Below, piece after piece: positions 1 through 39,483 of a stretch of DNA of 39,483 nucleotides; the stretch's first letter is position 1, and each line of letters opens with the position of its first letter. The DNA lies in IMG/VR virus record IMGVR_UViG_3300042946_001699, positions 1 through 39,483 of that record. One strand, written 5' to 3'. The notes beneath the pieces are model-generated. The model was not told where the DNA came from. It did no database searches and saw only the letters and a program-made list of their open reading frames with translations. The position numbers and the translations under genes are program-made. Source of the DNA: a virus.

Positions 1-361
1 CCTCGCTGTCGGCGTCCTCAGCTGCGAAGTCGTCGGCGTCATCAATGGCCAGCACCCCCGGGCCGTCGTCGTCAGCCCCGACGCCGCGGATCGGCTCAGC
101 GTCGCCCTCCACATCCACATCCACCTCCTCTGCATTAACCACCACAATCGCGGGATCGGGCGCAGCCGCCACACCCTTTCCGCGCGTTCGCCTCTGCTTG
201 AGGGCGGCCAGCTCATCGGAGGACAGCGCAGCCTTCACCACCCGGCTCACGGTGTTGGGACTGCAGCCGAAGGTGGTCGCCAAGGCGGCGGCTGTGGCTC
301 CCTGCCGGTAAGCCACCACCATGTCTTCCTTCTGGGCGTCGCTCAGCCGGGAGGCCGCCAT
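1..361 (-). CDS. Helix-turn-helix protein with acidic C-terminus, partial
   Basis: The reading frame opens at the ATG complementary to 359-361 and runs off the left edge of the window, so about 120 N-terminal residues are visible. Residues about 14-46 (starting MVVAYRQGATAAALATTFG) form a typical helix-turn-helix of the resolvase/transposase-like type, with the recognition helix around CSPNTVSRVVKAAL. A basic linker (KQRRTRGKG) follows, then a strongly acidic stretch rich in Asp and Glu. It is probably a DNA-binding protein. It lies outside the integrase/tRNA boundary and points away from the element, so it is likely host chromosome. The start is the first ATG before the HTH. The exact role is unknown, and the C-terminus is not in the window. 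Confidence 0.7.
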   Translation of the reverse strand, partial: MAASRLSDAQKEDMVVAYRQGATAAALATTFGCSPNTVSRVVKAALSSDELAALKQRRTRGKGVAAAPDPAIVVVNAEEVDVDVEGDAEPIRGVGADDDGPGVLAIDDADDFAAEDADSE

Positions 362-436
362 TCAGCTCTGCAGTCAGACCAGCGCCCCACCCTAGGCGTC
401 CCTGGGCCCGTCGCCGCACTGCCAAAATGCCAGTGT

Positions 437-510
437 GCTCCCTTAGCTCAGCCGGATAGAGCAGCTGCCTTCTAAGCAGCCGGTCGATGGTTCGAATCCA
501 TCAGGGGGCG
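437..510 (+). tRNA. tRNA-Arg (anticodon UCU)
   Basis: The sequence folds by eye into a complete cloverleaf. The acceptor GCTCCCT (437-443) pairs with AGGGGGC (503-509), with one G-U pair. The D arm is GCTC/GAGC. The anticodon stem GCTGC/GCAGC encloses the loop CTTCTAA with anticodon TCT. The T arm is GATGG-TTCGAAT-CCATC and the discriminator is G510. CCA is not encoded. The tyrosine integrase starts 128 bases downstream in the same direction, which makes the 3' half of this tRNA the likely attachment core. Confidence 0.95.
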
Positions 511-534
511 TTTCAGTCAGGGCCTGCTTTCTCG

Positions 535-567
535 GCCCAAAAGCCTTTCTGACACTGGCTTTTGGGC
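535..567 (+). terminator. Perfect 11-bp inverted repeat after the tRNA
   Basis: GCCCAAAAGCC (535-545) and GGCTTTTGGGC (557-567) are perfect inverted repeats around an 11-base loop. The position, 25 bases after the tRNA, suits a tRNA transcript terminator, although no U-run follows the stem. It could equally be part of the integrase attachment region. Confidence 0.5.
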
Positions 568-605
568 TGACAGGCTTTGCCGGCTTCTGCTCGCCCGTGC
601 CAGGC

Positions 606-639
606 TGTGAGAAGGACCTTCTCACATACCTTCTCACAT
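606..639 (+). promoter_or_regulatory. Three copies of a 10-bp repeat overlapping the integrase start
   Basis: TGTGAGAAGG (606-615) is followed after one base by its exact inverse, CCTTCTCACA (617-626). A second inverse copy lies at 629-638, with the direct copies spaced 12 bp apart. The last copy runs into the integrase ATG at 638. This looks like an operator or an array of integrase/excisionase arm-type sites. Protein occupancy there would block integrase translation or transcription. Which protein binds is not visible. Confidence 0.6.
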
Positions 640-1948
640 GCCAGCGGTCCCGGAATGGGATGTTCTGCTTCGCGGCGGCGTCCTGCGGGCCCTCGGCCAG
701 AGGGGCTGCCGCAGTGGCTGGACGGTGTCGAATTTCAGGGGACGTGCCCGGCTTCACATCACGGCTCGCGCCGGGGACGGGCATCGCAAGCAGCTGCTCC
801 TGCCATATCCCTGGGAGTCGGACCAACTCGAAGCCATCCGAGACGGCGTGGTGACGGTCTACGAGGCCTTCCAAAACGGGGCCCCTCTCGAGCTTTCCAT
901 CGCCGAGCTGAGTACAGCGAAGGCTGAGGCTGAGGCCAGGCGCCAGGCAGAAGCCATGGCCAGCCAGCCCTCAAACCTGCAGCAGAGCGTTCCATCTCCA
1001 GCAACAGCCAGCCGCCCTATCTCGATTGACTGGGCCGGCCTGATCCGCCGCTACCAGCAGCACAAGCTGCGCAGCGGTGAAATCAAGGAAACGACCTGGG
1101 AACGGCTCTACAAGCCGCGAATGGCGCTGGTCCTCAAGACAGCGAAAGGGCCACCGGCTGCCCGCGATGCAACCCAACTGCTGGAAGCGCAAGCTGATCT
1201 GTGGAGTCAGCGCCCTGGCTGTCGCACCAGAAGACTGCAAATCCAGTACACCGCTGCTTTGCTGCGTTGGGCGGCTAGCCAGAAGCTGCTTCCAGCCCAA
1301 TGGGCTCCGCCGCCTGACCTCTCAACAATCATCGGCCGGTCACGGGAGAGCCGAGCGGTCACGACGCCAATCGCCGTGCCAGACATCCTGGCGATGGTGC
1401 AGGCCATTCCGGACCCGCGCTGGCGGTTTGCCTTTCAACTGCTCTGCGCCTTTGGTCTGCGACCCGAAGAGCTGCAGCATCTGCAGCTTCGCCAGGGACG
1501 GCTCTGGTGCACGTATGAAAAGGTTGCCTCTCGCGGCAAAACCAAGCCCAGGCCCCTACGGCTGCTGCCCTGTGACCAATGGGCCACGGAATGGCGGCTC
1601 CTCGAGACCTTTGATCCGGCAAAGCTCCCGCCCATGCGAGCTGGTTTCGGCTCGGATTCCTTCAGTCGCTACCTGCTGCGGAGAGACCACTGGCAACACC
1701 TACGCCAGCAGTACGAAACCCAGGGAGAAAAATTGGTGCTCTATTCCTGCCGGCACGGTTACGCCCACCGGGCCCACGTGATCTGTGACCTGCCGCCCAA
1801 GGTCGTCGCCGCCGCAATGGGTCACAGCGTTCAAACCCATTTGGCGGCCTACAGCCGTTGGTGCGGGGATGACGTGGTGGATGACGCCTTCAGCAAAGCG
1901 GAGCAGCGACTGAGGCAGGGGCTACTTGCTCAGAGCTCAACGGCGTAG
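638..1948 (+). CDS. int: Tyrosine recombinase (phage/island integrase)
   Basis: This 436-residue protein has an N-terminal arm-binding and core-binding part (about 1-235) and a C-terminal catalytic domain. The visible catalytic positions are Arg275 in AFGLRPEEL, a likely Lys at about 301 (SRGKTK), the YSCRHGYAHR box (Arg372; Tyr replaces the usual His of HxxR), His396 in MGHS and the nucleophile Tyr405 in HLAAYSRW. It would cut and rejoin DNA through a 3'-phosphotyrosine link to integrate and excise the element. It lies just downstream of tRNA-Arg, in the usual arrangement for tRNA-targeting islands. The start at 638 is the first ATG in frame, directly after the 10-bp repeats. The gene ends 19 bases inside the 3' end of the convergent PIN gene. 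Confidence 0.93.
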   Translation: MPAVPEWDVLLRGGVLRALGQRGCRSGWTVSNFRGRARLHITARAGDGHRKQLLLPYPWESDQLEAIRDGVVTVYEAFQNGAPLELSIAELSTAKAEAEARRQAEAMASQPSNLQQSVPSPATASRPISIDWAGLIRRYQQHKLRSGEIKETTWERLYKPRMALVLKTAKGPPAARDATQLLEAQADLWSQRPGCRTRRLQIQYTAALLRWAASQKLLPAQWAPPPDLSTIIGRSRESRAVTTPIAVPDILAMVQAIPDPRWRFAFQLLCAFGLRPEELQHLQLRQGRLWCTYEKVASRGKTKPRPLRLLPCDQWATEWRLLETFDPAKLPPMRAGFGSDSFSRYLLRRDHWQHLRQQYETQGEKLVLYSCRHGYAHRAHVICDLPPKVVAAAMGHSVQTHLAAYSRWCGDDVVDDAFSKAEQRLRQGLLAQSSTA

Positions 1949-2499
1949 TGCCGCACGGCCTGCGAGAACCTGCTTAACCCTTGTTCCTCCAGGGTGACCA
2001 GGTACTCCTCGACTGTCTTGGGTGGGTTCCTGAGGCTGGCTCGGTGCTGCCGCATCGCCATGTAGACCCGCTCGACATCCAGGTTCAGCTGATCCACCAG
2101 AAACAGATCGGGATGGCAGGCACCAATGCCGTAGCCCGCCAGGGCGGGCTCTGGAAAATCATCCAGATTGAAGGTGATGATCAGATCGGCTCCGCACTTG
2201 ATGGCGACAGCCAGAACATGGCGGTCATCCGGATCTGGTAACTCCAGGGATGGAATCAGGGGCTGATGGCCATCCACCAGCGCATCACGCACGTGGGCAT
2301 TCATCAGTGAGCGGGTTCGCTCCAGCTGGGCTCTGGAGAGATCAGGCCGGTTCCTCAGGACGGCGTTGATCCACTCCTCATGAATCTGGTCGCTCCAGCG
2401 AGCCCGGTAGAGATCCGTGAGCGCCAGGCGCATCAGCAGATCGCGAAGTGGAGCGGGGTAGAGAACGCAGGCGTCGTAGACCACGGTGAAGCGATTCAC
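1930..2499 (-). CDS. PIN-domain toxin, VapC-like
   Basis: This 189-residue protein is a PIN-fold ribonuclease. Acidic residues typical of the metal site are Asp9 (VVYDACVLYP), Glu41 (HEEW), Asp91/92 (PDPDDRHV) and Asp113/114 (ITFNLDDF). PIN toxins cleave tRNA or other RNA and are held in check by a co-encoded antitoxin. I chose the GTG at 2499-2497, which lies one base beyond the antitoxin stop, rather than an ATG 60 bases upstream inside the antitoxin gene; the PIN fold begins at VNRFTVVYDA. The last 19 bases overlap the convergent integrase gene. Confidence 0.85.
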   Translation of the reverse strand: MNRFTVVYDACVLYPAPLRDLLMRLALTDLYRARWSDQIHEEWINAVLRNRPDLSRAQLERTRSLMNAHVRDALVDGHQPLIPSLELPDPDDRHVLAVAIKCGADLIITFNLDDFPEPALAGYGIGACHPDLFLVDQLNLDVERVYMAMRQHRASLRNPPKTVEEYLVTLEEQGLSRFSQAVRHYAVEL

Positions 2500-2500
2500 C

Positions 2501-2974
2501 TCAGTAGCCCATGCCCAGCTCCTGGGCCTGGGCCGCCAGCTCATCGAGTACCGCCGCACGCTGCTGGTCGATGGCGTGCTTGTAGGCCATCAGGTCGGCC
2601 AGGCGGATACGCCGGTGGGTGCCGACCTTGCGGAAGGGGATCTCCCCTTTCTGCAAACGCTCGATCAGAAAGGGCCGCGACACGTTCAGCAGATCAGCTG
2701 CCTGCTGGGTGGTCAGCTCGGCGTGCACCGGCACCAGCGTGACGGCATTGCCCTGGGCCATCTGCACCAGGATTCCCTGCAGCAACTCCAGGACTGCGGC
2801 CGGGATTGGGACGGATGCGCGCTGGCCATCTTCCAGGTCTAGGGAGAGGCTGGCCTGGCGCAGCCCATGGCTGGCCCGGAAGCCGGCGAGATCGCGCAAG
2901 CTCACCCCTGCGGCCGCAGCCGCCTCAGCCGTGGGGATCACAGGCTCAATGGAGCTGGGGAGAGCCACGGCCAT
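2501..2974 (-). CDS. HTH (excisionase-type) antitoxin paired with PIN toxin
   Basis: This 157-residue protein carries an excisionase/MerR-like helix-turn-helix at about 88-135 ([20 protein letters not shown], then [18 protein letters not shown]), typical of antitoxins found upstream of PIN genes. It should bind its own promoter and neutralise the downstream PIN protein. Its stop codon is one base from the toxin GTG start, so the pair is translationally coupled. The N-terminal 80 residues have no recognisable domain. It could also moonlight as the excisionase of the element, given its position next to int; that is inference. Confidence 0.82.
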
Positions 2975-3123
2975 AGACGGGAGGAGCAGAAGGCCACTCG
3001 AACCATAATCGAAATAATCGCATCAACCGCAGCATCCGCAAGGACATCGAGGCCGTGCGGACGCTGCCTGCACGGTCCCAGGCCTGCTCAGTTGAGCTGA
3101 ACATCCATTGCAGTCATTGAGCG

Positions 3124-3354
3124 CTACAAGTGTCGCCGGCTCCAGCCTGTGATCGAGGCCTCGATGTTCTCCCCATGCCACTGCAGGGGACCTTTGCCTT
3201 CGGTGCAGCCCCAGCGGCGGAAGTGCTTGCCGGGTTGCAGCACCCCGCGCAGCCGCAGCTGACGCAGGGTTTCGCGGCTGATGCCGAGCAGCTCACAGGC
3301 CTCAGCTGTGCTGATCCAGACCCGCTGGCGGGTGGTCGTGACCTGGGTTTCCAT
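3124..3354 (-). CDS. Small MerR/excisionase-like DNA-binding protein
   Basis: This 76-residue protein has a helix-turn-helix at about 13-37 (ISTAEACELLGISRETLRQL), followed by a wing-like stretch ending in a Trp-rich tail (HFRRWGCTEGKGPLQWHGEN). The architecture resembles excisionases and small MerR-like phage regulators. Its ATG overlaps the stop of the upstream KilA-N gene by one base (TGATG), so it is the last gene of the long minus-strand operon. An excisionase role is plausible but unproven. Confidence 0.75.
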   Translation of the reverse strand: METQVTTTRQRVWISTAEACELLGISRETLRQLRLRGVLQPGKHFRRWGCTEGKGPLQWHGENIEASITGWSRRHL

Positions 3355-4160
3355 CAGCTCCCCGCCAGCTGCGCGCAGCAGCGCTGAAGGGTGTCGACCA
3401 ACCAGCTGCGGCGGTAGCTCTTGACCTGGCGAGGGGCCCCGTCAACAAACTGTTGGCGACAAGGGGGTTCTTCACCGAACTCCTCGCGGTAAGCCCTGGC
3501 CACGAGCTTGCCGGCGGCGCAGAACTGGCTGCGCGGCAGCGCTTGTTGGAACACCTCCAGCCAGGCATCTCCCAAGGTGAGCTCCTCGTCAGTCGGCGCA
3601 CCGGGCAGCAACCCAGCACTGGCGGTGAGCACGTTGCTGCGGACGATGTCCTTGAACAGAAGCTGATCGCGCTGATCCAGGCCGCCCAACCGCTCAAACA
3701 GATCGATGCTGCGCTCCACCAAGGCGATCACGTCGGCTTCCCTGATCCGAGCTGGAGGTGTTTCCACTGGAGTCGATTGAGCCTGCTGGACGCTCTCCAG
3801 GAACCAGCCATCCATCCACACCGCGAACGGCGCACTGATCCAGCGGGCCAGGTCGACAGCGACCTGGGGATGAACCCAGGTGCCGCCACCACCGGCGCCG
3901 CCTGAGCGGGACTCAACAAGGGCGTGGACGGAAATTCCGGCCACGCCCTCCAGAGCATCCAGATAGTGCTGGCACCGGTCGGACTCGCGGTAGTCCTTCC
4001 AGCGTTTGCCATTGGCCTTGCACATGGCCGTGGCATTTACGTAGCCATCGCTGGTGCGCCGAGAGATCGGGGTGCCGTTCCAGGAACGGGAGACCAGAGC
4101 CTGCTGACTCATCAGAGCGACAGTTGCGGAGGGATGGGACGACGTTGTTGTGGTGTTCAT
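3354..4160 (-). CDS. KilA-N domain protein
   Basis: This 268-residue protein has an N-terminal KilA-N domain (about 20-120). Visible hallmarks are RRTSDGYVNATAMCKANGKR, the Trp-Lys-Asp-Tyr stretch and TWVHPQVAVDLARWISAPFA. KilA-N proteins are DNA-binding phage proteins, often antirepressors or regulators. The C-terminal half (about 140-268) is helical, with several Cys residues and no family I recognise. The ATG at 4160 overlaps the upstream stop as ATGA, which favours this start over a longer in-frame extension reaching to 4574. The downstream HTH gene overlaps by one base. Confidence 0.88.
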   Translation of the reverse strand: MNTTTTSSHPSATVALMSQQALVSRSWNGTPISRRTSDGYVNATAMCKANGKRWKDYRESDRCQHYLDALEGVAGISVHALVESRSGGAGGGGTWVHPQVAVDLARWISAPFAVWMDGWFLESVQQAQSTPVETPPARIREADVIALVERSIDLFERLGGLDQRDQLLFKDIVRSNVLTASAGLLPGAPTDEELTLGDAWLEVFQQALPRSQFCAAGKLVARAYREEFGEEPPCRQQFVDGAPRQVKSYRRSWLVDTLQRCCAQLAGS

Positions 4161-4447
4161 CGGTCTGAGGTCGGTGAAATGGGCTGGGCCCCACTGGCGG
4201 CGACGCCTGCTGCTGGGGGGAAAGGGCTGTTGGTGCTGACCGCTTGCAGCCGCGGCGGCACGGGGCCAGCGATCACCAGCAGCAGGGTGCTCAGCTGAAA
4301 GAGCAGCCCCACCAGCACCAGCAAGCGCAGAGCGGTGAGGCTGTTGACCGTGACGGCGACGGTTGTGGGCCGGCGGGTGCGGCAGAACGCCGGAAGCTGG
4401 GGGCGGCGCCCCGCGCCGCCGTTGCTGACCAAGTGAGGAGCAGCCAT
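4157..4447 (-). CDS. Small single-span membrane protein, unknown function
   Basis: This 96-residue protein has one clear hydrophobic helix at about 39-62 (ALRLLVLVGLLFQLSTLLLV). Before it is a basic, Arg-rich N-terminus and after it a Pro-rich C-terminal tail. By the positive-inside rule the N-terminus is probably cytoplasmic. Both ends overlap neighbours by four bases (ATGA at 4447 and at 4160), strong evidence that it is a real gene in the recombination operon. I recognise no family. A membrane protein between an SSB-like gene and a KilA-N gene could be a superinfection-exclusion factor, but that is a guess. Confidence 0.7.
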   Translation of the reverse strand: MAAPHLVSNGGAGRRPQLPAFCRTRRPTTVAVTVNSLTALRLLVLVGLLFQLSTLLLVIAGPVPPRLQAVSTNSPFPPAAGVAASGAQPISPTSDR

Positions 4448-5016
4448 CAGAAGGCGGCCTCCTCGTCGTCATCCACAACCCAGCCGCCTCCAGCGGTGTA
4501 ACCCTCCTGTTCCTCGAAGCCATCGGTGGGATCGACCTGCTCGTAGGCAACGAACTCGACGACCTGGACGGCACGGGGCTGGAAGGTCATGCCACAGCCG
4601 TTTTCGCCATCCCAGTCGTAGATGTCGAACGCCACGACGACCTTGGAGCCGTTGCCGATGGCGGCCCCATCCCAGGGCTGCTTTTTGGCATCGACGATGC
4701 GGGGCCCCTCAGATAGAGAGCCATCACGCCGCTGAAACTGCGGCACCTTGAAGCGCACCGCGGTGAGCTCGCTGGGCGTTTCCTTGTCCGGCTTCCAGGG
4801 GAAACCCTTCTCGGCGCGGCGCTTGCGGCTGCCATGCAGAGCGATGAACTGGTCCTCCATTGCCAGCAAGAAGGACTGCGCCTTTTGGTCACTGTTGGGA
4901 AGCAGCAGATCGCAGGTCCAGGCCTTGGGTTTGCTCTTGTCGAGCTGGTGCCGGGGGGTGATCAGGTGGGCCCAGCGCACTTCGGCGAGGGGCGTGCGGA
5001 AGATCGTCTTAGCCAT
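4447..5016 (-). CDS. Phage-type ssDNA-binding protein (Enc34/DUF2815-like)
   Basis: This 189-residue protein begins MAKTIFRTPLAEVRWAHLI. It has the pattern KPKAWTCDLLLPNSD followed by a basic patch (GSRKRRAEKGFPWKPDKE) and alternating strands (AVRFKVP, SKVVVAFDIYDWD), as in Enc34-type phage ssDNA-binding OB folds. The C-terminus is Gly-rich, then acidic, ending DDDEEAAF. An acidic tip with a terminal Phe is the classic partner-recruiting tail of bacterial SSB and T7 gp2.5. It would coat single strands for the ERF-like annealing protein two genes upstream. I chose ATG 5016 over the 5082 alternative because homologous-looking sequence starts at MAKT and the longer form would lie over most of the RHH gene. 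Confidence 0.7.
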   Translation of the reverse strand: MAKTIFRTPLAEVRWAHLITPRHQLDKSKPKAWTCDLLLPNSDQKAQSFLLAMEDQFIALHGSRKRRAEKGFPWKPDKETPSELTAVRFKVPQFQRRDGSLSEGPRIVDAKKQPWDGAAIGNGSKVVVAFDIYDWDGENGCGMTFQPRAVQVVEFVAYEQVDPTDGFEEQEGYTAGGGWVVDDDEEAAF

Positions 5017-5245
5017 GGGTTGACTCGGGGTGAACGGTGGACGAGAGGGGTTGATCGAATGGGGCAAGCGGCGGCAGGCCAAGGCGCTCGCGCAGCAGGT
5101 GATGCACGGCGCCGCTGGCCGAGAGGTTGCGGGCTTGCATCAGCTCGCGGACCTGCAGGTAGACGTCGGTGCGGACCTGGGTCTGGATGACATGGCGACC
5201 GGCCCGTGAGCGGGGCTGCTCGCCATAGCGACGGGGCCTGCTCAT
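5009..5245 (-). CDS. Small ribbon-helix-helix-like protein
   Basis: This 78-residue protein has a central segment HVIQTQVRTDVYLQVRELM then NLSASGAVHHLLRERL, with the strand-helix-helix spacing of ribbon-helix-helix (CopG/Arc type) DNA-binding proteins. The N-terminus is Arg-rich. It overlaps both neighbours (ATGA at 5245 with the ERF-like gene, and 8 bases with the SSB-like gene). It is likely an operon regulator or antitoxin-like DNA binder; the target is unknown. Confidence 0.65.
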   Translation of the reverse strand: MSRPRRYGEQPRSRAGRHVIQTQVRTDVYLQVRELMQARNLSASGAVHHLLRERLGLPPLAPFDQPLSSTVHPESTHG

Positions 5246-5961
5246 GGCTCTGCGGGCGCTTGAGCGCCTTCGAACTCCTCGAGGAAGCGGTCGATGAAGG
5301 CGCTGTGCTGGTGCTGGGTGATGCGATCACCGATCGAGCGGGCATTGCGCGGCACCTGGAAGTGCTCACGGAACGCCGTGGTCAGCTCACGCCGAGCGGC
5401 CTGGGGAAGGGCAAGGATCCGCTGATGCGTGGCCTCGATCTCCTGGGCCGTGAGTGGCTCCAGAGCGACATCACTGCCACCTGCGCCTGCACAGGGTTCG
5501 GATACCTCAGGAGAGGACCTCCTCGCCAGCAGAGCAGGACGTCGCACACCAGCAGAAGCGAGCCCAGCGACAGAAGTCACCTCAGGCTCTACAGGCATAG
5601 CCTGTTTGGCCAAAGGAATGCCCAGCAGCATGGCCAGCATCCAGCCGGAAGCCTGAAGTGGGTCGTCGACCTCGTCGGCCCACTCTTCACTGCTGACCTC
5701 GGCGCCACCGGCGTGCATCACCGTGACCCGCAGCTTGTGTCGGCCACGGATGTCGACCAGCTGGCTGCTGAAGGCAATGCCCTGGGCAAACGCCGGCCTG
5801 GCCGCTTCGACCACGGCGGCCAGGTCAAGGGATGGAACGGCCTGCACCTGTTCCTGGAAGGAGGCCAGGGCGGCCGTGAGGGCGCGTTCGGCGCCGCCTT
5901 TTTCGCCGAGCAGCTCAAGGGCGCCGGCTGGCACGTCTGCGCGTGCGGGGATCTGCGTCAT
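5242..5961 (-). CDS. ERF-like single-strand annealing recombinase
   Basis: This 239-residue protein resembles the ERF superfamily in its core (about 45-135). A helix like VVEAARPAFAQGIAFSSQLV is followed by strands (KLRVTVMHAGGAEVSSEEW) and the box DDPLQASGWMLAMLLGIPLA, which fits the ERF signature where Tyr-Ala-Arg-Arg-Tyr normally precedes LxxLLGI. Here that motif is degenerate. ERF proteins anneal complementary strands during phage recombination. The C-terminal half is a linker plus a helical domain. An ssDNA-binding gene two positions downstream in the same overlapping operon supports the role. The match is partial, so an unrelated protein remains possible. Confidence 0.55.
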   Translation of the reverse strand: MTQIPARADVPAGALELLGEKGGAERALTAALASFQEQVQAVPSLDLAAVVEAARPAFAQGIAFSSQLVDIRGRHKLRVTVMHAGGAEVSSEEWADEVDDPLQASGWMLAMLLGIPLAKQAMPVEPEVTSVAGLASAGVRRPALLARRSSPEVSEPCAGAGGSDVALEPLTAQEIEATHQRILALPQAARRELTTAFREHFQVPRNARSIGDRITQHQHSAFIDRFLEEFEGAQAPAEP

Positions 5962-6045
5962 GGCATCAGGGTGTCGGGCTCGTGCCCGCTGGCCTGAGCC
6001 TAGCGGCTTTCTAACGCGAGCCGCAATCGGTTGGCGTCCTCGGAC

Positions 6046-6795
6046 TTATCCGGGTTGCTTGCTGCGCCGCCGGGCGGCCGGCTTGGGCGGTCCTGCCGGG
6101 TCGTTGGCTTCCCAGGCTCGGATCCACTCGTCAGGAAGGAACTGCTCGTCTTGCGTCCAGAGTTGCGCCAGTTCGGAAGTGGAGTAGTCGTCGAGGGCCA
6201 GGACCTCGCGAAAACGCTTGCGGTACATCTCCGGCACCGACGCGGCGAGCTGCTCCAGCGCATCGGTGACGTCGGCGTCGCGCGTTCTGATCACACGACG
6301 CACATGGCGCCTCCAGTTCTGACAGAGATCCTCGGCTTCTTTCGACGAGAAGGTGGGAGAGAGAACTGCCTGATATCTATCGGGAACTTCCAGATATCCG
6401 ATGTAGCAGCTCCAGAATTCAACGGCACCCCAGGGCTGCTTTCCATCGTTGCCCAGCAATGGCTCGGCATATTCGATTTGTTCTCGAATACGCAGGGATT
6501 TGACCCCTTCCAGTCGTCGATGAGTATCCAGCAGCAACCTTCGGTTCAGTTCCTCAAGCTGGAAAAAAGCTTTCTGACGCAGCTCGCCGGCCTTGCCCTG
6601 CTCGATCACCGAGAGGTTGCCGTAGGAGATCACCTCAAACTTCGCTTCCGCACCCCACTCGCAGACGGTGTACTGGGTCCAGCCGTTGCGGCGGCGCCAG
6701 TTCAACAGCATCTTCCCGAAGGCCCGACGTGACTCCTGTTGCCAGTCGAGGACTGCCTGGTAGGAGCGCCCCGTCAGGTCCATGTCGTATGTCAT
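6046..6795 (-). CDS. XRE-like helix-turn-helix regulator, phage type
   Basis: This 249-residue protein has an N-terminal HTH at about 20-80 (FGKMLLNWRRRNGWTQYTVC followed by SYGNLSVIEQGKAGELRQKAFFQLEELN), an expanded version of the cro/cI fold. The middle (about 110-210) is helical and rich in Trp and Arg. The C-terminus is a basic Pro-rich tail (PPKPAARRRSKQPG). The place in the operon suggests a lysogeny or copy-number regulator. A 6-bp inverted repeat (6814-6829) lies 19 bases upstream of its ATG and may be its own operator. I do not recognise a named family for the C-terminal part. Confidence 0.65.
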   Translation of the reverse strand: MTYDMDLTGRSYQAVLDWQQESRRAFGKMLLNWRRRNGWTQYTVCEWGAEAKFEVISYGNLSVIEQGKAGELRQKAFFQLEELNRRLLLDTHRRLEGVKSLRIREQIEYAEPLLGNDGKQPWGAVEFWSCYIGYLEVPDRYQAVLSPTFSSKEAEDLCQNWRRHVRRVIRTRDADVTDALEQLAASVPEMYRKRFREVLALDDYSTSELAQLWTQDEQFLPDEWIRAWEANDPAGPPKPAARRRSKQPG

Positions 6796-6813
6796 AGCCC
6801 GATTCTACGACCT

Positions 6814-6829
6814 GCTTGCCATTGCAAGC
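6814..6829 (-). promoter_or_regulatory. Candidate operator upstream of the HTH regulator
   Basis: GCTTGC (6814-6819) and GCAAGC (6824-6829) form a perfect 6-bp inverted repeat with a 4-base spacer. It sits 19-34 bases before the HTH gene ATG, in the 43-base gap after the 59-residue gene. The size suits an XRE dimer site. There is no direct evidence of binding. Confidence 0.35.
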
Positions 6830-6838
6830 CAGAGCCTG

Positions 6839-7018
6839 TCAAGACTTGGCGGCATGGATTGAGTGGTTCACCGGCTCGGCCAGCAGCTGTTTGACCTGCT
6901 GGCCGCTCAGGATCCGGCCCGTCTGAGCCTGGAAGCGCAGGGCCAGCGTGTACGGGTGTGCACCGGGATGGCAGCGAGCGAGGGACTGCAGCTGCCGGCT
7001 GAGCTCAGGCCGGTTCAT
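6839..7018 (-). CDS. Hypothetical 59-residue protein coupled to VRR-NUC nuclease
   Basis: The ATG complementary to 7016-7018 overlaps the VRR-NUC stop as ATGA. The frame runs to a TGA at 6841-6839 and encodes 59 residues beginning MNRPELSRQLQSLARCHPGA. It is mostly helical with two Gln/Leu-rich helices (QLQSLA; SGQQVKQLLAEPV) and no membrane segment. The four-base overlap and the compact operon argue that it is translated. It may be a small accessory of the nuclease; the function is unknown. Confidence 0.55.
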   Translation of the reverse strand: MNRPELSRQLQSLARCHPGAHPYTLALRFQAQTGRILSGQQVKQLLAEPVNHSIHAAKS

Positions 7019-7392
7019 GCCGTTTGCTCCTCGACGGCGATCAACGTCAGGACTGCCTGGGCCTGTTGAACCGAGCGGCAGACGGCAGCAAGGCCGCCGA
7101 GATCTTGCACCGCCTGCAGGAAGGCGCGCTGCTCCGGACTGACGACCCCGCAGTTCGTCTTGATCTCCAGGGCAACGAACTGAGCAATCCGCTGGCCAAC
7201 CAGTTCAGGCGTGATCTCCAGCGAACGCAGACCAATCAGGTCACTGCTGCCCTTGCACAACCCAAAGCGCACGAAGCGCCCCTGCTGGTCGACCAAAGCG
7301 CCGGTGTTGTTTCGCCAGAGCCGCACCGGTCCTCGGCCGCAGGCCAGGCGGATGCGCTGCTGGATCTCGTGTTCGCTGGTGGAGGAGGCCAT
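7015..7392 (-). CDS. VRR-NUC domain nuclease
   Basis: This 125-residue protein spans essentially one VRR-NUC (PD-(D/E)XK-like) domain. The sequence RLWRNNTGALVDQQGRFVRF, then GSSDLIG, the acidic-Lys motif FVALEIKTNCGVVSPEQRAF and the final GGLAAVCRSVQQA (the V-x-R-S helix) are diagnostic. Catalytic residues are likely Asp51 (SSDLIG), Glu75 and Lys77. Stand-alone phage VRR-NUC proteins act on branched or flap DNA during replication and recombination. It lies next to an SF2 helicase in the same direction, and helicase/VRR-NUC pairs are common in phages. Confidence 0.9.
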   Translation of the reverse strand: MASSTSEHEIQQRIRLACGRGPVRLWRNNTGALVDQQGRFVRFGLCKGSSDLIGLRSLEITPELVGQRIAQFVALEIKTNCGVVSPEQRAFLQAVQDLGGLAAVCRSVQQAQAVLTLIAVEEQTA

Positions 7393-7413
7393 ACCTCCTG
7401 TTGCCGGGCAGGA

Positions 7414-7683
7414 CTACGCGTAGTGGCTCCAGAGGCGCAGCACCTTCACGATCTGCTCCTCCTCCAACACCTGGTAGACGAGGCGGTGCTGAATGTTGAT
7501 GCGCCTTGAGCAGGCCCCTCGAAGATCGCCGACCAGGGCCTCGTAGGGAGGTGGCTGTTCGTAGGGGTCGACGGCCAGGATGTCCAGCAGGGCCTGAGCT
7601 TTCTGCTTGAGAGCAGGGGATGCGGAAGCAAGTTTGCGAGCGTCCTTCTGGGCCTGCTTGGTGAAGAGGACCGTCCAGCTCAC
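7414..7683 (-). CDS. yoeB: YoeB/Txe-family mRNA interferase toxin
   Basis: This 89-residue protein is full length for YoeB. It starts MSWTVLFTKQAQKDARKL and keeps the family's active-site layout: Glu48 (PYEALVGDL), the Arg60/61 and Arg67 region (CSRRINIQHRLVY) and the C-terminal His87-Tyr88 (LWSHYA). YoeB cleaves mRNA in the ribosomal A site. Its ATG overlaps the antitoxin stop by four bases (7680-7683), the standard antitoxin-toxin order. The pair is inserted within the minus-strand helicase/nuclease operon. Confidence 0.92.
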   Translation of the reverse strand: MSWTVLFTKQAQKDARKLASASPALKQKAQALLDILAVDPYEQPPPYEALVGDLRGACSRRINIQHRLVYQVLEEEQIVKVLRLWSHYA

Positions 7684-7922
7684 CAGCCCGGTTCGCTGCT
7701 CAGTTCGGAGACATCGGTCGCCATCCCTTCGAGGATCGACTCGCGCATGCCAGGGATCGAGACCAGATGCAGGGTCTCCTGGATGGCGCGCCAGTCGTCC
7801 TGGGACAGCAGCACGGCGTTGCTGCGCTTGCCGGTGATCTGCACCGGCTCGTGGGACTGCCCCACCTCGTCGATCAGGGCGTAGAGCCGCTTGCGGGCCT
7901 CTGTGGCAGACACGGTGGTCAT
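7680..7922 (-). CDS. yefM: YefM/Phd-family antitoxin
   Basis: This 80-residue protein begins MTTVSATEARKRLYALIDEV and continues EPVQITGKRSNAVLLSQDDW, the textbook Phd/YefM N-terminal DNA-binding fold. Its C-terminal acidic tail would wrap and inhibit YoeB. It should also autoregulate the pair together with the toxin. It starts 22 bases after the helicase stop, so the operon may be read through from the helicase promoter. Confidence 0.92.
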   Translation of the reverse strand: MTTVSATEARKRLYALIDEVGQSHEPVQITGKRSNAVLLSQDDWRAIQETLHLVSIPGMRESILEGMATDVSELSSEPGW

Positions 7923-7943
7923 GACATGGCCTTCACCCGTACG

Positions 7944-9395
7944 TCAAAGCGTACTGCTGTTTGCCTTGTTGTGCTGCCTTGCAGCCCACACATGCCTGGC
8001 CCAGCCGGACTTGTAGCCGCGTTCCTGCTCTCGCTCCAGCAGCTGCTCGAAGGTGCGGCAGCCGGCTGCCGGGTGCGTACGGCGTGGCCGGGCCTGCTGG
8101 AGCTGGGGGCGGTGCCGATCCGACCCGCTGATCTCGACCAGTTCACCCTCAAGCAGTTGGAGCCCACGGCGCTGCTCATCGCGGTCCTCTGCAAGAAACA
8201 GGTGGCCGCAGTCGGGGCAGACCTGTGCGGCACTGGGGCAGCTGCAGAAGCAGACTGGGCAGTCCTTGATCGGAATCGAGACGCCCTCCCGGCGGCGGCG
8301 GCCAGCCAGGTTCCACGCGCGCTCATCGGTGGGCAGGCCATGGCGATGGGCATTGCCGACGTGATCGAGGATCACCGCCTCCTGCTTGCCCTGTGCGGGA
8401 CGCAGGGCCCGGCCGACCATCTGCAGATAGAGCGACAAGGAAGCGGTTGGGCGCATCAGGATCGCGCCGCCCACTGAGGGGATGTCGGTGCCCTCGGAAA
8501 TGATCATGCAGCTGGTGAGCACCTCCACCTCCCCGGTGCCGAGCCCGGCGATCAAGCGTTTGCGCTCCTCTGCTGACGTGCCGCCGCTCACTGACGCGGC
8601 CCTGATCCCCGCAGCGCGGAAGGCGCGAGCCATCTGTTCGGCGTGCTCGATCGTGCAGCAAAAGCAGATGGCCGTGCCGGGGTGCAGCCGGCGGCGGTAG
8701 TGCGACACCGCATCACCGATCGCGGCCCGATCCCCGAAGGCGCGCGCCGCCTGCTCCAAGTCGTACTCGCCCATCCGCTGGTGGAGTTCGGGACCCTGCC
8801 CCTTGCTGTTCCTGGCACCTGGCCAGGAGAAGACCTTGGGTCTGGCCAGCCAGCCCTGCTCCACCAGCCAGGCCGCAGAGGGCCCCAGCACCAGGGCTTC
8901 GAAAAAGCCGCCGGCCTCTACGCCCAACCCTTTGCCATCGAGGCGTTCGGGCGTGGCGGTCTTGCCGATCAGATGCGCCTCTGGCCAGGTGTTGATGATC
9001 CGGCCCCAGATGTTGCCTGCCACCAGGTGATGGGCCTCGTCCTGAATGATCAGATCCGGCGCTGACAGCTGCCCCAGCCGCCGGGCCACGGTCTGCACCG
9101 AGCCAACCGCCACCTGCCGGCCCTGCAGCCGGTGGCCGGGGGCGACCACATCGGGCTCGAGCCCCCAGGCCCGAACGGTGCCCATTAGCTGCTCGATCAG
9201 CTCGGCCCGGTGGGCCAGCACCAGCACCTTCCTGCCCTTGAGGGCAGCGCCGCGGGCGATGGCGCCGATGGTCTGGCCTTTGCCCGCGCCGGTGGGCATG
9301 ACGGCACAGACCCGCCGGTGGACCTTGAGGGCCGCTCGGAGATCGGCCAGCAACTGCAGCTGGTAGTCACGCAGAACGATTGACGGCATTGGCAC
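7944..9395 (-). CDS. Superfamily 2 DEAD/DEAH-type helicase with zinc-binding tail
   Basis: This 483-residue protein has the N-terminal motif RDYQLQLLADLR, Walker A MPTGAGKGQT (33-42), the DEAH box (119-122, QDEAHH), TATPER (146-151) and motif VI QMVGRALRP. A Cys cluster (CPVCFCSCPSAAQVCPDCGH) at about 370-390 would bind zinc, and a basic C-terminal region follows. The layout is that of phage SF2 helicases that unwind recombination or replication intermediates, paired here with VRR-NUC, ERF-like and SSB-like genes downstream. An alternative start lies two codons in (MPSIVLRD). It is the first gene of the minus-strand early operon. Confidence 0.92.
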   Translation of the reverse strand: MPMPSIVLRDYQLQLLADLRAALKVHRRVCAVMPTGAGKGQTIGAIARGAALKGRKVLVLAHRAELIEQLMGTVRAWGLEPDVVAPGHRLQGRQVAVGSVQTVARRLGQLSAPDLIIQDEAHHLVAGNIWGRIINTWPEAHLIGKTATPERLDGKGLGVEAGGFFEALVLGPSAAWLVEQGWLARPKVFSWPGARNSKGQGPELHQRMGEYDLEQAARAFGDRAAIGDAVSHYRRRLHPGTAICFCCTIEHAEQMARAFRAAGIRAASVSGGTSAEERKRLIAGLGTGEVEVLTSCMIISEGTDIPSVGGAILMRPTASLSLYLQMVGRALRPAQGKQEAVILDHVGNAHRHGLPTDERAWNLAGRRRREGVSIPIKDCPVCFCSCPSAAQVCPDCGHLFLAEDRDEQRRGLQLLEGELVEISGSDRHRPQLQQARPRRTHPAAGCRTFEQLLEREQERGYKSGWARHVWAARQHNKANSSTL

Positions 9396-9452
9396 CAGAT
9401 CGAGCGGGACGACTGCTAGCCGCTCATCTTCCTTGGCTCAGGCTAGCGAGGC
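9396..9452. promoter_or_regulatory. Divergent promoter region with two GCTAGC sites
   Basis: The 57 bases between the divergent helicase and RHH genes must hold promoters for both the minus-strand operon and the plus-strand replication genes. Two identical palindromes GCTAGC (9415-9420 and 9442-9447) sit 27 bp apart, centre to centre. They are plausible half-sites for the RHH protein encoded immediately downstream. No strong -10/-35 boxes stand out. Confidence 0.4.
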
Positions 9453-9698
9453 ATGGCCAAAGCTATTAGGCTGCAGATCACGAGCAATGGCCTGATGCCC
9501 GACTACGCCCTGCCGGTGAGTGTCTCGATCACCCAGCAGCAACTCGCCTGGCTGGATGCCCGCAGGCGTCACGGCTCCCTCAGTCGCTCGGCGGCACTGC
9601 GGCAGGTTCTGGATGCCGCCATGGACCGCGAACTCCTGCTGGACAGACCGGATCGGGCATCACCGAATCCCGCCGCGACCTCAACCGCGAGCAGGTGA
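9453..9698 (+). CDS. Ribbon-helix-helix-like regulator
   Basis: This 81-residue protein has a strand-helix-helix pattern PVSVSITQQQLAWLDARRRH followed by SLSRSAALRQVLDAAMDREL, as in CopG/Arc-type DNA-binding proteins. Such proteins bind short palindromes as dimers. It sits at the divergent promoter (two GCTAGC sites just upstream) and 10 bases before the primase gene, so it may control both directions. The tail is Ser/Ala/Pro-rich. Confidence 0.7.
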   Translation: MAKAIRLQITSNGLMPDYALPVSVSITQQQLAWLDARRRHGSLSRSAALRQVLDAAMDRELLLDRPDRASPNPAATSTASR

Positions 9699-9708
9699 GC
9701 CGGAACCC

Positions 9709-12336
9709 ATGGCCTCTGATGCCATTACTGCGGCCCGTGGCCGCTGGCCGGAGATCCTGGCTGCCCTGGCGGGACTGAGCGGCGAGCAGCTCAGCAATCG
9801 CCATCAGCCCTGCCCGCTCTGCGGCGGGACGGATCGCTACCGCTTTGACGACAAGGACGGCAGTGGCTCCTGGTTCTGCAACCAGTGCGGCGGCAAGGAC
9901 CAGCGCGGCGGCGCTGGCTCCGGCATCGACCTGCTGCTGCGCCGGCAGGGCTGGAGCTTTGTGGAGGCCGCCCGGCAGGTGGAGGCCTTCCTTGGCCTGG
10001 TGCCTGATCACCAGGACACCCGTGCCGATAGGGGCACCAGTCGAAACGGCAAGCCCTGGCGGATGCCTGACAAACCTCCCGCCGATGCCCAGCCACCGCC
10101 GTTGAACCGCGGGGCCACCGCCCAGTGGGCCTACCGCAATGGGTCCGGGGAAGTGCTGTTCTGGATCCAGCGGATCCGGCTGCGCAGCGGCGGCAAAGCC
10201 TTCCTGCATCGCGTCTGGCTGGATGGGGACTGGCATCGCCCCAGCCGCCGCGACGCCTTCAGCTGCGACTGGCCCACTCCCAGGCCGCTCTACGGACTGC
10301 CGGATCTGCTGCAGCGCCCCAACGCTCCGGTGCTGGTGGTGGAAGGGGAGGGCACCGCCGATGCGGCTGCACGCCTGTTCCCGCAGCACGTGGTGCTCAC
10401 TTGGGCCAATGGGGCTAAGGCGATCGCCAAGGCGGACTGGACGCCTCTGGCCGGCCGCTCGGTGACGCTCTGGCCCGATGCCGATGCCGCGGGCCTGGAA
10501 GCCATGCAGAGCCTGGCCGCCCTGCTGCACCCGCTCGACTGCCAGCTGCAACTGGTGGCCCTGCCGGCGGACTTGCCCCAGGGCTGGGACCTAGCCGATG
10601 CCGACTGGACACCCCAGCAGGCCGCCCGACAGCTGGCGAAAGCAGCCCAGCCATGGAGCCCCGCCGACGCGGGTGCTGCTGGCGATGACGCTGGTGCTCC
10701 GCCAGTGACAGCGCCTGCTGCACCCCCAAACCCGGGCACGCCTTTTCAGTGCCTTGGCTACGACGCGGACGCGAACTTCTATCAACCTGGCAGCACCGGT
10801 CAGGTGATCCGCCTGCCCCGGGGTTGCCACACCGCCACCCACCTGGTGGCCTTGGCACCACTGGAGTACTGGGAGAGCCTCTACCCCAGCCGGACCGGTG
10901 TGAACTGGCCGGCGGCAGCCAGTGATCTGCACAAGAGCTCGGCCGCGATGGGGATCTTTGCGGTGGAGCGCATCCGCGGCCGCGGGGCCTGGTGGGATGA
11001 GGGCCGCACAGTGCTGCACCTCGGTGATCGCTTGATCACCCCCGAGGGGGAGCACCCGATCACCAAACCCTTCCGCTCGCGGCACATCTACCAACGCCTC
11101 AAGCGCCTGGAGGGGCCCTGCGGCGTTGAGCCCCTGACCGTGCAAGAAGCAGGTGTGATCGTGGGCATCGCCAACCGCTTTCGCTGGGAGGTGCCGGCCT
11201 CCGGCACCCTGCTCCTGGGCTGGGTGGTGCTGGCTCCGATCTGCGGAGCCCTGCGCTGGCGCCCCCATCTCTGGCTGACAGCGGGTGCCGGCTCAGGCAA
11301 GAGCCAGATCCTCGATCGCTTCGTGGCGCCGCTACTCGGCGATTTGAGCCTGGTGGTGGTTGGCGCGACCACAGAAGCCGGCCTGCGCCAGACCATCTGC
11401 TGCGACGCCGTGCCGGTGGTCTTCGATGAGGCGGAGAGCAACGAGAAGGGCGACCAGCAACGGATGCAGGCGATCCTGTCGCTGGCGCGGGTGGCCAGCA
11501 GCGAGAGCAGCGCCGAGATGCTCAAAGGTTCCCCCAGCGGCGATGTGAGCCGCTACCGGGTGCGCTCGATGTTCCTGATGTCATCGATTGCCACGGCCCT
11601 CAAGCAGGGGGCCGACAAGAGCCGCTTCGCGCAGCTGACCCTGCGCAGCCCCACCGAGATGGGCAAGGAGGAACGCGAGGTGCACTGGCAGAGCCTTGAT
11701 CGCGATCTCGAACGCCACATCACTCCAGAGGTGGCGCGGCGTTTGATCGCCCGCACCGTCTCGCTGATCCCGGTGATTCGCCAGTCGGTCGTGGTCTTCT
11801 CCGCTGCTGCGGCAAGGCACTTCGACTCCCAGCGCCTGGGGGATCAGTACGGCACCTTGATGGCCGGAGCCTGGTCGCTGCTCAGTGATGCGGTGCCCAC
11901 CCAGGAGGAGGCGGAGCACTGCATCGCCTGCCACGACTGGGAGAGCTACAGCCAGAGCACCGAAGTGCCGGATGAGGCCCGCTGCATTCAGACGATCCTG
12001 CAGCGCCAGGTGCGAGTGGAGACCGACGACAAACCCGTCACCCGCACGATCGGCGAGCTGGTGGAGCTGGCGGCTTGCCACAGCAGTTGCATCGACGTGA
12101 GCCCGGGTTTGGCGGCCCAGACCCTTGGGCGCCATGGCCTGCGGGTGGATCAGGACCGGCTGCTGGTGAGCAACACCGCCAAGGCGATTGAGCAGTTTCT
12201 TGCTGATACCGCCTGGCAGAACAGCTGGCCCGTGGTGCTGCTGCGCCTGGCCGGTGCGCAACGGGCCGGACCGGTGCGCTTCTGTGGCGCCGGCATGGTC
12301 AGCCGTGCGGTCGCCATTCCCCTGGGCGAGCTGTAA
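9709..12336 (+). CDS. Primase-helicase (zinc finger, TOPRIM, AAA-like ATPase)
   Basis: This 875-residue protein begins with a CHC2-like zinc domain: Cys35/Cys38 in CPLCGGTDRYRFDD and Cys57/Cys60 in WFCNQCGGKD. A TOPRIM core follows at about 200-270 (VLVVEGEGTADAA, then LWPDADAAG). The C-terminal half holds a DUF927-like helicase part with Walker A LTAGAGSGKSQILD (about 523-536) and a Walker B-like VVFDEAESNEKG. It would prime and unwind element DNA, as P4-alpha-type proteins do. I chose ATG 9709, ten bases after the RHH stop, over an in-frame start at 9520 that would overlap the RHH gene. No DNA polymerase accompanies it, so host replicase is presumably used. Confidence 0.88.
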   Translation: MASDAITAARGRWPEILAALAGLSGEQLSNRHQPCPLCGGTDRYRFDDKDGSGSWFCNQCGGKDQRGGAGSGIDLLLRRQGWSFVEAARQVEAFLGLVPDHQDTRADRGTSRNGKPWRMPDKPPADAQPPPLNRGATAQWAYRNGSGEVLFWIQRIRLRSGGKAFLHRVWLDGDWHRPSRRDAFSCDWPTPRPLYGLPDLLQRPNAPVLVVEGEGTADAAARLFPQHVVLTWANGAKAIAKADWTPLAGRSVTLWPDADAAGLEAMQSLAALLHPLDCQLQLVALPADLPQGWDLADADWTPQQAARQLAKAAQPWSPADAGAAGDDAGAPPVTAPAAPPNPGTPFQCLGYDADANFYQPGSTGQVIRLPRGCHTATHLVALAPLEYWESLYPSRTGVNWPAAASDLHKSSAAMGIFAVERIRGRGAWWDEGRTVLHLGDRLITPEGEHPITKPFRSRHIYQRLKRLEGPCGVEPLTVQEAGVIVGIANRFRWEVPASGTLLLGWVVLAPICGALRWRPHLWLTAGAGSGKSQILDRFVAPLLGDLSLVVVGATTEAGLRQTICCDAVPVVFDEAESNEKGDQQRMQAILSLARVASSESSAEMLKGSPSGDVSRYRVRSMFLMSSIATALKQGADKSRFAQLTLRSPTEMGKEEREVHWQSLDRDLERHITPEVARRLIARTVSLIPVIRQSVVVFSAAAARHFDSQRLGDQYGTLMAGAWSLLSDAVPTQEEAEHCIACHDWESYSQSTEVPDEARCIQTILQRQVRVETDDKPVTRTIGELVELAACHSSCIDVSPGLAAQTLGRHGLRVDQDRLLVSNTAKAIEQFLADTAWQNSWPVVLLRLAGAQRAGPVRFCGAGMVSRAVAIPLGEL

Positions 12337-12546
12337 CGAACAGCCGTCACAAACGGGCCAGACATAACAGCAGCGGTAACGCCCAGATCAACTGCCACGC
12401 AATCGATCTGGGCCGCTGTAACGATGTAACGCTACAGGGATCCGATAGAGCCCCCTATGAATTCAACGACACATGCACACCCTCCGAATCAGCCCCTGCT
12501 GCTTGCTAAAGCCTCTATCTCTGAAAAAGGGTTACAGCGTTACAGC
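12330..12546. repeat. Cluster of GCTGTAAC/GTTACAGC octamers (possible operator or origin)
   Basis: Four exact octamers lie within 217 bases: GCTGTAAC at 12330-12337 and 12415-12422, and its inverse GTTACAGC at 12531-12538 and 12539-12546 (tandem). Near copies are GCGGTAAC (12373-12380) and GATGTAAC (12423-12430). The pair 12415-12430 and 12531-12546 is a 16-bp inverted repeat with one mismatch. The first copy overlaps the primase stop codon. Iterated short repeats between a primase and a nuclease gene suggest a replication origin or an operator. Confidence 0.6.
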
Positions 12547-12623
12547 CACCCCTAGAAGCTCCTGGCGGCAAGCCCTCTCGGCTGTGACGCCCATCGTCAC
12601 GCCGCGTCACAACTGAAACGGTC
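12337..12623. other. Non-coding gap after the primase gene
   Basis: This 287-base interval is AT-richer than its surroundings and has no convincing reading frame. It contains the octamer cluster, plus TGACG/CGTCA-type repeats near its end (12582-12610). It ends 14 bases after the last of these, at the nuclease ATG. Confidence 0.6.
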
Positions 12624-13316
12624 ATGGTCACCACCACCTCCACCTGGCTTGATCCCATCCCCGGCCTCTCGCGGGATGAGGAGGCCCATCGCTACTGGCT
12701 GGGCGATCACCTGTTTCCTGTGTCGATCACCGGCGTGCTGGCCCATGGCCTCAGCGAGACCGCCAAACGGGCGATCGAGGCGAAGCGGCCGATCTGGGAG
12801 CCGCGCGGCACCACGGTGCATGCCGCTCTGGAGCACTACAGCCAGGCCCGCTTCTTGGTAGGCAAGAGCGCCAGCGAGGCCCTGCTGGATGCCGAAGCCA
12901 TGCCAGGGCATCACCAGTACCGGGACTGGATCCTGCCGCTGCTGCAGCTGCCGCTCTGGGATGAGGTGGAGGTGATCGCCAGCGAACGGCTCACCTGCTG
13001 CCTCACCCGCAACGTGGCTGGTGCCTTCGATGGGGCGTATGTCTCACCGGCACTGAGCGAACGCCATGGCCAGCCGGTGCGGGTGCTCTACGACCTCAAG
13101 ACGCTCTCAGCCCATGGCCGGCCCTATTCCACCGCCGCCCAGCTGGGCGGCTACATGGTGCTCGAGGCCGCCCAGGGGAACCACTACGAGCTGGGCCAGA
13201 CGATCTGGAGCAAGCCCGGCGAGGCGTTCACCAGCACCTTTTACAGCCGTGAGCAGTGCCTGGCGGCCTGGGCGGCGGCCTGGAGCCGTTACTGCCTGAG
13301 CCACCGCCCTTTCTGA
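12624..13316 (+). CDS. PD-(D/E)XK exonuclease, RecB/Cas4-like phage type
   Basis: This 230-residue protein shows the full active-site pattern. Glu121 lies in IASERLTCCL, Asp136 in GAFDGAYV, Asp157-x-Lys159 in VLYDLKTL, and the QxxxY helix is Gln173/Tyr177 (AAQLGGYMV). The N-terminal part (SITGVLAHGLS, then GTTVHAALEHY) matches phage PDDEXK_1-type nucleases that resect DNA ends for recombination. It would supply single strands to the ERF-like and SSB-like proteins of the divergent operon. The start is the only ATG near the N-terminal homology. Confidence 0.88.
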   Translation: MVTTTSTWLDPIPGLSRDEEAHRYWLGDHLFPVSITGVLAHGLSETAKRAIEAKRPIWEPRGTTVHAALEHYSQARFLVGKSASEALLDAEAMPGHHQYRDWILPLLQLPLWDEVEVIASERLTCCLTRNVAGAFDGAYVSPALSERHGQPVRVLYDLKTLSAHGRPYSTAAQLGGYMVLEAAQGNHYELGQTIWSKPGEAFTSTFYSREQCLAAWAAAWSRYCLSHRPF

Positions 13317-13420
13317 TCACCCAGACATCCGCGAGGCATGTCGGGACATTGGCTCGTGATGCAGAGCCGCTAGATTGAGAAGGCTCGGAGTTGTCCGGGT
13401 CAATGATCTAGTGCTCTCTG

Positions 13421-13795
13421 ATGGCGGACCTCCTGCTCGCTGCTGCTCCACCTGCGTCCCCCGCAGATGCGGCTGATCTCGATGCCCTGCTGGATGCCGT
13501 CACCGCGATCAAGGCCCGGCAGAAGCAGCTGGAGCAGCAACTGGAGCCCCTGCTGGAAGCCCTCAACGCGGCAATGGCCGCCGGCCAGCTGGATCCAGCC
13601 TTCTCCCACAACGACTGGGCCTTTGCCCACAGCCCCGGGCGGCTGAGCTACGACTTCCCGCCGGTGGTGCAACAGATCGAGCAGCAGCTCAAGGCCGCCA
13701 AGGACAGCGCGATCCAGCAGGGCAGCGCCACCGAAAAGCGCGGCAAACCCTTCTGGACCATCCGTGCACCCAAAACGCCGGCACTGCCGTTCTGA
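13421..13795 (+). CDS. Hypothetical coiled-coil protein before terminase
   Basis: This 124-residue protein has a Gln/Leu-rich coiled coil at about 20-52 (AVTAIKARQKQLEQQLEPLL). After it come an aromatic patch (FSHNDWAFAHSPGRLSYDF), a second helix, and a basic end (KRGKPFWTIRAPKTPALPF). I recognise no family. It ends four bases before the small terminase gene and is probably co-transcribed with it. A role in DNA binding or packaging is possible by position only. Confidence 0.7.
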   Translation: MADLLLAAAPPASPADAADLDALLDAVTAIKARQKQLEQQLEPLLEALNAAMAAGQLDPAFSHNDWAFAHSPGRLSYDFPPVVQQIEQQLKAAKDSAIQQGSATEKRGKPFWTIRAPKTPALPF

Positions 13796-13799
13796 GCCC

Positions 13800-14336
13800 A
13801 TGCCGCAGCACTCCCGCCCAAGCAGCGCCGCTGATCCGGTGGAAGAGCTGCGCTCTGCAGCCAGCGCAGAAGACGACAACGGCCAGCCGCTGTATGAGCC
13901 CACCGACCCCGCCCGACCGATCGGCCATGCCAACCCCCCGCGCCGCACGAGGGGACTGCTCATGCAGCCACCCCCTCGGCCCTCGCGTTTGGAGGTGGAG
14001 CGGCGTGTGGCAGAAGCGCAGCTTTGGATCGCCCAGCGCATTCCGCTGGCGCTGATCGCCGAAAAAGCTCGTGAAAGCTGGGGGGTGAAGAACACCCAGA
14101 CGATCAATCGCTACCTCAACCTGGCCCGCGAGCGGATGGTGGAGGAGCTGATCTCCGACCGGCGCCGCCACCAGGCCGAGCAGATCTTTGCCCTCAATGA
14201 CTGCGCCCGCCGGGCCATGGATGCTGAGCAGTTCTCAGCTGCAGTGGGTGCCTTCCGGGTGATCGCCGAGATCGGCGGGCTGCTGCGGGCGCCGATCAAA
14301 CCCCCCGAACCCCAAGGGGGCGGGGCCAGAAGTTGA
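13800..14336 (+). CDS. terS: Terminase small subunit-like protein
   Basis: This 178-residue protein has a disordered Pro/Ser-rich N-terminus (about 1-55). A helix-turn-helix region follows (about 60-110: RRVAEAQLWIAQRIPLALIA, then SWGVKNTQTINRYLNLARER). A helical oligomerisation part at about 115-165 includes AEQFSAAVGAFRVIAEIGGL, a pattern common in phage small terminases. It would recognise the packaging site and hand DNA to TerL. ATG 13800 follows the previous stop by four bases. Its stop overlaps the TerL start (TGATG). Confidence 0.72.
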   Translation: MPQHSRPSSAADPVEELRSAASAEDDNGQPLYEPTDPARPIGHANPPRRTRGLLMQPPPRPSRLEVERRVAEAQLWIAQRIPLALIAEKARESWGVKNTQTINRYLNLARERMVEELISDRRRHQAEQIFALNDCARRAMDAEQFSAAVGAFRVIAEIGGLLRAPIKPPEPQGGGARS

Positions 14337-15988
14337 TGGCCGGCCTGCTTCTCGATCCGGCTAGCGACCGCTGGGCCGACTGGGGCCTGCTGGATGTTCC
14401 TGACCCCTGCCGCCAGCAGAACGGCCCCCAGGTCCAGCAGGCCTTCCGTGATTTCATCGTGGCCGCTTATCCCGGCTACGCCTTCCACACCTGGGCCGAG
14501 CGCCTGATCGCCCTGCTGCAGCGCGTGGCCGATGGCGAGCTCAACCGCCTGATCGTCTGCTGCCCCCCGCGGCTGGGCAAATCACTACTGGTGTCCAAGC
14601 TGTTCCCGGCCTACTGGGTGAGCCGCTACCCCACACGCTTCTGCGCCATCGCCTCGTATTCGGCCGAGCTGGCCTATGCCCATAGCCGGGAAGCCAGGCA
14701 CTACTACCGCGCCGTCGGCCATCCCCTCTCCAAGGACTCCACTGCCGTGGGCAACTGGCTGACGCCCGAGCGCGGTGGCTGCATTGCTGCCGGTGTGCGC
14801 GGGCCGTTCACCGGCAAGGGCTACGCGCTGGGGATCATCGATGACCCCTACAAGGGTCCAGAAGACGCCAATTCCGCCGGCCAACGTCAGAAGCTGATCG
14901 AGTGGTTCCAGTCCGTCTGGCTCACCCGCGCTGAACCGGCCCCACAGGGGCCGGCCCCTGTGGGGCCCTCGCGATGGGGTTTTGCAGGCGCGGCCCAGGT
15001 GGTGGTGCTGACCCGCTGGCACCAAGACGACCTGATCGGCTGGCTGTTGGAGCAGGAGAGCGGCGAGGCCCCGCAGCGCTGGCAGGTGCTGAACCTGCCG
15101 GCCATTGCTGAACTGCCCCAGCAGCAGATCAAGTTCCCGGCCACCTGCACCATCGAGCCGGACTGGCGCCAGCCCGGTGAGCCGCTCTGCCCCGATCGGT
15201 TCCCGCTGGTGGAGCTGGAGCAGATCCGCATCCGCGCCGGTAGTTACTGGTGGAACGCGCTGTACCAGCAGCGCCCCTCGCCGGCAGAGGGCCTGCTGTT
15301 CCAACGCGTATGGATCCGCACCACAGCGGGCACCCCTGCTCCAGACGGCCGGGCGGCGCAACGGCCCTTTGCGGCGGTGGTGCTCAGTTGTGATCTGAGT
15401 TTCAAGGGGGGAGCGGAGAACGACTACTGCGGCTTCTGCCTGCTCGGCCTCCTGCCGGATCCGGAGGCCCGCCACCCGGCTGCCCAGGCCAGGGCAAGGG
15501 GTGAACAGCTCCACCCCAGTGCCGCCCGGGTGCGCTCACCGGCCGAACTGCAGGAAGGCGTTGTCCACCGGATCGAGGTGATCTGGAGCCAGCACCACCG
15601 GCTCGACCTGCCGGGGGTGGTCAACTTCCTCGGCCAGACCCTGGCATCGCTGGGCCAGGGCTTGAGTCCTGATGCAGTGCTGGTGGAGGACGCCGCCAAT
15701 GGCCCGGCCGTCTGCCAGTTGCTGCAGCGCCAGATTCCTGGCCTGATTGCTGTGCGGCCCACCGGTAGCAAGTTGAGCCGGGCCCATGCCATCGCCCCGC
15801 TGCTGGAGGCTGGCCAGCTGGCTTTTCGCAGCGGCAACGACGCCCTGATCAGCGAGTTGCTGGGTTTTCCCAACGGAGCCCATGACGACCTGGTGGATGC
15901 CTTCTGCCAGGGCGTGATCTGGGTGCAGACCCAGCACTGGCGCAGCCAGGGCAAGGCCACGCCCCGGCCGCTGCTGTTCTCCCGCTGA
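14336..15988 (+). CDS. terL: Terminase large subunit (packaging ATPase-nuclease)
   Basis: This 550-residue protein has a Walker A-like motif CCPPRLGKSLLVSKLFPAYW (about 80-99) and Walker B LGIIDDPYKGPEDANSAGQR. The coupling motif VVVLTRWHQDDLIGWL is present, as is a C-terminal RNase H-like nuclease: Asp in VLSCDLSFKG, the VEDAANG motif, and Asp in GAHDDLVDAFCQG. It pumps and cuts DNA at the portal. A TTG lies one codon upstream, but ATG 14336 overlaps the small-subunit stop and is preferred. Residues about 200-211 (PAPQGPAPVGPS) are encoded by a 30-bp perfect palindrome and look like an insertion between two conserved motifs. Confidence 0.93.
   Translation: MAGLLLDPASDRWADWGLLDVPDPCRQQNGPQVQQAFRDFIVAAYPGYAFHTWAERLIALLQRVADGELNRLIVCCPPRLGKSLLVSKLFPAYWVSRYPTRFCAIASYSAELAYAHSREARHYYRAVGHPLSKDSTAVGNWLTPERGGCIAAGVRGPFTGKGYALGIIDDPYKGPEDANSAGQRQKLIEWFQSVWLTRAEPAPQGPAPVGPSRWGFAGAAQVVVLTRWHQDDLIGWLLEQESGEAPQRWQVLNLPAIAELPQQQIKFPATCTIEPDWRQPGEPLCPDRFPLVELEQIRIRAGSYWWNALYQQRPSPAEGLLFQRVWIRTTAGTPAPDGRAAQRPFAAVVLSCDLSFKGGAENDYCGFCLLGLLPDPEARHPAAQARARGEQLHPSAARVRSPAELQEGVVHRIEVIWSQHHRLDLPGVVNFLGQTLASLGQGLSPDAVLVEDAANGPAVCQLLQRQIPGLIAVRPTGSKLSRAHAIAPLLEAGQLAFRSGNDALISELLGFPNGAHDDLVDAFCQGVIWVQTQHWRSQGKATPRPLLFSR
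14938..14967. repeat. 30-bp perfect palindrome inside terL
   Basis: GGCCCCACAGGGGCC (14938-14952) is followed directly by its exact reverse complement (14953-14967). The frame stays open through it, reading Pro/Gly/Ala-rich residues between the GIIDDP and TRWH motifs. A palindrome this long is unlikely by chance. It may be a small palindromic insertion element or a functional site such as a packaging signal. Confidence 0.85.
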
Positions 15989-16008
15989 GGGACATCCCCC
16001 CATTTCTG

Positions 16009-16539
16009 ATGAGCACCCCACCACGCGTCCACCGCCCCAGGCCCCAGCAGGCCACCCCTCGCGTGACGACATCCGGTCGTGCTCGCGGGCCATTGCGCTC
16101 ACCCCATGCCGCTGCTGATGCCCTGGTGGTGGAGCACCTGACCTTTGCAGCGAAGGTGGCGGCCAACTACGCCCGCCGCACTGGCCATCCCAAGGAAGAC
16201 CTGGAGCAGCTGGCAGCGATCGGGCTGATCAAGGCCTCACGCCGCTACGACATCCACAGACCCGGCCGCAGCCCCAACCACTTCATCGCCTACGCCAGGC
16301 CCTTTGTGAACGGCGAGATCACCCATTACCTGCGTGACAAGGGCTTTCTGATCTCAGTGCCGGGCCGCTGGCGGGAGCTGCATGTGCGTGGTCAGAGGTT
16401 GCTGGGGGAGGGGCAGCCACTGGAGGTGATGCTCGGGCGGCTGGGCATCACGCTGGAGCGCTGGCGGGAGATCGGGCAGGCCTGCAGCGTGCGGGTGGTG
16501 GCGATGGCGGTGCGTGAGACGGATCCAGAGCTGGAATGA
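16009..16539 (+). CDS. Sigma-70 family protein with regions 2-3 only
   Basis: This 176-residue protein carries sigma region 2 at about 40-115: VVEHLTFAAKVAANYARRTG, then EDLEQLAAIGLIKASRRYDI and FIAYARPFVNGEITHYLRDK, the last resembling the -10-reading helix of group 3 sigmas. A region-3-like part follows (about 118-168: SVPGRWRELHVRG to LERWREIGQ). The gene stops there; no region 4 (-35 binding) is present. It sits just after TerL and before the structural genes, suggesting late-gene control by redirecting host RNA polymerase. It could act through extended -10 promoters or with another subunit. Confidence 0.8.
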   Translation: MSTPPRVHRPRPQQATPRVTTSGRARGPLRSPHAAADALVVEHLTFAAKVAANYARRTGHPKEDLEQLAAIGLIKASRRYDIHRPGRSPNHFIAYARPFVNGEITHYLRDKGFLISVPGRWRELHVRGQRLLGEGQPLEVMLGRLGITLERWREIGQACSVRVVAMAVRETDPELE

Positions 16540-16567
16540 GCAGTGAGCCGGTCGGGGTCAGATTTCC

Positions 16568-17104
16568 TCAACGCCGATCAGGAAATGCGGCGGCGTAGAT
16601 ATCCGCAAGGTCGTCGTGATAGCCCCAGCCAATACCCGAAGATGAGCGCACAACCTCACCCAACCGCACCCTGAAGGGCTCCTGCAGGTCGACGGGCAGA
16701 CTGCAGATCACCTCGGCGGCGCGGCGGGCCATGGCCACCAAGGCGCTGAAGAAGCCCGCATCGATGTCGCCGTATTCCAGCGTGAAGGCATTCCCCTGCT
16801 CGAGGAAGAACACCATCAGTTCGGCATGGGCGGCTGGATCAGTAACCGCCTTGCAGAAATCCGCAACAGCCTTTTTGGCCTTGGCGACCTGCAGCGGGCG
16901 ATCGCGCGACACATCTGGGTACAGGCATTCAGCGACGCCCTTCTTGCAATCCGCCATGGCGGCTTCCGCATCCGCGAAGCGGGCATGGAGGAAGGCTTGA
17001 TTGCCCTTGGAGAGGCGATACAGCTCACCGACCAGGCTGAGCAGCTCTTTTTGGCTCAGCTCAGAAGCAGCGGATTTAACGGTTGACCACGTTGGCTTGG
17101 ACAT
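16568..17104 (-). CDS. DUF6155-like protein, unknown function
   Basis: This 178-residue protein begins MSKPTWSTVKSAASELSQKE and continues LLSLVGELYRLSKGNQAFLHARF, the start pattern I associate with DUF6155 proteins. The rest is helical (a DRPLQVAKAKKAVADFCKAV helix, then DIDAGFFSALVAMARRAAEV). No catalytic motif is evident. It is read in the same direction as the HEPN gene, 76 bases downstream of it, so it could be a third member of that cluster. Its base composition is closer to the phage genes than to the HEPN pair. I chose ATG 17104; a TTG two codons upstream is possible. Confidence 0.7.
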   Translation of the reverse strand: MSKPTWSTVKSAASELSQKELLSLVGELYRLSKGNQAFLHARFADAEAAMADCKKGVAECLYPDVSRDRPLQVAKAKKAVADFCKAVTDPAAHAELMVFFLEQGNAFTLEYGDIDAGFFSALVAMARRAAEVICSLPVDLQEPFRVRLGEVVRSSSGIGWGYHDDLADIYAAAFPDRR

Positions 17105-17180
17105 GATCAAGAGTGATCAGGGAGAAAAGAATTGTGGTCAAACGCTCAAGATCAGCGGCGGGCACTTACCTTGGAGATTA

Positions 17181-17810
17181 TCAATCACTATTAGACCCGA
17201 CCGCTGGATCTTGTTGTTGGGTGGTTTCCGAGGCGCAACCAACGACGGCGGAAGAGACAGGTTCGTCATCTTGTATTATGAACTCATCAAGACACCCAGG
17301 AAACGCGTCTACGAAATACAATGCTTCTAGATATAGCTGATAAATCTCATCAGAGGTCTTATCAAGTGGGAACGTAGCATAGTCTTGATGAACAAGCTGA
17401 TTTCGCAGATTGCCAAGTTCAAGAAAAGCCTTGATTGCCTTATCAAGTTGCAAATCGGTTTTCACCGAAGCCGTCATGCGCTGCTTAAACTCTGAGCCAA
17501 ATAGGCCAAAGAAAGAATTCATATTCTTGTCTTTCCACTGAAACAAGGCGTGATATTGTCGTGAGACTGCCTTATTGACTGCAAACTCCGTAAGCAGTGA
17601 ATTCTTCGCCATCATGCAAAGTTGCTTTAGGTAGCCTGTTAGCCTATGCTCAAAATGACTTGCAACTGAGAGCAGAAGTGCCTTGCGTGCGTGATCTTCA
17701 ATGACTACTTGCGCCGATATCTCTCCAGATGCTTGAAGAGCATTGATTGCAACGCCAAGCTCTTTATAAATTCTGTCAATTGGAGACTCGTCAGGCATGG
17801 CTTGATTCAA
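17181..17810 (-). CDS. HEPN-domain protein (MAE_28990-like), putative RNase effector
   Basis: This 209-residue helical protein has the HEPN Rx4-6H signature at Arg136-His141 (ELGNLRNQLVHQDY). It is preceded by SVASHFEHRLTGYLKQLC and FFGLFGSEFK, typical of the MAE_28990/MAE_18760 HEPN families. HEPN proteins with this motif are usually metal-independent RNases in toxin or defence systems. The ATG lies inside the 3' end of the DUF262 gene (20-base overlap; 8 bases if the Met at codon 5 is used), so both are translated together. The region has about 45% GC in sampled lines against about 65% nearby, a sign of separate acquisition. The C-terminal 30 residues look disordered. Confidence 0.82.
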   Translation of the reverse strand: MNQAMPDESPIDRIYKELGVAINALQASGEISAQVVIEDHARKALLLSVASHFEHRLTGYLKQLCMMAKNSLLTEFAVNKAVSRQYHALFQWKDKNMNSFFGLFGSEFKQRMTASVKTDLQLDKAIKAFLELGNLRNQLVHQDYATFPLDKTSDEIYQLYLEALYFVDAFPGCLDEFIIQDDEPVSSAVVGCASETTQQQDPAVGSNSD

Positions 17811-19110
17811 TCAAATCACAGGCACGATTCATACGCGTAGTCACATTGGCCTTGTCAGTCGTTGCCTCAATTGATGCCTGCTTCCACACTTCGTCGTTAG
17901 CGACCGCTTGAATATAGCTCATTGTTGGTTGTATTATATCTGTCGATCCATTTTTTGCTGCGCTATTGCAAGATGCATAGAATACGGACTCAAATAGGGC
18001 GACGTTAAGCCTCTTGGTTCGCGGGTTAATAAATATGTCTGCCTGTAGAGAACCTGTACCAGTTCCGAATGCATCAAAGAGGCTTGCCAGATATTCAATA
18101 TTTTCCCTAGAATACTTCTTGGCCTTCTTGGCAAACTGGTTTAAAAACTTTACCATCGATGGCTTATAACTTGGCAAGTCCAAGAGAAGGGCAAATGCCC
18201 TTAGAAGGATCTCAACATCCTTGCCGTGAAGGTCAGCCTGCTCCTTACTGATAATTCTTCTCCATGCTTCTTTGCTATTGATCTTGTAGAGAGCCTCGAA
18301 GAACTCTGAGTGATAGATACTGGAGCGAATCTCCTGCGGGCTCAAGTTAACACCGCCAGTGTTAAGACGATTAAACATCTCATAAACCGAAGAATCATCG
18401 TCTTTCGGCGCATTCTGCTTAACGATTACATTGCGAATTGGCCTCAAATCCAAAGTACGCTTATACTCTCCAAGTGTTGTATACTTTTTTCCATGAAACT
18501 TGTTGGGCGGAGCTTGCAGCCTAGAGGGAAGAGAAAGAGAGAAAGGTTGAAAAAGCTCGTCATTTTCCAAGACCTCTTCCGGCATGCACCCCTTCTCAAG
18601 GGCAATCATCCTGAGTCTTGCTCTTGAATTGCTTCTTGGAAAGCGGCCTTTCACAAAATAGTAGACTGACATCAAGCGCTGTTGCCCGTCAACGACAAGA
18701 AAGCTATTCTTATCCTCCTCGTACAGAAATACCTGAGGGACCGGTAATCCCAAGATCAAGGACTCAATAAGCTTCGATGCTCGTCGAATATCCCATACGT
18801 AGTTCCGCTGAAAGCCTGGCACCTTCACAGCTCCAGCTTCAATAAAGTTGAAGATCGTACTTACATTAAAATCATTTGGCGTCGCAGTGAGATCGTACTC
18901 GTCAATCTGAGTGTCTGGCTCTTCGGCTGATGCATAATCGTCAGCCCATGGAAGATCGTCGACATCGGTAAGCGCAAGGTCTTCAGCTGCTTCGGTGCTC
19001 GGCATCTCTGTAGATCTGATGGATTGAAGAATTTGGCAATCATACTCGCTACAGGACTCTGTCAACCCACCCAACTTGATATTCGACGGTTCCGAGAACC
19101 CCATCGGCAT
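17791..19110 (-). CDS. DUF262 domain protein, partner of HEPN effector
   Basis: This protein of up to 439 residues has the DUF262 (ParB-like) fold from about 75. PGFQRNYVWDIRRASKLIES is followed by the key motif FLVVDGQQRLMSVYYFVKG and later MFNRLNTGGVNLSPQEIRSS. The DGQQR motif is the nucleotide-handling site known in GmrS- and SspE-type defence proteins. The C-terminal HNH (DUF1524) nuclease often fused to DUF262 is absent. The effector is probably the HEPN protein translated from the overlapping gene. The N-terminal 70 residues are acidic. Other starts at 19104 or 19005 are possible, and no clear Shine-Dalgarno decides. Low GC suggests recent transfer. Confidence 0.82.
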   Translation of the reverse strand: MPMGFSEPSNIKLGGLTESCSEYDCQILQSIRSTEMPSTEAAEDLALTDVDDLPWADDYASAEEPDTQIDEYDLTATPNDFNVSTIFNFIEAGAVKVPGFQRNYVWDIRRASKLIESLILGLPVPQVFLYEEDKNSFLVVDGQQRLMSVYYFVKGRFPRSNSRARLRMIALEKGCMPEEVLENDELFQPFSLSLPSRLQAPPNKFHGKKYTTLGEYKRTLDLRPIRNVIVKQNAPKDDDSSVYEMFNRLNTGGVNLSPQEIRSSIYHSEFFEALYKINSKEAWRRIISKEQADLHGKDVEILLRAFALLLDLPSYKPSMVKFLNQFAKKAKKYSRENIEYLASLFDAFGTGTGSLQADIFINPRTKRLNVALFESVFYASCNSAAKNGSTDIIQPTMSYIQAVANDEVWKQASIEATTDKANVTTRMNRACDLIESSHA

Positions 19111-19277
19111 GTCGATTGTTGTCCGATAACCAGCTGCAGAGTGTCAATCAAGGGATCATCGATGGCCGTGATAGCAGTGGCGTTGTGTTGAGCCTCGTCA
19201 ACCGTAGGTGTGGTTCGCGGGTCTGAGAACCATCCAGCCCCAAGGTCTTGGCTCAGGTGCACCACGCTTTCCGGCTC

Positions 19278-19289
19278 GGGGGGGGGGGG
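19278..19289 (+). repeat. Run of 12 G residues upstream of the portal gene
   Basis: Twelve consecutive G lie 52 bases before the portal TTG start, in the 230-base gap between the divergent DUF262 and portal genes. Such a tract is prone to slippage and could vary promoter spacing. It could also be a sequencing artefact. The rest of the gap shows no gene or clear promoter. Confidence 0.8.
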
Positions 19290-19340
19290 TGCGGTTCAGC
19301 GCAGGGAGCACCGGCAATAGCCGGCAGCCGCTGATCGGGC

Positions 19341-20729
19341 TTGGCCCAGCTCCCCTCGGATTCATTCCCCTGGCCGCTGCATCCCAGCCTGGCGGCACTT
19401 CTCCCCCGCCTGGAGCTGATCCAGGACTGCTGGGACCTCCTCGCTGGCCGCAAGGAGCACTACCTCCCCCGCGGTGAACGCGAGCCTGAAACCGCCTACC
19501 GACGCCGGCTGGATGCGGCCCTGCCCTCGGGGTTCTTCCGTGATGCCCTGCGCACCTTCGCGGGGATGCTGGCCTCCAGCCACTGGCATGAGCTGCCGGC
19601 CTCGCTGCAGGCGGTGATCAGTGATGTGGATGGACGCGGCACCGACCTGGGTGTGTTCCTCGAGCGCGCCGACGTGCTGGTGCTCCGCGATGGGGCAGCG
19701 CAGATAGGTGTCCTGCCGCCTGAGCACCTCTGGCCCAGCGAGGGCGACCGCCAGCAGGCTCTGCGCCGTGGCGATCGCCTCTCGCTGCCGCGTCTTGCTC
19801 TGCTGGAGCGCCGCGACCTCCTGAACTGGCATCTGCCAGCCCCACAGTCCCTGCCTGTCGCGGTCAGCTTTCGGCTGCCCAACCCAAAGGCCCAGGACGA
19901 GCCCCTGGACCCGGATCGACCTCAGCATCCATGGCTCTACGGCTCCGTTGCCCTCGACGGCGAGGGCATGAGCGTCGAGACCATCGAGCTCATGGCAGAC
20001 CCGAAGGCCCCATCGGGCTGGCGCCCGCAACGATCTGGACTACAGCACTACCGGGGTATCAGCCAGCTGCCCCTGATCTGGTACGCCAGTGATGGCGCTG
20101 CTTTTGGCGAGGGTGACCTGCCTCACCTTGGCCTGGCTCATCAGTACCTCAACCACTTCCGCTGCCAGAGCGACTACCAGGAGCTCCTGTACCGAACGGC
20201 TCTGCCGGTGGGTGTGCGCACAGGGGTCGTCGGCCCCATGGACAGTGGCACCAGCGAGCCGGTGGTCCTGGGCCCCAACAGCGTGATTGACCTGCCCGAT
20301 GGCGCCAGCTTCCAGTTCGTGGAGATCCAGGCCCGCTCCTTGGCCGAGCACCGCGCCTGGCTGGAATCCCTAGACCAGGGCATGCGCCGTGACGCCCTGA
20401 TTCCCTCTGGCGCCCAGGGGGCTCCACGCACCGCCACCGAGATTTCTCTGGCTGCATCGCAGGCCTATGCGCTGCTGCAGAGCCAGGCGATCCAGAAGGC
20501 CTCGATGTTCTCCTCCCTCCTGCTGCACTGGTGTGCAATCACCGGAGAACCAGTTCCCGTGCAGCAGGGTCCGGCGTTGCTGGTGGAAATCAGCCCGCTG
20601 GCTCCCGCGCCCAAGCCACAACCAACCGTGGCCGAAATGCTGCAGCTGCATGAGCGCGGCATCGTCAGCGAGCAGGCTCTGCGGCAATGGCTGGGGGATC
20701 TGGCCGGTGTGGCACCGGCTTCTGCATGA
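19341..20729 (+). CDS. Phage portal protein (DUF4055-like)
   Basis: This 462-residue protein matches DUF4055 portals. The N-terminal part has LELIQDCWDLLAG, then YLPRGEREPETAYRRRLDAA and LRTFAGMLASSHW. In the middle is DVDGRGTDLGVFLERADVLV. The segment ISQLPLIWYASDGAAFGEGD continues into LPHLGLAHQYLNHFRCQSDY. The C-terminal region is helical (TATEISLAASQAYALLQSQA). The portal forms the dodecameric DNA gate of the capsid and docks TerL. A stop codon three codons upstream leaves TTG 19341 as the earliest start; no ATG precedes the conserved part. Its stop overlaps the next gene as ATGA. Confidence 0.85.
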   Translation: MAQLPSDSFPWPLHPSLAALLPRLELIQDCWDLLAGRKEHYLPRGEREPETAYRRRLDAALPSGFFRDALRTFAGMLASSHWHELPASLQAVISDVDGRGTDLGVFLERADVLVLRDGAAQIGVLPPEHLWPSEGDRQQALRRGDRLSLPRLALLERRDLLNWHLPAPQSLPVAVSFRLPNPKAQDEPLDPDRPQHPWLYGSVALDGEGMSVETIELMADPKAPSGWRPQRSGLQHYRGISQLPLIWYASDGAAFGEGDLPHLGLAHQYLNHFRCQSDYQELLYRTALPVGVRTGVVGPMDSGTSEPVVLGPNSVIDLPDGASFQFVEIQARSLAEHRAWLESLDQGMRRDALIPSGAQGAPRTATEISLAASQAYALLQSQAIQKASMFSSLLLHWCAITGEPVPVQQGPALLVEISPLAPAPKPQPTVAEMLQLHERGIVSEQALRQWLGDLAGVAPASA

Positions 20730-21253
20730 CCACCAGCAGCAATGCGCCCAGCGCCCCAGGTGGTGCGACGTGGCAACCGCAAGACCAGGAGGCCATCCGC
20801 CAGTGCCTGGCGCTGCCCGCCACCGTTCCCTGCCTGGACGCCATCGGTCGGGCAATGGCGGATCTACTGCGCCAACACCCGGCCGGGGTGTTGAGTGCCC
20901 GTGCCCTGCTGGATGCGGTGGCCCTGATCGATCAGCAGCTGCTGGACGGTGGCTGCGAGCAGGAGCAAGCGATCCAGAAGCGCAGCCACTCGGGGCCGAT
21001 CGCCGGCTCGGTCGCGGCGGCTGGTGATGCACCCCTGCAGAAAGCAGATGTGATCGCCTACGACACGGCGCTGTTGCGCGAGGAGAGCGAGACCACCTAC
21101 GCCAACCCCAGTTCGCCCGCGATGGGACTGCTGCGTCAGCGGCGTCGCTATGCCGACCAGCTGCTGTTGCTGTTGCCCTCCCTCAGTAGCTGGGTGCAGT
21201 TCACCGCCCAGGCCGCAGGACAGCTGGGCGCAACGCCGATGCTGCGGGGGTGA
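20726..21253 (+). CDS. Hypothetical head-region protein
   Basis: This 175-residue protein starts at an ATG overlapping the portal stop (ATGA) and is mostly helical (CLDAIGRAMADLLRQHPAGV, ARALLDAVALIDQQLLDGG, GLLRQRRRYADQLLLLLPSL). The position between portal and scaffold suggests a head-completion or connector role. No family is recognised. The Leu-rich helix near 148 is amphipathic rather than clearly transmembrane. Confidence 0.72.
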   Translation: MTTSSNAPSAPGGATWQPQDQEAIRQCLALPATVPCLDAIGRAMADLLRQHPAGVLSARALLDAVALIDQQLLDGGCEQEQAIQKRSHSGPIAGSVAAAGDAPLQKADVIAYDTALLREESETTYANPSSPAMGLLRQRRRYADQLLLLLPSLSSWVQFTAQAAGQLGATPMLRG

Positions 21254-21256
21254 GCG

Positions 21257-21820
21257 ATGACCACAAGCCCGAGGCGTTTCACCAGCGGCCAACATCCACG
21301 GGCATCTGGGACCTGGCCAGCGACGCCCCTGCAGCCCTTTGCCAATGCACGCCTGCTGCTGGCGGAGAACGCCATCCCTGGTGACACCAGCTCAGCGGTA
21401 GAGGCGGCGCATGTGCTCGAGTGCTTTCTGGTGCGCGCCAACTACATCTCCTCTAAGGAGAATGGCCCTGGGGTCGACACCGGCGACTTCACCTACAGCG
21501 GCATGATCTGCCGGGCTACCCGCCTGCCGCCTCACCCGGGAGCCATCTGGCTGAGCAGCACCTTGAGCTGGCAGCAGAACGGCCGCCGCGTTGCCAGCGG
21601 TGGCAGCACTGTTGTTGCCCCCTGCGAGGGGCTGATCTGGCTGGGGGATCTCAGCCTGCTCAATCCTGCGGGCGCTGCTGATGTGGATCCCTACGCCCAG
21701 CACACCGCCTTTGTGGTGCTGGAGTTCGGCGCCGATTACGGCTCCGGCGGCATCGGCTCCCTGGTGCAGCCGCTGATCGGCGAGCGGGTGTTCGGAACGC
21801 TCAAGCCGAATCGGCAATGA
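21257..21820 (+). CDS. Hypothetical phage structural protein, beta-rich
   Basis: This 187-residue protein starts three bases after the previous stop. It is predicted by eye to be beta-rich (GAIWLSSTLSWQQNGRRVAS, STVVAPCEGLIWLGDLSLL, TAFVVLEFGADYGSGG), with repeated Gly/Ser turns. It lies in the portal-scaffold block and is probably a minor capsid or head-tail joining protein. I do not recognise a family. Confidence 0.72.
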   Translation: MTTSPRRFTSGQHPRASGTWPATPLQPFANARLLLAENAIPGDTSSAVEAAHVLECFLVRANYISSKENGPGVDTGDFTYSGMICRATRLPPHPGAIWLSSTLSWQQNGRRVASGGSTVVAPCEGLIWLGDLSLLNPAGAADVDPYAQHTAFVVLEFGADYGSGGIGSLVQPLIGERVFGTLKPNRQ

Positions 21821-21837
21821 ACGCCTCTGATCCGTGA

Positions 21838-22101
21838 TCAGGCCCTTTTCAGGAGCTGGTCGTATTGGGCATGGGTGCCGATCCACACCCACAGCAACTC
21901 ATCCGTTGACGCCTCGACGGCCAGCGCACGGTGCCGGAGGCCGACGCGAACGGACCAGAACCGTCCAATGCGCTTGAGATGCAGTGAGGGATGGCGCGGG
22001 TCCGATTTCAGCTGCTCATAAGCCCGATCGGCCTGGTCTTGAACATCAGCAGGCATGGCTTCGTAGCAGGACCAGAAGCGGGGACTGGCGCGATGCTTCA
22101 C
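21838..22101 (-). CDS. RelE/ParE-superfamily toxin
   Basis: This 87-residue protein has the RelE/ParE fold pattern: SPRFWSCYEAMPADVQDQAD helices, then HPSLHLKRIGRFWSVRVGLR strands and the basic HRALAV strand, ending WVWIGTHAQYDQLLKR. Toxins of this kind cleave ribosome-bound mRNA or, in ParE types, poison gyrase. The C-terminal His-Ala-x-Tyr favours the RelE/HigB side. The ATG overlaps the antitoxin stop by four bases. It lies on the strand opposite to the head genes around it. Confidence 0.85.
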   Translation of the reverse strand: MKHRASPRFWSCYEAMPADVQDQADRAYEQLKSDPRHPSLHLKRIGRFWSVRVGLRHRALAVEASTDELLWVWIGTHAQYDQLLKRA

Positions 22102-22298
22102 CGATCGGTGCAGCGACCAGCAGCCAGGTCACCAAGGGCCTCTTCCGCCAGCCAGTCCAGACGTCCCGATTGCAGGTCCTGCTCCATCTGCAGGTCCCAT
22201 TCGTTGGCATCAAAGGCTTCGAACCAGGCCCGGAACTCCGCCCGCTGCTCAGGGGCCAGCTGCTCGACGGCAGCTTCGATGGCTTGCACGGTGGTCAT
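22098..22298 (-). CDS. Antitoxin of the RelE/ParE-type pair
   Basis: This 66-residue acidic helical protein begins MTTVQAIEAAVEQLAPEQRA and continues FRAWFEAFDANEWDLQMEQD, a common antitoxin type upstream of RelE-like toxins in cyanobacteria. It has no obvious DNA-binding domain and probably neutralises by wrapping the toxin. The four-base overlap with the toxin at 22098-22101 fixes the order antitoxin then toxin. Confidence 0.82.
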   Translation of the reverse strand: MTTVQAIEAAVEQLAPEQRAEFRAWFEAFDANEWDLQMEQDLQSGRLDWLAEEALGDLAAGRCTDR

Positions 22299-22400
22299 TC
22301 CAGGAGGTTAGAGCTCCTCGCCGGAAACAATTCGCTCCTCGGCAACAGGGGATGGCAGCGCCGCGATGGGCTGCCGATCCACTGACAGCCGAGACGGGTC

Positions 22401-23261
22401 ATGGCCACTGCTTCCGCAACCCCCAACACGAGCACCACCCGCAGCGGGGGTGAAGGCAACGAGCTGCTGGACCTCCAGGGCCCTGAGGTCAGCGAGCAGG
22501 ACAGCACGCAGGCCGAGCACAGCACCGGCTCGGATGCTGCAACCACTGCCAATGAATCCTCCCAAGGCTCAGGTGGAGACGGCCTCAGCGAAGCCCTCAA
22601 GGCCGAGCGGCGCCGCAGCAATCAACTGGAGAAGGAACTGCGCGGGCTGCGGCAGCAGCTGACCCGCTTCTCGGAGATCAACCCCGAGGAGTACGCCCGT
22701 CTGCAGGAGGCCGAACGCCAAAAGCAGCACCTCGAGCAGCAGCTGGAGCTGCGTGAGCGCCAGATGGAGGAGGCCGCCGCCAAACGGGTGGCAGCTGTCT
22801 CGGCGGAGCGCGACGCCGCCCATGAGCGGGTGCAGGAGCTACGCAAGGAGCGACTGCTGGAGCGTGCCTTCTCAGAAGCGGAAGGGCGCACCGGCGGCGA
22901 TGGGCGCGGCACCTTCTTTCAGGTGTTCCGCTCGATGCTCTGGGACTGCTTCCGGCTTGGCAGCAGCAAGGACGGCAGCGATGCGCTCGAACCCCTCGAC
23001 GGCCAGGGCCAGCCGCTGCTGGGTGATGACGGCCGGCCAATGACCACGGCCGACTACCTCGATCAGCTGCGCATCCATCCCGTCTATGGCTTCCTGTTCC
23101 AGCAGCGCGGCGCGATGGGCACGGGCGCTTTGCCCGCGGGCACTGCAGCCAGCGGTATCGGCGCCAGCGGTTTTGGGGAGGTGATCAATCCACAGGCGAT
23201 GAGCGCCAGCGAGCTCTACCGGGCCGGTTTTGCCCTCAACGGCCGCAGCCCGCGCAGCTGA
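22401..23261 (+). CDS. Capsid scaffolding protein
   Basis: This 286-residue protein has a low-complexity acidic N-terminus (1-60). A long charged coiled coil runs from about 63 to 155 (ALKAERRRSNQLEKELRGLR, QKQHLEQQLELRERQMEEAA, AERDAAHERVQELRKERLLE). After it come a compact region with FFQVFRSMLWDCFRLGSS and a Gly-rich tail. This layout, upstream of the major capsid gene, is typical of phage scaffolds that guide procapsid assembly and then leave. The C-terminal segment MSASELYRAGFALNGRSPRS would contact the coat. There is no visible protease domain. Confidence 0.8.
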   Translation: MATASATPNTSTTRSGGEGNELLDLQGPEVSEQDSTQAEHSTGSDAATTANESSQGSGGDGLSEALKAERRRSNQLEKELRGLRQQLTRFSEINPEEYARLQEAERQKQHLEQQLELRERQMEEAAAKRVAAVSAERDAAHERVQELRKERLLERAFSEAEGRTGGDGRGTFFQVFRSMLWDCFRLGSSKDGSDALEPLDGQGQPLLGDDGRPMTTADYLDQLRIHPVYGFLFQQRGAMGTGALPAGTAASGIGASGFGEVINPQAMSASELYRAGFALNGRSPRS

Positions 23262-23266
23262 GCGTC

Positions 23267-23551
23267 ATGACGCGCTGGCACTACTACCTGGCCTTTTGGA
23301 GCCGTCGCTCCACCGCCACCGTGGTGCCGGCGCTGAATCGCAGCCAGGCCAAAGATCGTGCTCAGGCAAGGCAGAAAGCCGGCTACGGCAGCTTGGTGGC
23401 GATCCAGCAGGCCAATGAGGCCGATCGCCGCCTGATCCGTCAGGGCGTTTGGGTGCGGCGGCGCCGCAATGGCAGCAGCCCCCAGTTCGGCTCAGCTCCC
23501 GCTCGTGCTGCAGCGCGCAGGCAACGGAGCCCCTACCGGCCCTGGCTCTGA
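23267..23551 (+). CDS. Hypothetical basic protein after scaffold
   Basis: This 94-residue frame starts five bases after the scaffold stop (ATG 23267) and encodes MTRWHYYLAFWSRRSTATVV, then a helical part and an Arg-rich end (RRRRNGSSPQFG). The close spacing supports translation. A second frame (23469-23681) overlaps its 3' half with similar codon quality, so the true end of coding here is uncertain. No family is recognised. Confidence 0.5.
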   Translation: MTRWHYYLAFWSRRSTATVVPALNRSQAKDRAQARQKAGYGSLVAIQQANEADRRLIRQGVWVRRRRNGSSPQFGSAPARAAARRQRSPYRPWL

Positions 23552-23593
23552 GATCAGCCACCGGTTTGGCAACGAGCTGGCCAAGGGCAGAAA

Positions 23594-23612
23594 GGCCCGG
23601 CAACGCCGGGCC
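23594..23612. terminator. GGCCCGGC/GCCGGGCC hairpin at convergent gene ends
   Basis: GGCCCGGC (23594-23601) and GCCGGGCC (23605-23612) form a perfect 8-bp stem with loop AAC. It lies between the end of a plus-strand gene (23551) and the end of the converging minus-strand gene (23627). There is no U-run. A hairpin with the same arms is found at 31633-31668, also between convergent genes. Confidence 0.55.
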
Positions 23613-23626
23613 GGAAGGCCGCCGCC

Positions 23627-23842
23627 TCAGAGCACCGAGACGGTGCCGAGGCGCTTGGCGGCCAGCTTGCGGGCCAGCTGATGGGCCAGCTCAGCTGGCA
23701 GGAAGCGCGGCTTCTTCACGGGCTTGCCGCGGCGGCCATAGAAGACCGTGACGCGCTCGGCAGCGGCGACCTTGAGCCCAGCCGGGTAGCTGTGTAGCAC
23801 CAGCTGACGGATCGGACAGGCCAGAGGAGCAGAGGAGGCCAT
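23627..23842 (-). CDS. Hypothetical small basic protein
   Basis: This 71-residue frame starts at the ATG complementary to 23840-23842 and encodes MASSAPLACPIRQLVLHSYP, a beta-like stretch (AAAERVTVFYGRRGKPVKKP) and a basic helix (AHQLARKLAAKRLGTVSVL). The sequence looks protein-like and may bind nucleic acid. A longer frame to 23896 is possible, but its first 18 residues look random. No Shine-Dalgarno is seen and no family is recognised. Confidence 0.5.
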   Translation of the reverse strand: MASSAPLACPIRQLVLHSYPAGLKVAAAERVTVFYGRRGKPVKKPRFLPAELAHQLARKLAAKRLGTVSVL

Positions 23843-23872
23843 GGGAAGGAGGAGAGGAACACCTGTCCCATC

Positions 23873-23969
23873 GCCCCGGACGACACGCCCTGGCAAGGGT
23901 CGGCGTAGCCGACTCGCGTCAGCCCTTGCCAGGGCGGGACGAGCAGGGCACAGCCCTGCGCTCCGGGGC
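23873..23969. ncRNA. Cloverleaf-like set of nested perfect inverted repeats
   Basis: An outer stem GCCCCGGA/TCCGGGGC (23873-23880/23962-23969) encloses two domains. One is a 14-bp perfect stem (23886-23899 with 23923-23936) whose loop contains the hairpin GTCGGC-GTA-GCCGAC (23899-23913, sharing one base with the stem). The other is GCAGGGC-ACA-GCCCTGC (23943-23959). No gene covers it. It could be a structured RNA, a palindromic repeat element of the BIME kind, or a cruciform DNA site. Confidence 0.55.
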
Positions 23970-24060
23970 AGTGCTGGTGATTCCTCGCCGACCCCATGGC
24001 CGGATGGCTGCCGGGGCCTGGTTGAGACAGCAGCCGCAACACCGGCTGTAGAACGAGGCG

Positions 24061-24735
24061 ATGACGGCTCCCGAGAACGCCCACAGCCAGCGCTACACCG
24101 ATGCCCTGGGCTGGGCGGCTGAGCTGCACCGCGGTCAGCGTCGCAAGGGCAAGCCGGTTCCTTACATCGCCCACCTCATTGCCGTGAGTGCTCTGGTGTG
24201 GGAAGACGGCGGCAGCGAAAACCAGGCGATCGCTGGTCTGCTGCACGACGCCATCGAGGATGCGGGTCAGAGCCAGGCCTCGATTGCCGCACGCTTTGGC
24301 GAGGAGGTGGCCGCGATCGTGGTGGACTGCACCGACACCGCTGGCCCCGTGGAGCCCGGCGCCGAGAAGGAACCTTGGCTGCTGCGCAAGACCCGCTATC
24401 TCGCCTCACTGGAGGAGAAGCCGCAGACCTCCCTGCTGGTGACGGCAGCCGACAAGGCCCACAACGCCCGCGATCTGGTGCTCGATGCGCGCAGCAACCC
24501 CAATGGCTGGGAGCGTTTCACGGCTGGACTGGAAGGCAGTGCCTGGTACCTGCTGCGCGTTCAGCAGGCCCTGAGCCATCGCTTGCCGGAGAGTCGCTCC
24601 ACCGCCCTGCTGGCAGAAGCGGTGCAGGAGCTGCTGAGCAGCGAGCCCTACAGGCGTCTGGTGCCCCATGGCATCGCTCCGGCGGTGTGGGCCGCCAGCT
24701 ACCTGGATCGAACGGAGGCCCATCCCCAGCCTTAA
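24061..24735 (+). CDS. HD-domain hydrolase of the RelA/SpoT (small alarmone hydrolase) type
   Basis: This 224-residue protein has the HD metal site layout of (p)ppGpp hydrolases. An early His region precedes YIAHLIAVSALVWEDGG, then QAIAGLLHDAIEDAG (the HD pair), a later TRYLASLEEK and SLLVTAADKAHNARDLVLDA. There is no synthetase, TGS or ACT domain, so it resembles stand-alone hydrolases such as MESH1. It would remove (p)ppGpp or related 3'-phosphonucleotides. It sits among structural genes, so it is probably a phage accessory gene acting on host stress signalling. Substrate is inferred from the fold only. Confidence 0.75.
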   Translation: MTAPENAHSQRYTDALGWAAELHRGQRRKGKPVPYIAHLIAVSALVWEDGGSENQAIAGLLHDAIEDAGQSQASIAARFGEEVAAIVVDCTDTAGPVEPGAEKEPWLLRKTRYLASLEEKPQTSLLVTAADKAHNARDLVLDARSNPNGWERFTAGLEGSAWYLLRVQQALSHRLPESRSTALLAEAVQELLSSEPYRRLVPHGIAPAVWAASYLDRTEAHPQP

Positions 24736-24775
24736 AGCTTCCGCCCGTCGCGATCAGCGCTGCGGCCAGGCTGGT

Positions 24776-25033
24776 TCAGTTGTCTGGATCGCGGCGCCGG
24801 GCACTGACGATGCTGCCGCCACCGAGCAAGGCCAGGCTGGTGCCAACCGCCGTCTCAAAGGTCTGCTGCAGGTTCTCGGCGTAGCTGCTGCACACCGGGC
24901 CAAGCCGCCGCTGCAGACCAAGCCAAAAGCAACCGCCAAGGCCAGCGGCATAGAGCGCGAACTGGGCGATGAACACCCCAGCCACCGCCCGCAGCAGGAA
25001 GCGCTCGCGATCAAATCCATCGCCACCAGCCAT
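24776..25033 (-). CDS. Two-span small membrane protein, possible holin
   Basis: This 85-residue protein has a charged N-terminus (MAGGDGFDRERF) and a hydrophobic segment at about 14-40 (LLRAVAGVFIAQFALYAAGL). A polar stretch follows, with a weaker segment at about 60-75 (VGTSLALLGGGSIV). Size and topology fit a holin or spanin-like lysis protein. It starts 18 bases after the C39-type peptidase gene on the same strand. The lysis role is inferred from context. Confidence 0.6.
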   Translation of the reverse strand: MAGGDGFDRERFLLRAVAGVFIAQFALYAAGLGGCFWLGLQRRLGPVCSSYAENLQQTFETAVGTSLALLGGGSIVSARRRDPDN

Positions 25034-25050
25034 GGCCGTGCTCCTTGGGG

Positions 25051-25788
25051 TCAGGGATGGCAGGTGAGCAGCCAGCCGGTGCAGGGGCCATCGGCCTGCC
25101 AGCGCGGCAGCCAGTTCTTCCAGCTGTAGTGCTGAGAGGCGCCTTTGGTGTTGGCGGTGTAGCCGCCATGGACCAGGTCGGCCTCACCGTTGGGGTCGTT
25201 GTGGATGGCGGCGGCATCGGTGAAACCGATCACCACACTCCAGTGACCGCCGCCGCTGGGGGCTGAGGCGGGGCCGTGGTGCAGCCAGCCCACGGCCACC
25301 GGCCGCCCCAGGTTGATCTGCTCCTCCAGCGTTGCGCGCTGGCCGTTGGTGGCGAAGTGGGCGGTCAGCCCCAGGGATCGCAAGGCGGCCAACTGCGCTT
25401 CTGCCGAGGTGGTGTCGCCATAGCGAGCACGGATGACGTTGTAGGCGTCATCGCCACTGACCTTGCCCCAGAAGCGGGCGAGCATGGCGCAGCTGCTGGA
25501 GAAGCACTCGCGATAGCCAGTGCCTGAGGCGTTGTCGTTCTGGTTTTCCCAGGCCACCGGCAGCGGATTGGCATGGGCTGGAGCCGGTGGTGCCGAGGAG
25601 AAGGTCTGCCGCCAGGGGGCGGACTCGGTAAGGACCTGTGGATCGGCCGCTATGACGGCCAGGCGCAACTGCTCGATGCCGTCCAGTTGCTGAGGCTGAC
25701 CTTTCCAGTTGTCCCAGAACTGACGCCAGCGCTCAGCGCTGAACGGCGCCTGGATAGCAGGGGTGGCCGATCCGGCTGTGGTGGTCAT
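25051..25788 (-). CDS. C39-like cysteine peptidase, putative endolysin
   Basis: This 245-residue protein has a papain-like C39 core from about 95. The catalytic Cys lies in GTGYRECFSSSCAMLARFWG, and the His in SGGGHWSVVIGFTD is followed by Asn-Asp-Pro-Asn-Gly (IHNDPNGE). ARPVAVGW-type strands lie between, here GRPVAVGWLHHG. The N-terminal 80 residues are a helical targeting or binding part. In phages such peptidases cut peptide cross-bridges or process structural proteins. Next to a holin-like gene, a lysis role is most likely. I chose ATG 25788; a longer in-frame form to 25830 adds 14 low-complexity residues. Confidence 0.72.
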   Translation of the reverse strand: MTTTAGSATPAIQAPFSAERWRQFWDNWKGQPQQLDGIEQLRLAVIAADPQVLTESAPWRQTFSSAPPAPAHANPLPVAWENQNDNASGTGYRECFSSSCAMLARFWGKVSGDDAYNVIRARYGDTTSAEAQLAALRSLGLTAHFATNGQRATLEEQINLGRPVAVGWLHHGPASAPSGGGHWSVVIGFTDAAAIHNDPNGEADLVHGGYTANTKGASQHYSWKNWLPRWQADGPCTGWLLTCHP

Positions 25789-25925
25789 GGCAGAAGAGCA
25801 GTCTTCTGCTGTTGCCGCAGCAGCATCCATCCACTGATCCAGGCCTGCCTGCGTGTCAGCCGAAGGGCTGCTTGAGACCGCCGCGCCAGTGATCCCTGCG
25901 CTTCAGATTGCTTAGCCTGGGGGCC

Positions 25926-26144
25926 ATGACCAATCCCCAGCTCACCGAGAACTTGCTCGCCGTGATCCGCAGCCTGCCGGCTGACGATCGCCGCTGGCTG
26001 CTCAGGCAGCTGGAGCTGGACAACAGTGACCTGAGTCACGGTGCCCTGGCTGAGATGGCCATGGCCGGGGGAGCCTTTGACGACCTGGCCGCTGAACCTG
26101 ACCTCTACAGCTTCTCCGACGGAGAAGCGATCGTTGCCGGCTGA
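25926..26144 (+). CDS. Antitoxin of MazF/PemK-type pair
   Basis: This 72-residue acidic protein begins MTNPQLTENLLAVIRSLPAD and continues DRRWLLRQLEL, a short helical antitoxin type common beside PemK/MazF genes in cyanobacteria. Its stop overlaps the toxin ATG by one base (TGATG at 26142-26146). It has no clear DNA-binding domain. I use ATG 25926 rather than an in-frame start at 25908. Confidence 0.8.
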   Translation: MTNPQLTENLLAVIRSLPADDRRWLLRQLELDNSDLSHGALAEMAMAGGAFDDLAAEPDLYSFSDGEAIVAG

Positions 26145-26491
26145 TGCTCAGCCGCTACGACATTGTGCTTGTCGCCTTCCCTTTCACGGATGGGCCGGCG
26201 GCCAAGCCTCGGCCGGCTTTGGTGATCACCACCAGTGATCGCCATGGGGATGTGCTGCTGGCCTTCATCAGCTCCAACATCAGCGGCCCAACAGCCAGCG
26301 ATGAGCTCGACATCCCAGCCGAACATCCAGGCTTCTCAGGCACCGGCCTGAAGGTGAGCTCAAGGCTGCGGCTCAGCCGCATGACAACGCTGGCCATGCC
26401 ACTGGTGAAACGGCGCATCGGACTGCTGCCGCTGGCCTTGCAGACGAACTGCCAGCAGGTGCTGCAGCGGGTGATCGGCGGCCAAGGCTGA
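26144..26491 (+). CDS. MazF/PemK-family mRNA interferase toxin
   Basis: This 115-residue protein has the MazF/PemK barrel signature: RYDIVLVAFPFTDGPAAKPR, then PALVIT, VLLAFISSNI, the conserved helix region and SRMTTLAMPLVKRRIGLLP. It would cut single-stranded mRNA at short motifs. It directly follows its antitoxin with a one-base overlap, is on the same strand as the capsid genes, and lies just before the major capsid gene. Confidence 0.9.
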   Translation: MLSRYDIVLVAFPFTDGPAAKPRPALVITTSDRHGDVLLAFISSNISGPTASDELDIPAEHPGFSGTGLKVSSRLRLSRMTTLAMPLVKRRIGLLPLALQTNCQQVLQRVIGGQG

Positions 26492-26567
26492 ACGCTCTCC
26501 TGTGGGGCAGTTGGTCGCGCCTCGGCAATAGCCCCTGACATCACTGGGGCCTGGCCCCACCTGTGCC

Positions 26568-27500
26568 ATGGGCCTCACCCTGATCGAGGCAGCCAAATAC
26601 GAGCACCGGCTTGAGCACCTCGCTGTGCTCAAGACCTTCTCGGAGGGCGAACTGCTCGCCCGGCTGCCGTTCATGAACATCGCCGGCAGCGGCCTCTTCT
26701 ATTCCGCCGAGCAGGAACTGCCTTCGGTGGGCTTCCGCGCCGTGAACGAGGGCTACACCCAGAGCTACGGCGTGGTGGACCAGCGCGCAGAAGCGGTGCA
26801 CCTCTTCGGCGGTGACGTGGATGTGGACCGCTCGATCGTGGACCTGATGGGCCCGGAAGCCCGGGCCAGCCAGATCGAGATGAAGGTGCGCTCAATGCGG
26901 CTCACCTTGGAAGCGACCGTGATCAACGGCGACACCGCCAGCAACCCCCGCGCCTTTGACGGCCTAAGCAAGCGGCTGCCGCCCGGCAATCCGATGGCGA
27001 TCAACAACACCGCCGGTGCCATCCCCGGTGCACCACTGAACTTCGATCGGCTCGATGAGCTGATCGATTCGGTGAATGCCTATGGCGGCAGCAAGGTGCT
27101 GGTGATGAGCAAGGCGATGCGCCGCCAGCTCAATGCCCTCGCCCGCGCCTCCATCGGCGGTGGTGTGTACCAGACCAGCACCAACTCCTACGGGATGACG
27201 GTGCATCGCTACCAGGACTGCGACATCCTCACCGTCGACCGCGATGCCCAGGGCGTCGAGGTGATGGGCTACGACGAGGCGGGCGGCACCAGCTCGATCT
27301 ACTGCTGCACCTTTGGTGATCAGGGCGTGACCGGCCTGCAGGGCCCGTTCCAGGGCCGCTACGGCATCTCGGTGCGGGACCTAGGCGAGGTGCCCGATGC
27401 CCCGGTGTTCCGCACCCGCGTGGATTGGTACGTGGGCTTTGCCGTGCTGCAGCCCCGCGCCGCCGGCCGTCTGTTCAACATCACCCCCGCTGGGGCCTGA
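26568..27500 (+). CDS. Major capsid protein
   Basis: This 310-residue protein shows the major capsid family pattern ARLPFMNIAGSGLFYSAEQE, LPSVGFRAVNEGYTQSYGVV and the VHLFGGDVDVDRSIVDLMG strand, then a RLTLEATVINGDTASNPRAF loop and VLVMSKAMRRQLN. It is expected to form the HK97-fold shell. It lies after the scaffold and before small head genes. The length is normal for the family, with no N-terminal protease or delta domain, consistent with a separate scaffold. The start at ATG 26568 directly precedes the conserved N-terminal helix. Confidence 0.9.
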   Translation: MGLTLIEAAKYEHRLEHLAVLKTFSEGELLARLPFMNIAGSGLFYSAEQELPSVGFRAVNEGYTQSYGVVDQRAEAVHLFGGDVDVDRSIVDLMGPEARASQIEMKVRSMRLTLEATVINGDTASNPRAFDGLSKRLPPGNPMAINNTAGAIPGAPLNFDRLDELIDSVNAYGGSKVLVMSKAMRRQLNALARASIGGGVYQTSTNSYGMTVHRYQDCDILTVDRDAQGVEVMGYDEAGGTSSIYCCTFGDQGVTGLQGPFQGRYGISVRDLGEVPDAPVFRTRVDWYVGFAVLQPRAAGRLFNITPAGA

Positions 27501-27511
27501 GGAGATCACCC

Positions 27512-27949
27512 ATGACCTACGGAAACGGCAACCCCCTGATCGATGCGGAGACCACCCTGGTGGGCTGGACGAACCGCAGCGCCATCCGCAACAGCGAGCA
27601 CACCTTCCTCTCCGGTGAGGAGGTGCTGCTCAACACCAAGCTCGATGCGGCCTCCCGCTTCTCGCTGGTGGCCTCCCATCCCGGCGCGCCTGCCGCGGTG
27701 GAGGTGGAACTGCTGCTGGCACCGGTGCTGCGCGATGGCACCACCGGCAGCTGGATCAGTGCTGTCCGCGTTGCCCTACCGGCAGAAGGCGGCCGGGTGG
27801 AAGCGTTCCTCAGTGGCCGCGACATCCAGCTCAATGCAGCAGACCTGGCGGATGTGGATGTGCCGGCGCTCTGCTTTGCCAAGGCTCTGGTGAGCCCCGC
27901 CACTCCGGCGGGGATGCACGTGGGGCTGACGGCCACGATTCCTGCCTGA
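27512..27949 (+). CDS. Hypothetical protein after capsid (possible decoration or head protein)
   Basis: This 145-residue protein has a good ribosome site (GGAG ten bases before ATG 27512). It is beta-rich: HTFLSGEEVLLNTKLDAASR, VEVELLLAPVLRDGTTGSWI and SAVRVALPAEGGRVEAFLSG. The position immediately after the major capsid gene suggests a capsid decoration or minor head protein. No family is recognised. Its stop overlaps the next ATG by one base. Confidence 0.75.
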   Translation: MTYGNGNPLIDAETTLVGWTNRSAIRNSEHTFLSGEEVLLNTKLDAASRFSLVASHPGAPAAVEVELLLAPVLRDGTTGSWISAVRVALPAEGGRVEAFLSGRDIQLNAADLADVDVPALCFAKALVSPATPAGMHVGLTATIPA

Positions 27950-28443
27950 TGGCTATGTCGACTCCTGTTCGCCATGACCTCACAGATCCCGCCATCCCCG
28001 AGGGGATGGTGCGGATCGCGCTGGGGAGCCGCTATCGGTTCATCTGGCCGGTGCATCTGGGCGGCTGGCAGAGCCTCGGCTGGCAGCTGCAACCCGCCAG
28101 CGAGCCTCAACCACCGCTGCAGCAACCACAGCCGCCGCAACCAGCGGAGCCGCAACCACCTGAGCTGCTGCTCCCGGTGGCCATGACGGACCCCGAGCCC
28201 GCCTTGGCACCAGAGCCTGGGCCCTGGCAACTGCCGGACGCAGCGCCAGAGCCGGCTGGAGCCACGGACTTCCAGGCGATGACCAAGGCCCAGATCGTTG
28301 AGCACTGCTCCACCCTCTACGGCGCGGAGCTCGATGGCAGCCAGACCAAGGCCGAGCTGATCGAGCAGGCCTCGGCGCTGGAGCAGCAGGCAAGCCGCTG
28401 CGGGCCCCTGCCGGACGCGCTGCTGGATGACCCGCTGATCTGA
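27949..28443 (+). CDS. Proline-rich head-region protein with HeH/SAP-like C-terminus
   Basis: This 164-residue protein has an N-terminal beta part (MVRIALGSRYRFIWPVHLGG) and a Pro/Gln-rich linker at about 50-100 (many PQPP units). A helix-extended-helix segment at about 105-140 (AMTKAQIVEHCSTLYGAELD then SQTKAELIEQASALEQ) resembles LEM/SAP/HeH nucleic-acid-binding motifs of phage capsid-region proteins. It may bind packaged DNA near the head vertex. The assignment is by pattern only. Confidence 0.65.
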   Translation: MAMSTPVRHDLTDPAIPEGMVRIALGSRYRFIWPVHLGGWQSLGWQLQPASEPQPPLQQPQPPQPAEPQPPELLLPVAMTDPEPALAPEPGPWQLPDAAPEPAGATDFQAMTKAQIVEHCSTLYGAELDGSQTKAELIEQASALEQQASRCGPLPDALLDDPLI

Positions 28444-28454
28444 GCGCAACAGCC

Positions 28455-29264
28455 ATGAGCTCTTCTCCCACGCCGAGTGCACCGCCCGGTGCGACACGCA
28501 CCCCGGCCATCAGCAGCAGCGGCATCAGCGCCCAGCTGATCCGCCTGCTGCAGCCAACCGGCTGCCCGGGCCATCCGCTCTGGGTGCCACCGAATGAGGT
28601 GCTGCGCTGGGAGCAACTCGGTTTTTCCAGGGCCCCAGTGCCTGCGGATGCGCTGGAGCTGAGCTGGCTGCCGGCGCCAACCGCAGACGGTGATCCAGCG
28701 GAAGCCGCGGCTCTGGAGCTGGTGCTCAATCCACGCCAGACGCCGCCCGCTGCGGTGACGGTGGACTGGGGGGATGGCTGCATCGAGACCTGCCCATGGC
28801 AGGGCAGCGACGGCAACGCCCGCGCGCGCCACACCTATGACACCCGAACCGACTACACGATTACGGCAGAACTGAGCGGTAGCGGCATCAGCGCAACGCT
28901 GCTGGTGAGCCTCGCGGGCTGCCCGATCTGGCAGCCGGATCCACCACCACTGCCGCCACGGCCGCCTGGTGAGCTGCAGCCGTTGATCCCAGGGCCTGGC
29001 CTGGCTGGTGTGCCCTACGACGGCAGCCGCTCGCAGCAGTGGAGCCTGCGCCGTTGGAGTGGCGGCGACAGCGCCGGCGGTGTGCCGCCAAGCGATGGCT
29101 CCAGCAGCAGCTTCCTGCGGGCTGATGGGCTCTGGGCCATTCCGCCCGGCAGCGGCAGCCGCTGGTGGAGCGGCGACGGGCCGCCTGGTGATCTGCTGCA
29201 GGCCAAGACAGGGGACTACTACCTCGATGGCCGCAGCGGCGACTTCTACGTGCTGGAGGCCTGA
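28455..29264 (+). CDS. Structural protein with PKD-like domain
   Basis: This 269-residue protein has a disordered N-terminus. A PKD-like beta sandwich at about 95-140 has the tell-tale AAVTVDWGDGCIETC, then RHTYDTRTDYTITAEL. After a Pro-rich hinge (PPPLPPRPPGEL) comes a Gly/Ser/Trp-rich C-terminus ending GDYYLDGRSGDFYVLEA. The end resembles the C-terminus of the collagen-like protein ([16 protein letters not shown]) encoded at 31072-31632. It is probably a virion surface or tail protein, as PKD-like folds often bind polysaccharide or partner proteins. Confidence 0.7.
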   Translation: MSSSPTPSAPPGATRTPAISSSGISAQLIRLLQPTGCPGHPLWVPPNEVLRWEQLGFSRAPVPADALELSWLPAPTADGDPAEAAALELVLNPRQTPPAAVTVDWGDGCIETCPWQGSDGNARARHTYDTRTDYTITAELSGSGISATLLVSLAGCPIWQPDPPPLPPRPPGELQPLIPGPGLAGVPYDGSRSQQWSLRRWSGGDSAGGVPPSDGSSSSFLRADGLWAIPPGSGSRWWSGDGPPGDLLQAKTGDYYLDGRSGDFYVLEA

Positions 29265-29267
29265 GCG

Positions 29268-30302
29268 ATGCCCTGGAGCAAGACCCAGAACATCACCGGC
29301 CCGCAGGGGCCACAGGGCCCCCAGGGCCTGCAGGCCCTCAGCAGGCCTGTCTTCCACCCCGGCTCGCTGTTCACCAAAACCAGTGCCACCTCGCTCAGCA
29401 TCGCGGCCGGCTCAGGGCTCAACGGCATCCGCTACCCCGCACCAGCGGCGGTGACGATGCCGGGCAGCTTCTCCAACAACACCGACTACGCCATCTGGCA
29501 GCACCCCACCACCGGCGCCCTTGTCGCCGATGCCAGCTTCCTCACCGCGCCTGCTGGCGCCAGCGGCGGCGCAATCGTTGGCGGCTTCCATTTCATCCCC
29601 ACTGGCCGGCCGACAGGCTTCAACAACGGCAGCCCCACAGCAACCGCCGAGATCCTGGAGTTCAGCATCTGGGATCGGACCTACCGGCCCAGCTGCCCAG
29701 ATCCACGCGGCATGGCCTGCATCAACGATGCCTTCTGGATTGACCTCTACCTGGCTGGCTCCACCAGCTATGCCAGCGGCGCCCTCTCGGCCGTACCCAG
29801 CAGCACGTTCGGGCTCACCATTGCCGACCACCGCAACCCACCGCTGGTGCCTGCTCGCTACGGCGGTGACGGAACCCTCACCTACGGCAGCTTCTCCTGG
29901 TACGAGGCCTCTGAGCTGGCTGCCAGCTTTGGCAAGCGACTGCCCTCCTACGGCGAGTTTGCCGCTGCTGCCTTTGGCGCCCCTGAGCAAACCAGCCGTG
30001 GCAGCGATCCGGGCATGGTGATCTGGGAGCGGGTCAGCGTCTTTGGCCTGGCCCAGGCCACGGGTGTGCAGTGGCAGTGGGGTGCTGACCTCGCAGGAAA
30101 CGGCTCTGGTGGTGAGTGGAGTGCCACCACCGAGGGCCGAGGCAGCGTTTACTCAACCGATGCACGCGCCCTACGCCTCGGGGGCGACTACTTCTACGCA
30201 GCCAACTGCGGCTCTCGCTGCGGCTGGTGGGATTTCGTTCCCTGGAACTCCTACGACAACATGGCGGCGCGGTTTGTCGCCGCGCACCTGGTCTTTGGCT
30301 AG
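29268..30302 (+). CDS. Tail/adhesin protein with DGR-type C-type-lectin variable domain
   Basis: This 344-residue protein starts with a conserved leader (MPWSKTQNITGP) and a short collagen-like run ([12 protein letters not shown]). A beta-rich body follows. The last 150 residues have a C-type-lectin/sulfatase-like fold: FSWYEASELAASFGKRLPSY, then VQWQWGADLAG and GGEWSATTEGRGSVYS. The final segment (about 296-344) contains ARALRLGGDYFYAANCGSRC, GWWDFVPWNSYDNMAARF and AAHLVFG. This is the layout of variable repeats in diversity-generating retroelement targets, including many NNC/NNT codons at likely exposed positions. No reverse transcriptase or template repeat is in the window. It presumably binds a host receptor. 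Confidence 0.8.
   Translation: MPWSKTQNITGPQGPQGPQGLQALSRPVFHPGSLFTKTSATSLSIAAGSGLNGIRYPAPAAVTMPGSFSNNTDYAIWQHPTTGALVADASFLTAPAGASGGAIVGGFHFIPTGRPTGFNNGSPTATAEILEFSIWDRTYRPSCPDPRGMACINDAFWIDLYLAGSTSYASGALSAVPSSTFGLTIADHRNPPLVPARYGGDGTLTYGSFSWYEASELAASFGKRLPSYGEFAAAAFGAPEQTSRGSDPGMVIWERVSVFGLAQATGVQWQWGADLAGNGSGGEWSATTEGRGSVYSTDARALRLGGDYFYAANCGSRCGWWDFVPWNSYDNMAARFVAAHLVFG
30160..30299 (+). repeat. Candidate DGR variable repeat (VR)
   Basis: The last 140 coding bases of the lectin-domain gene look like a VR. From GGC at 30183 on, the codons GAC, TAC, TTC, TAC, AAC, TGC, GGC, CGC, GAT, TTC, TCC, TAC, GAC and AAC share a C or T third base and could all derive from AAY codons by A mutagenesis. 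They alternate with fixed GGC, TGG and CCC codons. The window has no second, near-identical copy (TR), so the boundaries are approximate. Confidence 0.55.
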
Positions 30303-30314
30303 CTAGTCACCGCC

Positions 30315-31046
30315 ATGCCCTGGACCAAGACCCAGAACATCGCCGGCCCCACGGCTGTTGCCACCGCCACCAGGCTGGGCGGCGTCAAGATCGGCAGCGG
30401 TCTTGTCATCACCGCTGATGGCACATTGAGCACCGCCGCCGCCAGCGGCACCTACCTCGACAAACGGGGTGATGCGATGAGCGGCCCCTTGCGCTTCTCG
30501 CCGGTTGCATCACCGTCCACATTCAATGGTGTTGATGCTTACCTCTATCACCACAGCGGCAACAAAAACCTCTACCTGCAGATGCCGGGTGGGCGGGTCT
30601 TCGTGTTCGGCGCTGATGGCACGCTCAACACCTCAGCCGTGCCCACCTCTGGTTCGCACCTGACCACCAAGACCTACGTGGATGCGGCGATTGCCGCAAT
30701 CCCGTCGCCTGACCTCAGCGGTTACCTCCAGCGCGCTGGTGGTGCGATGACGGGCCCACTGCGCTTTACCGCGCTCACCACACCGCCTTCCACCTACAAC
30801 GGCAGCGATTTCTACGCCTTCCAGAGCGGCGGCAACCTGATGTTCCGCACCCCAGATGGCAGCGCGGTGCAGCTGAATGGCAATGGCACCGTGACTGCAG
30901 CACCGCCGACGGCCGCGCAGCACCTGCTGCGCAGGGACTACGCCGACGGCCGTTACGCCCCCATGGCGCTCGCCGATGAGGTGAGCGTGCTGCGTGCTGA
31001 GCTCGATGGGCTGCGCGACCTGGTGAGCGCACTGGCTCGGCAATAG
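30315..31046 (+). CDS. Phage fibre protein with two internal repeats
   Basis: This 243-residue protein opens with the same leader as the preceding gene (MPWTKTQNIAGP). It continues with a phage-fibre type strand repeat (LGGVKIGSGLVITADGTLST). Two tandem units follow at about 47-124 and 137-217: MSGPLRFSPVASPSTFNGVD and MTGPLRFTALTTPPSTYNGS, each ending in a K/RxYVD-like or RDYADG segment. It closes with a trimeric coiled-coil-like C-terminus (VSVLRAELDGLRDLVSALAR). It is probably a receptor-binding or side fibre sharing an attachment site with the lectin-domain protein, an alternative or companion adhesin. Confidence 0.78.
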   Translation: MPWTKTQNIAGPTAVATATRLGGVKIGSGLVITADGTLSTAAASGTYLDKRGDAMSGPLRFSPVASPSTFNGVDAYLYHHSGNKNLYLQMPGGRVFVFGADGTLNTSAVPTSGSHLTTKTYVDAAIAAIPSPDLSGYLQRAGGAMTGPLRFTALTTPPSTYNGSDFYAFQSGGNLMFRTPDGSAVQLNGNGTVTAAPPTAAQHLLRRDYADGRYAPMALADEVSVLRAELDGLRDLVSALARQ

Positions 31047-31071
31047 CTGGTGACGACAGCGCGTGCTGACG

Positions 31072-31632
31072 ATGGGTTGGGTTGCATCTGGTTCTCTCAA
31101 GGGCCCTCAGGGTGAGGTCGGCGCCCAAGGCCCTCAGGGTGTGCAGGGGCTACCCGGTGCTGATGGGGCACCGGGAGCACAGGGACCGGAAGGTCCTGCT
31201 GGTGCACAAGGCCCTGCCGGCCCAGACGGCATCCAGGGCCCGCAGGGCATCCAGGGTGCCCCAGGCCTGGGGATCACCTTCCGCGGCCAGGTGCCCACCA
31301 CCGCGGATCTGCCCGCCGATGCCGCCCAGGGCGATGCCTACATCGTGCAAGCGGATGACTCCTTCCGCGTCTGGGACGCCACCAGCAGCACCTGGGTGGA
31401 TGGGGGTTCGATCCAGGGACCCCAAGGCATCGCCGGCCCACAGGGACCTCAAGGCCTGCAGGGAGAGCCCGGCCCCCAGGGCCTGCAGGGGGTGGAGGGC
31501 CCTGCCGGGCCCCAGGGCAACCGCGGCACCGGCTGGTTCACCGGCAGTGGCGCACCCACAACCGTGCCCGGCTCAGTGCCGGGTGATCTGTATCTGGATC
31601 AAACCAGCGGCGATGTGTACGTGTTGAGCTGA
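31072..31632 (+). CDS. Collagen-like tail fibre protein
   Basis: This 186-residue protein has two Gly-x-y tracts at about 9-67 and 115-155 (for example [15 protein letters not shown]). They flank a small domain ([20 protein letters not shown], then [17 protein letters not shown]) seen in many phage collagen-like proteins. The C-terminus is [16 protein letters not shown]. The Gly-x-y tracts should trimerise into a stiff rod. I prefer ATG 31072; a GTG three codons upstream (31063) is possible. It is the last of the structural genes. Confidence 0.8.
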
Positions 31633-31668
31633 GGCCCGGCGCTGCGTGCTGATCACGCCCGCCGGGCC
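31633..31668. terminator. GGCCCGGCG/CGCCGGGCC hairpin between convergent genes
   Basis: GGCCCGGCG (31633-31641) and CGCCGGGCC (31660-31668) form a perfect 9-bp stem with an 18-base loop. It starts right after the collagen-like gene stop and lies 9 bases before the end of the converging minus-strand gene. It probably ends transcription in both directions, although no U-run is present. Confidence 0.6.
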
Positions 31669-31677
31669 GGGATGGGC

Positions 31678-32031
31678 TCAGGCCAGCATCAGCCGGCGCT
31701 GCGCCTCGAGCTGGGAGCGCCGCAGCAGCTCCTGCTCGGCCAGCAGCCGCTCATCGAGCTCATCGATGCGGGCCAGGCACTGCTGGATCGCCGGGATCAC
31801 TTCTTCCTCCAGCAGGGTGATCTCCTCTTCTCCATAGGGCTGCTCGATCCAGGTGCGCCGCAAAGCCAGCCCGCGCCGACGCAGCAGGATCTCCTGCACG
31901 GAGCGGAGCGTGGATTCCAGCAGCAGGAACGGATCTTCTTCTGGTTTGCAGAACGCACCTTCCGGTGCGATAGGCCGGCAGAACGGCGATTCCGCGGAAG
32001 CCGGGATGCCAGCAGCAGAGCGTGTGGCCAT
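31678..32031 (-). CDS. Hypothetical coiled-coil protein
   Basis: This 117-residue protein starts at the ATG complementary to 32029-32031. Residues about 35-112 form a charged coiled coil (LLLESTLRSVQEILLRRRGL, then EEITLLEEEVIPAIQQCLAR and LDERLLAEQELLRRSQLEAQ). The N-terminus is low complexity. It lies downstream of the second sigma gene on the same strand with a 123-base gap. It could be a regulator or anti-sigma-like partner, but no family is recognised. Confidence 0.6.
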   Translation of the reverse strand: MATRSAAGIPASAESPFCRPIAPEGAFCKPEEDPFLLLESTLRSVQEILLRRRGLALRRTWIEQPYGEEEITLLEEEVIPAIQQCLARIDELDERLLAEQELLRRSQLEAQRRLMLA

Positions 32032-32154
32032 GACGATCGGCGCCGAGAGCGGCGCAGCGACGGGACCGATCCCAGCAGAGGCCTGACGACAGGAAGGCCT
32101 CAGACTGGAGAGGCCCGGAGCAAGCCCCGCCAAGAAGGAAATAGAGGAAGCGCC

Positions 32155-32784
32155 TCAGCCCCCACCCACCAGCTGCAGGCGCAGGGCAGTGATGGCCTTC
32201 TTCTGGGCTCGCTGCACGGCCATGGCGCTGATGCCCAACTTGAGCCCGGCGACGCGCAGCGAGAGGCCCTCCATCAAGGTGAGCCGCAACGCGGTGGCCT
32301 GGGCAGCGGGCAGCTGCTCGACCAGCTGCTCCAAGGCCAGCTCCTCGGCATCACTGCCTGAGGCCAGCTCGGCTGCGGGCGCCTCCAACTGATCGAGCAG
32401 GGATTGCTCGCCATCAACCTGGGCATCGAGGCTGGTGTGGCCGAGCGGGCAGGTGCCCGTCTCATGCTCCCGGCGGGAGATTCGCACCAAGCGGACGCGA
32501 TCGCGGAGGTGGTGCTGCAGGGCCCCGGTGATGCAGCGGCGCAGATAGGGCCCAGCGGGCTCACCTGCTCTGCAGCGGGGAGCGGAGCGGACCAGGGCCT
32601 CCCGGGCCACCTGGATCAGATCCTCCCGCTCCACCAGCGGGAACAGGCGCCGGGCAGCTACTGAGGCAATGGCATCGGCCAGCGGCAGGTGCTCCAGCAC
32701 CAGGGCATCACGGGCACGCAGGGCAGAACGGCTGAGAGCTGGGGACTGCTGGTGGCGGCTGAAGGAGGAAGTGGGGGAAGCCAT
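32155..32784 (-). CDS. Sigma-70 family factor with regions 2 and 4
   Basis: This 209-residue protein has sigma region 2 at about 24-95 (VLEHLPLADAIASVAARRLF, EREDLIQVAREALVRSAPRC, GPYLRRCITGALQHHLRDRV). A Cys-containing linker follows. Region 4 at about 148-205 (QLPAAQATALRLTLMEGLSL, GLKLGISAMAVQRAQKKAI) is a helix-turn-helix for -35 recognition. It would direct host RNA polymerase to specific promoters. It is divergent from brxA and at the end of the structural block. I chose ATG 32784; a longer form to 32838 adds 18 residues that do not look like sigma sequence. Confidence 0.8.
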   Translation of the reverse strand: MASPTSSFSRHQQSPALSRSALRARDALVLEHLPLADAIASVAARRLFPLVEREDLIQVAREALVRSAPRCRAGEPAGPYLRRCITGALQHHLRDRVRLVRISRREHETGTCPLGHTSLDAQVDGEQSLLDQLEAPAAELASGSDAEELALEQLVEQLPAAQATALRLTLMEGLSLRVAGLKLGISAMAVQRAQKKAITALRLQLVGGG

Positions 32785-33120
32785 CGGCAGGACGGCGGAG
32801 AACCCCACCCCCAGCGGCCGGCCGCAGCGCCGTGACAAGGACGCCCCCCTGGGGGCGCCTGGCCCGATCCTTGACGCGGCGTGAGGACTGGCCGAGGGAT
32901 CCGGTGGGTGTGCGCCGGTCCCGGTGGCAATCCGCTCCCCAGCCCCTGTTTCGACAGCCCCTCAGCGACCAAAGCAGGCAGGCATCCAGCCCGTCAGCTA
33001 CTCCGAAGCAGCATTTCAATGCACCTTGCGCATAGTTTTCCTTGTTCGCATGAGCAATAAATCAGACACAGCCCACTAGCCATAGGCTCCAGCCGTCAAA
33101 CGCTCACGGAGACTGGCTTC
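32785..33120. promoter_or_regulatory. 336-base gap between sigma gene and BREX operon
   Basis: No convincing gene is seen. Near the sigma side, CGCCCCC/GGGGGCG (32840-32855 region) forms a GC-rich hairpin nested within CAAGGA/TCCTTG arms. The last 120 bases turn AT-rich (about 33010-33070, with TTGCGC, AGTTTTCC and CAATAAAT stretches), where the BREX promoter should lie, but no clear -10/-35 pair stands out. GGAG at 33108-33111 is a good ribosome site for brxA. This stretch is also the most likely seam between phage-like genes and the defence operon. Confidence 0.45.
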
Positions 33121-33969
33121 TTGGCTGACGCTTTGCCCTGCGCGGTGCCAGGATTCGCCAGGCGCTGCCAGCTGGTTTCCTTGCCCCGTCCCATCCCGCA
33201 GCCGTCCCGCTACTGCCTCAGCTTCACGGCGGCAGGGCTCAGGCCTGAGCTGGCGGCTGTGATCGCGGCCATCCACCTGGAGGGAGAGGGGGACTGGGCC
33301 CGCACCAAAGCGGCGGTGCTGGAGCGCAATGCCCTGCAAGCCCGTTCAGCCAGCTCGGGCAAACGGCTTGAGTCGGAGCTGCGGCAGCGGCTTCAGGGCC
33401 TCACCATCCCCCAGTTGCAGCTGCTGGCGCGGGGTACGAGCGAGGAGCGCAGTGCCATGGCCTGGCTGGCGGTGCTCAAGCGCATCCAGATCGCAGCCGA
33501 CCTGAGCAGGGATCTGCTGCTGGAGAAGCTCGGCAGTCTGGATCCGGTGCTGCGTCGCTCGGACATGGCGGCCTTCTATGAGGACCGTGAGCGCGATCAC
33601 CCCGAGCTGGCGGCTCTAGCACCCTCATCCCAGCAGAAGGTGCGATCAGCGCTGCTGCAGATGCTCCGAGATGCTGGGCTTCTGGCCGGCAAGGCGGGCA
33701 AGGGCGGAACCCTTGGCACGGTGCAGCGACCGCTCCTCTCGCCGCAGGTGCAGGAGCTGGTGGTTAGCGACGATCCAGCGCTGCTGGTTGGATTCCTGGC
33801 CCACAGACAGGCCACCCCCACCAAAAGCCGGAGCGCGTCTACCGCGGCGAAGGCATCTCCCAGGACAACGGCAAAACCTGGACCCAGGTCTGCAGCCAAG
33901 CCCGCAGCCAAGGTGTCCACCAAGCCTGCAGCCAAGAAAGCTGCCCCGGCCCCGAGGGCAAAACCGTGA
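33121..33969 (+). CDS. brxA: BREX protein BrxA with basic C-terminal tail
   Basis: This 282-residue protein matches the BrxA (DUF1819) pattern: RYCLSFTAAGLRPELAAVIA, then EGEGDWARTKAAVLERNALQ, ARSASSGKRLESELRQRLQG and LTIPQLQLLARGTSEERSAM. A WLAVLKRIQIAADLSRDLLL helix follows, and then the HPELAALAPSSQQKVRSALL winged-helix part. BrxA is a small DNA-binding BREX component. The last 50 residues are an unusual Lys/Ala/Pro-rich tail with repeated AKP, like histone H1 tails. Start is TTG 33121, 9 bases after GGAG; GTG 33145 is an alternative. The stop overlaps brxB. Confidence 0.9.
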   Translation: MADALPCAVPGFARRCQLVSLPRPIPQPSRYCLSFTAAGLRPELAAVIAAIHLEGEGDWARTKAAVLERNALQARSASSGKRLESELRQRLQGLTIPQLQLLARGTSEERSAMAWLAVLKRIQIAADLSRDLLLEKLGSLDPVLRRSDMAAFYEDRERDHPELAALAPSSQQKVRSALLQMLRDAGLLAGKAGKGGTLGTVQRPLLSPQVQELVVSDDPALLVGFLAHRQATPTKSRSASTAAKASPRTTAKPGPRSAAKPAAKVSTKPAAKKAAPAPRAKP

Positions 33970-34577
33970 GCAGCGTCAGCGGCCTCGACAAGCGCTTGCA
34001 GGAGGTGCTCACCCGCCCCGATTTCCTGGAGATGCGGGGAGTGGCCAAGGAGGTGCCGATCTTCATTCAGACCTACAGCCCCGCCGATGAAGACCAGCTG
34101 CGGGTGGTGGTTAAGGGAGCTGAACAGTTCCTGCGCAAGCAGGGCCTGCGGGTGAAGCAGGTGGATCTGTTTGAACTGGTGCTGCAGCTGCTGGAGGCCA
34201 AGGGATATCTGGATGTGGTGCTGCAGGAGGAGCCGAGCTGGAGCAAGAGCGACCTGTTTGACACCCTGCAGAACGTGGCCGAACCCACAGCAGCGTTGGT
34301 GCCAAAGCTGATGGAGGCGCTGGGCGATGACACCCAGATCAGCCTGATCACTGGTTCAGGCCGGGTGTATCCGTTCCTGCGCACCCACACGATCCTGGAA
34401 GCGCTGCAGCCAGCAATGGTGCGCCACCCGGTGGTGCTCTTCTTTCCCGGCGAGTACTCCCAGGACGCCGACGGCGGCTCCTACCTGCGCCTGTTTGGCA
34501 CCACGACTGCCAGCAAGATCGAAAACCCGCATTACCGCGCCACCAACCTCGACTACTTCGACACCAAGAGCTCATGA
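33966..34577 (+). CDS. brxB: BREX protein BrxB
   Basis: This 203-residue protein matches BrxB (DUF1788): PDFLEMRGVAKEVPIFIQTY, YSPADEDQLRVVVKGAEQFL, LLEAKGYLDVVLQEEPSWSK, VYPFLRTHTILEALQPAMVR and HPVVLFFPGEYSQDADGGSY near the end. Its biochemical role within BREX is not settled. GTG 33966 overlaps the brxA stop by four bases (GTGA), and its own stop overlaps brxC by four (ATGA), so the three genes are translationally coupled. Confidence 0.93.
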   Translation: MSSVSGLDKRLQEVLTRPDFLEMRGVAKEVPIFIQTYSPADEDQLRVVVKGAEQFLRKQGLRVKQVDLFELVLQLLEAKGYLDVVLQEEPSWSKSDLFDTLQNVAEPTAALVPKLMEALGDDTQISLITGSGRVYPFLRTHTILEALQPAMVRHPVVLFFPGEYSQDADGGSYLRLFGTTTASKIENPHYRATNLDYFDTKSS

Positions 34578-37500
34578 CTGCCACCACCATCCAAGAGCTC
34601 TTCTTCAAGCCGGTTGATCGCCCAATCGATGGGGTGATCAAGGCCGATGACGAGCGGCATCTGCAGGTCGAGCTCGATGAGTACGTGATCACTCGGGAGG
34701 TGAGCAAGGGCCTGGGTGCCTTCATCGATGCCTACCTGCACAACCCCACCGCCAATGGCGTGTGGATCTCGGGGTTCTTTGGCTCGGGCAAGTCGCACCT
34801 GCTGAAGATGCTCTCGCTGATGCTAGATGGCGACAAGCGCGTCTCTTCCGAACAGCCTGGCGAGCAGAGCAAACGGCCGGTTGAGATCCTGCTGCCAAAG
34901 GTGGAGGACGAAATCCTCCGCGCCGATCTCAAGAAGGCCACTGCGATCCCGGCGCGCAGCCTGCTGTTCAACATCGACCAAAAGTTCGATGGCATCGGCG
35001 GCACCCACGAGGCACCGATCCTCGAGGTGTTCATGAAGGTGCTCAACGAACTGCAGGGCTATTACGGCAACCAGGGCTATGTGGCCCAGTTCGAGCACGA
35101 CCTCAACAAGCGCGGCCAGTTCGAGGCCTTTAAGCAGACCTACGAGCGGATCAACGGCCGCAGCTGGGATAACGACCGTGATGCGCTGGCCACGGTGACC
35201 AAGCGCAGCTTCGCGAAGGCCTATGCCGAACAGTTCGGCGGCAGCGAAGACGACGCCATCAAGGTGATCAATGACGCCAAGGACAGCTACCGCCTTTCAA
35301 TCGAGGGCTTCGCTGGCCGGGTCAAGGAGTACCTAGCTAGTCAGCCGCCGGGCTTCCGGCTCAACTTCTTTGTCGATGAAGCCGGCCAGTTCATCGGCCA
35401 AGAACGCAGCCGCCTGCTCAACCTGCAGACCGTGGTGGAGAGCCTGGCGAGCGCCACTGATGGGCGGGCCACCGTGTTCATCACCTCCCAGGCCGACCTG
35501 GAGGGAATCCTCGGCCAGGTGAAGTTTGAGCAGGCCGACGACCTGAGCAAGATCCAGGGCCGCTTCAAGACCAAGCTCACCCTGGCCAGCGCCGATGTGC
35601 AGGAGGTGATCCAGCGGCGGCTGCTGGCCAAGACCCCGGACGAACCGGAGCAGCTGATCAATATTTATGAGCAGGAGAGGGAGAACTTCACCACCCTGTT
35701 TCGCTTCAGTGATGGCTCAATTCAGCTCAAGGGTTGGGGCGACTGCCAGAGCTTCTGCGGTCTTTATCCCTTCCATCCCTACCAGCTGAGCCTGTTCCAA
35801 CAGGCGATCCAGAGCCTGGCGACCCACAGCATTTTTGAGGGCCGCAACATGGCGGTGGGCGAGCGCTCAATGCTCTCGGTGTTTCAGCAGGTAGCGATGG
35901 CCATCAAGGAGCTGCCGGTGGGCCGGCTGGCCAGCTTTGACCAGCTTTATGACGGCATCAATGAGGTGATCCGAGGCGATAAGAAGCAGACGATGGTGAC
36001 CGCCCAAAACCAGGTGGGCGAGCTGGAGCTGCGCATCCTCAAGGCGCTGTTCCTTTTGAAGTGGGTGCCCCAGTTCAAGAGCACGGCGCGCAACATCGCC
36101 ATCTTGTTAATCAGTGAGCCCAGCTTCGATATCCGCGCCCATGAGCAGGCGGTGAAAGATGCCCTGATCAACCTGGAGAGCCAGAGCTACCTGCAGCGCA
36201 GCGGCGAGATCTACGAGTTCCTCACCGATAAGGAAAAGGATGTCGAGCAGGAGATCAAGCGCACCGAGGTGTCGGATTCAGAAGTGATCAAGGCGCTGCA
36301 CCGGATCGTGTTTGACGACGTGCTGCAAAGCAACAAAATCCGTTTTGCCGACAACGGCAACGACTACTCCTTTGCCCAGAAGATCGACGACGGCTTGATC
36401 AAGGGCAAAGAGGGCGATGTGGTGGTGAACCTGGTGACCCCAGAGCACCCCAACTACGGCAGCGAGGCGATACTGCACAGCCGCAACATGGGTGGCACCG
36501 AACTGATGGCGGTGCTGCCGGGCAAGGAGCGGCTGCTCGATCAGATCCGCAGCCAGCTCAAAACCGACCTCTACATCCGCCAGAACAGCGGCAGCGAAGA
36601 CGAAACCCTCAACGCCATCTTGGCGATCCGGGCCAAGCAGAACGGCAGCCGCCGCCAGGAGATCACCCGGCTAGCGGAAGAGCAACTGCGCCTGGCCGTG
36701 CTGGTGGTGAATGGCCAGACCCTCTCGGTGGGAGAAGGCGATCCCAAGACCCGTTTCAGCAAGGCCTACCAGGAGCTGATCCGCTCGGCCTTCCCCAAGC
36801 TGAAGATGGTGCACGGGGTATTCAATGAGACCACCGTGGCGGCGGTGGTGCGCGACCAGGACGACCTGCTCGATGGCCTGGCGGTGCAGCTGTCAGAGGC
36901 AGAGCAGGAAGTGCTGGTGGAGGTGGAAAGGAGCAAAAATCAAGCCGAGCGGCTGAGCGCAGAAGCGCTGGTGCGCAAGTTTGAGGGGCGCCCCTATGGC
37001 TGGAGCAACTGGGCCACCCTCACCTTTATTGCGCGGCTTTACCGGCTCGGAAAGCTGGAGCTGCGGGAGAAGGAGCTGCTCAGCAGCGTGGAGGTGATCG
37101 AGGCACTTACCAACAGCCGCAAGCTGGGCGGCGTGAGCGTGCGCAAGCAGGAGGTGTACGACACCAGCACGGTGAATGCACTGAAGCGCTTCCACCAGGA
37201 GCTGTTCAACACGCAGAGCCTGGGCACCGATGCCCGCAGCACCTGCGAAGCGTTCCGCATGGCGATGGCAGAAGAAGCCCAGGACTTGCGGGAGATCGCA
37301 GCCCAAGCCGCCAGCTACCCCTTCCTGGCAGCAGTGAAGCCCTGGGCCGAGCAGGCCGAGGCGATGGCCAAAAAGGACGACGGCTACCTGCTCAACCAGC
37401 TGGACAGCTTCAAGGCCAGCTGGCTGGATGCGGAAGAAGACCTGATCACTCCCCTGAAGCAGTTCCTAAAAGGCAACCAGAAAACGGTGTACGACGAGGT

Positions 37501-38074
37501 GCGGGCCTTTGAACTGCGCTACGGCGATGAGTTCGCCGACCTGCCGGCCGAACAAGTGAGGCCGCTGCGAATGCTGCTGGAGAGCGACAAACCCTATGCC
37601 GGCGGCCTGATCCCCCAGGCCAAAAACTCGATAGCCGAGCTGCAGAAGCAGCTGGGCGAGCGGCTGGCTGAGGCCAAGGCCAGGGCGCTGGAGGAGATCA
37701 GCGAGCAGGAAGCCCGGCTGAAGGCCACGGTCGACTTCCAGAAGCTCGACACCAGCCAACAGGAGCAGGTGCTGGCAGCAACGGCCTCGGCCAAGGCTGA
37801 TGTGGATGCTGCCACCCAGCCCGGGCGGGCCTTGCTGCGAGTGAACCGCTACCGCGCCGAGGAGGTGCCCAAGCAGCTGCAACGCATGGCGGCGCTGGCA
37901 GCCCCGGCAGACACACCAACAGCTGCGCCCATCAAGGTGGTAGCGGCGTCAGCCCTGAAGGTGAACTGCCCGCTGAGCCAGATCACCAACAGCCAGGAGC
38001 TGCACGAGTGGCTCGATGCCCTACGGGCTTCGGCTCAAGCAGAGCTTGAGCAGGGCCATCGGATCAGTCTCTGA
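34574..38074 (+). CDS. brxC: BREX P-loop ATPase BrxC
   Basis: This 1166-residue protein is full length for BrxC. It opens MTATTIQELFFKPVDRPIDG and has Walker A WISGFFGSGKSHLLKMLS (about 64-81, Lys73). A Walker B-type NFFVDEAGQFIGQERSRLLN (about 264-283) and the helical ATPase lid follow. Charged coiled coils fill the C-terminal third (KNSIAELQKQLGERLAEAKA, RALEEISEQEARLKA). It is the large AAA-like ATPase required for BREX defence and self-methylation. It overlaps brxB (ATGA), ends 48 bases before pglX, and appears intact. Confidence 0.95.
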   Translation: MTATTIQELFFKPVDRPIDGVIKADDERHLQVELDEYVITREVSKGLGAFIDAYLHNPTANGVWISGFFGSGKSHLLKMLSLMLDGDKRVSSEQPGEQSKRPVEILLPKVEDEILRADLKKATAIPARSLLFNIDQKFDGIGGTHEAPILEVFMKVLNELQGYYGNQGYVAQFEHDLNKRGQFEAFKQTYERINGRSWDNDRDALATVTKRSFAKAYAEQFGGSEDDAIKVINDAKDSYRLSIEGFAGRVKEYLASQPPGFRLNFFVDEAGQFIGQERSRLLNLQTVVESLASATDGRATVFITSQADLEGILGQVKFEQADDLSKIQGRFKTKLTLASADVQEVIQRRLLAKTPDEPEQLINIYEQERENFTTLFRFSDGSIQLKGWGDCQSFCGLYPFHPYQLSLFQQAIQSLATHSIFEGRNMAVGERSMLSVFQQVAMAIKELPVGRLASFDQLYDGINEVIRGDKKQTMVTAQNQVGELELRILKALFLLKWVPQFKSTARNIAILLISEPSFDIRAHEQAVKDALINLESQSYLQRSGEIYEFLTDKEKDVEQEIKRTEVSDSEVIKALHRIVFDDVLQSNKIRFADNGNDYSFAQKIDDGLIKGKEGDVVVNLVTPEHPNYGSEAILHSRNMGGTELMAVLPGKERLLDQIRSQLKTDLYIRQNSGSEDETLNAILAIRAKQNGSRRQEITRLAEEQLRLAVLVVNGQTLSVGEGDPKTRFSKAYQELIRSAFPKLKMVHGVFNETTVAAVVRDQDDLLDGLAVQLSEAEQEVLVEVERSKNQAERLSAEALVRKFEGRPYGWSNWATLTFIARLYRLGKLELREKELLSSVEVIEALTNSRKLGGVSVRKQEVYDTSTVNALKRFHQELFNTQSLGTDARSTCEAFRMAMAEEAQDLREIAAQAASYPFLAAVKPWAEQAEAMAKKDDGYLLNQLDSFKASWLDAEEDLITPLKQFLKGNQKTVYDEVRAFELRYGDEFADLPAEQVRPLRMLLESDKPYAGGLIPQAKNSIAELQKQLGERLAEAKARALEEISEQEARLKATVDFQKLDTSQQEQVLAATASAKADVDAATQPGRALLRVNRYRAEEVPKQLQRMAALAAPADTPTAAPIKVVAASALKVNCPLSQITNSQELHEWLDALRASAQAELEQGHRISL

Positions 38075-38122
38075 ACCCTTCCCTCTCTTTTTCCATTCGT
38101 TTCCCAGACCCACAGCTGATCC

Positions 38123-39418
38123 ATGGCCGTCAACACCGCTGCCCTGAAGACGTTTGCCCCGGCGATGCGCCGGCAGCTGCTGGAGGCGGTGGGCCGCAAG
38201 CTGGATCTGCTGCTGCACAGCCAGACCCCCGACACGCTGAGCACCTACGCCAAGCAGATCGCCGAGCTACGCGAGCAGGAAGAGGAGAACCGCGAACAGC
38301 TGCTGGAGCGGGTGGCTTACACCTGGTTCAACCGGCTCTGCGCTCTGCGCTATCTCGATGCTCGGAGCTGGCACCCATTTGGCTGCAAGGTGTTGATGCC
38401 GGCGGCAGAAAGTGAAACCCAGCCGGAGCTGCTGAAGTTGATGCGGGCCGGGAGCCTGCCAGCGGAGCTCAATGTCCACACCAACGAAGCCCGCCTGCAT
38501 GGGCTGCTCGATGGCCAAATCCCGCCGGTGATCGCGGGTGCAGATCCGCAAGGCGAGGTCTATCGCGAGCTGGTTCTGGCCAGTTCCCGCTCGTATCACC
38601 AGCTGCTGCCTGAGCTGTTTGAAGGGCTAGATGACGCCAGCGAGTTGCTGTTGCCAGACGACCTGCTGAGTGAAGGCTCGATCGCTGGTGGTTTCCGCAG
38701 CGCGATCAGCGACGAGGACTGCGAGGATGTGGAGATCATTGGCTGGCTGTACCAGTTTTACATCTCTGAAAAAAAAGATCAGGTCATCGGCAAGGTTGTC
38801 AAAAGCGAAGACATCCCTGCTGCCACACAGCTCTTCACGCCTAACTGGATCGTGAAGTATATGGTGCAGAACTCACTCGGCGCCACCTGGCTAGCCACCT
38901 ATCCAGACAGCCCACTCAAGGGCCAGATGGAGTTCTACATCGAACCAGCCGAGCAAACCCCTGAAGTTCAGGTCCAGCTGGCAGCGATCACACCAGAGAG
39001 CCTCGATCCAGAAGAACTCACCCTGATCGATCCAGCATGTGGCTCGGGGCACATTTTGGTGGAGGCTTACGGCCTGCTGAAGGCAATCTACCTAGAGCGT
39101 GGCTACCGCCAACGAGATATCCCTGAGCTGATTCTCGGCAAGAACCTGTTTGGTCTTGACATTTGCCCACGTGCGGTGCAGATGGCTTCCTTTTCTTTGC
39201 TGATGAAGGGGCGCGAAGATGATCGGCGATTGCTTGAACGTGATATCAATCCAAATATCACAGGGATGCTCAACAGCGAAGGAGTAGACGCTGAAAGATT
39301 GGCCACCGCTTTCAACCTTTCGGACTACGGCTTAAACCGGCCTGACCTCGTGGAGCGTACCCGTTCAGGGGTCGAAACGCCCCGGCGCAGGACTACACGC
39401 CTGATTGCTCATCGCTGA
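38123..39418 (+). pseudogene. pglX: BREX adenine methyltransferase PglX, truncated
   Basis: The first about 410 residues match PglX/BrxX closely: AYTWFNRLCALRYLDARSW, VEIIGWLYQFYISEKKD, KSEDIPAATQLFTPNWIVKY, EFYIEPAEQTPEVQVQLAAI. The SAM-binding motif DPACGSGHI (from residue 303) is followed by GLDICPRAVQMASFSLLMK. Around residue 410 (after NRPDLVE, base about 39355) the match stops and the frame ends 21 codons later in Arg-rich sequence. PglX is normally about 1200 residues; the catalytic NPPY motif and the target-recognition part are missing. Either an insertion splits the gene or the operon is broken here. As it stands the product could bind SAM but not methylate DNA. Confidence 0.85.
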
Positions 39419-39483
39419 GCGATCAAGCAGCAATGTTCCGTGTCGCCAAATTCAGGGATCCGGCAGCAGGGATGGCATCACCC
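39356..39483 (+). mobile_element. Sequence replacing the rest of pglX, possible insertion-element end
   Basis: From about 39356 (starting GCGTACCCGTTCAGGGG) the DNA no longer resembles pglX. A frame with ATG at 39433 (MFRVAKFRDPAAGMASP) runs off the window edge and may be the start of a transposase or another inserted gene; I do not recognise it. Only one junction is visible, so target duplication and inverted repeats cannot be checked here. Confidence 0.4.

Follow-up and report, generated by a model that had tools for sequence, protein, structure and literature searches.

The window analysed here is the whole of a 39,483-base IMG/VR record. A tRNA-Arg gene lies near its left end (436-511) and is followed by an integrase gene (638-1948). 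The window also encodes a primase-like protein, a large terminase, a portal, a scaffold and a major capsid protein of the epsilon15 GP7 type (26568..27500, + strand), which was identified by profile and phage matches and served as the query for the prophage lineage. This capsid protein shares 98-99% identity with prophage-encoded proteins from genomes of Cyanobium and Synechococcus, which bears out the picocyanobacterial origin proposed by the first-pass annotation. A gene for a MazF-like growth inhibitor (26144-26491) is located between the scaffold and capsid genes and is 97-99% identical in the related prophage records L072 and L073. The fibre genes are followed by BREX genes at 33121-39418 (brxA, brxB, brxC and the first part of a pglX-like methylase gene). 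The right end of the record falls inside a BREX gene, the DNA beyond it being outside the data, and no attR in the form of a copy of the tRNA-Arg end was found within the window. Since no attR precedes brxA and the setting is similar in L112, whose brxA is 99% identical, the BREX block may be cargo of the element. An imperfect direct repeat (551-581 / 33109-33137; 84% over 31 bases, E 0.003) has one copy just past the tRNA-Arg gene and the other just ahead of brxA. It may mark a former attachment site or the insertion of the BREX block, or have arisen by chance.

The gene of interest (29268..30302, + strand) encodes a 344 aa protein that is, judged by its sequence, a homologue of the tail receptor-binding protein Mtd and more than a lectin-like protein, here orphaned of its diversity-generating retroelement (DGR). 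The assignment relies on the ORF and on Pfam, PHROG, phmmer and phage matches. The C-terminal motif from which a C-type-lectin variable region had initially been proposed is present, and the resemblance goes far beyond chance. The second Mtd domain (Pfam PF21916, mtd_2nd) is recognized at residues 34-136 (29367..29675, + strand; E 5.9e-18), residues 34-343 match solved Mtd structures in phmmer (1yu3, E 5e-51, 310 residues), and PHROG 11262 matches the ORF at E 5e-114. Homology therefore spans the Mtd domains, including the C-terminal lectin variable region (VR). The best matches among annotated phages are the mtd genes of S-CBS3 (72%) and S-CBS1 (60%), and the next are those of the Bordetella phages BIP-1, BMP-1 and BPP-1 (37-38% identity). 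The Mtd of BPP-1 is the founding DGR target and the textbook example of a self-diversifying adhesin. The window shares with BPP-1 the homologous residues 34-343, the C-terminal lectin VR and the position among tail genes, and its capsid protein matches the epsilon15 GP7 family. It differs by having no brt, avd, template repeat or hairpin, and by an N-terminus that consists of a collagen-like anchor instead. One of the phage matches, L069, is an engineered T7 record carrying a chimeric T7 gp17-Mtd tail fibre, a laboratory construct and not a natural relative. An AlphaFold monomer of the window Mtd (32 sequences) has a mean pLDDT of 42, too low to be informative on the fold. As part of the overall explanation, which we regard as probable, the product would be an Mtd-type receptor-binding protein with a C-type-lectin fold, carried at the tail, binding a receptor and presumably trimeric.

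This gene occupies a slot among fibre genes. The upstream boundary is a conserved fibre/adaptor gene (28455..29264, + strand; 33-68% identical in related prophages) and the downstream boundary is a collagen-like fibre gene (31063..31632, + strand; up to 89% identical in related prophages). A second fibre gene (30315..31046, + strand) lies between them, immediately after mtd. Scans for the upstream fibre gene and for the second fibre gene gave no confirmed relatives and only weak relatives, respectively. The first 25 residues of the window protein (29268..29342, + strand) comprise an N-terminal anchor, MPWSKTQNITGP, and a short collagen-like stub. The slot genes of related prophages begin with a similar anchor, and the second fibre gene with the same one (MPWTKTQNIAGP). 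The fibre genes at the slot have in common an N-terminal motif resembling MxWxxxxN(L/I)xGP, which occurs in a more relaxed version in 57 loci. The proposal that the stub mounts the adhesin is supported by this anchor common to neighbouring fibre genes. Nearly all foreign Mtd matches start at residue 26, directly past the anchor. These sequences are most simply read as a chimera in which an Mtd acquired from elsewhere sits on the mount native to the lineage. Related prophages have other proteins at this position, namely a 155-aa protein (L112), a collagen plus Lcl_C-like protein (L075) or a 436-aa Mtd (L043, IMGVR_UViG_3300042503_002857). The latter belongs to the same prophage lineage (capsid 95%), carries its Mtd in the same slot behind the same anchor (MPWSKTQNI) and, like the window, is without RT (reverse transcriptase) and hairpin. 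However, its collagen stub is longer, it keeps the small gene that follows the RT in DGR phages, and its Mtd is only about 54% identical to that of the window and comes from another branch. A DGR-born domain would have entered a lineage in which adhesin cassettes are swapped while the anchor stays the same.

Mtd proteins about 50-76% identical to that of the window are found on 45 viral contigs (46 loci), and 22 of these contigs carry an RT above the Pfam cut-off. The RT of L001 includes the DGR motif LPIGALTSQ and YMDD. In the RT-bearing relatives examined, the cassette is ordered mtd, hairpin, Avd, template repeat, RT, with a bAvd protein (PF22296) between VR and template. In the 20 loci aligned, of which L019 and L020 represent a single contig, the distance from the VR to the template repeat downstream is about 557-573 bp. 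Over the VR core, these loci differ from their own templates at 7-21 adenines and at only 0-3 of the 71-79 other positions. Two near-identical pairs that keep the hairpin differ mainly in the VR: L012 and L013 are 99.6% identical in the body (3 differences) and show 20 differences over 90 in the VR, while L002 and L003 show 3 and 8 (of 90), respectively. From such comparisons the DGRs of the relatives look active. The hairpin is found directly 3' of the mtd stop in each of the 21 RT-bearing loci whose 3' end could be read. Its stem is GGCGC or GGCCC and its loop GNCA, and the two arms of the stem vary together from locus to locus, which supports pairing. These cyanophage hairpins (10961-10985 in L002, same place in other loci) have 5-bp perfect stems and loops that include GCCA and GTCA. 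They are shorter and looser than the hairpins with 7-10 bp stems and GRNA loops described for other phage DGRs.

The nearest sequence relatives of the window Mtd part (70-74% identity) are Mtd-DGR contigs of IMG/VR such as L002 and L019, which carry the full hairpin-Avd-TR-RT cassette, unlike the window. The capsid search found no Mtd-DGR contig, which suggests that these relatives have a different phage backbone. That no RT, accessory protein or template repeat is visible in the window, as first noted, was confirmed by searches of the record: neither an RT nor an Avd is present in the 39,483 bases, although the same search detects Avd in intact relatives, and no template repeat was identified, the best 40-mer having 7 non-adenine mismatches. 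The gap after the mtd stop (30303..30314, + strand), where DGR-bearing relatives carry the GGCGC/GGCCC hairpin with its GNCA loop, contains no such structure on sequence comparison. At the VR end, the equivalent of the IMH (30267..30281, + strand) is degenerate. It reads GCGCGGTTTGTCGCC where DGR-bearing relatives typically have GCGCGTTTTGCGGCC, 3 of the 15 bases being different. In BPP-1, efficient retrohoming needs both the IMH and the hairpin (PMC3240598). The parts of a functional DGR, namely an RT, an adenine-mismatched template, an Avd and an IMH with its hairpin, are thus lacking from the record or, in the case of the IMH, degenerate. Nor was an RT found in the 32 viral records that belong to the lineage of this prophage.

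In a tree built on the Mtd body without the VR, the window belongs to a well-supported (96/97, starred) set of 12 rows, 10 of which are RT-bearing. This nested position indicates that the DGR was lost, although the window branch is long (0.42 versus a median of 0.067), which makes its detailed position uncertain. Searches for RT remnants by tblastn with true RTs reveal different degrees of erosion among the relatives. L011 keeps the hairpin and Avd with no template or RT on the contig, L022 the hairpin and the start of Avd, and L010 the hairpin, the start of Avd and the 3' end of the RT. L014 retains the hairpin, about 100 bp past it and the RT 3' end. What persists in S-CBS1 and S-CBS3 is the hairpin and about 45 residues from the end of the RT. 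In L018, L026, L028, L029, L039 and L043 only the sequence that follows the RT in intact cassettes is left, now located shortly after mtd, and the window keeps no remnant of the cassette. L012, L017 and L035 cannot be relied on as RT-less, since in each the contig breaks off no more than about 160 bp from mtd. The fully bare state corresponds to at least six changes on well-supported (starred) branches. It reads as repeated loss rather than gain, a direction that we infer from the sequences. The relatives can be arranged in a series of stages: intact, Avd kept, Avd and RT fragments, hairpin and RT stub, nothing. A direct repeat between the hairpin and the RT 3' end was considered as a cause of deletion and dropped, the longest shared word being at most 8 bases.

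The RT 3'-end remnants of S-CBS3 (L067, ~9002-9136) and S-CBS1 (L068, 8678-8812) are unannotated. They encode about 45 aa, the S-CBS1 remnant being 91% identical to the RT of L015, and they overlap and follow the hairpin behind mtd. Like the window, these picocyanobacterial phages carry an Mtd homologue (60% and 72% identity for S-CBS1 and S-CBS3) and have no intact RT. They differ in keeping the hairpin and the RT end straight after mtd, both absent from the window, and only their Mtd was matched among the window proteins compared. An orphan mtd in picocyanobacterial phages is thus already annotated, and greater interest attaches to the cassette slot and the series of losses. No description of such a series was found in the non-subscription papers searched.

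The VR equivalent (30168..30281, + strand) lies within the wider bounds initially assigned to it (30160-30302). Compared to the nearest known template repeat, that of L019, it differs at 16 of 28 adenines and at 12 of the 71 remaining bases (Fisher P = 1.3e-4), a contrast that could partly reflect selection on exposed residues, the L019 template being from another lineage. Four of the 18 codons normally fixed by the template are changed, versus 0-3 in RT-bearing loci set against foreign templates. In such comparisons the VRs of RT-bearing loci can likewise reach 14 non-adenine differences. Such differences are more numerous in the six loci without hairpin than in the eight RT-less loci that keep it (one-sided P = 0.007), a comparison confounded by distance from the template set. 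The first-pass annotation had relied on codons ending in C or T. These occupy 11 of the 12 template-Asn positions but 72% of the gene as a whole (P = 0.11), and so the argument is not significant by itself while the adenine-site contrast holds. This weakness is the one point in favour of a convergent lectin resemblance in a gene that never belonged to a DGR. We give that idea almost no credence, since both Mtd domains are homologous to those of DGR-bearing Mtds at 70-74% identity and the gene is nested within them. Nesting among DGR-bearing relatives, together with the excess of change at template-adenine positions, is what a former DGR target shows. The initial description as an orphan DGR target in a picocyanobacterial prophage is thereby upheld, the target being a true Mtd homologue. 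Close variants of the gene were found neither in viral contigs nor in 400 Cyanobiaceae genomes, adenine positions being left free, and a plasmid search gave no match.

Rewriting of the VR in trans could come from two sources. A DGR elsewhere in the host genome was one of the two fates originally offered, and cyanobacterial DGRs are known to have targets at a distance (PMC7517822). Relatives of the phage RT were detected in 13 of the 400 Cyanobiaceae genomes, with E values below 1e-20 in about 11 and with the DGR motif in nearly all. The IGNLxSQ DGR-type RTs occur in about 11 of these genomes, one of which (G082) also carries a close relative of the window prophage. Many of these loci (L185-L204) show a visible template/variable pair, which contrasts with a 2020 survey in which DGRs were reported absent from Synechococcus and Prochlorococcus (PMC7517822). 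However, most of the host-type templates that could be read specify another layout (GGSWNNNPRNCRSAYR), and against the window VR host-type loci have at least 14 non-adenine mismatches over 60 where the best phage templates have 6. The hairpin is missing and the IMH equivalent changed, both being needed for efficient BPP-1 homing (PMC3240598). The window Mtd was itself found in none of the 400 genomes, in a search without positive control. The mismatch of the Cyanobiaceae templates makes diversification by the host very improbable. With no RT in the record or the 32 lineage records, no template in the record and the cis elements missing or changed, the host-encoded fate is not supported and the frozen one is favoured.

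The second source would be a co-infecting cyanophage whose Mtd DGR occasionally supplies its template RNA and RT. Its best templates show the low mismatch just mentioned (6/60), and intact-looking Mtd DGRs are common on viral contigs. Nevertheless, the absence of the post-VR hairpin, the 3 of 15 altered IMH-equivalent bases and the four changed fixed codons leave this very unlikely, if slightly less so than a host DGR. Low-rate rewriting of the orphan VR by such phages has a similarly slim chance, between the two. If true, RT-free prophages would share a community pool of diversification.

The gene is constrained. Compared to L009, the Mtd body has dN 0.16 and dS 0.86, giving a dN/dS of about 0.19 against about 0.1 in RT-bearing pairs of similar dS, which indicates less constraint than in RT-bearing relatives. 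This rough doubling and the long branch are what a decaying, pseudogene-like remnant without a role in the virion would show, yet the ORF is intact, the invariant core residues are retained and the place between fibre genes is conserved. We therefore consider such decay unlikely, though less so than rewriting in trans. The term relic used at first is appropriate for a gene orphaned of its DGR but not for a dead one, as purifying selection persists.

With the DGR machinery and its landing marks gone, what remains is most probably an adhesin of fixed sequence, derived from a system that once diversified itself. In an ancestor, an Mtd-type DGR would have shaped the variable region, after which avd, the template repeat, the RT and the target-site hairpin would have been lost. 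The VR would now be fixed and subject to ordinary point mutation under purifying selection. In this prophage lineage, host range would more probably be changed by exchange of whole cassettes on the common N-terminal anchor with its collagen-like stub, the window Mtd being one such cassette. We infer loss of diversification, with cassette exchange as the main source of diversity, and consider it probable that the window gene encodes a receptor-binding protein of DGR origin, now frozen and exchanged as a unit. An Mtd in an RT-free prophage, together with the stages of loss seen in its relatives, makes it testable when a phage stops diversifying its receptor-binding protein and settles on a single version.
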